Positions 1-64,000 of a stretch of DNA of 64,000 bases are shown here, piece after piece. The first letter of the stretch is position 1; every line of letters starts with the position of its first letter. The notes under the pieces were generated by a model. The model had not been told where the DNA came from, did not search any database, and saw only the letters and a program-made list of their open reading frames with translations. The DNA lies in contig JAUZNZ010000001.1 in assembly GCA_030706735.1 (NCBI GenBank), forward strand, positions 62,001 to 126,000, in the 5' to 3' direction. This DNA is from Bacteroidota bacterium (lineage in GTDB: Bacteria; Bacteroidota; Bacteroidia; Chitinophagales; Chitinophagaceae). The position numbers and the translations under genes are program-made.

Positions 1-314
1 CCTTTCGTTACAAAAACATGATCCAGACGATCCTGGGAGTAACTGATCCCGGTACCGGAGAGAGCAAGATCAAGCACCTTATTCAGCGACTCCCGGACGG
101 CATGGATATCCAGATGTGTGGTATCAAAATCCGCCGTATCGAAATAAAACCGGTATCCCGTCTGTTTTTCCAGTTCTATCAGCAGGCTGTCAATGCGAAT
201 CCGGGGAAAATCGACGGATACGAGAGGCTGCTTTCCCACAGCCTGGGCAAAACCTTCCTTTCCAGGCATGAGCAGGAACAGGCATCCTATCAGTATCGCG
301 TAAAGGATTCTCAT
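1..314 (-). CDS. STN-domain surface protein, N-terminal fragment (runs off window)
   Basis: This reading frame is missing from the ORF track because it is cut by the window edge; I translated it by hand. It starts with ATG at 314 and stays open to base 1 (104 codons). Residues 1-24 form a signal peptide (MRILYAILIG...GFAQ). The following stretch (VSVDFPRIRIDSLLIELEKQ, then TGYRFYFDT) has the pattern of the secretin/TonB short N-terminal domain (STN), which in Bacteroidota opens TonB-dependent receptors and related outer-membrane proteins. It begins 8 bp after the stop of the upstream secreted protein gene, so the two are probably cotranscribed. Whether a carboxypeptidase-like domain or a full receptor barrel follows cannot be seen. 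The STN call is by pattern and fairly firm; the whole-protein function is open. Confidence 0.7.
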   Translation of the reverse strand, partial: MRILYAILIGCLFLLMPGKEGFAQAVGKQPLVSVDFPRIRIDSLLIELEKQTGYRFYFDTADFDTTHLDIHAVRESLNKVLDLALSGTGISYSQDRLDHVFVTK

Positions 315-321
315 AAACACC

Positions 322-1080
322 TTATTGAGTATTCCGATCGTACCAGGCAGCAGCGCGCGCAAATACCTGGTCCTTGTCCGTCTGCAAGTCCGGACCCAGC
401 CCGCGAATGAACTTCCTTACCGCCGCCCTTTTATCTTTCATAGCCCGGAGCAGGGATCTTTTGCTATTGACAATATAATTTCTGTTTGCGATGCGCAGGT
501 AATACGACACCGAGTGGTTGATATATTCCTTGGAATCCGCGGTTGTCGCAGAAGGATCTTCCTGGATGGTCTTCCACTCCCTCTTTAACATCCTGACCTT
601 CTTTCCCTCATATAGTAATTCATAAAAGCCGGGACCAGGGCCGTTTGCACTGTCCCGGAGGTGTATGAACAGATGACTTCCGATCGTAAACGTATCCAGG
701 CGATCATTGAGCAGGGCGATCTTGTAGGCGTTGTAAGGGTCATTGATCACGACCTGCCCGCGTACCAGGTCATATATGAGGAGGATGTCGTCATAATGAA
801 GTCCGTCATAATAGACGCTTCCCTTTTGCATATGGTCGATATCGAAAAAAGGATGGCCGATATGGATCGCGTAGGCATATTCCGCATATTCTCCTCCCCT
901 GAACAGTCGGGTTTCGGGCATCAAAGAGTGGTGATAAAAGGTTATGGCCGCGGCATATCCTGTAAGGATTGCGAGGCTATCCTTGTCCGGAGTCTGGGCA
1001 TGAATACGCGAAACCGAAGAAACCACAGAAAGAATAGAATAGCATATCAGGATCGGCCGTCTGATGAACGCAATCGCCAT
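322..1080 (-). CDS. Secreted hypothetical protein, first gene of the STN operon
   Basis: A 252-residue protein of unknown function. Residues 1 to about 28 are a signal peptide ending IHAQ, so it is exported. The mature part is rich in aromatic and beta-forming residues (YYDGLHYDDILLIYDL, YKIALLNDRLDTF) and ends in a basic, mixed-charge tail. I recognise no catalytic motif or named family. Its position 8 bp upstream of the STN-domain gene suggests a functional pair at the cell surface. The plus-strand ORFs in the same place are shadows: the minus frame has the signal peptide and fits the spacing to the next gene. Confidence 0.65.
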   Translation of the reverse strand: MAIAFIRRPILICYSILSVVSSVSRIHAQTPDKDSLAILTGYAAAITFYHHSLMPETRLFRGGEYAEYAYAIHIGHPFFDIDHMQKGSVYYDGLHYDDILLIYDLVRGQVVINDPYNAYKIALLNDRLDTFTIGSHLFIHLRDSANGPGPGFYELLYEGKKVRMLKREWKTIQEDPSATTADSKEYINHSVSYYLRIANRNYIVNSKRSLLRAMKDKRAAVRKFIRGLGPDLQTDKDQVFARAAAWYDRNTQ

Positions 1081-1346
1081 GTAATCGGTTAAGGGGACAA
1101 TTTACTCTTTACCCGCCAGCTAAGCAAGAGCCTCCCTGGAAGGATGTGCATTAATTATGGTATAATTTTATCTTTATTTATGCAACTGAGCGCAATTTGA
1201 TGTTGCATTACTATTTTACTTGAAGTGATTTGCCGGGCTGACTTTCGATCTATTCCTTCAGATCACAATGAGGACAGGCGGTATGGGAATCTGCCGCTTT
1301 ATTTCTATCTTCCCCCACGCACCGTCCACCGGTCGTTCAACCTGAT

Positions 1347-2240
1347 ATGACTAATATTTTAAACATTCGGTCCATCACCAAGTTCTACGGCAAGATCAGA
1401 GCGCTCCACGAAGTATCTTTTGACGTCCCGCCCGGTTCGGTCTACGGCGTTCTGGGTCCGAACGGGAGTGGCAAGACAACCCTGCTGGGTATTGTCATGG
1501 ATGTCCTCCAAAGCAGCGGCGGCGAGTATGCCTGGTTCGGCCAACCTCCTTCTTCGAGGCATCGAAGGCAGATCGGCACATTGCTGGAGACACCCAATTT
1601 CTACCATTACCTGTCGGGAGAAAGGAACCTCAAGATCGCTGCCGCTATTAAAGGGCATGGGGAGGAGGATATTCCCAGGGTGTTGGAGACGGTAAAGCTG
1701 ACCGGCCGGCGTCATTCCAAGTTTAGCACCTATTCGCTGGGGATGAAGCAACGGCTGGCTATCGCCTCCTGCCTGCTTGGTAACCCTTCCGTCCTTGTAT
1801 TTGATGAACCGACGAATGGCCTGGACCCGGTCGGGATCGCCGAAACAAGGCAGCTGATCCTGGATCTCTCCCGGGAAGGAAAGACCATCCTGCTCGCCAG
1901 TCACCTGTTGGATGAAGTGGAAAAAGTCTGTTCCCATGTCGCCATATTGCAAAAAGGACAGCTGCTGATGGCCGGGCATGTCAATGAGGTGCTGACCAAT
2001 GAGGATTACGTGGAACTGGGGGCACGTGATATGCAAAAATTGGCTGCACTCCTTTCGGGTTATCCTGGCGTGAGGCAAGTTAAACCGTACGAGCAGTCCT
2101 TGCAGGTGTACTTCGAACAGAACAACGCCGATCTCGACGGCATCAACCAATATTGCTTTGAAAATGGGGTCGTGCTGAATCACCTGCAGTTACGCAAACG
2201 AAGCCTGGAATCGAAATTCATGGAATTGACCAACACATAA
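1347..2240 (+). CDS. ABC transporter ATP-binding protein
   Basis: ATPase subunit of an ABC-2 type exporter, 297 residues. Walker A GPNGSGKTT lies at residues 37-45, the signature region YSLGMKQRLAIA (a GMKQR variant of LSGGQ) near 128, Walker B VLVFDEPTNGLDP near 148, and the switch histidine in LLASHLLDEV shortly after. The C-terminal 70 residues form the accessory domain common in drug and bacitracin-type exporters. The permease gene starts 5 bp after the stop, so the two make one transporter. The substrate cannot be read from the sequence; peptide-antibiotic resistance or lipid export are common for this type. The sensor kinase and regulator just downstream make envelope-stress control plausible, but that is inference. 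Confidence 0.9.
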   Translation: MTNILNIRSITKFYGKIRALHEVSFDVPPGSVYGVLGPNGSGKTTLLGIVMDVLQSSGGEYAWFGQPPSSRHRRQIGTLLETPNFYHYLSGERNLKIAAAIKGHGEEDIPRVLETVKLTGRRHSKFSTYSLGMKQRLAIASCLLGNPSVLVFDEPTNGLDPVGIAETRQLILDLSREGKTILLASHLLDEVEKVCSHVAILQKGQLLMAGHVNEVLTNEDYVELGARDMQKLAALLSGYPGVRQVKPYEQSLQVYFEQNNADLDGINQYCFENGVVLNHLQLRKRSLESKFMELTNT

Positions 2241-2245
2241 AGACC

Positions 2246-3052
2246 ATGCGGACAACTCTTCAGATAGAATGGATGAAGGTCCGGAACTACCGCACCTTTT
2301 GGATCCTGCTGGCAATTACGATCGTCAGCATCCCGGGGTTCAATTACATGTTCTATGATATTTTCGACAATAAGTTCCCCAAAATGCGGGGGAAAAGTAT
2401 ATTCGGGAGTCCTTTCGCGTTTCCGGACGTCTGGCAGACGGTGAGCTGGAATGCGGGAGGCGTTCTGTTCCTTATTCCGGCCATCCTCATCATCACCCTG
2501 ACAACGAACGAGTTTACTTACCGGACGCACCGCCAAAATGTCATCGATGGATGGAGCAGGGGCCAGTTCGTCGGCGTTAAAATGCTGGAAATCCTCCTGT
2601 TGTCAATATTTACGACCCTGATCGTAGGGCTCACCGCTCTTGCGTTCGGGCGGCTGGGGAATAAGGTTCCAGCGGATGTCTCGATATGGCAAGGTAGCCA
2701 TTTCGTCGCCGCTTACTTTGTGCAAATGCTGGCTTATTCGCTTATCGCTTTTATGATGGCCATGTTCATAAGACGGGCGGGATTGGCGATGGGCGTCTTT
2801 TTCGTCTATCTGATCATCGAAAATATCGTCGTCGCGGTTTGTCGAAATCGATATCATGCCGTTTGGGTGGATTATCTTCCTGAAGAAGTGACCGACCTGC
2901 TTATTCCGCAGCCTTATGCCAAGGCAATCATCACTCAGCAGGGGGCCTCGAGATGGGAAAGCCATGTCCCTGTTTATCTGGCCGTTGCCGCTGCTTACCT
3001 GCTGATCTTCTGCATTGTATCAAGTCGCCGGTTCCTCAAAAGCGATCTCTGA
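2246..3052 (+). CDS. ABC-2 type transporter permease
   Basis: A 268-residue integral membrane protein with about six hydrophobic segments, for example TFWILLAITIVSIPG near the N terminus and YLAVAAAYLLIFCIV at the C terminus. A charged loop (NEFTYRTHRQNVIDGWSR) after the second segment is typical of ABC-2 permeases. It starts 5 bp after the ATPase gene. It forms the membrane channel of the exporter, presumably as a homodimer with two ATPases. Family assignment is by topology and context; the substrate is unknown. Confidence 0.85.
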   Translation: MRTTLQIEWMKVRNYRTFWILLAITIVSIPGFNYMFYDIFDNKFPKMRGKSIFGSPFAFPDVWQTVSWNAGGVLFLIPAILIITLTTNEFTYRTHRQNVIDGWSRGQFVGVKMLEILLLSIFTTLIVGLTALAFGRLGNKVPADVSIWQGSHFVAAYFVQMLAYSLIAFMMAMFIRRAGLAMGVFFVYLIIENIVVAVCRNRYHAVWVDYLPEEVTDLLIPQPYAKAIITQQGASRWESHVPVYLAVAAAYLLIFCIVSSRRFLKSDL

Positions 3053-3178
3053 AAAATATTTCACCATGCGTATCTGCCAACGGTAATTAACCGGGCATGA
3101 AAGGCCGTCTGCGATCTCCCATCGGCGACGGGCAGATCGAGGTCTTTCGGGGCGGGTTCCACAATACGTACTATTACC

Positions 3179-3186
3179 TACCTTTA
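3179..3186 (+). promoter_or_regulatory. Likely -7 element for the propeller sensor kinase gene
   Basis: TACCTTTA matches seven of eight positions of the Bacteroidota -7 consensus TAnnTTTG. A TTC lies 19 bp upstream where TTG is expected. Transcription would start near 3193, which is inside the longest ORF but just before the ATG at 3211. This supports the later start codon. Confidence 0.4.
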
Positions 3187-3210
3187 AAAATAAATGGACC
3201 CCACATCCCC

Positions 3211-6200
3211 ATGTACCTGCTTCGACTGCCTTTGCGGCTGCCACTATTAATGACCATCCTTCTTTCCCTGGGAAGCCGGATTTCAGCGCAGGATATTGAC
3301 GAGGATAATTTCACGCATTATACCAAACAGGACGGCTTATCGCATAACTCCATCACGGGCATCATGCAGGATTCAACCGGCTATATCTGGCTGGCTACCC
3401 CATCCGGCCTGAACAGGTTCAATGGCAGCGGCTTCCTGCAGATCCACAGCAGTTCAGATAGTTCTTCCCTGCCTGGTGAGTTTGTCCGCGGGTTAGCCTG
3501 GTTGGATTGTCACCGGCTGGCTGCATACAGTAATGGCCTTCATATCATCGATACGCGCACAGGAAAAACCCGGAACTTGTTCGTTCCATACCCGATAAAA
3601 CAATTCCAATATAAATTCAACGGGATAAGATGCGTGAAATCCGATGAGGCCGGGAACATTTTCGTGCTTACCGAATCGGGGTTTTATCAATTCGATAAAG
3701 ATTATCGCCTGGTATTCCGCTTCGACTATTATCGTCCGGACCAACTTTCATCGGCCTACTTTGCTTTTGGGCGTGGGATCCTGTGGTTAGATCCGCAGCG
3801 GTTGATGGTCATCACCGATGCGGGGATCTATTCCTATATCATCGGCACCCGCTCATTCCGGAAAATGGAGGCGGCAGATTGCCCTTTGCTGAAGGAATAC
3901 CTGGATCGTCCGGTGGGTAAGCAAGAGTTTTTCCAGGACAAGCCCGGCAGTTTTTTCATCCTCGATGATGACGGCGACAGCCTGGTCTACATCGACCCTG
4001 CGAGAAAAAGGAGAACATTGGTACGTTTACCCTTTCAGCACGCAAGGGATGAATTCGACTTCCGCTCCGAACTCGTGGCCGTCAGTGATACCTTGTTGTA
4101 TATAAACGGTCATGTTTCAGGGTTCTTCAAGATACGATTCGATCCCCATACGGGTGCCATGGCCTTTTATCCAAAGAAATATTTTGCCTCCTATTACTGC
4201 CACAACCTGTTCAGGGACAAGGACCACACGCTGTGGATCGGCACCACCCAGGGGTTATTCCGGCAGGACTATGGCCGGTCCTATGTCCGACAGGCGCCTG
4301 TTCCGTCATCGTTGATGGCAGATCATCCCAACCTCAGCATGGACGATGTCTTCCTCCTCGGAAACAAATTATATGTGGCCGCGCGGGGGAATGGCGGTTT
4401 ATTGACGTTCGACAAGGAACCATTTCGGTTTACCGGGCGCATGGGTTTCAGACCCAGGCCAAAGGCCTCCGAGAGTACCTACTCCGATGCAGATAATGCA
4501 TACAATGTCACGTTCGAAAATGACAGCAATATCCTGGTAGGCACCAACGGTCCTCTCTTCAGGGTGAATACGGGCACAGGAATGAAATCGGTGATCCCCC
4601 TTGAAAAATGGGATGCCGGCAACGAATGGATCGCAGATACCTACAGGGATCGGAACGGCCACATTTGGATCGCCACTTCCGAGCATGTCTATAAATATGA
4701 TCTCAAATCAGGTCGCCCGACACTGATCTCTACGGGAAACGAGCCGTACGACAGGATCCAGGAGACAAACCTCGTATATGGCGATACGTCCGGAAATATA
4801 TGGATTGCGGGACATGGACTATACCGGTATAACTGTTCGGCGGGAGTCTTTGACCGGCTGATCGATAGTTTTCCATTTATCAAGATGCCGGACCGCCGGG
4901 TGAATACATTCCTATGCGATCCGTCCAACAACCTCTGGATCGGGAGCTATAACAATGGTCTATTTTACTACAACCAGAAGAAAGGGGTAACGCACTACTT
5001 TACAAGAAATAATGGCCTGCCCGATGATAACGTCCAGGCCATGATCCTGATCGGCAACAAGCTCTGGCTCGGTACTTTTTCCGGCATAGCCTGCCTCGAC
5101 ACAGAAACCTTCCGCATCACCAGCTTCGGCAAAGAGGACGGATTCCCGGACCTGCCGATCTCCAATGGGGCCAAATTCGCTTATGACACGGGAAAAAACA
5201 AACTGTATATTGGATTTTCGGATGTGCTGGTTCAATTTGATCCCGATATCATTTATAAAAAAAGCCCACGGCCACACCTGTTCATAGAAGGCGTCCGCAC
5301 AGGGGATCAACAGGAACACCACTACCCTGAAACCAACGTGACCACGTCCTGGAGAAATTCTGAGATCAGGGTGACGATCGGAACCATTAATTTCTTTACA
5401 AGCAGCAGTCAACGTTTTGCCTATCGCCTTGTTCAGGACGACTCTACGCCCTGGCAGCAACTGTGCGGGGAGAATGAATTTACCATTTCAAGCCTTCCGC
5501 CCGGGCATCATCGGATGCAGGTCAAGTTGTTCTCCGCGGATAACCGGTGGCCGGAGCAGGTCAGGGAGCTCGATATCCAGGTGCTCCCTCCTTTCTGGAA
5601 ACAAACGTGGTTTATCATGATCGGGGTGATCCTGCTGTTGCTGATCATCTACCGGATCCTGAGTTGGAGAACCGGTCTGGCCCTAAAGAGGGAGCAGGCG
5701 AAAACGCATATCCAGAAGCTATTGGCGGATGAGTATAAGAATCAATTCGAGTTGGAGCAGATCAGCAATTATTTTTCTTCGTCCCTGGCGGACAAACGAA
5801 CCGTGAATGAGGTGTTATGGGATGTCGCGAGAAATCTTATCGGGAAAATGAAATATATCGATTGCATCATTTACATGTGGAACGAAAACAAGACCAAAAT
5901 GGTACAAATGGCTGCTTATGGGCCGAAGGGCACTCCCAAGGCCATTAAGGAACAGGCCTTTGACGTTTTACCCGGACAGGGCATCGTCGGTCATGTCATG
6001 TTGACAAAAGAGGCGCTCCTTATCGGGAACACGCAGGAGGACGGTCGTTACCGGATCGATGATGTCATGCGATTGAGCGAGATTTGCGTACCTATTATCC
6101 ACAATGACGAACTGATTGGGATCATCGATGCGGAGCATCCGATGGAGAACTATTATAAGGAGCGGGACCTTAAGATCTTAACCACCATTGCCACGCTCGT

Positions 6201-6936
6201 CGGCAATAAGATCAAGCAAATAGAATCGGAGCGGTCATTGGAGATCAAGCAAAAAGAAATATCCCTGGTCAACCAGCAGCTGGCCGAGGCGCAGCTGTCC
6301 GCGCTGCAAACCCAAATGAACCCTCATTTCATTTTTAATTCATTAAACAGCATCAAGGGCATGATCCTGGCAAATGAACAGCAGAAGGCATCCCGGTATC
6401 TCAGCAAGTTCGCACAGATGATCCGCATGACCCTTAGTCAATCCAAAGAGACATTCACCACCTTGTATGAAAACTTGGAGCAGTTGGAGAACTATCTGAT
6501 CATGGAGAAGCTGCGTTTTGACGATTCCTTCGCCTTTTCCGTCACGGTTGGGAGCGACATCGATAAAGAGGAGGTGCTGATGCCCACCCTGATGATCCAG
6601 CCGCTTGCCGAGAACGCCATATGGCATGGATTGATGCCCAAAAAAGGGGAAAAAAAATTATCCGTCCATTTCTCCCGGGACGGTGAGACCATATTATGCA
6701 CGATCACGGATAACGGCATTGGGATCAGGCAATCGGAATACCTGAAATTATTGAACCGATCGCCGCACCAATCGGTCGGCCTCAACAATCTCAGGAACCG
6801 GATAAATATCATGAACGAAAAGTACGATACGCATTGCACCCTTGAGATCACCGACCTGGGCGATTCCGGAGAGGATCAGACCGGCACCCGCGTCATACTT
6901 CGCTTTAATATAATAACCTATAAACCCACTGTATGA
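3211..6936 (+). CDS. Reg_prop/Y_Y_Y/GAF/LytS-type sensor histidine kinase
   Basis: A very large sensor kinase of about 1241 residues. I start it at the ATG at 3211, not at 3097, because a signal peptide begins there (MYLLRLPLRLPLL...RISAQ) and a promoter element lies just upstream. Periplasmic part: repeated two-component propeller units (for example GYIWLATPSGLNRF, LWIGTTQGLFR, GNIWIAGHGLYRY, NLWIGSYNNGLFYY) and then a Y_Y_Y domain near residues 700-790. A membrane span follows (WFIMIGVILLLLIIYRIL), then a GAF domain (LPGQGIVGHVML to IGIIDAEHP), a coiled linker and a LytS-type kinase domain with phospho-acceptor QMNPHFIFNSLNS and ATP site NAIWHGLM/DNGIGI. Its stop overlaps the start of the LytTR regulator by 4 bp, so they form a two-component pair. 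Propeller sensors usually detect carbohydrates or envelope signals; the actual ligand is unknown. Confidence 0.88.
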   Translation: MYLLRLPLRLPLLMTILLSLGSRISAQDIDEDNFTHYTKQDGLSHNSITGIMQDSTGYIWLATPSGLNRFNGSGFLQIHSSSDSSSLPGEFVRGLAWLDCHRLAAYSNGLHIIDTRTGKTRNLFVPYPIKQFQYKFNGIRCVKSDEAGNIFVLTESGFYQFDKDYRLVFRFDYYRPDQLSSAYFAFGRGILWLDPQRLMVITDAGIYSYIIGTRSFRKMEAADCPLLKEYLDRPVGKQEFFQDKPGSFFILDDDGDSLVYIDPARKRRTLVRLPFQHARDEFDFRSELVAVSDTLLYINGHVSGFFKIRFDPHTGAMAFYPKKYFASYYCHNLFRDKDHTLWIGTTQGLFRQDYGRSYVRQAPVPSSLMADHPNLSMDDVFLLGNKLYVAARGNGGLLTFDKEPFRFTGRMGFRPRPKASESTYSDADNAYNVTFENDSNILVGTNGPLFRVNTGTGMKSVIPLEKWDAGNEWIADTYRDRNGHIWIATSEHVYKYDLKSGRPTLISTGNEPYDRIQETNLVYGDTSGNIWIAGHGLYRYNCSAGVFDRLIDSFPFIKMPDRRVNTFLCDPSNNLWIGSYNNGLFYYNQKKGVTHYFTRNNGLPDDNVQAMILIGNKLWLGTFSGIACLDTETFRITSFGKEDGFPDLPISNGAKFAYDTGKNKLYIGFSDVLVQFDPDIIYKKSPRPHLFIEGVRTGDQQEHHYPETNVTTSWRNSEIRVTIGTINFFTSSSQRFAYRLVQDDSTPWQQLCGENEFTISSLPPGHHRMQVKLFSADNRWPEQVRELDIQVLPPFWKQTWFIMIGVILLLLIIYRILSWRTGLALKREQAKTHIQKLLADEYKNQFELEQISNYFSSSLADKRTVNEVLWDVARNLIGKMKYIDCIIYMWNENKTKMVQMAAYGPKGTPKAIKEQAFDVLPGQGIVGHVMLTKEALLIGNTQEDGRYRIDDVMRLSEICVPIIHNDELIGIIDAEHPMENYYKERDLKILTTIATLVGNKIKQIESERSLEIKQKEISLVNQQLAEAQLSALQTQMNPHFIFNSLNSIKGMILANEQQKASRYLSKFAQMIRMTLSQSKETFTTLYENLEQLENYLIMEKLRFDDSFAFSVTVGSDIDKEEVLMPTLMIQPLAENAIWHGLMPKKGEKKLSVHFSRDGETILCTITDNGIGIRQSEYLKLLNRSPHQSVGLNNLRNRINIMNEKYDTHCTLEITDLGDSGEDQTGTRVILRFNIITYKPTV

Positions 6937-7691
6937 GAGCCATTTTGGTCGATGATGAGCCCGATGGGATCCGAACGCTTAAAAAATTGCTGGAATTGAA
7001 TTGCCCGGAGGTAGAAATAGCCGCCACCTGTTCCAACGCACATGACGCCCTCCAAAAGCTGGAAGAAGTTAACCCTGAGGTCATCTTCCTGGATGTCCGG
7101 ATGCCCGGTAAGAGCGGCCTGGACATGCTGATGGAAATAACGGTAAAGAATTTCGAGGTGATCTTCGTGACCGCCCACAACGAATACATGCTCCAGGCGT
7201 TGCAATTCAGCGCCGTCGACTATCTCATGAAGCCGGTCGACGAGGACAGGCTGGTTGAGGCCGTAGCCCGCGTCAAAAGAAGATTGAGGCTTGAAAGGGT
7301 GCCGGGTCAGACCGAGACACTGATCCACAATATCGATAAGGCAGGCTCACCGTCGGAAATGAGGCTTTGCCTGCCTACCCAGAAGGGGTTCACGATAGTA
7401 AAGCTGGAAGAGATCGTTTATTGCGAGGCCAACCGGAGTTATACCGTATTTCATTTCACCAATAATAAACCCATCATTATTTCCAAACCATTGTTCGATT
7501 ATGACCGTCTGCTGACCGAAACAAGCTTCTTACGAGTCCATAAATCCTTTTTGATCAATCTGATGCATGTAAAGGAATACGTTCGCGGCGAAGGGGGGAC
7601 GATCATCATGAGCGATGGCGCGGAGATAGAGGTCAGCCGGCGAAAGAAGGAACAATTCCTGGGCAGGGTGAAAGACTTCTTCAAGTCCTGA
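6933..7691 (+). CDS. LytTR-family response regulator
   Basis: A 252-residue response regulator. The N-terminal receiver has the acidic pocket VDDEPDG, the phospho-acceptor aspartate in VIFLDVRMPGKSG (near residue 54) and the KPV lysine in DYLMKPVDEDRL. The C-terminal 110 residues are a LytTR DNA-binding domain (LEEIVYCEANRSYTVFH, FLRVHKSFLINL, VSRRKKEQF). Its start overlaps the kinase stop in an ATGA arrangement, which implies translational coupling and a cognate pair. The target genes are not shown by sequence; the ABC exporter upstream is an obvious candidate. Confidence 0.92.
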   Translation: MRAILVDDEPDGIRTLKKLLELNCPEVEIAATCSNAHDALQKLEEVNPEVIFLDVRMPGKSGLDMLMEITVKNFEVIFVTAHNEYMLQALQFSAVDYLMKPVDEDRLVEAVARVKRRLRLERVPGQTETLIHNIDKAGSPSEMRLCLPTQKGFTIVKLEEIVYCEANRSYTVFHFTNNKPIIISKPLFDYDRLLTETSFLRVHKSFLINLMHVKEYVRGEGGTIIMSDGAEIEVSRRKKEQFLGRVKDFFKS

Positions 7692-7800
7692 CCAGCGGCA
7701 GTTGACCTCCTTAAAATACCATTGGGAAAACCGGAGTGACCGGACATCGGCCGATCCTCTCCCCTGGATCATTTCCGTTCGCCGGCATCCTCAAGCCGGT

Positions 7801-7808
7801 TACTTTTG
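7801..7808 (+). promoter_or_regulatory. Perfect -7 element upstream of the DUF1624 gene
   Basis: TACTTTTG fits TAnnTTTG at all eight positions. The -33 position is weak (TCG 19 bp upstream). Transcription would begin near 7815, giving a leader of about 100 nt that contains the hairpin at 7866-7891. Confidence 0.35.
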
Positions 7809-7865
7809 CCTCAGTAATAGAGAGGCTATACCCAAATCTCATAGCATGTCTCATGGTTGACTAGA

Positions 7866-7891
7866 AGCCCGGTAATCTTCATTACTGGGCT
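7866..7891 (+). terminator. Hairpin with short U-tract: terminator or leader structure
   Basis: AGCCCGGTAAT and ATTACTGGGCT form an 11-bp stem with one G-U pair around a cttc loop, followed by TTATAT. It would end the kinase/regulator transcript. Because a candidate promoter lies upstream of it at 7801, it could instead act as an attenuator in the leader of the next gene. Confidence 0.5.
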
Positions 7892-7916
7892 TTATATCAT
7901 TAAAGAATAAAACTAT

Positions 7917-9152
7917 ATGGATACCTCTGTCCTTAAAAATTCGATGCCCGTCACGGCCGCGGGCCGGCCGGTGACGATCAAGTCCAAACGTGTTCTATCC
8001 ATTGATCTCCTGCGCGGCAGCGTAATGATCATTATGGCTTTGGACCACGTGCGCGAATATTTCCACCGTGACGCCTTTTTTTACAGTCCGACCGACCTCA
8101 CGCATACGAGCGTCCCCTTGTTCTTTACGCGTTGGATCACGCATTTCTGCGCCCCTGCCTTCGTTTTTTTAGCCGGCTTATCGGCCCATCTATATGGGTC
8201 CGCGAAGGGCGGGAAATCGCTGTCCTTCTTTTTGCTAACCAGGGGGATATGGCTGGTATTTGCAGAATTGTTCATTATCACCTTATTCTGGACCTTTAAT
8301 CCGTCCTATCCCGTGCTCAATTTTCAGGTGATCTGGGCGATCGGAGTCAGCATGATCGCGCTCTCTGTATTGATCCGACTGAATAGACGCATGATCCTGG
8401 CAATCGGGATCATTCTGGTTGCCGGACACAATCTCCTCGACACGATCCATGTGACGGGGAAGGGGGTACCTGCTTTCCTTTGGGCGGCGCTCCATGAGGA
8501 TGGGGATTTTACATTCGGACACTTTACGCTCCTTCTCCATTACCCGGTATTACCCTGGATCGGCATTATGGCGATCGGGTATGTGATTGGCAGCCTTTAC
8601 GTTCCCGGGGAGGACGGGAACCGAAGGAAAAAAACATTGCTTTACCTGGGAACCGGCGCGATCGTACTGTTCATCCTTTTGCGAAGCCTGAACGGATATG
8701 GCGACTCATCTTCCTGGACCACGCAAGCCAATACGGCATTCACCCTCCTCTCCTTTATAAATGTTACCAAATACCCCCCTTCCCTGCTTTACGTCCTTAT
8801 GACGCTTGGACCGGTAATGATCTTCCTCTCATTGGGAGAAGGCTCTCTCAATGCCTTGAAAGCAAAGGTTTCCATATTCGGAAGGGTGCCCATGTTCTAC
8901 TACCTGCTGCATATCCCGCTGGTGCATGGGCTGGCCATTGTGGGCGCGATGATCTCCGGTCACAGGGCTGCCGACATGATCCTGACCAACCGGGTAAATC
9001 GCGTGCCGGGCTTGCAAGGCTATGGATTTAGCCTGCCCGCGGTATATATGGTTTGGATTTGCGTCATCCTGATACTTTATCCATGTTGCCGCTGGTTCGA
9101 CCGTTATAAGCGGACGAATCAATCTGCCAAATGGTGGCTGAGCTATGTGTGA
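7917..9152 (+). CDS. DUF1624 / heparan-alpha-glucosaminide N-acetyltransferase-like membrane protein
   Basis: A 411-residue polytopic membrane protein with about ten hydrophobic segments. The N-terminal block (LSIDLLRGSVMIIMALDHVREYF, then PAFVFLAGLSAHLYG) is the hallmark of the DUF1624 family, which includes the heparan-alpha-glucosaminide acetyltransferase HGSNAT, an enzyme moving acetyl groups across a membrane. The conserved aspartate-histidine pair in ALDHVRE is present. It probably acylates an envelope glycan, but the acceptor is unknown. It is transcribed alone and its last 10 bp overlap the 3' end of the convergent epimerase gene. Confidence 0.75.
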   Translation: MDTSVLKNSMPVTAAGRPVTIKSKRVLSIDLLRGSVMIIMALDHVREYFHRDAFFYSPTDLTHTSVPLFFTRWITHFCAPAFVFLAGLSAHLYGSAKGGKSLSFFLLTRGIWLVFAELFIITLFWTFNPSYPVLNFQVIWAIGVSMIALSVLIRLNRRMILAIGIILVAGHNLLDTIHVTGKGVPAFLWAALHEDGDFTFGHFTLLLHYPVLPWIGIMAIGYVIGSLYVPGEDGNRRKKTLLYLGTGAIVLFILLRSLNGYGDSSSWTTQANTAFTLLSFINVTKYPPSLLYVLMTLGPVMIFLSLGEGSLNALKAKVSIFGRVPMFYYLLHIPLVHGLAIVGAMISGHRAADMILTNRVNRVPGLQGYGFSLPAVYMVWICVILILYPCCRWFDRYKRTNQSAKWWLSYV

Positions 9153-10117
9153 TAAGGCAGCAGATCACTAAAAGCGCTCGTTATCGACGGATATATGAAT
9201 TGAAAACCCGCACGCCTGACTTTGTCGGAGCTGACCGTGGCGCTTTTTAACACTTCGACGCTCATTTCTCCCAGGATAATTTTCAGAACGAATGAGGGCA
9301 CGTAGACCGGTACGAATAATCGCCCTTTAAGCCTGGCAGCAAGTTCGCGCGCAAAAGTTCGGTTGTCGACGGGCTGTGGCGCGACGGCGTTATAAACGCC
9401 CTGCCACTCCTGCTTTTCCATTGCCTCCATGAAAAGGCGGCAAAGGTCGTCAATATGCACCCAACTGATGATCTGCCTGCCGCTGCCGAGAATAGCGGCT
9501 ATGCCTGCCTTTGCGGGCTTGAGGAATTCTGACAATGCCCCGCCCCGGTTGCTCAGCACAATGCCAGCCCGGAAGACGACCAGTCGTTTGCCCAACGAGG
9601 TCACAGGTGCTATCGCCGCCTCCCAGAGACGGCAGCCTTCTCCCAGAAAGCCTGGGTCCGGTGGATCGTTCTCTACGAAAGGATGGGGATTGGGTATGGC
9701 CGGATCGCCTCCATACCAGCCGATCGCAGAGATGCTGATCACGGCCTTCACCTTATTGGGCACTTCCCGCAACGCCTTGACAAGCAGGTCTCCGGTGATC
9801 GTACGGCTAGCAATGATTTCTTTCTTCCTTTTGGCGGTCCAACGCTTGTCGGCAACTCCGGCCCCGGCGAGGTGGACAATGTAGTCTGCCTGGCGAATGG
9901 ATTCGGAATCGATGAACTTATTGACAGGATCCCAATTGGCCAGGCGGAGGGTGCCTGCTCCCGGTCGTTCATTGTCCGGGTCAGGGGATGGAGGCGTATG
10001 ATCACTTTGGCCCTTCCGCCTGGAAAGTAAGATCACCGCATGACCCTTCCCTATCAGCATCTTTCCGAGGGCCTGACCGATCAGGCCTGTGCCGCCGGTG
10101 ATGAGGATGGTGGACAT
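9143..10117 (-). CDS. TIGR01777 family SDR epimerase (copy 1)
   Basis: An atypical short-chain dehydrogenase of the YfcH/TIGR01777 type. The track extends the ORF to 10195, but the Rossmann fold starts at the ATG at 10117 (MSTILITGGTGLIGQALG), and the region further upstream contains the dcw terminator, so I use 10117 (about 325 residues). The nucleotide-binding GGTGLIG is at residues 8-14. Family motifs ADYIVHLAGAGVADKRW and IISWVHIDDLCRLF are present. The reaction catalysed by this family is not known. A second, clearly different paralogue lies at 60196-61182. Confidence 0.85.
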   Translation of the reverse strand: MSTILITGGTGLIGQALGKMLIGKGHAVILLSRRKGQSDHTPPSPDPDNERPGAGTLRLANWDPVNKFIDSESIRQADYIVHLAGAGVADKRWTAKRKKEIIASRTITGDLLVKALREVPNKVKAVISISAIGWYGGDPAIPNPHPFVENDPPDPGFLGEGCRLWEAAIAPVTSLGKRLVVFRAGIVLSNRGGALSEFLKPAKAGIAAILGSGRQIISWVHIDDLCRLFMEAMEKQEWQGVYNAVAPQPVDNRTFARELAARLKGRLFVPVYVPSFVLKIILGEMSVEVLKSATVSSDKVRRAGFQFIYPSITSAFSDLLPYHT

Positions 10118-10148
10118 GGTTCGAAATTTACCGCTCAAAGGTAGGCGA

Positions 10149-10174
10149 AAAAATCCCCCCGGAGAGCCGGGGGG
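10149..10174 (-). terminator. Rho-independent terminator of the dcw cluster
   Basis: A perfect 8-bp stem of CCCCCCGG and CCGGGGGG around an AGAG loop is followed, on the minus strand, by ATTTTTTC. It lies about 70 bp past the ftsZ stop and before the epimerase start, so it should end the long division and cell-wall transcript and leave the epimerase to its own promoter. Confidence 0.85.
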
Positions 10175-10245
10175 AAACAAAACAACTAAAAACAAACTAG
10201 GCTATTATCCCGGTCCGCGGCGGTCGCCCGCGCAGCCCGCGGGAT

Positions 10246-12180
10246 TCAATCGGGGCGTTTACCGTCCAGAAATGTATTAATGGTGCTGATCTCCGTGTTG
10301 TTGTTCTCGTCTGTCTTCACTTCATAGTTGCTGTAGAAATTTTCGACGTTGGAAATGGTGTTGTACAATTCCAGGTTACGGCGGATGTAGGCCGGCACAG
10401 TTTCAAACTCGTTGTTCGGATCGGCGGCGTTGATATTGAACGACAAGTTTCTCAACTTGTTGATCCGCTCTGCCGCCCGGCGTTTGGGATCGTCTGCATC
10501 GTCCTGCTGGGCAGGCTCCTCTGCAGGCCCATTCGCCACCGAAAGAAGGTGAGTCTGGTGGGCCCCAGGCTCATCCGCCGCTGGAATTGTTTCCCTGAAC
10601 ACAAGCTGCATATCGGGTGAGGCATCCTCTTCCCTGGTCGGATCAGATGCAGTCGTGTGGGGGATCGCATCCTTCACTGCTGTGTTGTGTTCCGGGTTGG
10701 ATTGTCGTTCTGTCGTCCACGATTCTTCTGCATAGATATTGGATGGTCTTGCGAGGTATCCTCCCGACGCTGCAGTCGCAGGAGAATGTCTTTCGGCGTC
10801 TTGCGCCATATTCTTTTCCTGTAGTGTCTTATCGGACCCGGACGGTTGCGGCTCTGCGGAGAGAACCCATTCTATCTTCATGGGTCGTTCGTTCTTCTCA
10901 ACCTGACGTTCCGCAGGCGCCGATCCGCTTTCCATTTCAACCAGCCTGGGTTGCAATGCATCCGGCATAGGGGCAAGCGACGCTTGCCCCACTACCGGTG
11001 TTTCCTTTGTTTCAAGCGTGCCCTTTGTGATTTCAGATGATCCGATCAACGTCGGAACTTGTCCGCCAGCCGGCGGAGTTTGTCCGGCTGCAGCCGGATT
11101 GGTAAGGACAGGCCTTTTTTCCGGCTGTTGTTCTCCGCCGGAAAGCGATAGGGTCATGATGATCTTCTCTTCTTTCTTAGGGGTGGATCTGACAGTGGCT
11201 TTTGTAAAGGGATCCTTATGTTCGAAGCCGGTGGCTATCAATGTAATGCCAAGATTTGCGCCAAGGGAGTTGTCATACCCAAGGCCCATGATCACATCGC
11301 TGGCTTCACCGGCCTGACTGAGCAAATAATTTTGGATGATCTCCACCTCGTCCATCGTGAATTCATGTTCCCCCTCACAGGAATTAATATTGATGAGTAT
11401 CCATTTAGCCCCGCGTATATCACTGTCGTTCAATAGCGGAGAATTCAAGGCCTGCTCGATCGCATTCTGTGCGCGTCCTTCTCCCTGAGCCATTCCGCTA
11501 CCGAGAATGGCCACGCCTCCATTTCGCATGACTGTGCAGACATCTGCGAAGTCTACATTGATCTGTCCTGTGCTATTGATGACGTCTGTTATGCATTTGG
11601 CGGCCGTGGCAAGGACATTGTCGGCCATCGCAAACGCCTCTTTCATTTTCAGGTTCCCGAACTGGTGGCGAAGCTTGTCATTACTGATCACCAGCAGCGT
11701 GTCCACGTACTGCTTCATCACCTTGATGCCTTCCTCCGCCTGCATTTGCCTTCTCTTGCCCTCATAGGAGAAAGGTGTCGTGATGATGCCCACCGTAAGG
11801 ATGCCCAGATCCCGGCATATCTTGGAGATGATCGGCGCACCTCCGGTTCCGGTGCCGCCTCCCATGCCCGCCGTGATGAAGACCATCTTGGTATTTACTT
11901 CGAGTATCTGTTTGATCTCTTCGAGGCTCTCCTCGGTGGCCTGCCGGCCAATGTCGGGATTTGCACCCGCCCCAAGGCCCTGGGTGAGATGGGGCCCCAG
12001 CTGCACTTTATTGGGTACCCGGCTTTGCGCGATGGCTTGCGCGTCGGTATTGCAGATAATAAAATTTACGCCCTCTATATTCTGATTGAACATATAGTTC
12101 ACTGCATTGCTGCCGCCACCACCCACGCCAATGACCTTGATGATGGATGATTTTTCTTTCGGTAGATCAAAATGAATCAT
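10246..12180 (-). CDS. ftsZ: Cell division protein FtsZ (long-tailed)
   Basis: Tubulin-like GTPase that forms the division ring. The GTP signature GMGGGTGTGGAP is near residues 105-116, and the early IKVIGVGGGGSNAVNYM and synergy-loop parts are intact. At 644 residues it is well above the usual 380-450. The globular core ends near residue 325. A proline-, glutamate- and glutamine-rich linker of about 260 residues follows, then a motif resembling the FtsA-binding C-terminal peptide (VPAYIRRN) near residue 594, and then about 45 extra residues ending in EISTINTFLDGKRPD. It is the last gene of the dcw transcript, 47 bp after ftsA, with a strong terminator behind it. Confidence 0.97.
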   Translation of the reverse strand: MIHFDLPKEKSSIIKVIGVGGGGSNAVNYMFNQNIEGVNFIICNTDAQAIAQSRVPNKVQLGPHLTQGLGAGANPDIGRQATEESLEEIKQILEVNTKMVFITAGMGGGTGTGGAPIISKICRDLGILTVGIITTPFSYEGKRRQMQAEEGIKVMKQYVDTLLVISNDKLRHQFGNLKMKEAFAMADNVLATAAKCITDVINSTGQINVDFADVCTVMRNGGVAILGSGMAQGEGRAQNAIEQALNSPLLNDSDIRGAKWILININSCEGEHEFTMDEVEIIQNYLLSQAGEASDVIMGLGYDNSLGANLGITLIATGFEHKDPFTKATVRSTPKKEEKIIMTLSLSGGEQQPEKRPVLTNPAAAGQTPPAGGQVPTLIGSSEITKGTLETKETPVVGQASLAPMPDALQPRLVEMESGSAPAERQVEKNERPMKIEWVLSAEPQPSGSDKTLQEKNMAQDAERHSPATAASGGYLARPSNIYAEESWTTERQSNPEHNTAVKDAIPHTTASDPTREEDASPDMQLVFRETIPAADEPGAHQTHLLSVANGPAEEPAQQDDADDPKRRAAERINKLRNLSFNINAADPNNEFETVPAYIRRNLELYNTISNVENFYSNYEVKTDENNNTEISTINTFLDGKRPD

Positions 12181-12227
12181 AACAATAGGTATTTACAAAA
12201 ACAAAATTGAATTTTGTGATAGAGGCG

Positions 12228-13607
12228 TCAAAGCGCATGGTCTTCTTCCTCTTTGAAGATGTCGATCAACCCATCCTTGAACTTGCCCCAAAAATCCTTT
12301 ATGCCTTTACGGTTCCTTACCTTTTCCTGCTGTTGAAGCATCGCTTGTTCGGGTTCCGGTTCTTCATGACGCGGCTCCATTTTCCTGAGATTTTCGGGCA
12401 CTTCCACCTTTTTGAAATCGGTCTCGAATTGCTTGCGGTTGTGCTCATAATCGCTGTACCCTTTCAGGATGAGCCCGATACAGGTCGAGTAGGTTGGTTT
12501 TGCGAGCTCTTCGATATGTCCGGAAGCGAGATGCTCTGTTGGGTATCCTATGCGGGCGTTCAACCCCGTCACGTATTCCGTGAGCTGTATCAGGTGCCGC
12601 AGTTGAGCGCCGCCTCCGGTCATCACGATGCCGCCATTCAGCATCTTGTTGTCGAGGCCTACCTGCTTAAGGTGGTAGGTCACGAAGTCCATGATCTCGC
12701 TCATGCGCGCCTGTATAATATTCGCCAGGTTCTTCACGCTGATCTCCTTGGCGGGCATTCCGCGCAAACCGGGGATTGTGATATAGGCGTTAGCCTTGGC
12801 CTCATTGGATAATGCGGAACCGAACTGAACCTTCATCTGTTCCGCCTGTGTCTTCAATACGCCGAGCCCGGTCTTGATATCGTTGGTTATGTTCTCGCCG
12901 CCGAAAGGGATCACAGCAGTATGTTTCAGGATCCCCTCGTAGAATACGGCCAGATCGGTGGTACCGCCTCCGATATCCACGATGGCCACCCCCGCTTCCA
13001 GATCCTCCTGTCCCATGACCGCTGCCGCGGAAGCGAGTGGCTGCAGGACGAGATCCTTCGTAAGAAGGCCGCTCTTTTCGACGGCCCGGTTGATATTGCG
13101 GATGGCGTTCTTGTCGCCGGTGATAATATGAAAGTTCGCGCCCACCTTGACGCCGCCATAACCGATGGGGTTGGGTATGTTTTGAAAATTATCTACAGTG
13201 AACTCCTGAGGGATCACATCTATGATCTGGTCTCCTGCCGGAATATAGGTCTTGTACTGGTCGGCCACAAGCTGGTCGATTTCTTTACGCGTGATCTCAT
13301 CGTCGGTGCTTTGCCGGACAATGTCGCCGCGTGTCTGGAGGCTCTTGATATGATGGCCGGCGATTCCCACATAGACCTCGCTGATCTCCAGATTGGGGTT
13401 GGAGCCGTAGCAATTGTCGAGGGCCATCCGGATGGCCTTGATGGTCTCGTCGATATTTAGTACCTGTCCGTGTTTGACCCCATTGGAGTTAGCACGTCCA
13501 AAGCCTAAAATCTCCAGTTTGCCGTATTCATTTTTACGGCCCGCAATGGCTGCGATCTTGGTGGTCCCAATGTCGAGTCCGACGATGATTGGTTGTTCCT
13601 GGTTCAT
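12228..13607 (-). CDS. ftsA: Cell division protein FtsA
   Basis: Actin-like ATPase that anchors FtsZ to the membrane and recruits later division proteins. At 459 residues it is slightly longer than usual. The actin-fold phosphate loop IIVGLDIGTTKIAAIAG is at the N terminus, the second phosphate site VDIGGGTTDLAVF near residue 215, and the adenosine motif MTGGGAQLRHLIQL near 340. The C terminus is charged and then amphipathic (FWGKFKDGLIDIFKEEE), as expected for the membrane-targeting helix. It sits between ftsQ and ftsZ in the conserved order. Confidence 0.96.
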   Translation of the reverse strand: MNQEQPIIVGLDIGTTKIAAIAGRKNEYGKLEILGFGRANSNGVKHGQVLNIDETIKAIRMALDNCYGSNPNLEISEVYVGIAGHHIKSLQTRGDIVRQSTDDEITRKEIDQLVADQYKTYIPAGDQIIDVIPQEFTVDNFQNIPNPIGYGGVKVGANFHIITGDKNAIRNINRAVEKSGLLTKDLVLQPLASAAAVMGQEDLEAGVAIVDIGGGTTDLAVFYEGILKHTAVIPFGGENITNDIKTGLGVLKTQAEQMKVQFGSALSNEAKANAYITIPGLRGMPAKEISVKNLANIIQARMSEIMDFVTYHLKQVGLDNKMLNGGIVMTGGGAQLRHLIQLTEYVTGLNARIGYPTEHLASGHIEELAKPTYSTCIGLILKGYSDYEHNRKQFETDFKKVEVPENLRKMEPRHEEPEPEQAMLQQQEKVRNRKGIKDFWGKFKDGLIDIFKEEEDHAL

Positions 13608-13650
13608 AGTTTGGTTCCTTTGTTTTAGTTGTTTTTATTGTATTGATGAT

Positions 13651-14691
13651 TTAATGTCGATGATCATGTATTACCGGTTGTTGTGTATGAGGGGAAGGTT
13701 GCTGAACGCTGTCGTTCCGGGACGGGATCAGGTCCAACTCCGTCAGGCTCTGCTCGGTCATGGAATTGTGCTCGAGCGGCCGCATGTTCTGCTGACGCAA
13801 TGTATCCGGCTGCAACTGCTGAGCCGCATGGATCAGCTGTCTGATATTGCGCATTCCCAGCACGGAGTCGGTATGCATGCCTTCCTGACCCTTTTTAGTG
13901 GCGATCACCTGCCCCGCATAGCGAACGTCAATGCGTGCATACTTGTCGAGGCCGGCGCGGCTCAGCACCTCCCGATAAAAAATAAACAGACGATGGAATT
14001 TCTGTTCCAGATCGGTCGCATCCCCGAATTCGATCATATGGTCCCCGACGGTGGGCGTCATCATGAACGTCTTTTCCGGCGTTATATCGACCTGCGCGAT
14101 CTGCGACATCCATAGGGGATTGCCAAGAAGGTACATGCTGATTAGCCTGACCTGGCCGGCAAGCAGACTGTCAGCCCCATGCCATTTCCCTTTCAGGTCC
14201 GGGAAGCCGGTGAATACGGGTAATCGGGCGGGCAGACGGCCCGCAACCGGCAGCGGAAAGGCCGTGCTGTCGATGTAAAAACTATACCCGCCAGGGGTGA
14301 ATATCCTGGCAACAGGTTGCCGTTCCATTACGTTGACACGCAGGATACCATTGTTATCAAAGAACAATTCCGCGTCCTGTATCCACGGATTTTTTTCAAG
14401 CGCGGCTTCCATTCGCTTGAGGTCGAATGTCATGATATGCCTGCCCTGCCAATGGGCTGCACCTGCATTGAGGAGGAGCATTTCTATCTCCTTTCTTTCC
14501 AGGAATGGCGAATCAGGCGCCGCTTCCGTGGCGGTCGTCATAGTACCTCCGGCGATATCGATCCGATATCCCTGGCAGGTCTTATTGTTCCTATGGCTGA
14601 TTGCTGCTCCGAGCAGCAGCACCCCAAGAGCGCCGGCAGCAGACCATAGCGTGATAAAAAACCATTTTTTTATGTTCCCTTTCATGCTCAT
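13651..14691 (-). CDS. ftsQ: Cell division protein FtsQ/DivIB
   Basis: A single-pass division protein of 346 residues. A cytoplasmic basic start (MSMKGNIKKWF) is followed by one membrane span (ITLWSAAGALGVLLLGAAI), and the rest is periplasmic. The region FDLKRMEAALEKNPWIQDAEL is a POTRA/FtsQ-type sequence, followed by VNVMERQPVARIF. The C-terminal 70 residues are polar, glutamine-rich and diverge from other FtsQ proteins. It links early ring proteins to the FtsW/FtsI synthase. It lies 43 bp before ftsA and 128 bp after murC. Confidence 0.9.
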   Translation of the reverse strand: MSMKGNIKKWFFITLWSAAGALGVLLLGAAISHRNNKTCQGYRIDIAGGTMTTATEAAPDSPFLERKEIEMLLLNAGAAHWQGRHIMTFDLKRMEAALEKNPWIQDAELFFDNNGILRVNVMERQPVARIFTPGGYSFYIDSTAFPLPVAGRLPARLPVFTGFPDLKGKWHGADSLLAGQVRLISMYLLGNPLWMSQIAQVDITPEKTFMMTPTVGDHMIEFGDATDLEQKFHRLFIFYREVLSRAGLDKYARIDVRYAGQVIATKKGQEGMHTDSVLGMRNIRQLIHAAQQLQPDTLRQQNMRPLEHNSMTEQSLTELDLIPSRNDSVQQPSPHTQQPVIHDHRH

Positions 14692-14819
14692 TTTCTTATT
14701 GAGACCCGCCCAACGGCCCCGCAGGACCGTCAGACGGGTACAAAAGTGCCCGGGTGATTACATCCCGTACACAAGAGGTTCCTGTGGTTCCAAAGCTGTG
14801 CTTACCGGGGAGAAGCCCC

Positions 14820-16190
14820 CTAATTCCCTTCCAATACTTCTTTGACAGGTCCTACCAGCGCGTCAATATCACCCGCACCCGCCGTTATCCATAATTCCAG
14901 CCCCTCCTTCACTTTCCGCCTATCGCGGACATAGTCCAGCAATTGTTCTTTGCTCCCGACCCGGGCCTTACCTTTTTGCATTTTGCCGGCAACCAGTTCA
15001 CTGGTCACTCCTTCGATCGGCCGTTCCCTTGCCGGGTAGACCGGCAACAGGAACACTTGGTCCGCCAGGTCGAGGCTAGCCGCGAAGCCCTCCGCAAAAT
15101 CCCGGGTACGCGTGAACAAATGCGGCTGGAACAATACGGTACATTTCCAACCGGGGAATAACCCTTTCGCCCCGCCAATCAAAGCCCGCAGCTCTTCGGG
15201 GTGATGCGCGTAATCATCGATGAGAACCAGCTCCGGTCTCTTGATGATATATTCAAACCTTCTCTTTACCCCCCTAAATTCAGCTACTGCGTCTCTGATC
15301 CTGTCGCCTTCGATGCCAAGGGCCCGGGCTATGGCGATAGCCGCCGTGACATTCTCTACGTTGTGTAACCCGCCCATATGCAGGACCAGCCCCGGAAGTA
15401 TCCAGTCATTCACGCGTATGTCGAACTGATAGCTGCCGCTGTCCATGTGAATATTCTCCGGATAGGCATCTGCATCCGGCCGCAGGTCGTAAGTCAACCG
15501 TCGATGCGCATGAAGATCGGCTCCCCGCGACAACCCTTGCCTGACCAGCAGCATCCCATCCGGCTTCACCCGGGCCGAGAAATCGACAAATGCCTGCTGT
15601 ACCTCTTCCACTGTACCGTAGATATCCAGGTGATCGGCATCCATGGCCGTGATCACGGCTATATCGGGATTCAGTCTCAGAAAGCTCCGGTCGTATTCGT
15701 CGGCTTCTACCACACAGACCGCGCGCCGGTCGCTCCAGAAATTACTGTTGTAGTTGACCGCTATCCCTCCCAAAAAGGCGTTGCAACCATACCCGCTATG
15801 CCGCAGGATATGCGCTATCATGGCCGTCGTGGTGGTTTTGCCGTGGGTGCCCGCAACACATATATTAAAAGAACTATTGGTGATCGCACCAAGCACATCG
15901 CTGCGTTTCAAGATCATATAGCCGTGCTGCCGGTAATATTGCAGTTCCGAATGCTCCGGCGGCACTGCAGGCGTATATACGATCAACTCCGCATCCTTTG
16001 GCGCCTTATCGATATCCTCTTCATAGTGAACAGCTATACCTTCTTTTTCCAGCTCCCGGGTGAGAGGAGTGTCAGTCCTGTCGTAGCCGTTCACCTCCGC
16101 CCCGTGGAACCGGAAATATCTTGCCAGTGCACTCATTCCGATCCCCCCGATACCGATGAAATAAATTTTTCTAATGCTTTTTATATCCAT
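14820..16190 (-). CDS. murC: UDP-N-acetylmuramate--L-alanine ligase MurC
   Basis: Cytoplasmic Mur ligase adding L-alanine to UDP-MurNAc. Its 456 residues match the family. The N-terminal nucleotide fold IYFIGIGGIGMSALARYF, the ATP loop VAGTHGKTTTTAMIAHIL near residue 112 and the lid motif DDYAHHPEELRALI are all present. Its start overlaps the murG stop by 10 bp, indicating translational coupling within the operon. Confidence 0.97.
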   Translation of the reverse strand: MDIKSIRKIYFIGIGGIGMSALARYFRFHGAEVNGYDRTDTPLTRELEKEGIAVHYEEDIDKAPKDAELIVYTPAVPPEHSELQYYRQHGYMILKRSDVLGAITNSSFNICVAGTHGKTTTTAMIAHILRHSGYGCNAFLGGIAVNYNSNFWSDRRAVCVVEADEYDRSFLRLNPDIAVITAMDADHLDIYGTVEEVQQAFVDFSARVKPDGMLLVRQGLSRGADLHAHRRLTYDLRPDADAYPENIHMDSGSYQFDIRVNDWILPGLVLHMGGLHNVENVTAAIAIARALGIEGDRIRDAVAEFRGVKRRFEYIIKRPELVLIDDYAHHPEELRALIGGAKGLFPGWKCTVLFQPHLFTRTRDFAEGFAASLDLADQVFLLPVYPARERPIEGVTSELVAGKMQKGKARVGSKEQLLDYVRDRRKVKEGLELWITAGAGDIDALVGPVKEVLEGN

Positions 16191-17269
16191 TTCAATATTT
16201 CCTTTGCAATCGCCTCGTCCGCATCGGTTATCGCCAGCCTGCCGATATTTTCTTTCAGTTCATCTCCAAGGGTCTTATTGCGGGAGAGGGAGATCACCGT
16301 GTGCACCAATTCCTGTCTTGCTTCGCTGTCCCTGACCATAAGGCCTGCCTTTTTGTTTACCAGGTTCATTGCATTTACCGTCTGGTGGTCTTCCGCCGCA
16401 TGGGGAAAGGGTACGAAAACGACCGCCTTCCGCGCCACGCACAATTCGGCGATCGACATGGCGCCGGACCTCGAGATCACCGTATCTGCCGCGGCGTAGG
16501 CATATTCCATTTGCGGGATAAAATCCTTGGTCCAAATCCCGCTTCTGCCTGTGGCAGCCTTTTCCGCCGCTTGTGCAAACGCTTTTCCGGTCTGCCAGAT
16601 CAGTTGAATGCCGTTCTTTTCAAATTCATCCAGGTTTGCGGCAACGGCCTCGTTGATCCCTTTCGCGCCCAGGCTGCCGCCTGTCGAAAGAACGGTGTGA
16701 CGCGAGGGATCGAGCCCAAAGAACCGAATCGCTTCGTCGCGGCTGATACGGTTATTCACGATATTGCTGCGAACCGGGTTGCCAGTGACCTGTATCTTTC
16801 CTGCGGGGAAGAATTTTTCCATGCCGTCGCTCGCCACAAAAATGCGTACGGCTTTCTTGCCCAGCAGAATATTGCTCTTGCCTGCAAAAGAGTTGCTTTC
16901 ATGAATGAAGGTCGGGATGCCCCTGCTTTGCGCGTATCGCAACACCGGGAAGCTCGAATATCCGCCAACGCCCACCACGGCATCAGGCCCGAAGGCTCCG
17001 ATAATTCTGCGAACCTGGAAGAAGCTCTTCAGCAGTTTGAAGGGCAACGAGATATTTTTTATCAAAGAACTTCTGTTAAACCCAGCGATATCGATGCCTT
17101 CGATCCGATAGCCCGCCTGCGGCACTTTCTCCATTTCCATTTTTCCCTTCGCTCCAATGAATAGCATCCCGATCCCGGGGTCCTTTTTTAGCAGCGCATT
17201 GGCGATGGCTATCGCCGGAAAAATGTGCCCGCCCGTACCTCCTCCGGCTATGATAATGCGCTTGCTCAT
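16181..17269 (-). CDS. murG: UDP-GlcNAc--lipid I N-acetylglucosaminyltransferase MurG
   Basis: Membrane-associated GT28 glycosyltransferase that converts lipid I to lipid II. At 362 residues it has the normal length. The glycine-rich acceptor loop IIAGGGTGGHIFPAIAIA is at the N terminus, the second Gly loop (LSTGGSLGAKGINEAV) near residue 190, and the donor-site motif VISRSGAMSIAELC near 265. The start overlaps the ftsW stop by 4 bp and the end overlaps murC by 10 bp. Confidence 0.97.
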   Translation of the reverse strand: MSKRIIIAGGGTGGHIFPAIAIANALLKKDPGIGMLFIGAKGKMEMEKVPQAGYRIEGIDIAGFNRSSLIKNISLPFKLLKSFFQVRRIIGAFGPDAVVGVGGYSSFPVLRYAQSRGIPTFIHESNSFAGKSNILLGKKAVRIFVASDGMEKFFPAGKIQVTGNPVRSNIVNNRISRDEAIRFFGLDPSRHTVLSTGGSLGAKGINEAVAANLDEFEKNGIQLIWQTGKAFAQAAEKAATGRSGIWTKDFIPQMEYAYAAADTVISRSGAMSIAELCVARKAVVFVPFPHAAEDHQTVNAMNLVNKKAGLMVRDSEARQELVHTVISLSRNKTLGDELKENIGRLAITDADEAIAKEILKWI

Positions 17270-18552
17270 CCCTCCTCCTCATTTATCTCCGGCCTGTCAG
17301 CAAGATCCCGCGCAGGCAAAGTCAGTGCGCCTTCCGCCTGTTCTACATTTCGCGCCACGCTCAGGATGATGCCGATCGCCAGACAGGTGAACAGGAAGGA
17401 ACTCCCCCCCATGCTTACAAGCGGCAGGGTTACTCCTGTAACCGGGAAAAGATTCACGTTCACCGCCATGTTTGCCAATGCCTGAATGACCAGCGTGAAG
17501 CTAAGCCCCAGGGCAAGGAACGCACCAAAGGCAAAAGGACATCTCCTGAAAATGCGAATGCTGCGCAGCAGAAAGACCAGGTAGATGAACGCGATCAATG
17601 CTCCTCCTACCAGGCCATATTCCTCAATGATGATCGCATAAATAAAATCGGAGTATGGATGAGGCAGGAAGTTCCGCTGCTGGCTATTGCCGGGACCCAG
17701 TCCCAGTAGTCCCCCTCTGGCAATGGCGATCTTCGCCTGATCGGTCTGGTAATTATCGTCGCCAGCCTCTTCCTTTCCGCCGTAAATAAATGTTTCCACC
17801 CTGCTGATCCAGGTATCCACCCGTGCAAACAAGCGGGAGCGATTCTCCTTTACCGGTCTTTCCGCGGCACCTCCATCTGAACGGTGGTGGATCATAGCCG
17901 CTCCAACGAGGATGAGCACCGGTATCAGGGCGATACCGATCGTGAGCAGGAGATGTCTCGCCCGCACTCTTCCGATAAACAGCAGCATCAGGCTGATGGC
18001 GCCGGTCAGCAGGGCCGTGGACAAATTTGCCGGAGCGATCAACATGCAGACGACGGCAACCGGCAGGATCACGGGAATGAATCCCTTTCTGAAATCCTTG
18101 ATAGTATCCTGCTTACGGCTTAACAACCGGCTCAGGTACATGAACAGGGCCAGTTTCGCCAGATCTGAACTCTGAAAGGTCAGATTGATGATCGGCAGCC
18201 GTATCCAGCGACTTCCTTCGTTGAGCCTGACGCCAAAGAACAGGGTATAGATCAATAGAGGTATGGATATCAGGAACAATATCTTTGCTACCCTGGAATA
18301 GATCGTATAATTGACCTGGTGGGCAAAATAGATCACCAGGACGCCGACGAGGATAAAGGCGAACTGCTTGAACAGGTAGACCTCGGTATTACCTTTGTAC
18401 ATTTTGTAGGCCAGCAATCCTGTGGAGCTATAAACGGCCAGCAATGATACTACGGCCAGCAGCACCACCGTTGTCCAGATGACCTTGTCGCCCCTGGTCC
18501 TGGACCTCAACCCTCCGAAGGGCATTTTCTCTATCGTAGTCGAATCATTCAT
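17266..18552 (-). CDS. ftsW: SEDS peptidoglycan polymerase FtsW
   Basis: Integral membrane glycosyltransferase of the SEDS family that polymerises lipid II at the septum with its partner FtsI. It has 428 residues and about ten membrane spans. Family motifs include LNEGSRWIRLPIINLTFQSSDLAKLALFMYL near residue 120 and the C-terminal NLFPVTGVTLPLVSMGGSS. Its ATG shares one base with the murD stop (TAATG), which indicates coupling. A large polar loop near residues 215-260 is the periplasmic loop. Confidence 0.96.
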   Translation of the reverse strand: MNDSTTIEKMPFGGLRSRTRGDKVIWTTVVLLAVVSLLAVYSSTGLLAYKMYKGNTEVYLFKQFAFILVGVLVIYFAHQVNYTIYSRVAKILFLISIPLLIYTLFFGVRLNEGSRWIRLPIINLTFQSSDLAKLALFMYLSRLLSRKQDTIKDFRKGFIPVILPVAVVCMLIAPANLSTALLTGAISLMLLFIGRVRARHLLLTIGIALIPVLILVGAAMIHHRSDGGAAERPVKENRSRLFARVDTWISRVETFIYGGKEEAGDDNYQTDQAKIAIARGGLLGLGPGNSQQRNFLPHPYSDFIYAIIIEEYGLVGGALIAFIYLVFLLRSIRIFRRCPFAFGAFLALGLSFTLVIQALANMAVNVNLFPVTGVTLPLVSMGGSSFLFTCLAIGIILSVARNVEQAEGALTLPARDLADRPEINEEEG

Positions 18553-19898
18553 TACAGATCGCGAACCGCCTCTTTGAATTGTTTACCCCTGTCCTCATAA
18601 TTCTTGAACAGGTCAAAACTCGCGCAGGCCGGGCTCAGCAATACCACGTCCCCTTTTGCGGCGAAATGGAATGCTGCCTTTACCGCCTCGTCCGCGCTGC
18701 CCGTATTGACCATCAGGGGCACGTCGTTCCGGAATGCGTCATGAATTTTCCGGTTGTCAACGCCCATGCAGACGATCGCCTTGACTTTTTCCTTGACCAA
18801 TTCCCGGATGAGCGAATAGTCATTGCCTTTGTCCATTCCCCCGAGGATCAAGATGGTCGGCTTGGTCATGCTTTCCAGGGCATACCAGGTACTATTGACA
18901 TTGGTGGCCTTGGAATCGTTAATGAACTCCACTCCGCGAATCGTGCTCACGTATTCCATCCGGTGCTCAAGCGCCTCAAAGCTCTCGATCGCCTCCCTGA
19001 TCTTTTGTTTTCGGATGCCGACGGTGGCTGCCGCGATTCCTGCTGCCATGGTGTTGTATTGATTGTGAATACCTTTGATCGCAAAATCATATATGCTCAT
19101 CTGCAATCGCTCGCTGCCTGCCTCTATGACCATTTGTCCGTTCCTGATGAATCCGCCTTTTTTGGGTTCGTGTTGCATAGTAAATGGTAATGGGTTAGAA
19201 TGAATGGAATATTGGTTTAGCTGTTGTTTGATCACAGGATCGTCTTCGCAATAAATGAAATAGTCCTCTGACGTCTGGTTCATCGTGATCCGGAATTTGC
19301 TGGCGATATAGTTCTCGAACCTGTAATCGTAGCGGTCAAGATGATCTTCGGTGATATTCGTCAGGACAGCGATGTCCGGCCTGAATGTCACAATATCGTC
19401 CAGTTGGAAACTGCTGATCTCAGCCACATACCATTGTTTCGGATCTTCCGCCACCTGTCTGGCGAAGGAATACCCGATATTGCCGACCATCGCACAATCG
19501 AGATCGCCATGCCTGCAAATGTGGTAGGTAAGCGCCGTGGTTGTGCTCTTCCCGTTGCTTCCCGTAATGCCAATGATCTTACTATCCCCTTTGAACCGGT
19601 AGGCAAGTTCTATCTCACCGATCACCGGTATACCCATTTCGCGAAACCTCCCAATCCATTCATTCTTTTCCGGTATGCCCGGACTTTTAACTACCTCGTC
19701 CGCCCTCAGCAAGCCTTGCTCGGTGTGTCCCCCTTCTTCGAATCCGATGGCGTGACTCTCCAATTCCATCCTGTAAGGTTCCTTCAGCTGGCCGCCGTCG
19801 GAAACGAACACGTCATATCCTTTTTGCCTGGCCAGCAACGCCGCGCCGATACCGCTTTCACCTCCGCCCAATATGACCATGCGTTTATTCATCGGCAT
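18552..19898 (-). CDS. murD: UDP-N-acetylmuramoylalanine--D-glutamate ligase MurD
   Basis: Mur ligase adding D-glutamate; 448 residues. The N-terminal fold MVILGGGESGIGAALLARQ, ATP loop GITGSNGKSTTTALTYHI near residue 112, NITEDHLDRYD motif and EFINDSKATNVNSTWYAL motif are all family features. It shares one base with ftsW. A gap of 169 bp separates it from mraY, unusually large for this cluster; that gap holds the small frame described at 19982-20107. Confidence 0.97.
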   Translation of the reverse strand: MPMNKRMVILGGGESGIGAALLARQKGYDVFVSDGGQLKEPYRMELESHAIGFEEGGHTEQGLLRADEVVKSPGIPEKNEWIGRFREMGIPVIGEIELAYRFKGDSKIIGITGSNGKSTTTALTYHICRHGDLDCAMVGNIGYSFARQVAEDPKQWYVAEISSFQLDDIVTFRPDIAVLTNITEDHLDRYDYRFENYIASKFRITMNQTSEDYFIYCEDDPVIKQQLNQYSIHSNPLPFTMQHEPKKGGFIRNGQMVIEAGSERLQMSIYDFAIKGIHNQYNTMAAGIAAATVGIRKQKIREAIESFEALEHRMEYVSTIRGVEFINDSKATNVNSTWYALESMTKPTILILGGMDKGNDYSLIRELVKEKVKAIVCMGVDNRKIHDAFRNDVPLMVNTGSADEAVKAAFHFAAKGDVVLLSPACASFDLFKNYEDRGKQFKEAVRDL

Positions 19899-19981
19899 TC
19901 AGCTGATTAAATTATTTTCAACCGGGCCCGAAAACCGGTCAACCTGCAAAGGGCGGATCATAGGTTCTTCAAAAGCATGAA

Positions 19982-20107
19982 CTAATACTGCACCACAATT
20001 TCTTCACCGGCAAGGGTCATCGGTTTGTCGGCTTCTACGGGTGGTTTTTCATAAAGGGCAACCTCTTCTATCTTATCTTCAGTGTGGCTATCGCAAAAGC
20101 CACACAC
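19982..20107 (-). CDS. Possible small ORF overlapping the 3' end of mraY
   Basis: In the 169-bp gap between mraY and murD one minus-strand frame reads as plausible protein: GTG at 20107, then VCGFCDSHTED, KIEEVALYEKPPVE, MTLAGEEIVVQY, stop at 19982 (41 codons). It overlaps the end of mraY by 40 bp in another frame. An ATG at 20020 would give only 12 residues. I cannot show that it is translated. It could be a coupled microprotein, a remnant of a longer gene, or chance. mraY itself ends normally, so it is not an obvious frameshift of that gene. Confidence 0.2.
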   Translation of the reverse strand: MCGFCDSHTEDKIEEVALYEKPPVEADKPMTLAGEEIVVQY

Positions 20108-21348
20108 AATATCGTTACGATCCAGAAGCGGGTTACGATCTTGCTTTCATGATATCCCAGCTTCTGGTAATGGTGATGCAAGGGACTCATTAAAAAAATC
20201 CGACGACCTTCTCCATATTTTTTCTTCGTATACTTGAAATAGGAGACTTGTATCATGACGCTCAGCGATTCGACAAGGAACACCGCGCAGAAAATGGGGA
20301 TCAACAATTCCTTCCTTACGATAATGGCAAGCGCGGCGATGATGCCGCCCAGTGTCAGGCTGCCAGTATCGCCCATGAACACCTGTGCAGGGTAAGCATT
20401 GTACCAGAGGAAACCGGCGCAAGCGCCGATCATTGCGCCGATGAAAATAGACAGCTCACCCAGGTTGGGTATGTACATGATATTGAGGTATTCCGCAAAA
20501 CGGATATTGCCGCTGGCATAGGCGAAGACGCCGAGGCAGGTGCCGATCAACATGCTGGTTCCCGTCGCGAGGCCATCTAGTCCGTCCGTGATATTAGCTC
20601 CGTTAGATACAGCTGTAACAATGAAAATAACGATCAGGATATAGAGTATCCAGGTAAATCCGCGTAATGCCGGAGGCAGGAGCTTGGAATAATTGAATTC
20701 ATGGTTCTTGACGAATGGGATCGTAGTAATGGGCTCCCTGGCTTCCACGAAAAGTTTAGGCTTCCCATCCAGCACCACCACTTTTATGCCGGTCGTATCT
20801 GCCGGCCTGGTTTGACCGACATATTCACGCCAAACCTTGGTATTCCCATTATAGTAGAGAGTAATGGCCACGACAAGCCCGAGTACCACCTGGCCAAGGA
20901 TCTTAAACCAGCCGGCAAGCCCGTCCTTATTTGCCTTTTTATAAGCACCTCCCTTTTGCTGCGCTAATCGTTTGGCCTTCAATTTCAGGTAATCGTCGAT
21001 GAATCCGATCATGCCGAGCCATAGCGTGCTGAAGATCATGAGGCGTATATAGGCCTTGTCGAGGTCTGCAAGCAATAGGGTGGGGACGAGGATGGCCAGG
21101 ATAATGATAAAGCCTCCCATCGTTGGCGTACCCTTTTTTTGCTGCTCGCCGGCAAGTCCCAACTCGCGGACGCTCTCACCGACCTGACGTTTTAAAAGGA
21201 TGTTGATCATGCGTTTGCCGAACAGCATCGTAATGATCAGGGAGAACAGCACGGCCAGCAACACCCGGAAGGTGATGAATTGAAAGAGCGCCCCACCGGG
21301 CACCTTAATCCCGTTCTGCTTAAACCAATCAAATAAATGATACAGCAT
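20068..21348 (-). CDS. mraY: Phospho-N-acetylmuramoyl-pentapeptide transferase MraY
   Basis: Integral membrane enzyme that moves phospho-MurNAc-pentapeptide to undecaprenyl phosphate, making lipid I. At 426 residues it is longer than the E. coli enzyme (360). The extra length lies in a loop near residues 175-215 (VGQTRPADTTGIKVVVLDGKP), an insertion also common in other Bacteroidota. Catalytic motifs GFIDDYLK, NITDGLDGLATG and FMGDTGSLTLGG are intact, and MSPLHHHYQKLG closes the active site. It follows murE by 7 bp. Confidence 0.97.
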   Translation of the reverse strand: MLYHLFDWFKQNGIKVPGGALFQFITFRVLLAVLFSLIITMLFGKRMINILLKRQVGESVRELGLAGEQQKKGTPTMGGFIIILAILVPTLLLADLDKAYIRLMIFSTLWLGMIGFIDDYLKLKAKRLAQQKGGAYKKANKDGLAGWFKILGQVVLGLVVAITLYYNGNTKVWREYVGQTRPADTTGIKVVVLDGKPKLFVEAREPITTIPFVKNHEFNYSKLLPPALRGFTWILYILIVIFIVTAVSNGANITDGLDGLATGTSMLIGTCLGVFAYASGNIRFAEYLNIMYIPNLGELSIFIGAMIGACAGFLWYNAYPAQVFMGDTGSLTLGGIIAALAIIVRKELLIPIFCAVFLVESLSVMIQVSYFKYTKKKYGEGRRIFLMSPLHHHYQKLGYHESKIVTRFWIVTILCVAFAIATLKIR

Positions 21349-21354
21349 CTATGT

Positions 21355-22821
21355 CTATTTGTCCATTAATGAAAACATTTCCAGCAGGACCTGCTTGTCG
21401 TCGAATGGATATTTCACTCCTTTTATTTCCTGGTATTTTTCATGTCCTTTTCCGGCAATGAGCACAATGTCTTCCGAACGGGCCAGGTTGATAGCTGTCC
21501 GTATCGCGTCCTTCCGGTCCACGATCGGGATGTATTTTCGCTTTGCCGCAGTACTAAGGCCTGTCTCCATATCTCTCAATATTTGTCCCGGATCTTCGCT
21601 GCGGGGATTATCGGATGTGAAGATGACCTTGTCGCTGTAATCGCAGGCCGTCTGTCCCATGACCGGGCGTTTGGTCTTATCCCTGTCGCCGCCGCATCCG
21701 ACTACCGTGATGATATGTTCATGGCCCTTTCTCAACTTTTGAATGGTCGAGAGCACATTGACCAGGGCGTCCGGCGTATGTGCGTAATCCACTATGCCGA
21801 TGACCCGTTCTTTCGGGGAGACGCTGTAGTCAAACCGGCCCTCCGCTCCGCTAAGCACGCTGAGGGACCGAAGTACCTCCTGACGGTCCTCTCCGAGGCA
21901 GATTGCCGCCCCGAAAACGGCCAGCAGATTATACGCGTTAAACTCGCCGATAAGCCTGAAATGGACCTCCTGGTCACCGATCATCATGACGAGGCCGGTC
22001 AGATTATTTTCCAGCACCTTACCTTTGAAATCGGCAGGATTACGAAGGCCATAAAAATATTTTTTCGCGTTCGTGTTTTGAAGCATTACGCTGCCCCGCT
22101 TATCATCGGCATTGGAGATGGCGAAAGCGTCGGAAGGCAGGCCGTCAAAAAAGGCCTTCTTTACCCGGATGTACTCCTCGAACGTCTTATGGTAATCCAG
22201 GTGATCATGTGTGATATTACTGAACAGGCCGCCTGCGTATTTAAGTCCGGCGATCCGTTGCTGATGGATGGCATGGGAACTGGTCTCCATGAATACATGC
22301 GTGCAGCCTTCGTCCACCATTTCCTTCAGCAAAGCGTTCAGGCTGATGGCATCGGGAGTAGTGTGCGTAGCGGGTACGATCCTTTCACCGACATAATTCT
22401 CCACGGTACTAAGCAGACCGCATTTCGATCCCAATGCAGTGAACAACTTATATAGCAGGGTGGCGATGGTGGTCTTGCCATTCGTGCCGGTAACCCCTAC
22501 CAGCCTGATCTTCTCCGAGGGTTGCCCATAAAAATTATGCGCGATGTAGCCGGCGGCGGCGGCGCTGTTCTCGACCTCGACGTAGGTCACTCCCTCGCTG
22601 AGACTGGCGGGCAGGGATTCACAGACAATGGCCACCGCGCCGGCCTGCACCACCTGTCCGATGAATTGATGGCCGTCGGCATGCGTGCCGCGCAAGGCGA
22701 TAAAGAGGGAGTTCCTGGTTATTTTCCGGGAATCCGTTTCAAGCCGATCGATGGCCTGTCCCATGTCGCCATGTATGGACCGGATGCTCACCTTGTACAA
22801 TATATCCTGCAGTTGTGCCAT
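21355..22821 (-). CDS. murE: UDP-MurNAc-L-Ala-D-Glu--meso-diaminopimelate ligase MurE
   Basis: Mur ligase adding the third residue of the stem peptide; 488 residues. The ATP loop GVTGTNGKTTIATLLYKL is near residue 108. The motif TSDNPRSEDP near residue 405 carries DNPR, which marks enzymes that use meso-diaminopimelate and not lysine, so this organism makes DAP-type peptidoglycan. It begins one base after the ftsI stop and precedes mraY by 7 bp. Confidence 0.96.
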   Translation of the reverse strand: MAQLQDILYKVSIRSIHGDMGQAIDRLETDSRKITRNSLFIALRGTHADGHQFIGQVVQAGAVAIVCESLPASLSEGVTYVEVENSAAAAGYIAHNFYGQPSEKIRLVGVTGTNGKTTIATLLYKLFTALGSKCGLLSTVENYVGERIVPATHTTPDAISLNALLKEMVDEGCTHVFMETSSHAIHQQRIAGLKYAGGLFSNITHDHLDYHKTFEEYIRVKKAFFDGLPSDAFAISNADDKRGSVMLQNTNAKKYFYGLRNPADFKGKVLENNLTGLVMMIGDQEVHFRLIGEFNAYNLLAVFGAAICLGEDRQEVLRSLSVLSGAEGRFDYSVSPKERVIGIVDYAHTPDALVNVLSTIQKLRKGHEHIITVVGCGGDRDKTKRPVMGQTACDYSDKVIFTSDNPRSEDPGQILRDMETGLSTAAKRKYIPIVDRKDAIRTAINLARSEDIVLIAGKGHEKYQEIKGVKYPFDDKQVLLEMFSLMDK

Positions 22822-22822
22822 A

Positions 22823-24928
22823 TTAGTTTAACCGTATCGTTACCGTCTCGTTCTTTTGCAATGCGGTCCCCGCGGCTATGCTTTGCCCGCTCACTTTTCC
22901 GCGACCGCTGGGGACGACCCTGATATTCCTGCTTTCGAGCAGATACAATGCGTCTTTCAGGCCCATGCCCCGAACATCGGGCATTTCCATGCGTGGAAGA
23001 GATTCGCTGTTCAGCACCGGCTCGATCTGCCCTGTACGTCCCGAATAAAGCATTGCCCATTCATTGTTGCCGGCGGAATCGCGGTAGCTCATATCGAAGG
23101 CCTTCATCACCTGCTGAATCTCCCCCCTACGTCCGGCATAATAGAATGGCGTGCTGTCTCTTTGCAGGGCGGGCATGACAGGGACCGGATTTGCGCTCAT
23201 AAGCTTATCGGCAAGCTCCTTGAATACGGGTGCAGCAACCGCCGCACCATAGAATTTCCTGGCAAAAGGCTTGTTCCTGATCACCACTATGCAGGAATAC
23301 TTCGGATGGTCTGCCGGGAAGTAACCGGCAAAGGAGGATTGATAGATATGATCCGCATATCCGCGGTTGCGGTCGGCTACCAGTGCTGTTCCTGTCTTGC
23401 CCGCCACTTTATAAAATGAATTCCTGAACACATCCTTCGCGGTGCCTTCAAGGCAAACTCCTTCGAGGCATTCCTTCACTTTGCCAAGAGTCTCGTCACT
23501 GCAAATCTTGTCAATTACCGTTGCCGGTTTATTTTCCTTTACGGTGATGCCCGATTCCTCGATGGAATGCACGAGGTAAGGTTGCATCATTTTCCCATCG
23601 TTCGCCACGGCGTTGTACAGTTGAAGAGTTTGCAGGGGGCTCACCAGCACCTCATAGCCGAAAGCCATCCAGGGCAGAGTGGTGGCGCTCCAGGTTCGCG
23701 ATCCGGGATGCTTGATCACGGGTGCGGTCTCGCCGGCCAGATCGATGCCCGTCAACCGGTTGAACCGCCATTGCTTCAAATGGTCGATGAATGACCCGGG
23801 GTTTCTGCCATAATGAGCCCAGGCCAGCTTGGCCATCCCTACATTCGAGCTGTGTTCAAACGCCTGTTTGACAGTCACATTTTGCTCATCCGTTCTTTCG
23901 CTGTCATAAACCGTGCGCCCCGAGACCTTCCAGACGCCTCCCTCGATGTTGACCTTGTCGGTGAGCGCTACCGCCTTATCTTCCAGAAGGGACATCAGTG
24001 TAGCGAGCTTGAATGTCGAGCCGGGTTCGGTAGCGCGGATCGCATAGTTCAGGTCCTCCCAGTAGGCGCCATCGGGCTGGCGTCCCAGGTTAGCAACGGC
24101 CTTTATCTTACCGGTCGAAACCTCCATTACGATACAGGTGCCCTGTGTGGCTTCATTATCCGTAAGCCCTTTGAGCAGGGCGTTTTCAGCGATGTCCTGG
24201 ATATTCACATCCAGGGTGGTGACGATGTCTTTTCCGCTTTGCGCCTCGATCTCATATCCTTCCACCGGGATATACGTGCCGCCGGCGATGTACCGGACCA
24301 GTCTTTTGCCGCTCTCCCCTTTGAGAAGCGTATCATAGGTCCGCTCGAGTCCCACATTCTGGGCGTTGGACCTGGCCAGTCCGATGGTCCGATTAGCCAA
24401 CAAGCCGAAAGGATTAAGCCGTTTGTTGGTCACTTCAGCGATGAAACCGCTCTTATTCCTGCCCTGGCGGACGAGGGGGAAATCCCGAAGGCGTTTGTAC
24501 TGATCGAAAGAGATATTCGATTGCAGGAGAAAATATCTGTCCTCGTGGCGATATCCCAGCGAAAGTTCTCTTTTATACGCGGAAGGACCTTTATCCTTGA
24601 AGAGGCCGGCAAGGCAGAGGGATAAGGAATCGAGGTTCTCCTTGAACCGCTTGCCTTCTTTTTCACGCAGGCCGTCCGCGCCGAAATCGATATAGATGGA
24701 AAAATAAGGGATAGAGGTGCTTAGCATACTGCTGTCTTCGCTGTAGATGGTTCCTCTTTCCGCATCCAGCTCCACGAATTTTTGGTGCAGGCTGTCGCTA
24801 AGACCTCTCCAATAGGCCCCCTGAACATGCTGTATGTAAAAGGCTTTTCCCAATACGCAAATGCTTATGATCACCATGCCGATAAAGCAGAGATACACTC
24901 TCCATAATATGTCGCGCTTGACTTCCAT
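22823..24928 (-). CDS. ftsI: Septal transpeptidase FtsI (PBP3-type) with C-terminal PASTA domain
   Basis: Class B penicillin-binding protein crosslinking septal peptidoglycan, 701 residues. A short cytoplasmic start and one membrane span (VYLCFIGMVIISICVLGKAF) are followed by a dimerisation domain and the transpeptidase: active-site serine in EPGSTFKLATL near residue 305, SSN in EHSSNVGMAKL, and KTG in VAGKTGTALV. A PASTA domain occupies about residues 640-701 (MPDVRGMGLKDALYLLES), a feature more often linked with Gram-positive SpoVD/PBP2x proteins but widespread in Bacteroidota. It lies one base upstream of murE and 38 bp after ftsL. Confidence 0.95.
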   Translation of the reverse strand: MEVKRDILWRVYLCFIGMVIISICVLGKAFYIQHVQGAYWRGLSDSLHQKFVELDAERGTIYSEDSSMLSTSIPYFSIYIDFGADGLREKEGKRFKENLDSLSLCLAGLFKDKGPSAYKRELSLGYRHEDRYFLLQSNISFDQYKRLRDFPLVRQGRNKSGFIAEVTNKRLNPFGLLANRTIGLARSNAQNVGLERTYDTLLKGESGKRLVRYIAGGTYIPVEGYEIEAQSGKDIVTTLDVNIQDIAENALLKGLTDNEATQGTCIVMEVSTGKIKAVANLGRQPDGAYWEDLNYAIRATEPGSTFKLATLMSLLEDKAVALTDKVNIEGGVWKVSGRTVYDSERTDEQNVTVKQAFEHSSNVGMAKLAWAHYGRNPGSFIDHLKQWRFNRLTGIDLAGETAPVIKHPGSRTWSATTLPWMAFGYEVLVSPLQTLQLYNAVANDGKMMQPYLVHSIEESGITVKENKPATVIDKICSDETLGKVKECLEGVCLEGTAKDVFRNSFYKVAGKTGTALVADRNRGYADHIYQSSFAGYFPADHPKYSCIVVIRNKPFARKFYGAAVAAPVFKELADKLMSANPVPVMPALQRDSTPFYYAGRRGEIQQVMKAFDMSYRDSAGNNEWAMLYSGRTGQIEPVLNSESLPRMEMPDVRGMGLKDALYLLESRNIRVVPSGRGKVSGQSIAAGTALQKNETVTIRLN

Positions 24929-24966
24929 GATCCTTGCAGGGCGCCCGGCTGCCCGTTCCGCTGCCC

Positions 24967-25317
24967 TCAGTGCTTGGTGGTGCCCGAGTCGATCAGGACA
25001 TAGGGAGCAGAGGTCAGCTCTTTCAGGCCGAAGGGCCCTACAGCTTTCGCCAGCTCGCTCTGTTTGCTTCGAAACATCACTTCGCTTTTCAGTGTTTTAT
25101 ATTCGTATTGCAATTCTTTTACTTCCTTGTTTGTCCGATTGATGTCCCGAACCACATTATCCGCGTAATGGCCGTTATAGATATAGATCACCGCCAGCAC
25201 CGCCAGGAACAGGAAAAAAGGTATATTCTTCATGATCCAGCTATAGCCGCGCCATCGGCGCCAGCCATTTCCTGACCGCTTCCGCCCGGATCCGATATGT
25301 TGTTCCGCTTCGTTCAT
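24967..25317 (-). CDS. ftsL: FtsL-like cell division protein
   Basis: A 116-residue single-span protein: basic cytoplasmic head, membrane helix FFLFLAVLAVIYIYNGHYA, then a coiled-coil region (INRTNKEVKELQYEYKTLKSEV). Sequence similarity among FtsL proteins is low, so the call rests on size, topology and its place between rsmH and ftsI. It would form the FtsQ-FtsL-FtsB type complex that activates FtsW/FtsI. It starts 4 bp after the rsmH stop. Confidence 0.85.
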   Translation of the reverse strand: MNEAEQHIGSGRKRSGNGWRRWRGYSWIMKNIPFFLFLAVLAVIYIYNGHYADNVVRDINRTNKEVKELQYEYKTLKSEVMFRSKQSELAKAVGPFGLKELTSAPYVLIDSGTTKH

Positions 25318-25321
25318 GGCT

Positions 25322-26242
25322 TCATTGTCCTATCTTTTCGGCCACGCGCAATTTTGCGCTGCGTGACCGGGGATTCCGTTTCAACTCCTGCTCACCGGGT
25401 GAAATGGCCCGCCTCGTGACCGGCCGCAGAACTTGGGGGTTGCCACTCTGTCCGAACGGATCTTCCTGCTCCGGCTCGAAGGTTCCCTTCTTAAAAAAGT
25501 TCTTTACGATCCGGTCTTCCAGCGAATGGAAAGTGATGATCGCTATCCGGCCATGGGGTTTCAAGAGGCCGGGAGCCTGCCGCAGGAGGTCCTGCAAGGC
25601 GCCCAGTTCATCGTTCACTTCGATCCTCAACGCCTGGAAGACCTGGGCGAACCATTTTTGCGGATTGCCTTTCACGATACTGTTCAGCGCCGTTTTGAAA
25701 TTCCTGATCGTATTCAACGATACGGATCGGCGGATGCCGACTATGGTCCTGGCAAGGGTCTTGGCATTGGTCACTTCCCCGTATCGCTCAAATAATTTGT
25801 GCAGATCCTGCTCGGAGTAGGTGTCGATCACGCCGAAGGCCGTCAATGATTGCCTTCTGTCCATGCGCATATCGAGATCCCCTTCGAAACGGAAGGAAAA
25901 ACCTCTTTCCGCCTCATCGAACTGATGGCTGCTCACTCCGAGGTCCGCCAGGATGCCGTTTACGGGCGATGCGTGATGGAGACGCAGCATGCGTTCCAGG
26001 TGGCGGAAGTTATGCGGAACAAAGATGATCCGGGGATCATCGGGGAGGTTGGCCTTTGCGTCATTGTCCTGATCGAATGCGAACAACCTTCCTTTCGGTC
26101 CCAATCTCTCCAGTATCCCCTTCGAATGGCCCCCGCCGCCGAAAGTGCAATCCACATAAGTGCCATCCGCTTGCACCTGCAATCCGTCCAGCGTCTCCTG
26201 TAGCAGCACAGGCACGTGGTAGTCTGGCGACGGAATGTTCAA
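25322..26242 (-). CDS. rsmH: 16S rRNA (cytosine1402-N4)-methyltransferase RsmH (MraW)
   Basis: SAM-dependent methyltransferase modifying C1402 in the ribosomal decoding site; 306 residues. Motifs: YHVPVLLQETLDGL at the N terminus, SAM site YVDCTFGGGGHSKGIL near residue 30, GILADLGVSSHQFD near 95, and FHSLEDRIVKNFF near 220. Its start overlaps the mraZ stop by 4 bp. Confidence 0.97.
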   Translation of the reverse strand: MNIPSPDYHVPVLLQETLDGLQVQADGTYVDCTFGGGGHSKGILERLGPKGRLFAFDQDNDAKANLPDDPRIIFVPHNFRHLERMLRLHHASPVNGILADLGVSSHQFDEAERGFSFRFEGDLDMRMDRRQSLTAFGVIDTYSEQDLHKLFERYGEVTNAKTLARTIVGIRRSVSLNTIRNFKTALNSIVKGNPQKWFAQVFQALRIEVNDELGALQDLLRQAPGLLKPHGRIAIITFHSLEDRIVKNFFKKGTFEPEQEDPFGQSGNPQVLRPVTRRAISPGEQELKRNPRSRSAKLRVAEKIGQ

Positions 26243-26700
26243 GACCCCTGCCCTCCCGGGTTCATCACTTCCTTAGCGAGGTCGCTGTATGCATCCGGTG
26301 AAAAAGATTCAAAGAACTGTTTGTATTTGATTTTGTCCCAGATCTCGATTTTATTTGTGGCTGATGCCAGGACGATGTCCTTTTCAAGCCCGGCATATTC
26401 TTTCAGATTTTGGGGGACCAGGAGCCGGCCGGCGGAATCCAATTCGAGCATTGTCGCCCCGTTGAGAAAATATCTCCTGAATTCTCGTACTTTAGGGTCA
26501 AAGTCGTTCAGCTGGCCGATGCGATTGAATATGGGTTCCCAGATCCTGACAGGATAGAGGGTAAGACATTTTTCGAACCCGCGGTTGATGACAAACTGAG
26601 TGTTATCCTCTTCAGGCAACTGCTTTTTAAAGCCCGCCGGAAGAAGGAAGCGACTTTTTGAGTCTAGTGTGGCTTCGTATTCACCCAGAAAACCAATCAT
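26239..26700 (-). CDS. mraZ: Transcriptional regulator MraZ
   Basis: First gene of the dcw cluster. The 153 residues contain two SpoVT/AbrB-like halves, each with the DxxGR-type motif: ATLDSKSRFLLPAGF near residue 12 and LELDSAGRLLVPQNL near residue 90. MraZ forms a ring and represses its own operon in other bacteria by binding TGGGN repeats. Such repeats are present upstream here (26805-26819 and 26753-26757), which supports autoregulation. It overlaps rsmH by 4 bp. Confidence 0.95.
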   Translation of the reverse strand: MIGFLGEYEATLDSKSRFLLPAGFKKQLPEEDNTQFVINRGFEKCLTLYPVRIWEPIFNRIGQLNDFDPKVREFRRYFLNGATMLELDSAGRLLVPQNLKEYAGLEKDIVLASATNKIEIWDKIKYKQFFESFSPDAYSDLAKEVMNPGGQGS

Positions 26701-26737
26701 TTATGACGGATTGAATCAAAATAAATTAAAACTAACA

Positions 26738-26766
26738 CAAATTAACACTTTTTCCCACTGTTCAAC
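26738..26766 (-). promoter_or_regulatory. Candidate promoter of the dcw cluster
   Basis: On the minus strand GTTG (26766-26763), then 17 bp, then TTAATTTG (26745-26738) matches seven of eight -7 positions. Transcription would start about 30 nt before the mraZ ATG. A TGGGA pentamer lies between the two elements, where a bound repressor would block RNA polymerase. Confidence 0.45.
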
Positions 26767-26819
26767 GGAAATTGAAAAATTAATTTTTTCCACAATCTGG
26801 CGTATCCCATTCAGGCCCA
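26753..26819 (-). promoter_or_regulatory. MraZ-box-like TGGGN repeats
   Basis: On the minus strand TGGGC, five bases, TGGGA occurs at 26819-26805: the exact spacing (TGGGN with 5-nt spacers) described for MraZ operators in other phyla. A third TGGGA at 26757-26753 is 52 bp away, close to five helical turns, inside the candidate promoter. The pattern is seen; binding is inferred. Confidence 0.45.
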
Positions 26820-26889
26820 ATAGGCAAGGGATATATCGAATTAGAACGGGATCCGGGTTATTTGGGCTGGGGAAGGAGTGTGAATTAGC

Positions 26890-27327
26890 GTGGATAACTT
26901 GTTAATTATGGCTAATGCGGGCTATTCCGGAACTCCTTTATTGAAAAAGCTCGGTCTGCAAGACACCCATCGGGTCTGGGTGATCAACGAGCCCGGGGAT
27001 TATTTCCGATGGCTGGAGAAGGATATCAGCTCCCAGCGCTGTCCGGCCGGCGGCATTCCCGATTGGGTTCATCTATTTGCGCGGTCCAGGAAAGAATTTC
27101 AGGCCGGGATGCAGCAATTGAAGAAGGTTTACGAGAAAAATAGCGCCCTCATCATTTGGGTTTCCTGGTATAAGAAGAGCTCCGGCCTGTCGACGGACCT
27201 GACCGAAGACGTCATTCGCGAATACGCACTGGCCAACGGCCTCGTTGATATCAAAGTTTGCGCGGTAAGCGGGCAATGGAGCGGGCTGAAACTGGTGGTG
27301 CCGGTGAGCAAGCGAAGGAATCCGTAA
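26890..27327 (+). CDS. DUF3052 family protein
   Basis: A protein of about 140 residues. The opening (ANAGYSGTPLLKKLGLQ) and body (INEPGDYFRWLEKDI, DWVHLFARSRKEF, LIIWVSWYKKSSGLSTDLTEDVIRE, KVCAVSGQWSGLKLVV) match the DUF3052 family, small cytoplasmic proteins of unknown function. The track starts at 26890 (GTG); the ATG at 26908 (MANAGY) is a good alternative. It is divergent from mraZ and lies 33 bp before queA, so it may be cotranscribed with queA. Confidence 0.7.
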   Translation: MDNLLIMANAGYSGTPLLKKLGLQDTHRVWVINEPGDYFRWLEKDISSQRCPAGGIPDWVHLFARSRKEFQAGMQQLKKVYEKNSALIIWVSWYKKSSGLSTDLTEDVIREYALANGLVDIKVCAVSGQWSGLKLVVPVSKRRNP

Positions 27328-27360
27328 TTTGCGGGCCGGCGGCAGTCAGCCGCACAGCCT

Positions 27361-28632
27361 ATGGATCCGAAAACGCTCTCCATCTCCGATTTTCAATATG
27401 TTCTTCCGCCCGGGCGGATCGCCCACTATCCACTTCCAGACAGGGATGCCAGCAAATTATTGATCTACCGGGGGGGTGAACGCCAGGCTATCCGGGAAGA
27501 TATCTACAGGAATATAGACCGTTACTTACCCGATCATTCACTGCTTGTATTTAATAATAGTAAGGTTGTTGAAGCGAGGATCGTATTTCAAAAAGCAAGC
27601 GGAGGGCAGATTGAGCTATTCTGTCTCGAACCCTCTCCGGAATATGGCGGCGTCGGCGCGGCCCTTATGCGGAAAGGCCGGGTTCGCTGGAAATGCCTGA
27701 TTGGCGGAGCCTCAAAATGGAAGCCCGGGCAGGTGCTGACCCGTGGGATCGGAACAGATGGCAGCCAAATGGAAGAATCCCTGCATGCCAGGTGGATCGG
27801 CAGGTTGGAAGGCTCTTTTCTCATCGAGCTATACTGGTCGCCTCCTGACCTCAGCTTCGCCGAGGTGTTGCGCCGGGCCGGCCGCATTCCCCTGCCTCCT
27901 TATATCCGGAGGGACGTCGAAAGCTCCGACAACGAACGATATCAAACCGTCTATGCCAGGCAGGAAGGTTCGGTGGCTGCGCCTACGGCGGGACTCCATT
28001 TTACCGATACTCTGATGGAGAGGCTAAGACAAAGGGACATCCAACCCGTCTTTGTCACATTGCACGTCGGCGCGGGCACTTTCATGCCGGTGAAAGCCGA
28101 TGCTCTTGGACAGCATTCCATGCATGCCGAGTTCATCGACGTGGACAAAGGGAGTTTGAGCACCCTGCTGGCACATCATCAAGGTCCGGTCATCCCGGTC
28201 GGGACGACTTCGCTGCGCACGATCGAAAGTCTTTACTGGTTAGGCGCGAAGACGGTTCGGGATCCCGACACGCCGCCGGAAAACCTGGTGGTCCATCAAT
28301 GGGACGCCTATGAAAAGGAAGCCGGAAGTATTCCGGTTAGCCAGGCTCTGACCTCGCTGCTGTCATGGATGGAACGTCAGGGATGCGAAAGGTTATTGAC
28401 CCGGACCCAGTTGCTGATCGCGCCCGGGTATCCATGGAAGCTGGCGGGCGGCCTTGTCACCAATTTTCATCAACCCGGTTCCACCCTATTGTTGCTGGTC
28501 GCCGCGCTGATCGGCGAAGATTGGAGGCAGGTTTATCGCCATGCCCTTGATCACGGATTCCGGTTCCTGAGCTATGGGGACGGGTGCCTGTTGTTGCCGG
28601 GCCCGCCAGGTGAGCTCCGGATCATGCCTTAA
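27361..28632 (+). CDS. queA: S-adenosylmethionine:tRNA ribosyltransferase-isomerase QueA
   Basis: Enzyme of queuosine synthesis that transfers the ribosyl part of SAM to preQ1 in tRNA to give epoxyqueuosine; cytoplasmic. The 423 residues are longer than usual (about 350). The family signatures are VAAPTAGLHFTDTLMERL, VTLHVGAGTFMPVK, GTTSLRTIESLYW and TNFHQPGSTLLLLVAALIG. The spread-out middle part (residues 75-150) accounts for some of the extra length. The stop overlaps the 3' end of the convergent histidine kinase gene by 11 bp. No other queuosine gene is nearby. Confidence 0.93.
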   Translation: MDPKTLSISDFQYVLPPGRIAHYPLPDRDASKLLIYRGGERQAIREDIYRNIDRYLPDHSLLVFNNSKVVEARIVFQKASGGQIELFCLEPSPEYGGVGAALMRKGRVRWKCLIGGASKWKPGQVLTRGIGTDGSQMEESLHARWIGRLEGSFLIELYWSPPDLSFAEVLRRAGRIPLPPYIRRDVESSDNERYQTVYARQEGSVAAPTAGLHFTDTLMERLRQRDIQPVFVTLHVGAGTFMPVKADALGQHSMHAEFIDVDKGSLSTLLAHHQGPVIPVGTTSLRTIESLYWLGAKTVRDPDTPPENLVVHQWDAYEKEAGSIPVSQALTSLLSWMERQGCERLLTRTQLLIAPGYPWKLAGGLVTNFHQPGSTLLLLVAALIGEDWRQVYRHALDHGFRFLSYGDGCLLLPGPPGELRIMP

Positions 28633-29977
28633 GGGGGAATTCCAGGGTAAAGGTCGTGCCCTTTCCGATGAGGCTCTCGACCTTGATCTTTCCTTCGTGC
28701 GCTTCGACGATGGTCTTGACATAACTGAGACCCAGTCCGAAGCCTTTAACATTATGCAAATTGCCGGTATGGGCGCGATAGAACTTCTCGAAAATGCGGC
28801 GCTGGGTCTCCTTGCTCATCCCGATGCCATTGTCCTCGATGCGAATGATCAGGCTCTTGGACGTACTGTGCGTGGTGATGCGAATGAGCAGGTTATCTCT
28901 CGAGTATTTTACGGCATTATCGATCAGGTTCGATATCAGATTGGTAAAATGCACTTCGTCCGCATTGAGCAGGTCCTTTTTCGCATTCAATTGCAGTTCC
29001 GCCTTACCTCCCTTTCCATCAAGCTGTAATTGAAAATTTTCCAGCGCTTCCCTGATGACCTCATGCGCATGAATGGGGCGGAGTTGCAGTTGTTGTTCCT
29101 GACGATCCAGCAATGAGGCCTGGAGGATCGTCTCTACCTGCTTGTTCATTCGTTTATTCTCTTCTTTGATGATCCCCGAGAAATATTCCGATTTTTGCCG
29201 GTCCTGCACAACCTTTTCATTCCGAAGCGCGTCGACCGCCAGCGAAATGGTCGCCAGCGGCGTTTTGAACTCGTGAGTCATGTTATTGATGAAGTCATTC
29301 TTGATCTCACTCAGCTTTTTCTGCCGCAATAGTGCGCTCACCGTCACATAAAAGGCGGCGATGATCACCAGGGTAAAAAAAATGGCTCCGCCGATCATGA
29401 GTCTCATTTCTCCAAGGACGATCTTCTTAAAATCCGGGACCACCACGACCAGCACTTCATCGGGCACAATGGTATTCAGATCGCTCGGGTTCTGGGGTTG
29501 GAGCGGGTAAACCACGGAAAGATTGCTTGTATCCTGAACTTCTTTGATGAATCCTTTCGACCGGATCTCGGGTGGTTGAAAAGACAGCCTGGATGAAATA
29601 CCGAAATCCGCCGTGATGGAGAATTCGAAACGGGTATCCTTTAGTCCGCGATTGACGAAGGCTTTCTTGATCTTTTCGTTAATATCCTCTTCCGTGAACA
29701 TCTGGGCGATGGTCAGGGGCTTCATCAATTCAAGCGCAAATTGATCGGCCGGGCGCCAACCGAATCCGGGCCGCATGCGCAATACTCTTGGGTTAGGCGA
29801 AGCAGCCCTTTGTTCGACCAGCTGTTGCCCCACATCGGTCATGACGTCCGCCAGTTTGTGCCTGAGGAGCTCCTTTTTATTCTCCACCATGGTCAGTATC
29901 CAGTTGACCTGGATATAAATGATCCCGATGAGCGACAAAGTGATCAGGAAGAAGATAATGGGGAAAATTTTTTTCAT
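28622..29977 (-). CDS. Sensor histidine kinase (HisKA type), no partner nearby
   Basis: A 451-residue membrane kinase. Two spans (FPIIFFLITLSLIGIIYIQVNW near the N terminus and MIGGAIFFTLVIIAAFYVTV near residue 195) enclose a periplasmic sensor of about 160 residues without a known fold. The kinase core has the H-box INNMTHEFKTPLATIS, N-box NLIDNAVKYSRDN, G1 RIEDNGIGMS and G2 KGFGLGLSYVKTI. No response regulator gene is adjacent, although this family in Bacteroidota normally has one next door. The partner must be elsewhere in the genome. The ligand is unknown. Confidence 0.9.
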   Translation of the reverse strand: MKKIFPIIFFLITLSLIGIIYIQVNWILTMVENKKELLRHKLADVMTDVGQQLVEQRAASPNPRVLRMRPGFGWRPADQFALELMKPLTIAQMFTEEDINEKIKKAFVNRGLKDTRFEFSITADFGISSRLSFQPPEIRSKGFIKEVQDTSNLSVVYPLQPQNPSDLNTIVPDEVLVVVVPDFKKIVLGEMRLMIGGAIFFTLVIIAAFYVTVSALLRQKKLSEIKNDFINNMTHEFKTPLATISLAVDALRNEKVVQDRQKSEYFSGIIKEENKRMNKQVETILQASLLDRQEQQLQLRPIHAHEVIREALENFQLQLDGKGGKAELQLNAKKDLLNADEVHFTNLISNLIDNAVKYSRDNLLIRITTHSTSKSLIIRIEDNGIGMSKETQRRIFEKFYRAHTGNLHNVKGFGLGLSYVKTIVEAHEGKIKVESLIGKGTTFTLEFPLKA

Positions 29978-30222
29978 CCGAGTCTGTTCAGGCGCTGGTT
30001 TTACGTCAAGGGCAAATTTATCAAAAGGATACGCGGGCGTACTATCCTGCCCGAAGCGGGCGGGGTATTTAACGAAGGTTTCACAAAGAAAAGGGATTTC
30101 GGGGGAAAAATCCGGTATTTTTCATGCCATCGGCGGTGCGGAACGCGATTGGGAACGGTCTTTTGGCCGCTTTTTCCCAACAGCTGTTTTGTTAGTTCCC
30201 AGGATTACTTAATTTAGAACCC

Positions 30223-30774
30223 ATGGAAAGCCCCGCACCTGGCATATTGTTGATCGCCGATCCATTCTTAAAAGATCCTAACTTCAAACGAACGGTCGTA
30301 TTCCTATGCGAGCACCAGGATGAAGGCAGCTTTGGTTTTGTCCTCAATAAGAATTACGACTATACCCTCGACGAATTGGTAAGCGGGCTGGACGATCTCA
30401 AACTCCCCGTCTATCACGGAGGGCCCGTTCAAATGGACACGATCCATTTCCTGCATCAATATCCCGACAAGATTAGCGGCGGTTATGAGATCGTCGACGG
30501 GGTATTTTGGGGAGGCAGTTTCGAGACGGCTATCGAGCTGATCCGCTCGGGAGAAGTCGATCCGGGCAAGATCCGGTTCTATATCGGCTATTCCGGCTGG
30601 GGCAGCGGCCAGCTTGCCGACGAGTTGAAAGAGAAATCATGGCTTACCGTCCAGGCAAGCCGCAAGCTCGTCTTTCACAAACAACCGGACGAGATCTGGA
30701 AGGACGCCCTCCGTCACCTTGGCGGAGATTATGAGATCATGGTCAATTTCCCAATCGACCCGCAGCTCAATTAG
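30223..30774 (+). CDS. YqgE/AlgH family protein
   Basis: A 183-residue protein of the UPF0301 (YqgE/AlgH) family. The N-terminal signature GILLIADPFLKDPNFKRTVVFLCEH and the middle GPVQMDTIHFLHQ and FYIGYSGWGSGQLADEL are diagnostic. The biochemical role is unknown; AlgH affects alginate gene expression in Pseudomonas. It is the only plus-strand gene in this stretch, flanked by minus-strand genes on both sides. Confidence 0.9.
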   Translation: MESPAPGILLIADPFLKDPNFKRTVVFLCEHQDEGSFGFVLNKNYDYTLDELVSGLDDLKLPVYHGGPVQMDTIHFLHQYPDKISGGYEIVDGVFWGGSFETAIELIRSGEVDPGKIRFYIGYSGWGSGQLADELKEKSWLTVQASRKLVFHKQPDEIWKDALRHLGGDYEIMVNFPIDPQLN

Positions 30775-30783
30775 CGGCAAGCT

Positions 30784-31407
30784 TTATCTCAGTGGAAAAC
30801 GAATTCCCGCCATGATCCCCCAGTTATCAAGATTGCTGACCCCATAGTTATTAAAGGGCGCATAATTATAGGTCGCGCCGATCCGCAGGGCCGTGGATGA
30901 ATACCCGTTCAACGGGATAAGCAGGCCCGCCTCTCCGCGCACGGCCAGTTTGGTGGCCGATACCGGATTGTCGAATTCCCCCAGGTACTGGTCAAAGGCG
31001 ATAAAATTCACGCCTGCACCTGCGCCGACATATGGCCGGATGAACCCTTTATCCACCAGGGTGTAACTGGCCGTGATCAAAACGGGGATCTGCTGCACGG
31101 AATTGCTGACGACGGCCGAAATGGAAGATCCTTTTCCGTCAGCATAGACCTGGCGAGGATATTTCTGATAATAATCATTATATCCCACGTTCAAGCCGAC
31201 GCTGAACTGTCCGGACACCGGATAGGCCAGGCCGGCTGTGAAACCCTTGTAAGCCGGATTGGAGACAAAGTCCTTAAATGTTCCCGCCGGCAGGTTGACA
31301 TTATAATTCATATTGAATTGGAGTTCATGATCAACCTGCGCGCGGGCCGTAGATACGCAGAAGAACAGGATCGGGGCGATGAAGCTGTATTTGAATTTCG
31401 ATCTCAT
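30784..31407 (-). CDS. Outer membrane beta-barrel protein
   Basis: A 207-residue exported protein. Residues 1-23 are a signal peptide (YSFIAPILFFCVSTARAQ). The mature part alternates hydrophobic and polar residues in short strands (QFSVGLNVGYNDYY, VLITASYTLVDKG, IRPYVGAGAGVNF) and ends in a typical barrel strand (WGIMAGIRFPLR, aromatic and basic). This fits an eight-stranded OmpX/OmpW-like barrel. The substrate or role is unknown. It lies 23 bp after the DUF4136 lipoprotein gene and is likely cotranscribed with it. Confidence 0.8.
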   Translation of the reverse strand: MRSKFKYSFIAPILFFCVSTARAQVDHELQFNMNYNVNLPAGTFKDFVSNPAYKGFTAGLAYPVSGQFSVGLNVGYNDYYQKYPRQVYADGKGSSISAVVSNSVQQIPVLITASYTLVDKGFIRPYVGAGAGVNFIAFDQYLGEFDNPVSATKLAVRGEAGLLIPLNGYSSTALRIGATYNYAPFNNYGVSNLDNWGIMAGIRFPLR

Positions 31408-31430
31408 GGCTTTCGTCTTTACGATTTACA

Positions 31431-32072
31431 TTAATTTGTAGTTTTCAGGTAGGGCGACTGGTTGAAGAGGGCGGCCACGCCAGACGCAGCATTTGTCGTC
31501 GAAAAGACGCCTTCCCCGCGAACCAGGCCGGTCCATACCGAGCCGATCTGATTGTTGTGCGAAGCCGCATTCTTCAGATCCAGCAGGTCGATCTCGAGAC
31601 CGCCGCTTTGGATCGTGTATGTACCCACGGCATACGGAGAATAATAACCGTATCCCGGATAACCCCAATAGTAGGGGTCCCAATACGATCCATAATAATC
31701 CCAATAATCTGCATAGCTGAAGACCCCGGTAGTCGTATTGTAGACCCTGCTGATGTCTACGGCAAGGTTCGGGGAATCCGACCTGGCAACCAGTTGAAAC
31801 CCGCGTTGCTGCATCGCCTGCGTAACCGCGGCGATAACCGTTGAATCAAATGTCGAATGCTCTCTGCCGGACAATTGATTATTATCGATCACATCGACGG
31901 AGTCGACGATGCTGAACGTGCGGTAAGTTGAAAAGGCAACTGTCGTATCGTAGTTGACCACATAAATCCGCGACTCATCGTTAGTAAGGTTCACGAGCGG
32001 ATCCTTCTTGCAACTCCCTAATGCCAGAATGCCCATCAAAAGGCCAGCCGGCAATCCAAATCTTCTTTGCAT
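31431..32072 (-). CDS. DUF4136-like lipoprotein
   Basis: A 213-residue lipoprotein. The signal peptide ends in the lipobox LALGSC with the acylated cysteine followed by KKD. The body has the DUF4136 pattern: a strand opening TVAFSTYRTFSIVDS, then VIAAVTQAMQQRGFQLVARSDSPNLAVDI and a glycine/tyrosine-rich segment (YWGYPGYGYYSPYAVG), then GGLEIDLLDLKNA. DUF4136 proteins are outer-membrane-associated and of unknown function. Start and lipobox agree, so the start is firm. It sits upstream of the beta-barrel gene. Confidence 0.8.
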   Translation of the reverse strand: MQRRFGLPAGLLMGILALGSCKKDPLVNLTNDESRIYVVNYDTTVAFSTYRTFSIVDSVDVIDNNQLSGREHSTFDSTVIAAVTQAMQQRGFQLVARSDSPNLAVDISRVYNTTTGVFSYADYWDYYGSYWDPYYWGYPGYGYYSPYAVGTYTIQSGGLEIDLLDLKNAASHNNQIGSVWTGLVRGEGVFSTTNAASGVAALFNQSPYLKTTN

Positions 32073-32190
32073 AGTGCGTATCTTTTAACAGGATATACGC
32101 AATGCAATGCACAGATGTTGTGTTATGCCGGCCATTTTAACGTGTGCCTAACATTCCTTAAAATTGAATTAAATCGAAGCGGGAAATGAA

Positions 32191-32454
32191 CTATTTCGGT
32201 TCCAACGGCACGGCGCCTTCAACCAGTACGGAGACCTTGTTATGAATGACCTCAACGAAACCGCTCTGTATCTCAAAATACTCGAAGTGATTGTTCTTGT
32301 CCCTGAGCACTTTCACCTTTCCGGACTTCAATGCACTGACCAGGGGGGCATGTCGATCCAATATCTCGAACATGCCGGTGGTACCCGGCAATTGAACGCC
32401 AAATACGTCGCCGCTAAAAAGCCTTTTCTCGGGTGTTAATATTTCCAGGTTCAT
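32191..32454 (-). CDS. atpC: F1F0 ATP synthase epsilon subunit AtpC (short form)
   Basis: An 87-residue epsilon subunit containing only the N-terminal beta-sandwich (MNLEILTPEKRLFSGDVFGVQLPG, GMFEILDRHAPLVSAL). The C-terminal helical hairpin that inhibits ATP hydrolysis in E. coli is absent, as is usual in Bacteroidota. It lies 28 bp after atpD. The other ATP synthase subunits are not in the window, so the beta and epsilon genes form their own unit. Confidence 0.95.
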   Translation of the reverse strand: MNLEILTPEKRLFSGDVFGVQLPGTTGMFEILDRHAPLVSALKSGKVKVLRDKNNHFEYFEIQSGFVEVIHNKVSVLVEGAVPLEPK

Positions 32455-32482
32455 TTTTCTGTTTACAAGTAGGATTGGGGCA

Positions 32483-33997
<1,515 letters not shown>

Positions 33998-34052
33998 TTA
34001 GCCAGGGAGTTATCTCTTAAACAGGCGTTGAACACCCTTTTAATTTCGGCTG

Positions 34053-34060
34053 CAAAGGTA
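34053..34060 (-). promoter_or_regulatory. -7 element of the atpD-atpC unit
   Basis: On the minus strand TACCTTTG matches TAnnTTTG at every position, about 65 bp before the atpD start. No TTG lies exactly 19 bp upstream, so the -33 part is weak. Confidence 0.45.
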
Positions 34061-34132
34061 AGGGAGAAGAGGGTAAAATCCGAAATCCGGCATCCTAAAA
34101 TTGTAAAAAGCCGGAAACCTGTTCATTATCTC

Positions 34133-34140
34133 TAATTTTG
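34133..34140 (+). promoter_or_regulatory. -7 element for the GNAT-like gene
   Basis: TAATTTTG matches the Bacteroidota -7 consensus fully. Transcription would start near 34147, inside the longest ORF, leaving a short leader to the ATG at 34159. No clear -33 element is seen. Confidence 0.4.
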
Positions 34141-34158
34141 CCGATCCAAACTGCAAAT

Positions 34159-35325
34159 ATGCAATTGATCCCTGTCACAGATCCCAGCCTGGCCAAGGAA
34201 TTTATCCGGACGAACGTGGAATTGAACCGCCATACCCGCGGATATATCCGACCCCTTGATAAGGATATCACCGAAGTGTTCGATCCGAAAAAGAACAAGG
34301 CTTTCCGGCAGGGAGAATGCATACGCTGGATACTGAAAGATGACGACGGCCGGCCGATCGGCCGGATTGCCGCCTTTGTCAACAAGAAATATCGTTCCAA
34401 AGGAGACGAAGGTCCTGTGGGAGGAATTGGCTTTTTCGACTGCATCAATAGCCAGGATGCCGCCGACATGCTCTTCGATACGGCTAAACACTGGTTGATG
34501 CAACGCGGCATGGAGGCAATGGACGGGCCGATCAATTTTGGAGAAAGGGACAATTGGTGGGGCCTGGTTACGGACGGCTTCTATGAGCCCATGTATGCCA
34601 TGAATTATAATCCGCCTTATTATAAATTGCTATTTGAGAACTATGGGTTCAGGCCATTCTTTTATCAGTATTGTTTTGGCATGGACCCAAAGAAAAAGCT
34701 GATGCCCAAGGTCATTCAGCGTCATGCGTCGGTCGCCAGCGATCCTTCCTTCAGCGCGCGGCATATCGATAAGAAAAAGCTGGGCGATTATGCCCAGGAC
34801 TTTGTGACCATTTATAACAAGGCCTGGGCAGGACATGGCGGCATGAAAGAAATGAAAAAGGACCAGGCGCTCCTGCTGTTTAAGAAAATGAAGCCATTCA
34901 TGGATGAGAAGATCGTCTGGTTCGCCTACCACAATAATGAGCCCATCGCCATGTTCCTCAATATTCCCGACCTGAACCAGTATTTTAAAAATTTCAATGG
35001 TCGTCTGGGCCTGATCCAGAAGTTGCGGTTCCTTTGGCTCCAATACAGGAAGGCCTGCCATAAGTTCACCGGCGTGGTATTTGGGATCGTCCCCGAGTTT
35101 CAGGGCATGGGTGTCGATGCCTATATCATTGTCGAATCCGCCAAGGTGATCCAGTCTGATACCGGCTACACCCACTATGAGATGCAATGGATCGGCGATT
35201 TCAATCCGAAAATGGTGAATATTGCCCGCGGCATAGGGGATTCAGAAATAAGTCGCACCCTGACCACTTACCGCTATTTATTCGATCGCACCCGCGAATT
35301 TAAACGTCATCCCATGATCAGCTAG
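34159..35325 (+). CDS. GNAT-like protein of unknown substrate
   Basis: About 388 residues. I prefer the ATG at 34159 (MQLIPVTDPSLAKEF) over the track start at 34138, which lies inside the -7 element. Two halves can be seen. The first (GRPIGRIAAFVNKKY, GGIGFFDCINSQDAADMLFDTAKHWL) resembles an acetyltransferase N-acyl-CoA region. The second (KIVWFAYHNNEPIAMFLNIPDLNQ, VFGIVPEFQGMGVDAYIIVES) looks like a second GNAT core with the QGMGVDA pyrophosphate-type loop. Proteins like this are common single genes in Bacteroidota and are usually annotated only as GNAT-family or hypothetical. No signal peptide. The substrate is unknown. Confidence 0.6.
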   Translation: MQLIPVTDPSLAKEFIRTNVELNRHTRGYIRPLDKDITEVFDPKKNKAFRQGECIRWILKDDDGRPIGRIAAFVNKKYRSKGDEGPVGGIGFFDCINSQDAADMLFDTAKHWLMQRGMEAMDGPINFGERDNWWGLVTDGFYEPMYAMNYNPPYYKLLFENYGFRPFFYQYCFGMDPKKKLMPKVIQRHASVASDPSFSARHIDKKKLGDYAQDFVTIYNKAWAGHGGMKEMKKDQALLLFKKMKPFMDEKIVWFAYHNNEPIAMFLNIPDLNQYFKNFNGRLGLIQKLRFLWLQYRKACHKFTGVVFGIVPEFQGMGVDAYIIVESAKVIQSDTGYTHYEMQWIGDFNPKMVNIARGIGDSEISRTLTTYRYLFDRTREFKRHPMIS

Positions 35326-35367
35326 TCCTTGATCCCCATCAATCTTTTTTCCCAGGAACGTACTTTT

Positions 35368-35405
35368 ATCCTGTTTTCGGAATGCTCTCCCGAAAATGGA
35401 TTTTA
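35368..35405 (+). terminator. Terminator after the GNAT-like gene
   Basis: ATCCTGTTTTCGG pairs with CCGAAAATGGAT (one bulge) across a nine-base loop, followed by TTTT. It lies 43 bp after the stop codon at 35325. Confidence 0.6.
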
Positions 35406-35429
35406 CCATCTGCTGCCGGATTTCTTAAC

Positions 35430-35446
35430 ATGTTGATTATCAACAT
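35430..35446. repeat. 17-bp inverted repeat
   Basis: ATGTTGAT and ATCAACAT are perfect 8-bp arms around one T. This looks like an operator for a dimeric regulator, but no promoter element was matched to it. Confidence 0.35.
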
Positions 35447-35572
35447 AGAATGAATTGGCATGCGATGTGAATATATGTCAAACGTACGCAAACGAATAAC
35501 AGAAAGGCCCCGAACCAACAGCAGATCCAATCCTAAGAATGCCCAGTCCAAGATCTTATGAAATCCGCCGAT

Positions 35573-35755
35573 GCCTTTGAAGAGCCGAGAAACCGTTCGA
35601 TGTCCCTTGAAACCCGATCCATCCTTTGAAAGTCTCCGATCCCTGCCTTGAAAACCACCAGTATCCCTTTTGGAAGACCGAGTCCATGAAAGACCCGCTC
35701 CAACCCTTTGAAAAGGATCCAAACTATGTAAAAATCAAGGAGTTGACCCTTTGAA
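35573..35755. repeat. Degenerate direct repeat with core CCTTTGAAA, period near 20 bp
   Basis: Copies of CCTTTGAA or close variants start near 35573, 35604, 35622, 35645, 35665, 35684 (degenerate), 35704 and 35746. Most steps are 18-23 bp. Several copies continue into CCGATCC or CCGAGTCC. The units are not identical and the array is not coding. It does not look like a CRISPR array (no fixed repeat, no regular unique spacers). Confidence 0.5.
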
Positions 35756-35791
35756 GGTGGGCTTTATTTAGAACATCTGGACTTTATTTAT

Positions 35792-35824
35792 AACAGCCGG
35801 GATAATCCCTGGCTGTTATTTTTT
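35792..35824 (+). terminator. Strong terminator hairpin after the repeat region
   Basis: AACAGCC/GGCTGTT and GGGA/TCCC stack into an 11-bp stem with one bulged T, followed by ATTTTTT. It is best formed for plus-strand transcripts although the nearest plus-strand gene ended 470 bp earlier. It could also end minus-strand transcripts weakly. Confidence 0.6.
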
Positions 35825-35841
35825 GCAGGGTCTGGGGTCTG

Positions 35842-37281
35842 TCAAAACTTCCCGACCTGTCCCTGCACGTTCTCAAACAGCTTTCTTGCGCTGAAGCCGG
35901 TGCCCTGCTTAAATACCCACATAACCTTACGGATGTTTTGAATATCCTGGGAAATATCTCCATCGACGACGACCAGGTCAGCTTGTTTGCCAGGTTCGAT
36001 CGAACCGATCCGAGCTTCCATCCTCAGCGCCAGGGCCCCGTTATAGGTCGCCATGCGAATAGCCTGCAGGGGGGTGAATCCTTCCCTTACCAGGAGTTCG
36101 ATAGCCTGCTGGCTGCCGTAACCTGCCAGGGTACCCCCATTGCCGGTCGGATCTGTCCCTACCGTAAGCAGGCCGCCGGCATCGACGAACATTTTTTCCA
36201 TCTTCATATCTTTCTCCAGGGTCTTATTGTACAATGCGTGCCGTTGCCGGTTATAATATTTGGTGTACATCTCCCGGGTATCGGGAGACATGGCCGCCAG
36301 CACTTCAGGTCTGGGGATCGTATCCAGGGTAGTCAGGTTCATCAACACGGCCAGCGTAGAAGTCAGGATCACCTTATGCTCCACCAGATAGGCGATCAGT
36401 TCTTTGACCGCTTGTCCATCCGGATCTGCATTAGCCAGCGGATCAGGAGCCGAGATGCATTGATCTTCCTTCTTTCCCGAAATAAAATCCGTGGATGCAA
36501 AAAAACCATGCTCCAGTTGATCGATCCCCATTTCCGCTGCCTCGCGATAGGTGACGGAACAGAGATGGCCGGTGATCTTCAATCCCCGCGCGTGAGCGGC
36601 ATCTATCGCTGCTTTCAAGGTCGCCCTGTCCAGGAAATTGTATGCTTTGAAAGAGGTACAGCCCGCGTCGGCCCAGAAATCGACAAAGCGCTGCGCTTCG
36701 GCCGGGCCGCCAAGTTCATGCATCTGCGGAGCAAAGCTGCCTTTCCCCTCGAGATAGGGAGCGGTCACGTCCATATCCGGACCTGCAATTTTCCCCAGTG
36801 AAATGTCCCTTTTGAGAGCCAGGTCAGAGTAGGGTTCCACGCTCCCTGCCGTGCGAACAGTGGTAGCCCCGCAAGCGAGGTAAAGTTTAGGGAAGGTCAC
36901 CGGTAATTGTTTATAATGAACGTAGAACGGAGAAATGCTGAGGGCGGGATAGTACATGTGCTCATGCAGCAGCACGAGACCTGGCAGCAGGGATCGGCCG
37001 GCCAGATCGACGACCTGGGCTCCGGCCGGCACCGGGATCTTCCCGTCATCGCCCACCGACTCGATGAGACCGTTGCGGATGATGACGATCTGGTCCGGTA
37101 TGATCCGAAGCCTCTTCACATCTACCAGCCGGGCATGCGTCAGGGCGATCACCGGCGAATCATAATCGATAAATTGTTTTACAGAAGGAGAATAGGCCCG
37201 TTGGGACAAACCGGTGAGGGCAAGCGACAGCGCGCAAGCCATAAGGAGCATTGATCGCATAGTACTGTTTAACGTATTCAC
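35842..37281 (-). CDS. Exported amidohydrolase
   Basis: A 479-residue metal-dependent hydrolase of the amidohydrolase superfamily (imidazolonepropionase/prolidase-like branch). Residues 1-28 are a signal peptide, so it acts in the periplasm or outside. The metal site can be followed: HEHMYY (HxH) near residue 100, ITGHLCSV and QLEHGFF for the two later histidines, and VGTDPTGN for the aspartate near residue 385. The C-terminal strand PGKQADLVVVDGD is typical. The substrate is not predictable; related enzymes cleave dipeptides or cyclic amides. It is transcribed alone. Confidence 0.85.
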   Translation of the reverse strand: MNTLNSTMRSMLLMACALSLALTGLSQRAYSPSVKQFIDYDSPVIALTHARLVDVKRLRIIPDQIVIIRNGLIESVGDDGKIPVPAGAQVVDLAGRSLLPGLVLLHEHMYYPALSISPFYVHYKQLPVTFPKLYLACGATTVRTAGSVEPYSDLALKRDISLGKIAGPDMDVTAPYLEGKGSFAPQMHELGGPAEAQRFVDFWADAGCTSFKAYNFLDRATLKAAIDAAHARGLKITGHLCSVTYREAAEMGIDQLEHGFFASTDFISGKKEDQCISAPDPLANADPDGQAVKELIAYLVEHKVILTSTLAVLMNLTTLDTIPRPEVLAAMSPDTREMYTKYYNRQRHALYNKTLEKDMKMEKMFVDAGGLLTVGTDPTGNGGTLAGYGSQQAIELLVREGFTPLQAIRMATYNGALALRMEARIGSIEPGKQADLVVVDGDISQDIQNIRKVMWVFKQGTGFSARKLFENVQGQVGKF

Positions 37282-37338
37282 TTCCAGGTTAAATGTAAGA
37301 TAAATCCCGGGGTATTCCAGAATTTCCCACGGGGGTCA

Positions 37339-37368
37339 TTGCCTGTTTTGTTATTTGTGGTAGGTTTG
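37339..37368 (+). promoter_or_regulatory. Consensus promoter of dnaX
   Basis: TTG (37339-37341), exactly 19 bp, then TAGGTTTG (37361-37368), a full match to the Bacteroidota -33/-7 pattern. Transcription would start near 37375. An AGGAG ribosome site lies at 37373-37377, 8 bp before the ATG, so the leader is short. Confidence 0.75.
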
Positions 37369-37385
37369 CCACAGGAGTGTAAAGA

Positions 37386-39194
37386 ATGGATAAATTTATC
37401 GTTTCGGCCCGAAAATACCGGCCCCAGGATTTCTCCACAGTAGTGGGGCAATCGCATATAACGACTACCCTTAAAAATGCCATCCGGAACAACCAGTTGG
37501 CACATGCCTTCCTGTTTTGCGGTCCACGCGGGGTAGGCAAAACAACGTGCGCACGCATTCTGGCCAAGACGATCAATTGCGAGAACGTGAGCGCTGAAGG
37601 CGAAGCCTGCAATCGCTGTCATTCCTGCGTGTCCTTCAATGAAGGAACATCGCTCAATATTCACGAGCTGGACGCGGCGAGCAACAATTCGGTGGATGAT
37701 ATCCGGAGCCTGGTGGATCAGGTGCGATTTGCCCCACAGGCGGGCAGATACAAGGTATATATCATTGATGAAGTGCATATGCTCAGCTCTTCGGCGTTTA
37801 ATGCATTTTTGAAAACGCTGGAAGAACCGCCGCCTTATGCCATTTTCATCCTGGCAACGACGGAAAAGCACAAAATACTGCCAACTATCCTGTCGAGATG
37901 CCAGATCTTCGATTTCAAACGCATTACCATCGGAGATACCGTGAGCCATCTGCGGGAGATCTGCGACAAGGAGTCGATAGGAGCTGAAAAGGCCGCACTG
38001 CATGTGATCGCTCAAAAGAGCGAAGGTTGTATGCGTGATGCGCTAAGTATCCTGGACAAGATCGTAAGCTTTACGAATGGTGAATTGACCTACCAGCACA
38101 CGCTGGAACATCTGAATATCCTCGATGCCGACAATTATTTCAGGCTTCTGGAAGCCATGGAGCGGCAAAACCTGTCCGATGCGCTCCTCTTGTACGACGA
38201 TATCAACAGGAAAGGATTCGAGGGCGACCTGGTCCTCAACGGCTTTGCCGAGTTCATTCGAAACCTCCTGGTTTGCCGTGATGAAAAAGTAGCTGCCCTG
38301 CTGGAGGTCGTTGAAAGCTTTCGCGACAGGTATATAGCGACGGGCAGGCGAATGGATGCGGCCTACCTCATCAGCGCCCTCAATGTCCTGAATGAAGCCG
38401 AGTTGAACTATAAAGCAGCGCGCAATAAACGGCTGCACGTCGAGTTGGCCCTGATCAAGCTCTGCTATCTGGGGCAGGCTTTGCGAAGCGGGGCGCCTCA
38501 AAAAAAGCCATTTGAAGGAGCAAAGCCGGTGTCCTTCAGGAATATACCGTCGATGGAACTTGTCACAGCGGAACGGCCAACACGCGCCAAATTGCTCGTG
38601 GAAGAGCAGGTAGAGGACCCGTCCAGGACGGTAACCCGGGACAGGGCGCTATTCAAAGAGGCGATCGCCCCCCCGGAGCCTGTGCCCGTTGAGGAAACGG
38701 CCGTAAAAGACCGATCGGGCGAAAGGGAACACGCAGCCACCCCGTCCCTGGCCTCCCTGCTGAAGATCCGGCAGCAATTCTCGAGCAAATCGCCGGCCCG
38801 CGAAGAAGACACCAGCATCGCGCTTACCCGGGAGGCCCTGCAGGAGGCCTGGATGGCCTATACCCGGCAATTGCGGGAAGCAAGGAGCCCGGCCACGCAG
38901 AGCTTCGAACGCGCGGTGCTGAAAATAGACGGCGGCCACAGTTTCGAAGTCATTACTAACAATAACCTGGAGCAGAAATTCATCGAACAGGAAAAAAGGA
39001 ACCTGTCCGACTGTCTGCAACGTACTTTTTCCAACAGAATGCTCACTTTCACGGTCAATGTGCTGGAAAACCAGGACTCGGAAGATCCGGAGGCAAGGCC
39101 ACTGAGCCAACGGGAACAATTTCTTCGGATTGCCGAACAATACCCGCTGGTCAAAGAATTGAAGGATCGTCTGAAACTGGAACTGGACTACTAG
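37386..39194 (+). CDS. dnaX: DNA polymerase III subunit gamma/tau
   Basis: Clamp-loader ATPase, 602 residues. Walker A FCGPRGVGKTTCARILA near residue 40, four-cysteine zinc module (NCENV...CNRCHSC) near 60-80, Walker B IIDEVHMLSSSAFNAFLKTLEEPP near 117 and sensor-1/SRC ILPTILSRCQIFDF near 160. The C-terminal half is a charged linker and a tau-like domain of about 120 residues (EAWMAYTRQLREARSPATQ). No slippery frameshift site was noticed. It is monocistronic with its own consensus promoter. Confidence 0.95.
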   Translation: MDKFIVSARKYRPQDFSTVVGQSHITTTLKNAIRNNQLAHAFLFCGPRGVGKTTCARILAKTINCENVSAEGEACNRCHSCVSFNEGTSLNIHELDAASNNSVDDIRSLVDQVRFAPQAGRYKVYIIDEVHMLSSSAFNAFLKTLEEPPPYAIFILATTEKHKILPTILSRCQIFDFKRITIGDTVSHLREICDKESIGAEKAALHVIAQKSEGCMRDALSILDKIVSFTNGELTYQHTLEHLNILDADNYFRLLEAMERQNLSDALLLYDDINRKGFEGDLVLNGFAEFIRNLLVCRDEKVAALLEVVESFRDRYIATGRRMDAAYLISALNVLNEAELNYKAARNKRLHVELALIKLCYLGQALRSGAPQKKPFEGAKPVSFRNIPSMELVTAERPTRAKLLVEEQVEDPSRTVTRDRALFKEAIAPPEPVPVEETAVKDRSGEREHAATPSLASLLKIRQQFSSKSPAREEDTSIALTREALQEAWMAYTRQLREARSPATQSFERAVLKIDGGHSFEVITNNNLEQKFIEQEKRNLSDCLQRTFSNRMLTFTVNVLENQDSEDPEARPLSQREQFLRIAEQYPLVKELKDRLKLELDY

Positions 39195-39243
39195 CGGGGG
39201 AATTCAACCAACAAAAATCCCCGTTAAATTACATTCACAAATT

Positions 39244-39273
39244 TTGCGATATCCCCGATTGGCCGGAACTTTG
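39244..39273 (+). promoter_or_regulatory. Promoter of the GH18/NodB/GT2 gene
   Basis: TTG (39244-39246), 19 bp, then GAACTTTG (39266-39273), seven of eight -7 positions. Transcription would start near 39280, giving almost no leader before the ATG at 39287. Confidence 0.55.
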
Positions 39274-39286
39274 CCAATCCTAAGCT

Positions 39287-42200
39287 ATGGAAGGCAACAC
39301 CACACCGGATTCATCACCGTCACAGCCAGCCAGCGAGTCGACGCGCCAGGTATTCCACGCCCGATCGACCGGACGCTGGCAGCGTTTTAAATGGGGAGGT
39401 AGGATCGTCCTGCTTTTCCTGGTATTGTTCGTCGTTATTTTTTCCATCGCCGTTTCCCGCGGATATATGCCCGCGCTGCCCCGGATCAAGGAACAAAGCC
39501 AGCTCTACAAGAAAGTGCTGGATACAAACCGGACCTTCATCATCAAGAACAGCCTGATCGAACAATATGGCGGCTTTCGCAAATATATTACAGAGAAAGT
39601 GCCGTATAAGCCGGGCGCATTCCCGGTCATGTCCAAGAAGGATTCAGTGAGGAATGGACTGAAAGCCGTGCCGGTAGATACCAGTTTCCGCTCCCTTACC
39701 AAATTCCCATGCGGCATCCGGGCCGCCTTTTATGTCGATTGGGACGCACAGTCCTTCCTGTCCCTGCAGCAGTATGTCTCCAAAATGAACCTGGTGATCC
39801 CCGAATGGATCTTTATCGATCCTACTGCCGACACCTTATATACGGATATCGATAACCGCGCCTGGACGGTAATGAAGAATTCCGGAGTGAAGGTGATGCC
39901 TATTCTCTCGAATAATTATAAAGAAGTGTTCCGCGGGGATGCCGTACACCGTATTATCCATAGTCCGGAAAAGAAGGAACGCCTGATCCATGATCTGATC
40001 ACGATCCTGGTTAAGAACCGGTTCGTCGGGGTGAATGTGGATTTCGAAGAGCTGCAGGAAAAGAAGAACGAGGAACTGGTAAGCTTCCAGAAGGAACTAT
40101 ACGAACGCCTTCATGCTGCGAATTTCCTGGTCACGCAGGATGTGATCCCGTTCAACGAAGACTATAATTTCGAGCAGCTGTCAAAATATAATGATTACAT
40201 CTTCCTGATGGCCTACGACCAGTATTCCGATAATACCGGCCCGGGGCCGATCGCGCATCAAAAATGGATCGAAGGGGCTGTCGATGCCGCGGTAAAGAAA
40301 ATACCGATCCAGAAACTAATCCTTAGCATGGCGGCATACGGGTATGATTGGAAATTGGGGAAAGAGGTGTCTGCACGTACCGTCAGTTACCAGCAGGCTT
40401 TGTTCACGGCCAAGGACCAGGAAACCGGCATCGATTTCGATAATAATTCGTATAACCTGCATTTCAATTATGTCGATGAAGACGACAATAATACGCGGCA
40501 CCAGGTGCAGTTCACCGATGCGGCGACCATCTTTAACGGTCTCCGGTTTGCCACTGAATACGGGCTAAGCGGAACGGCGATCTGGCGACTGGGCGACGAA
40601 GACCCAAGGGTATGGGATTTTTATGACAAGGACATGCGCAAATCCGCGCTGGACAGTTTCAATTTCGGCGAGTTCAGTAAGGTCGAGGCAAAGGCCGACG
40701 CTGACTTTGTCGACTACGAGGGCTCGGGAGAGGTATTGGATATAATCGCCACGCCCACCAACGGTCGCATCACCCCGGAAGTCGACACCAGCGAAATGCT
40801 GATCAGCGAAGAGACTTACGATAGCCTTCCGTCCAAGTTCGTAGCCCGGAAGTATGGGACCAGCGACTCGATGAAACTGGTTTTGACCTTTGATGACGGG
40901 CCGGACCCCCGGTACACCCCAAAGATCCTCGACATCCTCAGCAAATACCATGTCCCCGCAACGTTCTTCCTTGTCGGCATCAATGCCGAAAACAATATAC
41001 CCATCGTCAAGCGGGAATTCAAGGAAGGCCATGAGATCGGAGATCACACGTTCACCCACCCGAATATCGCCAAAGTGAGCCAACGCCGGGCGGTATTGGA
41101 GATCGAAGCGACGAGGCTGCTGATCGAATGCATTACGGGTCATTCCACGATCATGTTCAGAGCCCCGTACAATGCGGATTTCGAACCCGAAAAATGGGAG
41201 GAACTGATCCCTGTGGCCATAGCCCGAAAAAAGAACTTTCTGGATATCGGCGAGTCGATCGACCCGCAGGACTGGGTGCCGGAGACTTCGGCCGACACCA
41301 TCTATCAGCGTGTGATCGATGGCAAGAATACCATGACGAAGGCCAAGCTTAGTGGCAATATCATCCTGCTCCATGATGCCGGGGGAGAGGATCGGAGTGC
41401 GACAGTAGAGGCCTTGCCGCGGATCATTGAATATTTCCAGGCCCGCGGTTTCAAGTTCACCACGGTAGCAGATATTCTCGGAAAGAGCAAGAATGAACTG
41501 ATGCCGGAAGTACCCAAAGGAAGCGGCTATTACCTGCTTCAGATCAATTATTATTTCGCTGAACTGGGCTATTGGGGAGGGCACATCCTCTTTTCGATGT
41601 TTATTACCTTTATGATCCTTTCCGTCGGGAGAGTCGTCGCGCTGGCCTTTATTGCCACGCGGGAGTATTTCAAGGAAAAGAAAAAGCCTTTGCTGCCGTT
41701 CTGGTTGCCCGATGGTTCCGACGCTCCGCTGGTCAGCATCATCGTGCCCGCTTATAATGAAGAGGTCAACGTCCTCAGTTCCATCGAGAGCCTGCTGAAA
41801 ACTAACTATCCCAATTTCGAGATCCTTTTCGTCGATGACGGCAGCAAGGATAACACATACGAAAAGGTGATGGCGGCGTTCGGGGCCCATCCCAAGGTAA
41901 AGGTATTCTCCAAGCCAAATGGAGGAAAAGCCTCAGCCCTGAATTTCGGCATCCGCCAATCCCGTGCTGAATTTGTCGTTTGCATCGATGCAGACACCAA
42001 GCTGAAGCCGGATGCCGTATCGTGCCTGATGGAAAACTTTGCGCCGGCGTCTACGGGCACGGACGAACCGGGTCATGGGGCCGTCAGGGCATTGGTGGGA
42101 GCTGTCGCCGGCAATGTAAAAGTGGGAAATACCGTAAATCTGCTCACCAAGTGGCAGTCCATCGAATACATCAGCAGTCAGAATTTCGACAGGAAGGCTT

Positions 42201-42835
42201 TTGCCTATCTGAATGCCATAACCGTGGTGCCGGGAGCGATCGGCGCTTTTCGCAAAGCAGCCATACAGGAGGCGGGCGGCTTCACCACGGACACATTGGC
42301 CGAGGATTGTGATATTACGGTCCGCATCCTGCGATGCGGCTATATTATCGCGAACGATAACAGGGCGATCGCCAAAACAGAGGCCCCTGAGACGATGAAA
42401 ATGTTCATCAAGCAGCGCTTTCGCTGGAATTTTGGCGTCATGCAAACCTTCTGGAAGAACAGAGATGCCCTGTTCAACTGGAAATACCGGTGGCTGGGCT
42501 GGGTAGCGCTGCCGAATATCCTCATCTTTCAATATATCATCCCCTTCGTCATTCCACTGGCCGATTTCTTCATGCTTGTCGGACTGCTGACCGGCAATGC
42601 ATCAAAGATCGCCGGATATTATGTTGTCTTTATGCTGGTGGATGCCGCAGTAGCCGTTCTCGCCTTCAGCTTTGAAAAGGAACGGATCGTCAAACTTCTC
42701 TGGTTGATCCCTCAACGCCTGATCTGGCGATGGCTGATGTGGTTCGTCCTGTTCAAGGCGGTCAGGCGGGCTTTCAAGGGTGAATTGCAGCATTGGGGTG
42801 TGCTAAAAAGGACGGGGAACGTGAAAGCAGCATAG
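39287..42835 (+). CDS. Three-domain GH18 / polysaccharide deacetylase / GT2 protein
   Basis: An 1182-residue membrane protein joining three activities. After a basic cytoplasmic head and one span (IVLLFLVLFVVIFSIAV, near 38-58) comes a GH18 chitinase-like domain, residues about 130-440, with catalytic block FVGVNVDFEEL. Next is a NodB polysaccharide deacetylase, about 525-720, with LTFDDGPDPRYTPKIL and metal site GDHTFTHPN. After more membrane spans there is a processive family-2 glycosyltransferase, about 810-1060, with VSIIVPAYNEE, DADT, AEDCD and QRFRW, and then C-terminal spans. The GT2 half resembles PgaC/IcaA-type poly-N-acetylglucosamine or hyaluronan synthases. The set suggests polymerisation of an amino-sugar polymer with linked deacetylation and trimming. 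The polymer itself is unknown. Monocistronic. Confidence 0.88.
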   Translation: MEGNTTPDSSPSQPASESTRQVFHARSTGRWQRFKWGGRIVLLFLVLFVVIFSIAVSRGYMPALPRIKEQSQLYKKVLDTNRTFIIKNSLIEQYGGFRKYITEKVPYKPGAFPVMSKKDSVRNGLKAVPVDTSFRSLTKFPCGIRAAFYVDWDAQSFLSLQQYVSKMNLVIPEWIFIDPTADTLYTDIDNRAWTVMKNSGVKVMPILSNNYKEVFRGDAVHRIIHSPEKKERLIHDLITILVKNRFVGVNVDFEELQEKKNEELVSFQKELYERLHAANFLVTQDVIPFNEDYNFEQLSKYNDYIFLMAYDQYSDNTGPGPIAHQKWIEGAVDAAVKKIPIQKLILSMAAYGYDWKLGKEVSARTVSYQQALFTAKDQETGIDFDNNSYNLHFNYVDEDDNNTRHQVQFTDAATIFNGLRFATEYGLSGTAIWRLGDEDPRVWDFYDKDMRKSALDSFNFGEFSKVEAKADADFVDYEGSGEVLDIIATPTNGRITPEVDTSEMLISEETYDSLPSKFVARKYGTSDSMKLVLTFDDGPDPRYTPKILDILSKYHVPATFFLVGINAENNIPIVKREFKEGHEIGDHTFTHPNIAKVSQRRAVLEIEATRLLIECITGHSTIMFRAPYNADFEPEKWEELIPVAIARKKNFLDIGESIDPQDWVPETSADTIYQRVIDGKNTMTKAKLSGNIILLHDAGGEDRSATVEALPRIIEYFQARGFKFTTVADILGKSKNELMPEVPKGSGYYLLQINYYFAELGYWGGHILFSMFITFMILSVGRVVALAFIATREYFKEKKKPLLPFWLPDGSDAPLVSIIVPAYNEEVNVLSSIESLLKTNYPNFEILFVDDGSKDNTYEKVMAAFGAHPKVKVFSKPNGGKASALNFGIRQSRAEFVVCIDADTKLKPDAVSCLMENFAPASTGTDEPGHGAVRALVGAVAGNVKVGNTVNLLTKWQSIEYISSQNFDRKAFAYLNAITVVPGAIGAFRKAAIQEAGGFTTDTLAEDCDITVRILRCGYIIANDNRAIAKTEAPETMKMFIKQRFRWNFGVMQTFWKNRDALFNWKYRWLGWVALPNILIFQYIIPFVIPLADFFMLVGLLTGNASKIAGYYVVFMLVDAAVAVLAFSFEKERIVKLLWLIPQRLIWRWLMWFVLFKAVRRAFKGELQHWGVLKRTGNVKAA

Positions 42836-42964
42836 CCGGCGGGGGCACGAAGAAAGCGGTCCGGCAGACGGGTGCAGAGCCTGCAAAAAGGGACCAAATT
42901 CCTCATTTTATCTTAATTTCACCGCTCGATTCAGAATCATCCCGTTTAAATAAGACCAAGTATT

Positions 42965-44653
42965 ATGGCTGAAGTTATTTTGATGCCCCGTTTGAGCGAT
43001 ACGATGACCGAAGGTGTTATCGCTGCCTGGCATAAAAAAGTCGGTGATCCCGTAAAAAAAGGAGAATTGCTTGCGGAAGTGGAAACGGATAAGGCCACCA
43101 TGGATCTGGAAAGTTATAAGGACGGCACTTTATTGTTCGTTGGAACAGACAAGGGAGGCAAGATACAGGTGAATGACCTTTTGGCCATTATTGGCGCGCC
43201 CGGAGAAGATATCAGTTCCCTGGTAAAGGGTGGAAATACCCAGACCCCACCCGCAGCCACTCCGCCCGTTACCCCGGCGCCGGCGACCTCAACCTCCACC
43301 AATTCCTCCGCTACTTCCCCTGCCTCCGCCGCGGCAGCCCCGGCGCAAGCGACGGCACTGCCGGGTTTGGACCTTTCGAAAGTGGAGGAGGTGATCCTTA
43401 TGCCGAGGCTCAGCGACACCATGACGGAGGGCGTCATTGCAGACTGGCATAAAAAGCCGGGAGACATGGTTAAAAAGGGGGATATCCTGGCCGATATCGA
43501 AACAGACAAAGCAACCATGGAACTGGAAAGCTATAAGGAAGGGAAATTATTATATATAGGTGCGCAGAAAGGGGAAAAGATCGCGGTCAACGATCTGCTG
43601 GCCGTTATAGGAGATGAGAAAAAGACGGATCTGCAAAAGATCGTGTCTGCGTCGAAGAATAAGGCTGGCGGTTCTCCGAACAATGCGGCTGCAACAAACC
43701 AAAATGCCGGCCCGCTCCAACAGGCCCAAGCCGGGAATGGCAGTCCGTCCCAGCAGGCGTCCGGCATGTCCGTGACCGCGGAAGGAAGGATCAAGGCCTC
43801 ACCGCTGGCCAAGCGGATCGCCGCCGAAAAGGGCATCGATATTTCACAAGTGCCCGGATCGGGAGATAATGGACGGATCGTGAAGAAGGACGTGGACAGT
43901 TGGGTTCCTGGACAAGCGGCGGTCCCGGCCGTTTCGGGAAAGCCCGTACAGCCAGCCATGCCGGCCGGCCAACCCTCATTCGAAGACGTCCCCGTATCGC
44001 AAATGCGTAAGATCATTGCCAAGCGTCTTGCGGAAAGCAAGTTCTCGGCGCCCCATTTTTATGTAACGATGACGGTTGACATGGACAAGGCCGTGGAAAG
44101 CCGGACGAGGATCAACGACGTGTCGCCTGTAAAGATCTCTTTCAACGATCTCGTGTTGAAGGCGTCTGCCCTTGCCCTGAAACAGCATCCCGCCGTGAAC
44201 AGCAGCTGGCTCGGAGACAAAATACGCATCAATCATCATGTCAATATCGGGGTGGCGGTAGCTGTCGAGGAAGGCCTGCTGGTTCCTGTCGTCCGCTATG
44301 CCGACACCAAGTCCCTCTCGCAGATCGCCACGGAGGTTAAGGATTTCGCGCAGAGAGCAAAAAATAAGAAACTACAACCCGCGGATTGGGAAGGCAGCAC
44401 ATTCACCATATCCAACCTGGGCATGTTCGGAGTGGATGAGTTCACGGCGATCATCAACCCTCCCGACGCGTGTATCCTTGCAATCGGAGCGATCCAAAAC
44501 GTTCCGGTCATACGGAACGGCACCGTAGCAGCCGGGAATATCATGAAGCTGACGCTAAGCTGCGATCACCGCGTAGTGGACGGAGCCAAAGGAGCCGCCT
44601 TCCTTCAAACACTGAAGGGATTACTGGAAGAGCCATTGCGAATGCTGGTGTAG
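42965..44653 (+). CDS. pdhC: Pyruvate dehydrogenase E2, dihydrolipoamide acetyltransferase
   Basis: A 562-residue E2 subunit of the pyruvate dehydrogenase complex, forming acetyl-CoA. Two lipoyl domains are visible, with lipoylated lysines in VETDKATMDLESY (near residue 42) and IETDKATMELESY (near 183), joined by Ala/Pro/Thr-rich linkers. A peripheral-subunit binding domain (KASPLAKRIAAEKGIDISQV) follows near 280. The catalytic domain ends with the active-site LSCDHRVVDGAKGA. The E1 and E3 genes are not next to it, so the complex is encoded at separate loci. The acetyl specificity is inferred from overall resemblance; a branched-chain E2 is less likely. Confidence 0.9.
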   Translation: MAEVILMPRLSDTMTEGVIAAWHKKVGDPVKKGELLAEVETDKATMDLESYKDGTLLFVGTDKGGKIQVNDLLAIIGAPGEDISSLVKGGNTQTPPAATPPVTPAPATSTSTNSSATSPASAAAAPAQATALPGLDLSKVEEVILMPRLSDTMTEGVIADWHKKPGDMVKKGDILADIETDKATMELESYKEGKLLYIGAQKGEKIAVNDLLAVIGDEKKTDLQKIVSASKNKAGGSPNNAAATNQNAGPLQQAQAGNGSPSQQASGMSVTAEGRIKASPLAKRIAAEKGIDISQVPGSGDNGRIVKKDVDSWVPGQAAVPAVSGKPVQPAMPAGQPSFEDVPVSQMRKIIAKRLAESKFSAPHFYVTMTVDMDKAVESRTRINDVSPVKISFNDLVLKASALALKQHPAVNSSWLGDKIRINHHVNIGVAVAVEEGLLVPVVRYADTKSLSQIATEVKDFAQRAKNKKLQPADWEGSTFTISNLGMFGVDEFTAIINPPDACILAIGAIQNVPVIRNGTVAAGNIMKLTLSCDHRVVDGAKGAAFLQTLKGLLEEPLRMLV

Positions 44654-44707
44654 GGACCGCGGTGAGGCATTGCCGGTTGCCGCGATGCGGGCATAAGATG
44701 CGGGCAT

Positions 44708-44740
44708 AAAAAAAGCTGTCTCTATTCCTCACGAGACAGC
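44708..44740 (-). terminator. Terminator of small HTH gene 1
   Basis: GCTGTCTC and GAGACAGC form a perfect 8-bp stem with a 10-base loop. On the minus strand it is followed by seven T residues. It lies about 75 bp after the stop of the 44814-45095 gene and also separates it from the convergent pdhC. Confidence 0.8.
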
Positions 44741-44813
44741 CCATTGGCGAAGGTTGGATGGGATCCTGACTAAATGGATAAGCATGGTCCTGGTCCTGGA
44801 ACGCTGCGGACCC

Positions 44814-45095
44814 CTAGATCTTAAGGATATTATTTTTGTTTTTGGCATACTCTTCCTGTATCAGCTGGATTATCTGGCCTTTGTCTATTTCGCAAAATTT
44901 CGCGATCAGGAACAGTTCTTCGAGCGTGAATTTTTCGACCTTATGCATCAGCTCGGTGAAGCGGTCGACCTTTTTTCCGATATCCCTTGCCACGATCGTC
45001 TTTGGAATGAACTTGAAAATGTCATTGAAAGAAATTATTCTTCCCTCGGTTATCATAGGTTTGATAAGGTAGTATCGTGAATCTTTATCTTCCAT
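44814..45095 (-). CDS. Small HTH-like protein 1 (paralogue of 49668-49952)
   Basis: A 93-residue protein without signal peptide or membrane span. It aligns end to end with the protein at 49668-49952, roughly half the residues identical by eye, with shared blocks IPKTIVA.D.GKKV.RF and KFTL.EL. The stretch IVARDIGKKVDRFTELMHKVEKFTLEELFLIAKFCEID reads like a Cro/XRE-type helix-turn-helix, which makes a DNA-binding regulator likely. It is transcribed away from the DnaE-type polymerase gene. The 320-bp region between them holds two palindromes, so both genes may be controlled from there. Function is inferred; no named family was recognised. Confidence 0.65.
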   Translation of the reverse strand: MEDKDSRYYLIKPMITEGRIISFNDIFKFIPKTIVARDIGKKVDRFTELMHKVEKFTLEELFLIAKFCEIDKGQIIQLIQEEYAKNKNNILKI

Positions 45096-45341
45096 AGTTC
45101 AAAACAAAGAAAAATTATAATACTTTAATTGCGACTAAGGAACAAATTTTGCCAACATCCCAATGTGTTATTTTCTTCTTCCAACTTCTTCTTTTTTTTC
45201 AACCCGTTTTTGTATTTTATAATCCCGCTTACGGTAATTTCTTGAACTGATTTTTCTTTTTTTTAGACCTAATCCTTCTTTTTTTTGACCCTAATTCATT
45301 GACTTCGTATCGTTCATCCATTATATCCGGCATACAAAAAT

Positions 45342-45356
45342 ACTAAATAATTTAGT
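45342..45356. promoter_or_regulatory. Operator-like palindrome 1 (ACTAAATAATTTAGT)
   Basis: Perfect 6-bp arms ACTAAA/TTTAGT around TAA. It differs at only two positions from the palindrome in front of small HTH gene 2 (ATTAAATAATTTAAT). Centre to centre it is 23 bp from palindrome 2, about two helical turns, which would suit cooperative binding. Confidence 0.5.
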
Positions 45357-45363
45357 TAATCAA

Positions 45364-45380
45364 TACTAATAAAATTAGTA
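45364..45380. promoter_or_regulatory. Operator-like palindrome 2 (TACTAATAAAATTAGTA)
   Basis: Perfect 7-bp arms around AAA, with half-sites like those of palindrome 1. It lies immediately upstream of the -7 element and covers the expected -33 region, so a bound protein would block transcription of the polymerase operon. Confidence 0.5.
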
Positions 45381-45388
45381 TTTGTAGG

Positions 45389-45396
45389 TAGTTTTG
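45389..45396 (+). promoter_or_regulatory. -7 element of the DnaE-type/DinB operon
   Basis: TAGTTTTG fits TAnnTTTG at all positions, 20 bp before the ATG at 45417. No TTG is found 19 bp upstream; the palindrome occupies that place, as is common for promoters that need control by a factor. Confidence 0.5.
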
Positions 45397-45416
45397 CCCC
45401 TACAAGACCTATCTGC

Positions 45417-48404
45417 ATGTATATCGGCAAGACCTATTTCAGTTTCAAGTACGGGACCTTTGCTACCGAGGAATTGGTAAAAGCAGCGGGAGAGGCGGGC
45501 ATCACGACGCTGGCGCTGGCCAATATCAATTCGACCTGCGATGCATGGGACTTTTTACAATACTGTAATGAGCAGGGGATCAAGCCGATCCTGGGTGTGG
45601 AGATCCGCAATGCCGCCCAAATGCAGTTCATCCTTCTTGCTGCCAATAACCGCGGTTTTCAATGGATCAATGAATTCCTCTCGGAACATTTGCTGGCCAA
45701 AAAACCATTTCCCGGCAAGGCATCGGGCAAGCCGTTCTTCACAGATCCCGGCGACGGCTTCGTCATCTATCCGCTAGCGGCCAAGGCGCCCGGAGAACTG
45801 TTTTCGAACGAATACATCGGCGTTCAGCCGACGGAAGTGAACAAACTGATCCGAATGCCGGTCAGGGAGTATCCTGGGAAATGGGTCGTCAGGCAGCCGG
45901 TGACCTTTCAAAACAGGATCTATTACAACCTGCATCGGTTATTGAGGGCGGTAGACAAGAATACCCTCCTTACCAAACTCGCTCCTGAGGAATTGGCCGG
46001 GGAGCATGAATATTTCATTCCTCCGGTAGAACTATTCGAAGCATTCAGGCAATATCCGTCGATCCTGATGAACACCTGCCGTCTTACGGAGACCTGCGAA
46101 GTCAGCATGCGTTTCGGAGAGGACAAGAATAAAAAAGTCTTTAGCGCCACCGGCGAAGACGATCGTATCCTCCTGGAAAAATTGGCCAGGGAAGGCTTCG
46201 TGCAGCGCTATGGCGGCAACAAAAAGATCGCGGCCAGGTTGAACAAAGAACTACGGATCATCAGCGAGATGGGCTTCAACGCCTATTTCCTCATCGCCTG
46301 GGACCTGATCCGGTATGCCAGGAGCCGGGGATTCCATCATGTGGGAAGGGGATCAGGGGCAAATTCACTGGTAGCGTATTGCCTGCATATCACCGATGTG
46401 GACCCGATCGAACTGGACCTGTATTTCGAGCGTTTTTTAAACCCTCATCGCACGAGCCCACCGGACTTCGATATCGATTTTTCGTGGAAAGAGCGGGACG
46501 AGATCATCGACTATCTCTTCAAGCGATATGGCAGGCAACATGTGACCCTGCTGGGCATGTATTCCACTTTCCAATACAATGCCATCATCCGTGAATTGGG
46601 CAAGGTCTTCGGTCTGCCCAAGGCCGAGATCGCCCAGCTTGCCGAAAAAGATTACTATAACGGCGACAGCCGGGGGGAGAACTTCATGAAGAAAAAAGAG
46701 GAGGGTAAGATCCAACGCATCATCCTGCAATATGGAAAGCTGCTCCAGAATTTCCCGGAGCACCTCAGCATCCATCCCGGAGGCATTCTGATCAGCGAGG
46801 AGCCGCTGTCTGCGTATTGCGCCCTGCACATGCCGCCAAAGGGCTTTCCCACGGCGCAACTCGACATGTTCATGGCTGAAAATATCGGTCTGTACAAGCT
46901 GGACGTACTCAGCCAGCGGGGACTCGGTCATATCAGGGAGAGCCTGGACCTGATCCGGCAGAACAAAGGGATCGACATTGATATCCACCAAGTACAAAAA
47001 TTCAAGGGGGACGAGAATATCCGTGCGCAAATCCGAAGCGTCAATACGATCGGTTGCTTTTATATCGAGTCTCCCGCCATGCGGAACCTCCTCCAGAAGT
47101 TGCGTTGCGACGACTACCCTACATTGGTCGCGGCAAGCTCGATCATCCGGCCCGGAGTAGGCCGTTCCGGCATGATGCAGGAATATATCCGCCGGTTCCA
47201 TAACCCGAACGGCTTCGCGTACCTGCATCCGAGGTTGAAGGAACTGCTCGGGGAAACGTACGGCGTAATGGTTTATCAGGAGGACGTGATCAAGGTCGCC
47301 CACCACTGGGCCGGCCTGGATATGGCGGACGCAGACCTCTTGCGTCGCGCCACCAGCAGCAAGTACAGGGGGAAGAAGCATTTAAAGGAGCTCAAGGAGC
47401 GTTTTTTTACAAATTGTGAGGGCTTCGGATACCCCAACGAAACGATCGAAGAGGTTTGGCGCCAGATAGAGAGCTTCGCCGACTTCAGCTTTTGCAAGGC
47501 CCATTCCGCCTCTTTTGCCGTGGAATCGTACCAAAGCCTCTTTCTGAAAACCTATTACCCCATGGAATTTGCCGTGGCCGTCATCAACAATTTCGGGGGC
47601 TTTTACAGCAGGGAACTGTATTTCTATGAGCTGATGAAAACGGGAGCCCGGGTATATCCCCCCTGCGTGAATAACAGTGACTACTATACGAATATCCGTG
47701 GAACGGAAGTGCATGCCGGGTTCGTGCATGTACGGGGACTGGAACAGGCGCTGGTGGAAAAGCTGCTGGAAGAGCGGAGGATCGGTGGCCTCTATCTTCA
47801 CCTGGCCGATCTGGTCGAGCGGACAGGCATTACAGCCGAGGCGCTGGAATTGCTGATCCGGGTCGGCGCCCTGCGATTCACCGGAAAGGACAAGAAAACC
47901 CTGCTGTGGGAGGGCGATTTCCTCCAAAAAAAGACCAGGTCCCCCTCACCTGCCTGCCGGCCTCTGTTCACCGAAGCGCCCCTGGCATTCCGGCTCCCTG
48001 AATTTCCCATCTATTCACTGGACGACCTATACGACGAGGTCGAGCTCCTGGGATTTCCCATGCGCGATCCTTTCCAACTGGTGGATGAAGATCCGGCGAG
48101 GTACGTGGCGGCAAGAGAACTGGCGGCGCATAGCGGGCAAATCGTCACCGTATTGGGTTATCACATCACCCATAAACCGGTGCGGACAGTGAAGGGGCAG
48201 ACCATGAGCTTCGGGACTTTCCTGGATCAAAACAAAGATTGGATCGACACGGTACATTTTCCGGACATCCATGCCCTCCATCCGCCCCGGGCCGGCTTTT
48301 ACAGGATCAGGGGGAAGGTCGTGGAAGAATTCGGAACGTATAGCATTGAGGTCACGGGGATAGAAAAAGCAAACATAAAAAACAGAAACGCAATACCGCA
48401 TTGA
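45417..48404 (+). CDS. Short DnaE-type DNA polymerase III alpha subunit (DnaE2-like)
   Basis: A C-family polymerase of 995 residues, shorter than a replicative DnaE (about 1160 or more). The catalytic aspartates are in PPDFDIDFSW near residue 350 and in LYKLDVLSQRGLG near 492. The N-terminal PHP domain is degenerate: where proofreading-competent PHP domains have a HxH-type start and a DHG motif, this protein has YIGKTYFSFKYGT and ALANINS, so PHP metal binding is probably lost. A C-terminal OB fold (GQIVTVLGYHI...RIRGKVVEEFGTYSIEV) is present, and the tau-binding tail seems missing. Its stop lies 2 bp before the dinB ATG. Together these suggest an error-prone accessory polymerase used in lesion bypass, not the main replicase. 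Confidence 0.85.
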   Translation: MYIGKTYFSFKYGTFATEELVKAAGEAGITTLALANINSTCDAWDFLQYCNEQGIKPILGVEIRNAAQMQFILLAANNRGFQWINEFLSEHLLAKKPFPGKASGKPFFTDPGDGFVIYPLAAKAPGELFSNEYIGVQPTEVNKLIRMPVREYPGKWVVRQPVTFQNRIYYNLHRLLRAVDKNTLLTKLAPEELAGEHEYFIPPVELFEAFRQYPSILMNTCRLTETCEVSMRFGEDKNKKVFSATGEDDRILLEKLAREGFVQRYGGNKKIAARLNKELRIISEMGFNAYFLIAWDLIRYARSRGFHHVGRGSGANSLVAYCLHITDVDPIELDLYFERFLNPHRTSPPDFDIDFSWKERDEIIDYLFKRYGRQHVTLLGMYSTFQYNAIIRELGKVFGLPKAEIAQLAEKDYYNGDSRGENFMKKKEEGKIQRIILQYGKLLQNFPEHLSIHPGGILISEEPLSAYCALHMPPKGFPTAQLDMFMAENIGLYKLDVLSQRGLGHIRESLDLIRQNKGIDIDIHQVQKFKGDENIRAQIRSVNTIGCFYIESPAMRNLLQKLRCDDYPTLVAASSIIRPGVGRSGMMQEYIRRFHNPNGFAYLHPRLKELLGETYGVMVYQEDVIKVAHHWAGLDMADADLLRRATSSKYRGKKHLKELKERFFTNCEGFGYPNETIEEVWRQIESFADFSFCKAHSASFAVESYQSLFLKTYYPMEFAVAVINNFGGFYSRELYFYELMKTGARVYPPCVNNSDYYTNIRGTEVHAGFVHVRGLEQALVEKLLEERRIGGLYLHLADLVERTGITAEALELLIRVGALRFTGKDKKTLLWEGDFLQKKTRSPSPACRPLFTEAPLAFRLPEFPIYSLDDLYDEVELLGFPMRDPFQLVDEDPARYVAARELAAHSGQIVTVLGYHITHKPVRTVKGQTMSFGTFLDQNKDWIDTVHFPDIHALHPPRAGFYRIRGKVVEEFGTYSIEVTGIEKANIKNRNAIPH

Positions 48405-48406
48405 TC

Positions 48407-49564
48407 ATGCTCCTCTCCCAGTACCGGCATATCGCCCATTTCGACCTGGATGCCTTCTTTGTGTCCGTAGAATGCCTGAAAGACTCGCGTCTTAGGGGAA
48501 AGCCGCTGATCGTAGGCGGATCCGGTGACCGCGGCGTGGTCACTTCATGCAGCTACGAGGCGCGCAAATCCGGCGTGCATAGCGCGATGCCCATCCGGCT
48601 GGCCCGGAGGCTGTGCCCGGACGTGCTGGTCATTAAAGGGGATTTTGAGTCCTATTCCAGGTATTCACGTATCGTTACGGACATTATGCGGGATAATGCA
48701 CCCCTTTTTGAGAAAGCCTCGATCGACGAATTCTACCTCGACCTGACCGGCATGGACAAATTTTTCGGATGCCGTCTTTTTATCGCCGAGTTGCGGAAAA
48801 AGGTATTGAAGGAGAGCGGCTTGCCGGTTTCGTACGCCCTGGCGAGCAATAAACTGATCAGCAAGGTCGCCACCAATGAAGGCAAGCCCAACGGACAGCT
48901 CGAGATCCCGTTCGGATCGGAAAGGGAGTTTCTGGCCCCGTTGCCCGTGTCGAAATTACCAGGTATTGGACAAGACACAGCCTTCAAGCTCATCCGCCGC
49001 GGGGTAGAGACGCTGAAAACACTGAGCGAGATCCCGGTCGATATGATGAGCGCCTTGCTGGGCAAAAATGGCATCGAGCTCTGGCGAAAGGCCAATGGTC
49101 TTGATGAATCCCCGGTCATCCCTTATCATGAACAGAAATCCATCTCCACTGAGCGGACCTTTCAGCAAGACACCATCGATATAGGCTACCTCCATGCCGA
49201 ACTGGTGCGAATGACGGAATCTATCGCGTTCGAGTTACGGAAGCAGGATCGGCTCACCGGCTGCGTCACCGTCAAACTAAGGTATTCCAATTTCGATACC
49301 GTCACACGCCAGGCGGCGATCGATCAAACCAATGCCGACCATATCCTCTTGCGGACAGCCGGGGCCCTTTTTAACAGGCTCTATGACAGACGCATGCTGA
49401 TCCGCCTGCTGGGCATACGTTTTACACACCTCGTGCCGGGAAATTACCAGATCAAGCTCTTCGAAGATACCCAGGAGATGATACGCCTTTATCAATCGAT
49501 CGATCATATCAAGCGACGATACGGAAGCATGCTGATCGGCCGTGCGGCCGGAAGAGTTCCCTGA
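48407..49564 (+). CDS. dinB: DNA polymerase IV, Y family
   Basis: Translesion polymerase of about 385 residues. I use the ATG at 48407 rather than the TTG at 48401 that overlaps the upstream stop. Catalytic residues are intact: HFDLDAFFVSVE at the N terminus and KASIDEFYLDLTG near residue 105. The steric-gate region SYEARKSGVHSAMPI is normal, a helix-hairpin-helix (VSKLPGIGQDTAFKLI) follows near 185, and the little-finger domain completes it. It is therefore an active DinB and not the inactive ImuB of actinobacterial or proteobacterial mutasomes. Coupled to the DnaE-type gene, it may work with that polymerase at lesions. Confidence 0.93.
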   Translation: MLLSQYRHIAHFDLDAFFVSVECLKDSRLRGKPLIVGGSGDRGVVTSCSYEARKSGVHSAMPIRLARRLCPDVLVIKGDFESYSRYSRIVTDIMRDNAPLFEKASIDEFYLDLTGMDKFFGCRLFIAELRKKVLKESGLPVSYALASNKLISKVATNEGKPNGQLEIPFGSEREFLAPLPVSKLPGIGQDTAFKLIRRGVETLKTLSEIPVDMMSALLGKNGIELWRKANGLDESPVIPYHEQKSISTERTFQQDTIDIGYLHAELVRMTESIAFELRKQDRLTGCVTVKLRYSNFDTVTRQAAIDQTNADHILLRTAGALFNRLYDRRMLIRLLGIRFTHLVPGNYQIKLFEDTQEMIRLYQSIDHIKRRYGSMLIGRAAGRVP

Positions 49565-49634
49565 ATTAACGGACAAAACGGCACTAACGACGGAAAGTTT
49601 GGGAGTATTGGCGGACAGATCGGGAGTATGAACA

Positions 49635-49649
49635 ATTAAATAATTTAAT
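49635..49649. promoter_or_regulatory. Operator-like palindrome 3 (ATTAAATAATTTAAT)
   Basis: Perfect 6-bp arms around TAA, the same architecture as 45342-45356 with 13 of 15 bases identical. It ends 18 bp before the ATG of small HTH gene 2, so it would overlap that gene's promoter. Confidence 0.5.
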
Positions 49650-49667
49650 AAATCCTTTTATTTGTCT

Positions 49668-49952
49668 ATGGATCGTGATCCACGCTATGACCTTATCAAG
49701 GAAAAGATTGCAAAAGGGAATATTAAATCCTTTAATGAAATATTTTTCTTTATCCCCAAGACCATCGTCGCCAATGATCTTGGCAAAAAGGTCAATCGCT
49801 TCAACGAAATGATGGACCATGTCGGCAAATTCACGTTAGATGAGCTTTACGTCCTTGCGAGGAACTTCAAGATCCCGATGACCGAACTTCAGCTGGTGCA
49901 CGTCGAGTTCGAGAGGCAGGTAAAAAAACTCAATAAAGCAGACCAATCATAG
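49668..49952 (+). CDS. Small HTH-like protein 2 (paralogue of 44814-45095)
   Basis: About 94 residues. The track starts at a TTG (49662); the ATG at 49668 (MDRDPRYDLIKEKI) aligns with the start of the paralogue and is preferred. It shares SFNEIFFFIPKTIVANDLGKKVNRF and KFTLDELYVLAR with small HTH protein 1. The second half has the spacing of a Cro/XRE helix-turn-helix. It lies 103 bp after dinB with its own operator-like palindrome in front, suggesting autoregulation. Likely a DNA-binding regulator of the cassette; a direct role at the replication fork cannot be excluded. Confidence 0.65.
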   Translation: MDRDPRYDLIKEKIAKGNIKSFNEIFFFIPKTIVANDLGKKVNRFNEMMDHVGKFTLDELYVLARNFKIPMTELQLVHVEFERQVKKLNKADQS

Positions 49953-49993
49953 TTCCAGGACCATTACTTATCCTTTAGTGTCCTTGTTACTCC

Positions 49994-50023
49994 AAGGTCA
50001 TCCTGCCGCGGCAGGATGACCTT
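49994..50023. terminator. Perfect 30-bp palindrome, probable terminator
   Basis: AAGGTCATCCTGCCG is followed directly by its exact reverse complement. The next bases (GTTCTTTCTT) are T-rich on the plus strand. It closes the polymerase/HTH transcript before the next gene at 50094. A bidirectional role is possible. Confidence 0.6.
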
Positions 50024-50093
50024 GTTCTTTCTTATGCTGCCTGTGGCCGGCATGCATACGGACAGCATGAAAAATTCGTAACTTGTCCATGCC

Positions 50094-50591
50094 ATGTACA
50101 ATCCATTTCCCGTGCTGACTGAGGCGATATTGCATGCCGAGATGGCGAATGGAAAGCGATTTTTCGTTCGCCAATATTTTGCGAGGGGAATGGACGCCCA
50201 TCTGAGAGCGGCATTCCTGTTCCGGGGCTACCCGGAGGAGGAGAAAGACCAGGCCGAAAGTCATTTGGCCGCTATCGCGCGGGATCCCAATGCCTTTCTG
50301 TACGATGCGCTGGTGCCTGAGCATCTCAGCAAGCTGCGAACCGCGGCAGATCAACCGTTCGGCTTCAGGGTCTACTATGCGGCCAAGAGGGGGAAGGATT
50401 GGAAGCCGCCGGCGGTCTATGATGAAAAGATGAAGCGTTATATACGGCGCCATCACGGTCACTGGCGTACCAAACGGGGGGGAGATAAGATTGAGGTCGG
50501 CCTGTACGAAGAATTCGGAGAATTGTTCATTAAATTCAGCTATCTGGGGGAGGAAGACAGGATCCCTTTCAATGACATCGAAAAATATTAA
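50094..50591 (+). CDS. Conserved-looking hypothetical protein upstream of SRAP
   Basis: A 165-residue soluble protein that I do not recognise. It is mixed charged, with a helical first half (EEEKDQAESHLAAIARDPN) and a strongly basic middle (YIRRHHGHWRTKRGGDKIEV), then a strand-rich end (GELFIKFSYLGEEDRIPFNDIEKY). The basic part could bind nucleic acid. It lies 8 bp before the SRAP gene, so the two are cotranscribed and probably share a task. No catalytic motif stands out. Confidence 0.65.
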   Translation: MYNPFPVLTEAILHAEMANGKRFFVRQYFARGMDAHLRAAFLFRGYPEEEKDQAESHLAAIARDPNAFLYDALVPEHLSKLRTAADQPFGFRVYYAAKRGKDWKPPAVYDEKMKRYIRRHHGHWRTKRGGDKIEVGLYEEFGELFIKFSYLGEEDRIPFNDIEKY

Positions 50592-50599
50592 GGAACGAT

Positions 50600-51400
50600 A
50601 TGTGTTTGGATATTGCCTATTATTCTGCGCTCGAACTGCTTGACGTTTATTTCCCCGAGTTGGTGCATGACGGCCAGTTACCGTTCGACCTGGACATGGG
50701 TATGCATTTCCTCGCATTGGGTCACAATCGTTATCCGGTCATCACCTTTGCCGAAGGCCGCTATCATCGCAAGTATTTCGAGTGGGGCATCATTGCGGAA
50801 TATATGGATACGCCGGAAAAGATCAAGGCCATGCGTAAATCCATGGTAAATGCACGAAGCGAGAAGATCCTTGATGATAAACGTTCCTTCTGGCATCGTA
50901 TCCGGCAAACCCGTTGCCTGATCCCTGTAACGGGAATCTATGAGCACAGGGAAGTGAAGGGATGGAAGAATAAGATACCTTATCATGTCAGGCTGAAAGA
51001 CCGGCCGATGTTCTGTATCCCCGGACTGTATCACTTCAATACCAGGATCCCTTCCGATCCGGAGACAGGCGAGATGCGAGGCATGTTCACGCTGATCACG
51101 CGGCCCGGTAATGAGATTATGTGCCAGATCCACAATTCGGGTGAGAATGCGCACCGGATGCCGTTGTTCCTTCCCCGAGAGCTTGAACTGCGTTGGCTGG
51201 ATCCGGATCTGACGGAAGAAGCCATGGCGGAGATCCTGGGGTATGAGATGGCTTCCGACCAGGTCGAATATCATACCGTATTCAGCATCCGGGGCCGGAA
51301 TCCGAGGCCGGATGGCAAACCGAAGAATGAGCCTTACGATTATCCTAATCTTCCGGCATTGGGCACAGATGCGGGATCGACGCAAAAGGCCCTGTTTTAG
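50600..51400 (+). CDS. SOS response-associated peptidase (SRAP) family protein, YedK/HMCES-like
   Basis: A 266-residue SRAP protein. After removal of the first Met the catalytic Cys2 (MCLDIAYYS) becomes the N terminus; in YedK and HMCES it forms a stable link to abasic sites in single-stranded DNA. The family core RCLIPVTGIYEHR (usually PADGFYEW), GLYHFNTR, FTLITRPGNEIM and the histidine in QIHNSGENAHRMPLFL are present. It is longer than YedK (222 residues). It lies 8 bp after the unknown 165-residue gene and next to the translesion polymerases, consistent with a role in tolerance of abasic sites. Confidence 0.88.
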   Translation: MCLDIAYYSALELLDVYFPELVHDGQLPFDLDMGMHFLALGHNRYPVITFAEGRYHRKYFEWGIIAEYMDTPEKIKAMRKSMVNARSEKILDDKRSFWHRIRQTRCLIPVTGIYEHREVKGWKNKIPYHVRLKDRPMFCIPGLYHFNTRIPSDPETGEMRGMFTLITRPGNEIMCQIHNSGENAHRMPLFLPRELELRWLDPDLTEEAMAEILGYEMASDQVEYHTVFSIRGRNPRPDGKPKNEPYDYPNLPALGTDAGSTQKALF

Positions 51401-51558
51401 GAGGGATGTGGCCGGAACAGGTCTGCGATCTTGATGCGATCCTAAAAAAATTACCCGGATCATGGAAATGACCCGGGAATTAAACCTTATCCTTTAGGAC
51501 CCGCATAGAAATACAGGTCGTGTCAGAACTGTGTCCTTGCTGTTCCAACCAAAAGTTT

Positions 51559-51577
51559 ATCTCTGAGGAGATTTTTC
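51559..51577 (+). terminator. Terminator-like hairpin after the SRAP gene
   Basis: ATCTC and GAGAT form a short stem around TGAG, followed by TTTTC. The stem is short, so this is only a moderate candidate. Confidence 0.4.
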
Positions 51578-51589
51578 TTAACTGAGTAA

Positions 51590-51917
51590 GTAAGATGAGA
51601 CGTTGAATGCAAATGGCGCAGGCCTCAGCTTACTGTCCTAGAGGCTCTGGCTGGCCAGGAAAACGAGTAAGAGAGACCCACGCCAATGGCATGGGCCCTT
51701 CGCTTCGTCATCCCGTTTTCCAGAATCTTGCCAGATTTCTAAGACGGAATCAAAAGCGAATTGCTTCAATGCATTCATGAAGAATTCGCAAAAATAGGTA
51801 TAACCCGGATATTGGCTTAGGGATACGTATTAGCTCATGTAGAGATACTGCCTTAACCAATGCAAACCAAAGATATGCTATTTATCTGATTTGAGGTCTA
51901 ATAAGACCGCATTTTTT
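51590..51917 (+). ncRNA. Candidate structured non-coding RNA ending in an intrinsic terminator
   Basis: Stems seen by eye: CAG-GCCTC with GAGGC-T-CTG (51619-51649); GGAAAACG with CGTTTTCC (51658-51665 and 51714-51721), extended by CTGGC with GCCAG (51651-51655 and 51730-51734); inside it CCCA-C-GCC with GGC-A-TGGG around AAT (51677-51695). The 3' end would be the terminator at 51895. It lacks the conserved motifs I know for RNase P RNA, tmRNA, SRP RNA or 6S RNA. The exact 5' end is a guess. Confidence 0.4.
51895..51917 (+). terminator. Intrinsic terminator upstream of the helicase gene
   Basis: GGTCT and AGACC enclose AATA, followed by GCATTTTTTATTTTTT. It lies 255 bp before the helicase start, so it either ends a separate RNA or acts as an attenuator in the helicase leader. 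Confidence 0.7.
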
Positions 51918-52171
51918 ATTTTTTCTTATACTTTTTTATCGGCAGGGCCTGATTTCCTCACGCCCATCAAGCCTTCCCATCGGATTCCCGGTTTTTTCCG
52001 ATGTTGGACAAAACTGGATTTTCAAAGGATGAACTTGCCTAATTCATTCATTTGTTGTACCTTGCAGCCGTTATAGCTCCTTTCTATCAGCTTTCGTGAC
52101 AACCTTCCAAGTAAAACCTCTGAAGGATAATGTGAGTAGACGGGCCTTTTTTCATTTAAACATCATTTATT

Positions 52172-53650
52172 TTGTCATTTTCAAATCTGAATCTCATTGA
52201 GCCTATATTAAAGGCTCTCGGGGACGAAGGGTATATTACACCCACTCCCATTCAACAACAAGCCATACCGATCATCCTTAACCGCAGGGACCTCCTTGGC
52301 TGCGCACAGACAGGCACAGGCAAAACAGCCGCCTTCGCTCTTCCTCTTTTGCAGATCATGCACGAAGGAGCGGCCTCCGACCCGCAAACCAGCCATCCAA
52401 GAGGCATCATGCCGATCAAAGCATTGATCCTTACACCCACGCGCGAACTGGCCATACAGATCGAGGAGAGTTTCCGCGCCTATGGGAAGTATACACGGTT
52501 GAAACACCTGGTCATATTCGGGGGCGTACCTCAGCACACGCAGGTACAAGTTCTGCAAAAAGGCATAGATATCCTGGTGGCAACGCCGGGTCGGCTCCTT
52601 GACCTGATGGATCAAGGATATGTCCATCTTCGGGATATCCGCTTTTTCGTTCTGGACGAGGCAGATCGCATGCTGGACATGGGCTTTGTTCATGACGTCA
52701 AAAAGATCATTTCCAAATTGCCGCAGAAACGGCAGTCACTTTTCTTTTCAGCTACGATGCCGCCCGAGATACAACGCCTGGCCGCAACCATCCTGGTCAA
52801 CCCGGAAAAGGTGGAGGTGACCCCTGCAGCCACTACGGCCGAGACGGTCACCCAATCGCTTTACTTTGTAGACAAGAAGGATAAGCGCGGCCTTCTTTTG
52901 CATTTGCTCAACTCTCCGGCGATCCCTACCGTCCTGGTGTTCACGCGTACCAAACACGGTGCCGACAAGGTCGCCCAGTCCCTGAACCGGGCGGGCGTAC
53001 GCGCCGAGGCGATCCATGGAAATAAATCCCAGAACGCACGGCAGAGCGCCTTGTTGAATTTCAAGAACAGGCGCACAAGGGTTTTGGTAGCCACCGACAT
53101 TGCTGCACGCGGGATCGACATCGATGAACTTACCCACGTGATCAATTTCGAATTGCCCAATATACCCGAAACATATGTGCATCGGATCGGCCGGACGGGC
53201 CGGGCCGGAGCAAGCGGCATTGCCATCTCTTTTTGCGACGCGGAGGAGAGGGAATATCTTCGCGATATTCAAAAACTGATCTCCAGGCCCATCCCGGTGG
53301 CGGAGGACAATCCGTTCGCCATGTCCGGCGCAAGTGCCGGAGCGGAAAGGAAAGAGATTGCCGCCGTTCGCGAGATCCTTCCGGTTCAAAAGAAGGGCTC
53401 TTCCGGCAATCCGCGAAGGAATGAACCCGCTCCCCGGCGCGTGGCTACGGTAAATACCGAACGACGCGAGAGGCCGCAAAAACCGGCGCCTCAACCACCT
53501 GTCCAAAAAATCCCCGTTCGTAAGCCGCCCCAGCGGCCGGAGATACATCCTCCTGCCGGGCACAGGACACCTGCGCAGGAACCCGGAGACGACCAGATAT
53601 CCATGCTGGGCTATGCCCTGAGGCAGGCCTCGGGTGAAGAAAAGTGGTAG
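52172..53650 (+). CDS. DEAD-box RNA helicase, RhlE-like
   Basis: ATP-dependent RNA helicase, 492 residues. Motifs in order: Q motif [14 protein letters not shown] ([11 protein letters not shown]), Ia (TPTRELAIQ), II ([10 protein letters not shown]), III (FSATM), V ([15 protein letters not shown]) and VI ([10 protein letters not shown]). The C-terminal 110 residues are proline- and arginine-rich and probably bind RNA. The start appears to be TTG at 52172, because [16 protein letters not shown] matches the usual RhlE N terminus and no in-frame ATG is upstream. The long leader suggests post-transcriptional or cold-related control. The prenyltransferase gene begins 3 bp after its stop. Confidence 0.92.
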
Positions 53651-53653
53651 CCT

Positions 53654-54517
53654 ATGGCGATAGAAAAGTCCACGATACAATTATTGCGGCTCCCTTTCTC
53701 TTTTTTCCTGATGCCGGTATACTGGTTTGCCCTGGGTCAGGTGGTGGACAAAGACTGGGGAAAGGCTGCGCTCATTTTTTTCATTCTGCATGGACTCGTC
53801 TACCCCGCCAGCAATGGGTATAACAGTTACATGGACCGCGATACGACGCCAATAGGAGGCTTACGCGCTCCCATGCAGCCCACGCGGCAGCTTTTTATTA
53901 CCACAGTCGGAATGGATATTATTGCCCTGGTTGCCGGCATCCTGGTCAGTCCCTGGTTTACCGCCGGGCTTGCCGTTTACATTCTTGCTTCGAGGGCGTA
54001 CAGCTATCGGCGAATCCGGCTCAAAAAATATCCGATCATAGGCTATCTGACGGTAGCTGCCTGCCAGGGCGCCCTGATCTTCTTTCTGGTTTACCGTGGC
54101 AGCCACACAAAATGGACCTTGGATTTCCCCGTTCCCCTGCCGGGAATGATCGCCAGTTCCCTTCTCGTGGGGGGTTTTTACCCCCTTACCCAGCTATATC
54201 AGCATGAGGCTGACCGGAAGGACGGCGTAAGAACGCTTAGCATGCTGCTAGGCTATAAGGGCAGTTTTGTCTTCACCGGCCTCGTTTATGGCATCGCGTT
54301 TGCGACGCTTGCCTATTATTATTACAGCACCCTGCAAATAAAAGAATTTTACGTGCTGGCAACTTGCATGCTGCCTGTGACCGTTTACTTCTTTATATGG
54401 GCGGCAAAGGTCTGGAGGGATCCTGGTCAGGCTAGTTTTGTCAACACCATGCGAATGAACCTGTTGGCATCGATATGTATAAATGCGGGGTTTATCGCCG
54501 TTTTGGCAATGGGGTAG
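53654..54517 (+). CDS. UbiA-family prenyltransferase
   Basis: A 287-residue polytopic membrane protein with eight to nine spans. The first Asp-rich motif NSYMDRDTTP is near residue 57 and the second, EADRKDGVRTL, near 186; both bind the diphosphate of the prenyl donor through magnesium. UbiA enzymes attach prenyl chains to aromatic acceptors, or make related lipids. It starts 3 bp after the helicase stop and overlaps nothing essential in the polyketide synthase gene that follows. Because the next genes are a type III polyketide synthase, a methyltransferase and a FAD oxidoreductase, it may prenylate the phenolic product of that synthase. That link is inference. Confidence 0.85.
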   Translation: MAIEKSTIQLLRLPFSFFLMPVYWFALGQVVDKDWGKAALIFFILHGLVYPASNGYNSYMDRDTTPIGGLRAPMQPTRQLFITTVGMDIIALVAGILVSPWFTAGLAVYILASRAYSYRRIRLKKYPIIGYLTVAACQGALIFFLVYRGSHTKWTLDFPVPLPGMIASSLLVGGFYPLTQLYQHEADRKDGVRTLSMLLGYKGSFVFTGLVYGIAFATLAYYYYSTLQIKEFYVLATCMLPVTVYFFIWAAKVWRDPGQASFVNTMRMNLLASICINAGFIAVLAMG

Positions 54518-54569
54518 CTTGAAGGTTCCCGTGGCCCGCTTTTTCGTATATATGCATTCAGATGCGAAC

Positions 54570-55676
54570 ATGGTGAGCAAGATCATTTCAATCGGTACGG
54601 CCACGCCGGCTTACATGCACAGCCAGGATGAGATCCTGCAGTTCATGCAACGCATCTATTCCTTAAATACGGAAGGCAGGAGAAAGCTGCGTTACCTTTA
54701 TCACCAGAGTTCCATAAAGACAAGGTATTCCGTTGTTTCCGACTACACCCGGCCGGCTGCTGAGTGGGAATTCTACCCCGCAACCGAGAACCTCGAGCCG
54801 TTTCCCTCCCTGGAAGAACGAATGAGGTGGTATGACCGCCATGCAGCCCCGCTGTCCGTAAAGGCTATCCTGTCCTGTCTTGACGGCAAGGCTGACCCGA
54901 AGGAAATAACCCACCTGATCACGGTAAGTTGTACCGGGATGAGTGCGCCGGGACTGGACCTTCAGATCGTCGACTTAATGGATCTGTCCCCCGGGATTTT
55001 CCGCACATCCGTCAATTTCATGGGTTGCTATGCGGCCATTCATGCGTTGAAACTGGCAAACTCCATTTGCCGAAGCGAGCCCGGAGCGAGAGTATTGATC
55101 GTTTGCACGGAATTGTGCACCCTGCATTTTCAGCGGGAGCCTACTGAAGAAAATATGACTTCCAGCCTTCTGTTCGGAGACGGATCGGCGGCTGCCCTGA
55201 TAATCGCTGACGCGGAGGATCATCCGGAAAAGGGGCTTCGACTGGAAAGCTTCTATTCTGAAGTCATCGCCAAAGGGAAGAAGGATATGGCCTGGACATT
55301 GTCATCCACGGGTTTTCGGATGACCCTGAGCAATTATATTCCAGACCTGATCGGGGAGGACCTGGCCCTCCTCGTGAACAGGGCCTTGAAAAAGAATGGG
55401 ATGCGGCTGGAAGATATTACGCATTGGTGCGTCCATCCTGGCGGCAAACGGGTGCTTGAGGCCATCTCGAAAAGCCTGCACTTCACCAATGGACATCTCG
55501 ATGATAGCTATTCCATTTTGAAGGAATACGGCAATATGTCTTCCCCCACTTTGTTGTTCGTGCTGCAGCGGATCCTTTACCGGCTGGACTTCCGGAGAGC
55601 CAATGCCCTGCTTGGCGTGGCATTCGGTCCGGGCCTTACAATGGAAACCTTTATTGCCACGACAGCGGGAGATTGA
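54570..55676 (+). CDS. Type III polyketide synthase
   Basis: A chalcone-synthase-like homodimeric enzyme of about 368 residues. The track extends upstream into ubiA; I start at the ATG at 54570 (MVSKIISIGTATPAY), with 54552 as alternative. The catalytic triad is visible: cysteine in NFMGCYAAIHAL near residue 153, histidine in WCVHPGGKRVLE near 289 and asparagine in YGNMSSPT near 321. Such enzymes extend an acyl-CoA with malonyl-CoA and close resorcinol- or pyrone-type rings. The starter and ring type cannot be told. It is followed by the methyltransferase after 22 bp. Confidence 0.93.
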   Translation: MVSKIISIGTATPAYMHSQDEILQFMQRIYSLNTEGRRKLRYLYHQSSIKTRYSVVSDYTRPAAEWEFYPATENLEPFPSLEERMRWYDRHAAPLSVKAILSCLDGKADPKEITHLITVSCTGMSAPGLDLQIVDLMDLSPGIFRTSVNFMGCYAAIHALKLANSICRSEPGARVLIVCTELCTLHFQREPTEENMTSSLLFGDGSAAALIIADAEDHPEKGLRLESFYSEVIAKGKKDMAWTLSSTGFRMTLSNYIPDLIGEDLALLVNRALKKNGMRLEDITHWCVHPGGKRVLEAISKSLHFTNGHLDDSYSILKEYGNMSSPTLLFVLQRILYRLDFRRANALLGVAFGPGLTMETFIATTAGD

Positions 55677-55698
55677 TCCGTGCCCTTAAACATACACC

Positions 55699-56424
55699 AT
55701 GGATTTTGTAAGCAGAAGTTATGAAAAGGAATTGCTGGACCGGTTGGATATTCCCTTCGATGCCATCGACAGGAACATGCATGAACTGGATATCATCAAT
55801 ACGTGGCTGGGCGGTCATGCGATCAGCGTTGGCGGCTTCCAAAGACTGATCGGGAACAGAGGCCGGGTCAGCATTTGCGAGATCGGTTGCGGGGGAGGCG
55901 ACAATCTGATCGCTCTTCGCCGGTATTGCCACAAACAAGGGATCGCGGTACGGTTTACCGGAATTGACATCAATCCACATTGCATCGCGGTTGCCAAAAA
56001 AAAATTCCCCGGACAAGACGCCACTTTCCTGACCTCGGACTACCTGCTGGCCGATCTGGGGGACGAAAGGCCGGATGTCATTTTTTCATCGTTATTCTGC
56101 CATCATTTTACAGACGAGGAACTGGTTACCATGTTGCGATGGATGCGGGATCATTGCCGGATTGGCTTTTTCATCAATGATCTGCATCGCCATCCGTTGG
56201 CCTACCATTCGATCCGACTTCTGACCACCCTGTTCTCCCGGTCCTGGCTCGTAAAGAACGACGCTCCCCTCTCGGTATTAAGAGGGTTTCGGAGAACAGA
56301 ATGGGAGGGACTCCTGCAGCAGGCCGCGATAACTGACTATTCCTTGTCATGGAAATGGGCGTTCCGTTGGTTAATCCTTGCGGAAAAGGGCACGGACAGG
56401 CCTCAGCCGAATATTGTATCTTGA
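55699..56424 (+). CDS. SAM-dependent methyltransferase of the polyketide cluster
   Basis: A 241-residue class I methyltransferase. The SAM-binding motif ICEIGCGGGDNL is near residue 58, the acidic residue that holds the ribose in FTGIDINPHCI, and the post-motif region PDVIFSSLFCHHF near 120. The N-terminal FVSRSYEKELLDRLDIP is typical of methyltransferases found beside bacterial type III polyketide synthases. It probably methylates the phenolic product. It lies 22 bp after the synthase and 7 bp before the oxidoreductase. Confidence 0.88.
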   Translation: MDFVSRSYEKELLDRLDIPFDAIDRNMHELDIINTWLGGHAISVGGFQRLIGNRGRVSICEIGCGGGDNLIALRRYCHKQGIAVRFTGIDINPHCIAVAKKKFPGQDATFLTSDYLLADLGDERPDVIFSSLFCHHFTDEELVTMLRWMRDHCRIGFFINDLHRHPLAYHSIRLLTTLFSRSWLVKNDAPLSVLRGFRRTEWEGLLQQAAITDYSLSWKWAFRWLILAEKGTDRPQPNIVS

Positions 56425-56431
56425 ATGCTGC

Positions 56432-57592
56432 ATGTCATCGATGCCCTCCAAATATGATGTACTTGTTGCCGGCGGGGGATTAGCCGGCCTATCGCTAAGT
56501 ATTCAGCTGGCGCGGGCAGGCTATTCGGTGGTCCTCTTCGAAAAGGAAAAATATCCCTTTCACCGGGTGTGCGGAGAATATATCAGTCTGGAAAGCTGGA
56601 ACTTTCTTGAGGACCTTGGTCTCCCGCTTAGCGATTGGAGCCTTCCCGTGATCAAGCGAATATTGGTGTCTGCTCCCAATGGCGATCATATCGAGCAGGA
56701 CCTTCCCCTGGGTGGCTTCGGCATCAGCCGGTACAAGATCGACGCAGCACTGGCTGCAATCGCCAGAAGCAGCGGAGTGACCCTTTATGAGTCCACCAGG
56801 GTAGAAGCCACCTTCTTTGAACGTTCGCGTTTCCGTTTCCGGACATCCGGTGGTGAATTTGAGGGGCGAATGGCATGCGGCACGTTCGGCAAACGAAGCA
56901 ATCTCGACATAAGCTGGCGAAGGCCATTCATCCGCGAACGGGCTACACGATTGAATAATTATGTCGCGGTGAAGTATCATGTCCGGCCCGTAGCGGGAGC
57001 CGAAGAGCGCTTCCCGGCAGACCAGATCGTCCTGCATAATTTCAGGAACGGCTATTGCGGGATGTCGAAAATTGAAGATGGAAAATATTGCCTTTGTTAT
57101 CTTACCACGGCCAAGAACCTTAAAGATAGCGGGAACTCCATACCGGAAATGGAAAAGAACATCCTGCGGCAGAACCCCTACCTAAAACAGCTCTTTTCCT
57201 CTACGCACCCTCTTTTTGATCAGCCTCTCTCCATTGCACAGATCAGTTTTGAAAGGAAATCCCAGGTCGAAGAGCACCTTCTTATGGTGGGAGATGCGGC
57301 CGGCATGATCACCCCCCTCTCGGGTAACGGGATGAGCATGGCCCTGCATGGCAGCAAGATTGCCTTCCGTTGCATGGACTCCTTCCTGCGCGATCAGGTG
57401 GCGAGGCATGAGATGGAACAGGAATACCAGGATCTGTGGAACAAGCAGTTCGGAAAACGACTGTGGACCGGTCGATTGTTACAAAGATTCTTCGGAAGTG
57501 AGTCGGGGAGCAATTTTTTAATAAATTCGCTAAAACATTTCCCCGGGGTTGTGTCGTTTTTAATCCGTCAGACACACGGGCAACCGTTTTGA
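56432..57592 (+). CDS. FAD-dependent oxidoreductase (geranylgeranyl-reductase-like)
   Basis: A flavoprotein of about 386 residues. The track start at 56378 overlaps the methyltransferase; the ATG at 56432 (MSSMPSKYDVLVAGGG) is preferred. The FAD fold has GGGLAGLSLSIQLARAG and FEKEKYPFHRVCGEYIS; the second FAD contact is GDAAGMITPLSGNGMSMALHG. The CGE motif and overall layout suit the geranylgeranyl-reductase and aromatic-hydroxylase branch. It may hydroxylate the aromatic ring to a quinone or reduce prenyl chains. The outer-membrane gene starts one base after its stop. Confidence 0.85.
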   Translation: MSSMPSKYDVLVAGGGLAGLSLSIQLARAGYSVVLFEKEKYPFHRVCGEYISLESWNFLEDLGLPLSDWSLPVIKRILVSAPNGDHIEQDLPLGGFGISRYKIDAALAAIARSSGVTLYESTRVEATFFERSRFRFRTSGGEFEGRMACGTFGKRSNLDISWRRPFIRERATRLNNYVAVKYHVRPVAGAEERFPADQIVLHNFRNGYCGMSKIEDGKYCLCYLTTAKNLKDSGNSIPEMEKNILRQNPYLKQLFSSTHPLFDQPLSIAQISFERKSQVEEHLLMVGDAAGMITPLSGNGMSMALHGSKIAFRCMDSFLRDQVARHEMEQEYQDLWNKQFGKRLWTGRLLQRFFGSESGSNFLINSLKHFPGVVSFLIRQTHGQPF

Positions 57593-57593
57593 A

Positions 57594-59051
57594 ATGAAAA
57601 AACGCACTCTGTTCATTCTGTTACTGGGGTTTATCTTGTCCGCCAGCGGGTGGGCGCAAAACTACCACGCCATTGAAGGCTCTCCATTTGCGGGGAGTCT
57701 TGGAGTATCTAACAACCCCGCTTCCATTCTATCCACACCCTATCCCTGGGATATCACGCTTTTTTCTGCCCAGGGCACCTGGTCGACCAATGTCCTAACC
57801 CTTTACAATCTTTCCCTCCTATCCTTTTCGGATAGCTCCAAGTATGGGATCAACAACGGCAACTATGGCCGCCGGGTCAATTTCAACTACAATATCCACC
57901 TTCTCAATGCACGGATAGCCCTGGGGCGTACGTCCGCGATCGCCTTTGGCGCCAACCTTCGCGGCTATGGGATCGCGCATACCAGCGCCTATAATTACTC
58001 CGACACGATCCATAATATCCGCAACTACCTGGACGATAACCAGGGCAACGAACCCTATAGCGCCAACTTTGTCACCAGCAGCTGGATCGAGCTATTCGCG
58101 ACTTATGCCCATACCTTTATCGACGACGGAGATCACCGGTTGAACGTCGGCCTTACCCTGCGTGCTATGCGCGGGATTTCAGGAGCCTATATGCAATTTT
58201 CAGGCGGCACGACAAAAACTGTCTCCGCAGGGGGCAAGCCCGTTTATCAGGTAGACGGCGGCAACCTCAGATACGGCTATTCCTCGAATTTCGACGCATG
58301 GCAAAACGGGAACAGCACGGGACAGAACCTGAGCAATTTCCTGAACCTTACCCAGGGCGGAGCCGCTTTTGACCTGGGGGCGGAATACCTGCTCCGCACT
58401 CAGGCACTCCCCGATCCGGGCGCGGACGCGGACGACTATTACGACTATGAATGGAAGATCGGCGTCTCGCTGCTCGATATTGGCGAAAACCGCTACAAAT
58501 ACGGCAATCAAAGCCTCGCAACCACCGGCGTCAGGAATGTGGCGGACTCCATCCTCGACCGGAAATTCGGTTCGGGAGGTATCGACAATCTCCGGCAATT
58601 CAAAGACACGTTGAGCACGGTCGTGGGTGCCCCCGCCGACCTGCGCGGTCTCTATAATATCCTCAACCCGGCCAGGTTCGTGATCAACGTGGATCGCCCG
58701 CTGGAAAACCACTTCGCCGTCAACGCCAATCTATCGCTCAACCTCACGGGTTCGAACGATGGCAAAAGGTTAGGCGTAAAGGAAATGAACCTGCTTACCG
58801 TAACCCCTCGCTGGGAAACCCGACGTTGGGGGGTTTACCTGCCCATTCAATATAATACCGAAAATCAATTGTGGATCGGCGGCGCCTTCAAGGCGGGCCC
58901 CCTGCTATTCGGGATCCATAATTGGGGCTTTCTTTTCTCAAAACAAAAAATGGCCAACGGGGGCGGGTATATCGCCCTGATCATTCATCCAGGACACGGC
59001 TTCGGAGAAAAAGAAGACAAGCGCTACGGTTGTCCGGTGATCAGGAACTAG
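57594..59051 (+). CDS. Outer-membrane protein, DUF5723-like
   Basis: A 485-residue exported protein. The signal peptide ends ASGWAQ near residue 22. The mature protein is rich in aromatic, glycine and asparagine residues arranged in alternating strands (IALGRTSAIAFGANLRGYG, WIELFATYAHTFIDDG, LNVGLTLRAMRG), as in large beta-barrels. The pattern fits DUF5723, a Bacteroidota outer-membrane family of unknown function. Starting one base after the oxidoreductase stop, it is almost certainly cotranscribed with the polyketide genes, though a role in export of the product is only a guess. Confidence 0.75.
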   Translation: MKKRTLFILLLGFILSASGWAQNYHAIEGSPFAGSLGVSNNPASILSTPYPWDITLFSAQGTWSTNVLTLYNLSLLSFSDSSKYGINNGNYGRRVNFNYNIHLLNARIALGRTSAIAFGANLRGYGIAHTSAYNYSDTIHNIRNYLDDNQGNEPYSANFVTSSWIELFATYAHTFIDDGDHRLNVGLTLRAMRGISGAYMQFSGGTTKTVSAGGKPVYQVDGGNLRYGYSSNFDAWQNGNSTGQNLSNFLNLTQGGAAFDLGAEYLLRTQALPDPGADADDYYDYEWKIGVSLLDIGENRYKYGNQSLATTGVRNVADSILDRKFGSGGIDNLRQFKDTLSTVVGAPADLRGLYNILNPARFVINVDRPLENHFAVNANLSLNLTGSNDGKRLGVKEMNLLTVTPRWETRRWGVYLPIQYNTENQLWIGGAFKAGPLLFGIHNWGFLFSKQKMANGGGYIALIIHPGHGFGEKEDKRYGCPVIRN

Positions 59052-59087
59052 AAGCGGGAATGGCTGCCTGCCGGCCGCAAAATATAT

Positions 59088-59105
59088 TTTCAATAATTAT
59101 TGAAA
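59088..59105. promoter_or_regulatory. 18-bp perfect palindrome operator of the GbsR/MarR gene
   Basis: TTTCAATAATTATTGAAA is its own reverse complement and overlaps the -33 element. A near-copy lies at 59714-59731 before the next operon. It is the likely binding site of the regulator encoded just downstream. Confidence 0.7.
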
Positions 59106-59129
59106 GTTCAGAAATAATGGATACCTTTG
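59100..59129 (+). promoter_or_regulatory. Consensus promoter of the GbsR/MarR gene
   Basis: TTG (59100-59102), 19 bp, TACCTTTG (59122-59129): a full Bacteroidota match, with transcription expected near 59136, 12 bp before the ATG at 59148. Confidence 0.75.
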
Positions 59130-59147
59130 TATCGACAACTCCAAAAC

Positions 59148-59666
59148 ATGAAGATTGCAGAAGCCAAATCACAGTTTATCGCCTCCTGGGGTCGTTTCGG
59201 CACCAATTGGGGGATCAACCGCACCATGGCACAGATACATGCACTGCTATTGGTTAGTCCTGATCCCCTCAGTGCAGAAGAAGTGATGGACCAGCTCAGC
59301 ATCAGCCGGGGAAATGTAAATATGAACCTTCGTGAACTTATTGACTGGGGCCTGGTGGAAAAAGTGATCATCGCCGGCGAGCGGAAGGAATTCTTTTCCG
59401 CGGAAAAAGATATCTGGAAGGTTGCCTGCCAGATCATCAAAGAACGTAAAAAGCGCGAATTGGATCTGTTGCTGCCGGTGTTGAGAGAACTCGGAGAAGT
59501 CGAGGGGGATAAGCGGGACAAAGAAATCAAGACCTTTACAGATACGATCGCGGGAATCAGGAAATTCAGCGAGCAGGCTGACAAGACGCTGGATACGATG
59601 ATCAAGGCCGACGAGCACTGGTTTTTAGGCAGCCTGGTGAAACTATTCGCCGGACGCCGGGATTAG
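59148..59666 (+). CDS. GbsR/MarR-family transcriptional regulator
   Basis: About 172 residues. The ATG at 59148 (MKIAEAKSQFIASWG) is used because the track start at 59127 falls inside the -7 element. The winged helix is clear: WGINRTMAQIHALLLVSPDPLSAEEVMDQLSISRGNVNMNLRELIDWGLVEKV, followed by a C-terminal helical dimerisation part. GbsR-type proteins act as repressors, in Bacillus of glycine-betaine genes; here a different effector is likely. Palindromes at its own promoter and before the next operon indicate control of itself and of the 59770-61689 genes. Confidence 0.88.
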   Translation: MKIAEAKSQFIASWGRFGTNWGINRTMAQIHALLLVSPDPLSAEEVMDQLSISRGNVNMNLRELIDWGLVEKVIIAGERKEFFSAEKDIWKVACQIIKERKKRELDLLLPVLRELGEVEGDKRDKEIKTFTDTIAGIRKFSEQADKTLDTMIKADEHWFLGSLVKLFAGRRD

Positions 59667-59680
59667 GTATAATAGAAACG

Positions 59681-59699
59681 AGCCGTGCAAACGGCTTTT
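59681..59699 (+). terminator. Short terminator after the GbsR/MarR gene
   Basis: AGCCGT and ACGGCT enclose GCAA, followed by TTT. It separates the regulator from the operon it probably controls. Confidence 0.5.
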
Positions 59700-59713
59700 C
59701 ATAGCGCATGATA

Positions 59714-59731
59714 TTTCAATAAATATTGAAA
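59714..59731. promoter_or_regulatory. Second copy of the GbsR/MarR operator
   Basis: TTTCAATA and TATTGAAA are perfect arms around AA. The following bases (GTTCAAAAA) also resemble those after the first copy (GTTCAGAAA). The TTG sits where a -33 element is expected, but the -7 position (TAACCTTC) is weak. Confidence 0.6.
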
Positions 59732-59769
59732 GTTCAAAAACATTAAGTAACCTTCTAAATTTCCCCTTT

Positions 59770-60177
59770 ATGTCTTACATCCTCATTACCTACAGTTGCT
59801 ACCTGGTCATTACCGTCATACTGACGATCTGGGTTGCCCGCACCCTCTTCCGGAACGGCAAAATATTCCTCGTGGACATCTTCCACGGAAATACAGCGCT
59901 GGCACAAGCAGTAAACAACCTGCTGCTTGTCGGCTTTTACCTGGTCAATATCGGGTATGCCGTCTACACTCTGAGCATTACCCGTGTCATAACCAACACG
60001 ACGGAACTGGTGGAAATCCTCAGCCTGAAGGTCGGTGCCATCATCCTGATCCTCGGAGGCATGCATTTCTTCAATATGCTCTTGTTCTTCAAACTTCGCA
60101 GACGAGCTCTGCAGGAAAAACGATTGCGGACCACGCACTTTACCGCGCCGGTCGACACGGAAGCAGGAACGAAATAA
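59770..60177 (+). CDS. Small integral membrane protein
   Basis: A 135-residue protein with three hydrophobic segments (ILITYSCYLVITVILTIWVA, NNLLLVGFYLVNIGYAVYTL, VGAIILILGGMHFFNMLLFF), ending in a basic cytoplasmic tail. I know no function for it. It is the first gene of the operon controlled by the second palindrome, and lies 18 bp before the epimerase gene, an arrangement that suggests a shared membrane or envelope role. Confidence 0.75.
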   Translation: MSYILITYSCYLVITVILTIWVARTLFRNGKIFLVDIFHGNTALAQAVNNLLLVGFYLVNIGYAVYTLSITRVITNTTELVEILSLKVGAIILILGGMHFFNMLLFFKLRRRALQEKRLRTTHFTAPVDTEAGTK

Positions 60178-60195
60178 ACAGTCTAAATCAGGAAC

Positions 60196-61182
60196 ATGGA
60201 AAACAAGAAGATCATTATCGCAGGCGGTACCGGCTTCATCGGGCAGGCGCTGGCCGCATTTTTCGGCAGGACCAACCGCGTGATCATTCTTAGCCGCCAG
60301 ATGCCGGACGGGCAGAATAACCGGTATGGCAAAAGGCTGATCATGGCTTCCGACGGATTTGCGATCGGCTACCGACAATGGGACGCGTTGCGGCTCGAAA
60401 AAACATGGACCTCCGAACTCGAAGGAGCCGACCTGGTGATCAACCTGGCAGGGAAGAGCGTAAATTGCCGGTACAACGCAAAAAATAAGAAGGAGATCCT
60501 GGACAGCCGCATCGACGCAACGCGGGCGGTAGGTCAGGCCATCCGGGAAGCGACCGTGCCCCCTAAAGTGTGGATCAATGCCGCATCGGCTACAATATAC
60601 AGGCACGCCGAAGACCGGCCTCAGGACGAATACAACGGCGAATTCCAACAGGATTTTTCCGTGCAGGTCTGTAAGCTATGGGAAAAGACCTTTGAAGAGC
60701 AGCGGACCCCGTTCACCAGGCGGATCGTTTTGCGTATGGCTATAACCCTTGGCCGAGGCGGCGTCATGACGCCGCTGCTCACACTGCTCAAATTCGGTCT
60801 CGGGGGCAAACAGGGGAACGGCAAGCAGATGTTCAGCTGGATACATATCGCGGATCTTTGCCGGGCTGTTGAATGGCTGGCGGACAACCGGGATGCTGAA
60901 GGCATCTATAATGTTTGTTCCCCCTTTCCACTGTCGAACCGTACCTTATTGGCGACCCTGCGCAAAGTAACGGGACACCGCATGGGTTTACCTGCGCCCG
61001 GCTGGCTGTTAAAGATCGGGGCGGCGCTGATCGGGACGGAAACGGAATTGATCCTCAAGAGCCGGTGGGTGCTCCCTTCCCGCTTGCTAAAGGAAGGGTT
61101 CGATTTTCATTATGCCGGAATGGACGTTGCACTGAGGGAGATCGTCGGCCAGATGCCCCGCAAGAAATACCATTTGTTCTAA
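60196..61182 (+). CDS. TIGR01777 family SDR epimerase (copy 2)
   Basis: A 328-residue atypical short-chain dehydrogenase. The nucleotide loop IIAGGTGFIGQALAAFF is at the N terminus, followed by DLVINLAGKSVNCRYNAKNKKEILDSR and MFSWIHIADLCRAVEW, all family motifs. It differs clearly from copy 1 at 9143-10117, so it is an old paralogue and not a recent duplication. Its reaction is unknown. In this copy the gene is under the GbsR/MarR-type operator and linked to two membrane protein genes. Confidence 0.85.
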   Translation: MENKKIIIAGGTGFIGQALAAFFGRTNRVIILSRQMPDGQNNRYGKRLIMASDGFAIGYRQWDALRLEKTWTSELEGADLVINLAGKSVNCRYNAKNKKEILDSRIDATRAVGQAIREATVPPKVWINAASATIYRHAEDRPQDEYNGEFQQDFSVQVCKLWEKTFEEQRTPFTRRIVLRMAITLGRGGVMTPLLTLLKFGLGGKQGNGKQMFSWIHIADLCRAVEWLADNRDAEGIYNVCSPFPLSNRTLLATLRKVTGHRMGLPAPGWLLKIGAALIGTETELILKSRWVLPSRLLKEGFDFHYAGMDVALREIVGQMPRKKYHLF

Positions 61183-61197
61183 CCTAAAATTGGTCTG

Positions 61198-61689
61198 ATG
61201 AGATCCACATTGCGATGGCTGCTAGTCCTGGGAATACCGGTAACCTATATGCTGGTCCTGAGGTTGGTGTTTGACCTGGATATCTTCAGGAATTTTGCCG
61301 CCGTGATGTCCCTTACGTTCCTATTTTCCCTGCCTTTCGGCTCAGGGTACCTGATCATTGCTCTATCCTCCATCGAAAACGTGAGGAGCCGCAGCTATCG
61401 TATCTTAATGCCCTGGATACCCATATTGATCCTGTTGATGATCACGATGGCGTTTGCGATCGAAGGATGGGCGTGCTGGTTGATGATCCTTCCCGGCTTT
61501 CTCGTGCTGGACGGGTCGTATGAACTGGAACGATTACACGATGGGCTCTACCGTCTTCATTTGTGCAGCCATTTCACGCTAAGGACCGATTTCAACTTTT
61601 ATGCGGGCTGGTGGGCCGGATGGATCATGAAAGATATTCAAAACAATATTTTACACGTCATCCAAACCAGATGCACCCCCCAATTGTAA
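61198..61689 (+). CDS. Membrane protein, possibly with an internal deletion
   Basis: A 163-residue protein. The first two thirds are three to four membrane spans (LLVLGIPVTYMLVLRLVF, FLFSLPFGSGYLIIALSS, WIPILILLMITMAFAI, CWLMILPGFLVL). The last 55 residues (LERLHDGLYRLHLCSHFTLRTDF, then IMKDIQNNILHVIQTRC) read like the end of a SRPBCC/START-type soluble domain. In related Bacteroidota I expect a longer protein with a complete soluble domain after the spans; here the middle of that domain appears to be absent. This comparison is from memory. The gene lies 15 bp after the epimerase and 9 bp before the CoA-binding gene. Confidence 0.6.
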   Translation: MRSTLRWLLVLGIPVTYMLVLRLVFDLDIFRNFAAVMSLTFLFSLPFGSGYLIIALSSIENVRSRSYRILMPWIPILILLMITMAFAIEGWACWLMILPGFLVLDGSYELERLHDGLYRLHLCSHFTLRTDFNFYAGWWAGWIMKDIQNNILHVIQTRCTPQL

Positions 61690-61698
61690 TATCTTCGC

Positions 61699-62073
61699 AT
61701 GATGACGGATCCTTCAAAAAGAATACTGGTGCTTGGTGCGTCGGGCAACCGGGAACGATACAGTTATCTGGCAGTTAATCGCCTGCGTGAGAAGGGGTAC
61801 CCCGTTACCGCCATCGGAAAGCGAAAGGCCAAGGTGGCCGATATCGAAGTGGAGACCGCGCGCATGGACCGGCAGGATATCGATACCGTGACCCTTTATC
61901 TCAATCCTGTGAACCAGAAAGAATACTATGACTATATCCTTTCTTTGCATCCCCGCCGTCTCATTTTCAATCCCGGCGCGGAAAATCCGGAGCTGGCGAA
62001 CCTGGCGCGCGACAAAGGCATTGAGCCGGTCGAGGCCTGCACCCTGGTCCTGCTGAGCACCGGACAATTCTGA
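61699..62073 (+). CDS. CoA-binding domain protein
   Basis: A 124-residue protein consisting of a single Rossmann-like CoA-binding domain: ILVLGASGNRERYSYLAVNRLREKGYPV, then LYLNPVNQKEYYDYILSLHPRRLIFNPGAENPELANLARDKGIEPVEACTLVLL. Small stand-alone proteins of this type occur in many bacteria and are of unknown function. It closely follows the membrane protein gene and may belong to the same operon. Confidence 0.8.
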   Translation: MMTDPSKRILVLGASGNRERYSYLAVNRLREKGYPVTAIGKRKAKVADIEVETARMDRQDIDTVTLYLNPVNQKEYYDYILSLHPRRLIFNPGAENPELANLARDKGIEPVEACTLVLLSTGQF

Positions 62074-62101
62074 CCCGCCATGCCGACCGGATGAAGGCGG
62101 C

Positions 62102-62109
62102 CAATTTTG
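62102..62109 (+). promoter_or_regulatory. Probable -7 element for the YkuK-like gene
   Basis: CAATTTTG fits seven of eight positions of TAnnTTTG. It supports the ATG at 62152 over the TTG at 62107 used in the ORF track. Confidence 0.35.
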
Positions 62110-62151
62110 CCATTAGGTTGTTTTTCGTTAAATTCGAAAAATCCTTTTACT

Positions 62152-62625
62152 ATGTTATGGCGAAAATTTAATGGCGACCCGATTGAATTGCCGATTGTTG
62201 AAGCCGTTGAAAACGCGATCAGGCGCGAAACCGAAAAGGGCTACCACCTGAAAGTCTGCATCGGCACCGATTCCCAGGTCAAAGGTCTTGAAACCGAATT
62301 TGCCACCGTTATCGTTTTTTTAAGGGAAGGACATGGCGGCTTTATGTTCATCCACAATGAGAAAACAAAGCACCAGTACAGCATCAAGGAGCGGATGCTG
62401 GTTGAAGTGGCAAAGAGCATCGAGATCGCATACGAGCTATGCAACCTGTTCAGCAAGTATGATGTGGACATGGAGGTGCATGCGGACATCAATACCAATC
62501 CTCATTTCAAGAGCAACGACGCACTGAAAGAGGCAATGGGTTATATCCTGGGAATGGGCTTCGCATTCAAGGCCAAACCGGAAGCCTTCGCAAGCAGCAG
62601 CTGTGCGAATAAGGTAGTGAATTAA
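62152..62625 (+). CDS. YkuK-like (DUF458) ribonuclease H-fold protein
   Basis: About 157 residues, starting at ATG 62152 (MLWRKFNGDPIELPIVEAV). The stretch KVCIGTDSQVKGLETEFATVIVFL and the later EVHADINTNPHFKSNDALKEAMGYILGMGFAFKAKPEAFASS match the DUF458/YkuK family, which has an RNase H-like fold with conserved acidic residues (TDSQ, HADI). Its activity has not been established. It may act on RNA. It is convergent with the ysxC gene, with hairpins between them. Confidence 0.8.
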   Translation: MLWRKFNGDPIELPIVEAVENAIRRETEKGYHLKVCIGTDSQVKGLETEFATVIVFLREGHGGFMFIHNEKTKHQYSIKERMLVEVAKSIEIAYELCNLFSKYDVDMEVHADINTNPHFKSNDALKEAMGYILGMGFAFKAKPEAFASSSCANKVVN

Positions 62626-62634
62626 CCGCCTAAG

Positions 62635-62687
62635 GGTCCGAAAGGTTTAGGGACCCGGGCAATCGGAGCCGTGGCTGACCACGGCTC
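62635..62687. terminator. Two hairpins between convergent genes
   Basis: GGGTCC pairs with GGACCC, and then GAGCCGTGG pairs perfectly with CCACGGCTC around CTGA (62666-62687). The second reaches the stop codon of ysxC. Both strands could use it as a terminator, though the following T-tract is weak. Confidence 0.5.
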
Positions 62688-63300
62688 AGGACTTCTTCTC
62701 CTCTTCAAATTCCACATTCATCTCCTGAATAAGTGCAAGGATCTTGTCCCGCCCTGTGCGCTTTACCGCACTGGTCACAAAATGCTGCGGCAGGAATTGC
62801 CAGGTTTCCCGCATCTTCGCCAGAAAAGCGCTCACGTTCTGATTTACGGTTCGCTGGTTCTCTTTATCGGATTTCGTAAAGACAAGGCAGAAGGGTATCT
62901 TCCATTTGCCCAGGCGGTCCACAAATTCGAGGTCGATCTTTTGAGGCGAGTGGCGGCTATCGATCAGCAGGAATACATTGACGAGGTTTTCGCGCTCTCG
63001 CAAGTAGTCGCCTATCATCTTCTCCATCTTTTTTCGTTCGGTCAGGGAAACCTTTGCAAAACCGTAACCCGGCAGATCAACAAGGTACCATGCCTCGTTG
63101 ATCAGGAAATGATTGATCAGCCGGGTCTTGCCGGGTGTTTCCGAGGTTTTGGCCAGTCTGGTACTGTTAACCAGCAGGTTGATCAGGGATGATTTACCCA
63201 CGTTGCTTCGACCAATAAACGCATATTCCGGTTTGTCGGGCGCAGGACACTGATGATGGTCCGGGCTGCTAATGATATATGCGGAAGAATGGATGTTCAT
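62686..63300 (-). CDS. engB: Ribosome biogenesis GTP-binding protein YsxC/YihA (EngB)
   Basis: A 204-residue GTPase needed for assembly of the large ribosomal subunit. G1 is FIGRSNVGKSSLINLLV near residue 32, G2 around SETPGKTRLINHF, G3 LVDLPGYGFA near 74, G4 LVFTKSDK near 138 and G5 TSAVKRTGRDKI near 173. No extra domain. The gene is divergent from ubiE, and its promoter lies in the short intergenic stretch. Confidence 0.95.
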   Translation of the reverse strand: MNIHSSAYIISSPDHHQCPAPDKPEYAFIGRSNVGKSSLINLLVNSTRLAKTSETPGKTRLINHFLINEAWYLVDLPGYGFAKVSLTERKKMEKMIGDYLRERENLVNVFLLIDSRHSPQKIDLEFVDRLGKWKIPFCLVFTKSDKENQRTVNQNVSAFLAKMRETWQFLPQHFVTSAVKRTGRDKILALIQEMNVEFEEEKKS

Positions 63301-63379
63301 GTCGATAATGCGCGGATCGCGCGACGGCTGCGAATTTACGCGTTATCCTTCTAAACCGCCGGCATATCTGATATAGGCG

Positions 63380-63387
63380 TAACTTTG
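63380..63387 (+). promoter_or_regulatory. -7 element of ubiE, very short leader
   Basis: TAACTTTG fits the consensus at all positions but lies only 6 bp before the ATG at 63394, so the transcript would be leaderless or nearly so. No good -33 element is present. Confidence 0.45.
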
Positions 63388-63393
63388 CCGCCC

Positions 63394-64000
63394 ATGACAG
63401 AATACCCGCACGATACGATCGTTCCTTTTTCGGATTCGGACAAAGGGAAGAAGGAGCAGGTCGCCGACATGTTCAACAAGATCGCATTCAGGTATGATCT
63501 GGTGAATAGCGCCCTGTCCGGGGGTATCGACCGGTATTGGCGAAGGAAGGCCATCCGCCAGCTGGCCCGGGCAACTCCGCATAATATCCTCGACGTGGCG
63601 ACAGGGACCGCGGAGATGGCAATCCTGACGGTAAGAACCCTGTCCCAACCGTCCAAGGCCTCCGGGGGGGGCGTTCTCCACACCAGAACTGGCCCGTGGG
63701 CCCAAATCACGGGAGTGGATATTTCAGAGGGAATGCTTGAGATCGGCAGGCAAAAGGTCGCCAGGCTCAATTTGGACAAGCAGATCACCCTGCAAACCGG
63801 GGATAGCGAGGCACTCCCCTTTCCGGATAATCAATTCGACGCGATCACGGTCGCCTTCGGTGTCCGTAACTTCGGGAACCTGGAGAAAGGGCTGACCGAA
63901 ATGTTGCGGGTGTTGCGGCCCGGCGGACGACTTGTGGTGCTCGAATTTTCAAGGCCGGCCTCGCCGGCTTTCAGACTACTTTATGAAGGCTATATGCGGC
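63394..64000 (+). CDS. ubiE: Demethylmenaquinone methyltransferase UbiE/MenG (cut by window end)
   Basis: C-methyltransferase for the last step of menaquinone synthesis. The first 202 residues are visible, open at base 64000; this frame is absent from the track because it runs off the edge. Family motifs: VADMFNKIAFRYDLVNSALSGGIDRYWRR, SAM site NILDVATGTAEMAI, ITGVDISEGMLEIGRQKV, FPDNQFDAITVAFGVRNF and PGGRLVVLEFSRP. Between motif I and the acidic loop there is an extra stretch (TLSQPSKASGGGVLHTRTG), encoded across a run of eight G, that most UbiE proteins lack. The reading frame remains open through it. Confidence 0.92.
   Translation, partial: MTEYPHDTIVPFSDSDKGKKEQVADMFNKIAFRYDLVNSALSGGIDRYWRRKAIRQLARATPHNILDVATGTAEMAILTVRTLSQPSKASGGGVLHTRTGPWAQITGVDISEGMLEIGRQKVARLNLDKQITLQTGDSEALPFPDNQFDAITVAFGVRNFGNLEKGLTEMLRVLRPGGRLVVLEFSRPASPAFRLLYEGYMR

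Follow-up and report, generated by a model that had tools for sequence, protein, structure and literature searches.

A dnaE-dinB locus with LexA operators in a member of the Bacteroidota, joined by an apparently undescribed SRAP-linked protein and by small proteins that are possible local regulators

Does the cluster of six genes at positions 44814-51400 of the window, by which we mean the whole 64,000-nucleotide stretch analyzed, form a self-contained damage-response cassette in which two small proteins take the place of LexA, as the initial annotation proposed, or does it belong to an SOS regulon governed from elsewhere in the genome? All six open reading frames were found again in the position and order first described, and the linkage among them, whose absence from related genomes had been named in advance as a refuting result, is seen in the closest relatives. 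We read the cluster as an SOS operon of known kind, controlled through LexA operators, together with two apparently undescribed additions; the linkage, operators, residues and box statistics given below are the results of the tools used, and what we say of function is inferred from them. PADLOC gave no match to a defense system and Rfam none to an RNA element. An origin in a phage or plasmid was rejected, as P0004 and P0005 had no match among viral contigs and P0004 had none among plasmids.

At the center of the cluster lies a short, DnaE2-like polymerase of 995 residues (45417-48404, forward strand) comprising the PHP, pol3_alpha, finger and HHH_6 domains of Pfam, in which the PHP histidines were not seen on inspection by eye. 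Its partner, a DinB or Y-family polymerase (48407-49564, forward strand), likely starts at the ATG at 48407, 2 nt past the dnaE stop, rather than at the TTG at 48401, and consists of IMS and IMS_C with the catalytic motifs DLDAFF and SIDEFYLDL intact; a QIKLF clamp motif was noted by eye, and the tail IDHIKRRYGSMLIGRA resembles the RecA-NT motif as judged by eye only, not by a profile. The Pfam domains and DinB motifs support the original description of a short DnaE-type polymerase coupled to an intact DinB. The pair, which is 2 nt apart here, is conserved in relatives; across the order, DnaE taken by itself was seen in 141 of 299 genomes. A dnaE homologue in a congener (G279:C17:454462-457451) is spread over two overlapping frames and appears broken. 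Since dnaE-dinB is a described Bacteroidetes mutasome type, in which DnaE2 is accompanied by an active Y-family polymerase (PMC6511836, PMC12926913), the suggestion of an undescribed system fails for this pair; it stands for the 165-residue protein, called DUF165 here, and for the small proteins, both of which appear undescribed within the libraries and papers searched.

The probable control of this pair can be read from two perfect CTAA-N5-TTAG dyads, ACTAAATAATTTAGT and ACTAATAAAATTAGT, located 38-75 bp 5' of dnaE and 23 bp apart, which show that the AT-rich palindromes first noticed there are genuine. Both are predicted LexA operators by the motif of PMC8565304 (operator 1, ACTAA-ATAAT-TTAGT, 45342-45356; operator 2, ACTAA-TAAAA-TTAGT, 45365-45379), and the second is kept in relatives. 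That paper describes binding of CTAA-N5-TTAG by a Bacteroidetes HTH-S24 repressor, a non-canonical LexA, in EMSA, and lists dinB, umuDC, imuA-imuB-dnaE2 and SRAP (COG2135) as predicted targets (PMC8565304). Because the relaxed form RCTAA-N5-TTAGY was not enriched in the genome (10 sites vs. 19 for the control), only strict sites were used. The strict form ACTAANNNNNTTAGT (ACTAA-N5-TTAGT) occurs at 8 sites in the 5.05 Mb genome vs. 2 for the reversed control: two at dnaE, one at umuD, one directly 5' of imuA-imuB-dnaE2 and one directly 5' of a gene on contig C57 that itself encodes a 249-residue repressor with HTH_3 and Peptidase_S24 domains. The remaining sites precede a 131-residue XRE gene and an ORF6N gene or, in one case that we take as chance, lie within a gene. 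The XRE gene (L068:4521-4950, contig C16 of the same genome) lacks S24, and the 21-bp core of its LexA-type operator is the reverse complement of operator 2 of the window; the strict site of the ORF6N-domain gene (L066:4367-4953, contig C8) is directly 5' of that gene. The degenerate palindrome 5' of the second small gene (ATTAA-ATAAT-TTAAT, 49635-49649) was rejected as a LexA site and not counted, the C and G of the dyad being missing.

Operators are also found 5' of dnaE/dinB in most relatives of the family, with or without a small gene, and at 33 of 76 loci across the phylum. At two loci (L051, L053) a different HTH-S24 gene adjoins the dinB-dnaE pair, no CTAA-N5-TTAG site is present and other AT-rich dyads are visible by eye, which suggests that operator and repressor changed together. 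We consider it very probable, judging from sequence, that dnaE-dinB of the window is under the control of a non-canonical LexA encoded in trans. The initial annotation was correct in that no S24 gene lies within the window, the only two S24 matches of the genome being on contigs C43 and C57; its description of the cassette as self-contained is not supported, since umuDC, imuA-imuB-dnaE2 and the HTH-S24 gene encoded in trans have operators of the same kind.

What, then, do the small proteins do? The first, smallA (93 residues, 44814-45095, reverse strand), is divergent from dnaE, and the second, smallB (94 residues, 49668-49952, forward strand, most likely starting at the ATG at 49668), follows dinB; the two are paralogous, as first stated, with 53% identity over 83 residues (E 4e-28), and a third, more distant copy is present on contig C4. 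These proteins are predicted to be all-helical, and nearly all of their best Foldseek matches are Cro/CI-type regulators, including LexA-like proteins and DdrO, at E values of 0.3-1 that are below significance. HTH_26 was matched by smallA at E 0.056 and by the homologue in G716 at E 2.9e-4, with 21.5 bits vs. a cut-off of 22.0. A PDB sequence search with the family gave only spurious repeat-protein matches, and hhalign found no match between the family and the LexA-like protein of contig C57. They are probable HTH proteins of the Cro/C1 type that lack the S24 self-cleavage domain. An HTH-like fold, a divergent position, recurrent linkage and a conserved array of boxes in the shared intergenic region would all be compatible with an autonomous cassette in which such proteins replace LexA as local repressors; however, the operators are perfect and the genome encodes a cognate HTH-S24 repressor with the same operator, most dnaE-dinB loci have operators and no small gene, and proteins devoid of S24 have no such domain with which to sense RecA. 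We therefore rejected the replacement of LexA, which we regard as highly improbable. What survives of the original proposal is that the HTH-like look and recurrent linkage to polymerases leave an auxiliary local role possible.

The small family is sparse: 11 of 299 genomes have it, and neither of the two congeners searched does. Nevertheless, its members recur beside polymerase genes: a small gene adjoins or diverges from dnaE-dinB in the genome under study (G000) and in G002, G235, G247, G030, G049, L237 and L240 (SZAS-47), and in G716 one diverges from umuD-umuC-DUF165-SRAP. The position of smallA is likewise taken by a homologue in L237, a Puia dinghuensis MAG, and in L240; L237 has small genes on both flanks, as in the window, with a two-domain form on the downstream side. 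Taken across genomes, small genes are divergent from polymerase operons with LexA operators in at least five genera. One may argue that the family is selfish or resembles toxin-antitoxin systems, with its placement near polymerases incidental and its boxes purely autoregulatory, given several copies per genome, many of them away from SOS genes, together with the sparse distribution, the two-domain duplication in L237 and a 44-bp spacing of the boxes at two copies outside SOS loci. We find this somewhat unlikely, as small genes adjoin dnaE-dinB or umuDC repeatedly, in at least five genera, where chance would give only ~0.02 adjacencies for 23 copies in genomes of ~5 Mb. As for auxiliary regulators, we would put the notion that the small proteins regulate dnaE a little short of an even chance.

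Candidate sites for such regulation lie 5' of the small genes. On the small-gene strand, runs of A followed by G are enriched in these upstream regions (9 of 16 vs. 15 of 144 control upstream regions), and this was not replicated for the A6G box in distant members of the family (3 of 17). With a pattern that was chosen after looking, tandem A5-8G boxes 20-24 bp apart yielded 9 pairs in 7 of 8 divergent small/polymerase intergenic regions, not all of which are independent (G002, G235 and G247 are of one genus), as compared to a mean of 0.16 and a maximum of 2 in 1000 shuffles; the spacing had been noticed without recourse to L237, L240 and L040. In the window, three A8G boxes are present on the reverse strand between smallA and the LexA operators (within 45191-45286), at 45191-45199, 45256-45264 and 45278-45286, with 22 bp from the second to the third. 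A-tracts two helical turns apart bend DNA, and the regions are AT-rich; accordingly, the chief rival to a binding array is that the boxes are phased A-tracts giving curved promoter DNA, or else UP elements, and not sites for the small proteins. We judge this unlikely in view of three observations: no such pair occurs in any of 53 control intergenic regions of matched length and GC, the G after the tract recurs, often with TA next, and the boxes accompany small genes, some of them away from SOS genes. A binding array for the small proteins is the simplest reading of these predicted sites, and whether the proteins in fact bind A5-8G boxes we would call evenly balanced.

The second addition is DUF165 (165 residues, 50094-50591, forward strand), which is followed by a 266-residue SRAP protein (50600-51400, forward strand; PF02586, E 9e-30). 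The claim that DUF165 is an unknown protein is upheld, with no Pfam, NCBIfam or PDB match in profile and sequence searches and nothing in the PDB by fold search with an AlphaFold model that is itself confident (pLDDT 92.5). Within the order, 11 of 299 genomes carry a homologue, every one of them belonging to the same family, and a phylum-wide search gave matches only within that family, so that the range of DUF165 looks narrow. SRAP is present in 64 of 120 genomes of the family; among the 28 DUF165 genes gathered by reading SRAP neighborhoods, 25 are immediately 5' of SRAP, a median of 2 nt away, and no variation is seen at Y46, A54, H57, W124 and G142 across the 28. The usual surroundings are an operator, umuD, umuC, DUF165 and SRAP, in that order. 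Exceptions include a second copy in G292, where operators are present and SRAP is absent, and the copy in G024, where DUF165 follows umuC on the strand opposite to SRAP.

This linkage bears out the proposed pairing of the 165-residue protein with SRAP, and we deem a functional partnership quite probable from gene order; direct binding of DUF165 to SRAP we see as an even proposition. Alternatively, DUF165 could serve the Y-family mutasome as a UmuD-like accessory subunit instead of pairing with SRAP: it sits between umuC and SRAP in most operons, it stays with umuC in the counter-case of G024, and SRAP-like proteins have themselves been proposed as PolY-linked subunits (PMC12926913). However, DUF165 stays with SRAP where umuC is absent (L133, L210, L219, L221) and umuD is also present wherever umuC is, and we regard a mutasome subunit as unlikely.

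The SRAP protein of the window has all of the active-site residues Cys2, Asn84, Glu115 and His178, the roles of which are described in PMC9436759. In the SRAP tree, the DUF165-linked proteins are divided between two lineages. The SRAP of the window is sister to that of G721, where the order is dnaE-dinB-DUF165-SRAP; the main DUF165-linked clade has 7 rather than 4 residues from the active-site His to RMP. In another SRAP clade, convergent with dinB-dnaE, a different conserved protein of ~80 residues is encoded 5' of SRAP (L037, L039, L043, L126, L127, L128, L201, L207, L224, L225); it ends in ...FWTSIPEGRQ-EA--IG-LIE, and the member tested had no Pfam or NCBIfam match. It thus seems that SRAP has two alternative small partners. 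Four SRAP paralogues in G722 (L233-L236) start with MQ instead of MC, are devoid of the H...RMP motif and look catalytically dead.

Whether DUF165 and SRAP are induced together with dnaE-dinB is less clear. The order dnaE-dinB-DUF165-SRAP recurs in L217, L238, L240 and L252, and in the last three it forms a tight operon with dinB-DUF165 gaps of 3-9 nt. Within the window, dinB is separated from DUF165 by smallB and by a 32-bp perfect palindrome (49993-50024) in the gap between smallB and DUF165 that resembles a terminator hairpin, and co-induction is uncertain here because DUF165-SRAP lies behind both and has no LexA operator of its own.

We surmise that the non-canonical LexA of contig C57 would bind both operators and repress dnaE-dinB; upon DNA damage, RecA would trigger LexA self-cleavage, as in systems of known kind, and the DnaE2-like and DinB polymerases would then be made as a mutasome. 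DUF165-SRAP would be a second module that in most cases ends a umuD-umuC SOS operon, and its position behind dnaE-dinB in this lineage may allow SRAP, an abasic-site crosslinker, to be produced along with the bypass polymerases. The most likely role of DUF165 is one exercised jointly with SRAP: it could, for instance, bind SRAP and either position it at lesions close to the polymerase or free it there. The small proteins, for their part, would most likely bind the A5-8G boxes on the smallA side of the LexA operators, regulate their own gene and modulate the polymerase operon on top of LexA. As a whole, this account of an SOS-regulon branch with a DUF165-SRAP module and a possible small-protein layer strikes us as moderately probable. 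A bolder version, in which SOS translesion operons of the Chitinophagaceae and close relatives have a LexA-independent second layer, made up of a small Cro-like HTH protein bound to a tandem A-tract array next to the LexA operators, and with DUF165 obligately coupling SRAP to the polymerases in an abasic-site-handling mutasome, is doubtful. If true, an HTH gene and box array beside LexA operators would constitute a testable second switch for mutagenesis in Bacteroidota, and DUF165 directly 5' of SRAP in many LexA-operator operons offers a way into the question of whether SRAP cooperates with the mutasome or opposes it.

Compared to known systems, the small proteins are akin to Cro/C1-type HTH regulators (HTH_26) in predicted fold and in a near-threshold sequence match, but a significant profile match is missing for smallB and most other members. 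In their proposed role, they can be likened to DdiA of Myxococcus xanthus, an XRE-type regulator that activates the error-prone dnaE2 gene besides LexA (PMC12288472); DdiA has been characterized experimentally, whereas the role of the small proteins is a predicted one. With the LexA regulon set out in the searched text of PMC8565304, the locus shares CTAA-N5-TTAG, paired copies ~23 bp apart, an HTH+S24 repressor with its own operator, and dinB-dnaE, umuDC and imuA-imuB-dnaE2 as targets; the DUF165 and small-protein families are not described in that text. As in the Bacteroidetes DnaE2(B)-PolY(-RecA) mutasome, a DnaE2-like gene adjoins a catalytically intact Y-family polymerase (PMC6511836, PMC12926913), and in contrast to it, DUF165, SRAP and the small genes are additions here. 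DnaE2B has been reported from genomes without ImuA/ImuB (PMC6511836, PMC12926913); unlike that pattern, the host genome has imuA-imuB-dnaE2 (L065, contig C46) alongside dnaE-dinB and umuDC, and the pair of the window resembles this mutasome by gene arrangement, with the absence of ImuA/ImuB being a correlate and not a definition. Lastly, the SRAP protein agrees with YedK-HMCES in PF02586, in its N-terminal Cys, Asn, Glu and His, and in having umuDC or dinB-dnaE as neighbors (PMC3765255, PMC9436759), but differs in that a conserved small partner protein is encoded 5' of it and that, in the main DUF165-linked clade, the His-RMP loop is 3 residues longer.

Follow-up and report, generated by a model that had tools for sequence, protein, structure and literature searches.

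A multicopy structured RNA family of Bacteroidia linked to Cro/CI-type regulator genes, with a predicted stand-alone copy divergent from a DEAD-box helicase gene

Results

Organization of the intergenic region

The window analysed here is a stretch of 64,000 nucleotides from a 5.05-Mb genome of the Chitinophagaceae (Bacteroidota). A 771-nt intergenic region in it (51401–52171) is bounded on the left by an SRAP/YedK-type gene (50600–51400) and on the right by a DEAD-box RNA helicase gene with a TTG start (52172–53650, plus strand; Pfam DEAD, 3.3e-51; Helicase_C, 6.4e-31). The first-pass annotation, which was made from the raw sequence, had described this region as free of genes, and we likewise found no credible gene in it; the TTG start that it pointed out is kept in the core Puia helicase loci. 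The helicase gene is syntenic across 13 Puia genomes, the window counted, and is directed away from the noncoding RNA described below. Comparison of the 771-nt stretch with its relatives revealed three separately conserved segments, A (51450–51560), B (approximately 51615–51790) and C (approximately 52058–52171). Segments A and C lie upstream of the helicase gene in 12 Puia relatives besides the window, at a spacing of 280–510 nt, and A is strongly diverged in the helicase locus of G011. B is absent between A and C in the helicase loci other than the window, and both A and B are also present away from helicases, as single copies or tandem arrays.

Alignment of 15 loci placed a -7 box of the TAnnTTTG type, TACCTTGC (TACCTTTGC in relatives), at 52058–52065 on the plus strand. 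The predicted 5′ leader of the helicase that follows it, element C (52066–52171, plus strand; ~105 nt), has a core at 52074–52154 (UUCCUUUCUAUCA..CUUUCGUGACAACCUUC..GAAGG..UGAGUAGACGGG), and its conservation is confined to the genus Puia. It resembles a cis-element of the helicase gene in its own right, distinct from the noncoding RNA. The first-pass annotation had taken the region as one structured RNA; a structured RNA is indeed present, but the region divides into a divergent noncoding RNA and this separate leader. A core of ~75 nt in element C (CUUUCGUGACAACCUUC, GAAGG and UGAGUAGACGGG) is nearly invariant across Puia and exhibits little covariation. A role of C as a family-wide riboswitch-like leader was rejected, since the model and the core pattern matched within the genus only, and one-mismatch matches outside the genus were no commoner than in a reversed control. 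An upstream open reading frame in C was discarded because, judged by eye, its start codon is not conserved and its frame is not kept, and a pairing of the A-domain loops (UNUCUA) with the leader (UUUCUA) was dropped because one loop position varies freely.

A covarying rod hairpin and a terminator module

On the minus strand, segment B contains the core of an RNA family (51610–51789), which consists of a 5′ hairpin, Pa (51789–51756), a junction, J1 (51755–51747), a 113-nt rod hairpin of stacked helices and conserved internal loops (51746–51634) and a tail, GUAAGnUGAGnnCYGCGC. The same 113-nt rod was found in nine sequences from eight genomes. Covariation was analysed on these 9 homologues in a MAFFT alignment (A6) with 46 pairs, against shuffles and against partners slid along the alignment. 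The proportion of paired cells was 90.5%, compared with 79% in shuffles, and fell to 31–47% when partners were slid by 1–3 columns. Double changes occurred in 19 of the 46 pairs, with 48 such cells versus 14.7 ± 2.9 in shuffles, and in helices 3–5 double compensatory changes affected 16 of 24 pairs. Single-sequence folding of the whole 771 nt was unremarkable (z = −1.7) and not decisive; once homologues are used, the B rod is far beyond chance. The several stems and nested long hairpin noted in the first pass thus include a real hairpin (51634–51746) that had been placed on the wrong strand, and the compensatory changes in homologues that were proposed there as a check are present, favouring a structured RNA. 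A pairing of GATGAGACG with CGTCATC, suggested as a pseudoknot or alternative fold, is not conserved; on the minus strand, the GATGAG-containing stretch is complementary to the B tail instead, within helix Pg described below.

Segment A (51450–51560, minus strand; R1, 98.7 bits) represents a 3′ module found in Puia only, which comprises hairpin 2 (51519–51498), GGAUAAGGUUUAA and a terminator hairpin. Ten of its 13 pairs show double changes, both of its hairpins have a tetraloop closed by U-A, and it contains conserved unpaired stretches. Matches of the A model in other genera were weak (26–33 bits) and not convincing. Tandem arrays of 2–4 A-domain copies were observed in G002, G009 and G013 (L021, 1529–2006; L022, 1700–2410; L024, 1915–2265), those of L021 and L024 adjoining XRE-type genes; the arrays resemble repeated RNA antitoxins, and a toxin was not identified at those loci.

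Strand, promoter and terminator of the predicted transcript

Covariation, the orientation of wobble pairs, a promoter and a terminator place the conserved structures on the minus strand. Read on the plus strand, the A-domain helices contain no G-U cell and 11 A-C cells, the latter being G-U on the minus strand, and the B domain read on the minus strand contains 29 G-U cells versus 13 A-C cells. An intrinsic terminator lies at 51444–51477 on the minus strand (stem, 51477–51454; U7, 51450–51444), and its hairpin is kept with compensatory changes in 18 copies. This is the convincing terminator of the region, whereas the plus-strand sequence previously read as one, GGTCTAATAAGACC (51895–51908), forms the centre of a palindromic 20-bp element of the promoter. 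A candidate -7 box matching the Bacteroidota TAnnTTTG pattern, TATCTTTG, was located at 51868–51875 on the minus strand; relatives have TATATTTG at the equivalent place, likewise on the minus strand and 150–420 nt ahead of the terminator.

Transcription would be expected to start near 51862, which gives a predicted minus-strand noncoding RNA of ~415 nt (~51862 to ~51447) that is directed away from the helicase gene. With this box and terminator on one strand and the box before leader C on the other, the region is a pair of predicted divergent promoters, leftward for the noncoding RNA and rightward for the helicase. We infer that the window copy is a single transcript in the order B, A and terminator, since there is one promoter and one terminator with none between, and since the same order recurs in G030 as a weak adjacent B–A match pair near an HTH gene that carries the palindrome. 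No same-strand gene lies behind the terminator of this helicase-linked copy, suggesting that it probably acts as a free, stand-alone RNA. The independent noncoding RNA, which was one of the options in the first-pass annotation, is the one supported, as a conserved, covarying and terminated RNA with its own predicted promoter.

Distribution of the RNA family

R3, a covariance model of B, was built from 9 sequences, the window among them, and its full-length match at 51610–51789 on the minus strand (150.4 bits, E = 1.8e-33) is that of a training sequence. Because the window helped to build R3, the independent test of the family is the search of Chitinophagaceae genomes, in which 140 of 349 genomes and 66 of 104 genera contained matches. 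Matches were also present in 16 of 33 genomes of the genus Puia and in 44 of 396 genomes sampled across the phylum, among them members of at least five further families of the class Bacteroidia. E-values reached 1e-40, and up to 7 matches per genome were found among the matches listed, with approximately seven candidates scored per genome.

Scans with all 4227 families of Rfam 15 gave no match at the gathering threshold on the window and 33 homologous loci; scans of the region and its homologues at E-value thresholds returned nothing, the best sub-threshold scores being at chance level. ARAGORN called no tRNA or tmRNA, viral contigs contained no exact match of the conserved B tail, and phages, plasmids and viral collections gave no DNA match. 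A literature search for an RNA motif in Chitinophagaceae found none, most subscription papers being beyond its reach. By these comparisons, B is a previously uncatalogued multicopy structured RNA family in Bacteroidia, absent from Rfam, of which an earlier description is possible.

Additional helices outside the rod

J1 (UUUGAGUCUCG), just 5′ of the rod, has its complement in an AGACUC(A) motif 16–41 nt past the tail, and the two would form a helix, P1. In 59 members the P1 pairing score was 13.3, compared with 11.96 ± 0.24 in shuffles and 12.28 ± 0.23 for swapped partners, and compensatory change was found in L131 and L163 (UUGGAGUC with GGCUCCAA in the latter). The best P1 match of the window copy is weak (8 nt), and P1 is not evident in most flavobacteria-like loci. 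At three loci with ECF-sigma genes (L152, L153 and L156), and only there, the start-codon region offers the P1 motif a second possible partner (GGACUCAU...AUGAGUCC), an arrangement that would act as a switch of translation. A second candidate helix, Pg (51590–51633, minus strand), joins GUAAGCUGAG in the tail (51633–51624) with CUCAUCUUAC in the flank (51599–51590) by 9 of 10 possible pairs. Tail-to-flank pairing across the family scored 13.96, against 12.5 ± 0.3 in shuffles and weakly above the 13.19 ± 0.34 of swapped partners; Pg is near-perfect in the window and supported in some loci only (L164, L175 and L185).

Gene neighbourhood of family members

Inspection of 66 loci revealed a small HTH gene, mostly of the Cro/CI type, divergent from the RNA and 52–215 bp upstream of it in 59 (46 of 53 plus 13 of 13; the count was made by eye on the protein listings). 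The HTH proteins vary greatly in sequence, with a mean column identity of 10%; when 47 of them were scanned, 36 matched Pfam HTH_26 (Cro/C1) and 31 matched HTH_3. The window copy and a few others have no adjacent HTH gene, and in the window that side is occupied by the helicase leader. A locus-specific palindrome often lies upstream of the RNA, the top score class being reached in 30% of loci versus 2.6% of shuffles, and TAnnTTTG occurs within 100 nt upstream in 28 of 66 family loci, compared with 6.2 ± 2.4 in shuffles.

The next gene on the RNA strand is often an ECF sigma factor gene 30–90 nt away (about a dozen loci, two of them Pfam-confirmed). Other downstream genes encode TonB plug/SusC or redoxin/thioredoxin-like proteins and lie ~190–420 nt away, and the remaining ones include HEPN genes and genes for proteins of unknown kind. 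HEPN/nucleotidyltransferase-like genes were observed directly downstream of the divergent family members L139 (with a Pfam HEPN match), L140 and L144, and also upstream of L151.

A palindrome shared with a distant Cro/CI-type gene

A 20-bp palindrome, TGAGGTCTAATAAGACCGCA (51892–51911), which is a probable operator, lies upstream of the RNA promoter in the window. At up to three mismatches it occurs in only two places in its own genome, the other being ~50 nt before a gene for a 78-aa Cro/CI-type protein on contig C79 (92240–92473; locus L105, 1571–1804). All 14 orthologues of the C79 gene have the palindrome at a constant distance, and all 12 promoters of helicase-linked RNAs contain it. The sites carry 1–5 mismatches to a fixed consensus, compared with shuffle means of ~7.6 and minima of 5–7, and the few with 5 mismatches scarcely outdo the best shuffle. 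Each of the 12 tested genomes with a helicase-linked RNA encodes an orthologue of the C79 protein; G027, whose A match is borderline, lacks one. Since the adjacent repressor gene is gone from the window but the operator is kept, the simplest reading is that the C79 protein probably controls the window RNA in trans.

A conserved operon of two tandem Cro/CI-type genes and a small membrane protein gene lies behind the shared palindrome (L105, 1571–2452; L015, 650–1453). The gene divergent from it encodes an APH-like phosphotransferase in the same genome as the window and a response regulator in G018.

Discussion

We consider the best explanation to be a structured RNA family that is new and is controlled by dedicated Cro/CI-type repressors; its members would mostly be leader RNAs, and the window copy a stand-alone RNA. 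We give this reading a probability of roughly 0.7. A typical locus would have a housekeeping-type promoter with a palindrome that overlaps it or lies ahead of it. The RNA made from this promoter would run divergently to a small Cro/CI-type HTH gene and be followed by an ECF-sigma gene or by a transport operon of the TonB/SusC or thioredoxin type. The HTH protein would repress both its own gene and the RNA promoter via the palindrome, and the RNA would be made once repression is lifted. As a 5′ leader, it may act as a switch in which two pairings compete, the closing helix P1 (UGAGUCU with AGACUCA) and one over the downstream start codon. The window would represent a case in which the repressor gene was lost and the operator kept, leaving the C79 protein to act in trans and the RNA free.

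A broader version is more tentative and, in our estimate, somewhat short of even odds. It describes a new regulatory RNA class across Bacteroidia with several copies per genome; every copy would form an orthogonal pair with its own Cro/CI-type repressor, which acts at a private operator, and would serve as a switchable leader of ECF-sigma, TonB/SusC or thioredoxin uptake operons, and the helicase-linked copy of Puia would have become a free RNA with a terminator, under control in trans. The pairing of the RNA with many different Cro/CI-type regulators suggests such a modular, orthogonal control circuit.

Several known systems share parts of this arrangement. In phage immunity regions, CI and Cro are expressed from divergent promoters, and the repressor gene has its own palindromic operator. 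The RNA loci resemble them in the divergent Cro/CI-type gene, the palindromic operator and the great diversity of repressors at otherwise similar loci, but in place of cro they have a conserved structured RNA facing the repressor gene, and no phage or viral contig matched. A structured RNA named the HTH-XRE RNA motif after its neighbouring XRE gene was reportedly described by Weinberg et al. in 2017; B has no match among Rfam's 4227 families and would differ from that motif if the motif is one of them. A human-microbiome survey of 100 candidate structured RNAs gives HTH-XRE genes as one of the two commonest neighbours (PMC8040213). The B family has such a neighbour too and is known from genomes of Chitinophagaceae and other Bacteroidia; overlap with those candidates is possible.

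The FopS and GibS sRNAs of Bacteroides thetaiotaomicron consist of ~65–70 nt with a single-stranded 5′ part and a terminator hairpin, and FopS, with 14 paralogues in one species, is deposited in Rfam (PMC11697453). Like them, the B family is a multicopy Bacteroidota RNA tied to SusC-type transport operons and housekeeping-type promoters (PMC11697453); unlike them, it has a covarying rod of >110 nt, is far longer (~415 nt predicted) and is paired with Cro/CI-type genes. This likeness underlies a doubtful yet serious alternative, in which the members act family-wide as trans-acting, base-pairing sRNAs, with GGAUAAGGUUUAA and GUUGGAACAGCAAGGACAC as seeds and the ECF/SusC linkage marking the target pathway. 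FopS sRNAs repress SusC mRNAs (PMC11697453), and the multicopy nature of the family, the conserved unpaired stretches of the A domain and the terminators, present in the helicase-linked copies and probable in L019 and L025, would agree with such a role. The short-seed layout with a terminator hairpin is not that of the window RNA, however, and the B core is mostly paired and has no Rfam family match. Moreover, at many loci the RNA lies 30–90 nt before a same-strand start codon with no clear terminator, an arrangement that suits a leader.

We regard it as very unlikely that the conserved unit is a DNA element, such as a mobile element end or recombination hairpin. Its multicopy, scattered occurrence beside diverse regulators and downstream genes could be read in that way, but a DNA element would not account for the prevalence of G-U pairs in one orientation, the palindromic promoter ahead and terminator behind, or the fixed gene arrangement, and the tail and DNA searches of viral contigs, phages and plasmids described above gave no match. 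More improbable still is the plus-strand leader or attenuator of the helicase proposed in the first pass: the position before the helicase and the folding of the plus strand (−64.7 versus −75.9 kcal/mol on the minus strand for the B segment) are outweighed by the G-U/A-C asymmetry, by the directions of terminator and promoters, with the helicase's own promoter (52058–52065) and ~105-nt leader lying in between and the RNA running away on the other strand, and by the occurrence of B mostly at loci without a helicase while A and C are kept at helicase loci without B. Nor is there any sign that cold or helicase activity serves as the signal. The RNA is linked to a Cro/CI-type repressor, and its downstream genes usually specify ECF sigma factors and TonB-dependent or thioredoxin-like transport.

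The preferred reading, a repressor-controlled RNA family, concerns a long covarying RNA present in two fifths of the sampled Chitinophagaceae genomes and in other families of Bacteroidia, yet missing from Rfam. In many genomes, the control regions of operons for nutrient uptake thus include an RNA that annotation has missed. The locus also illustrates that a reading of raw sequence can spot a real structured RNA and yet put it on the wrong strand.

To the left of the intergenic region, the window contains two ~90-aa HTH-like paralogues, 52% identical to each other (49662–49952, plus strand; 44832–45089, minus strand), which flank a DnaE2-like polymerase/DinB-type polymerase cassette beside an SRAP gene. 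The small open reading frame at 49662–49952 was considered as a partner protein and set aside, as no link to the window RNA was found. The paralogue family is multicopy, has fused double-domain forms of ~190 aa and gives weak or no Pfam matches; it was found in 10 of 24 genomes of the genus tested, and tests of other genera did not find it. At L002 and L019, HTH genes related to the 49662–49952 family adjoin the new RNA.
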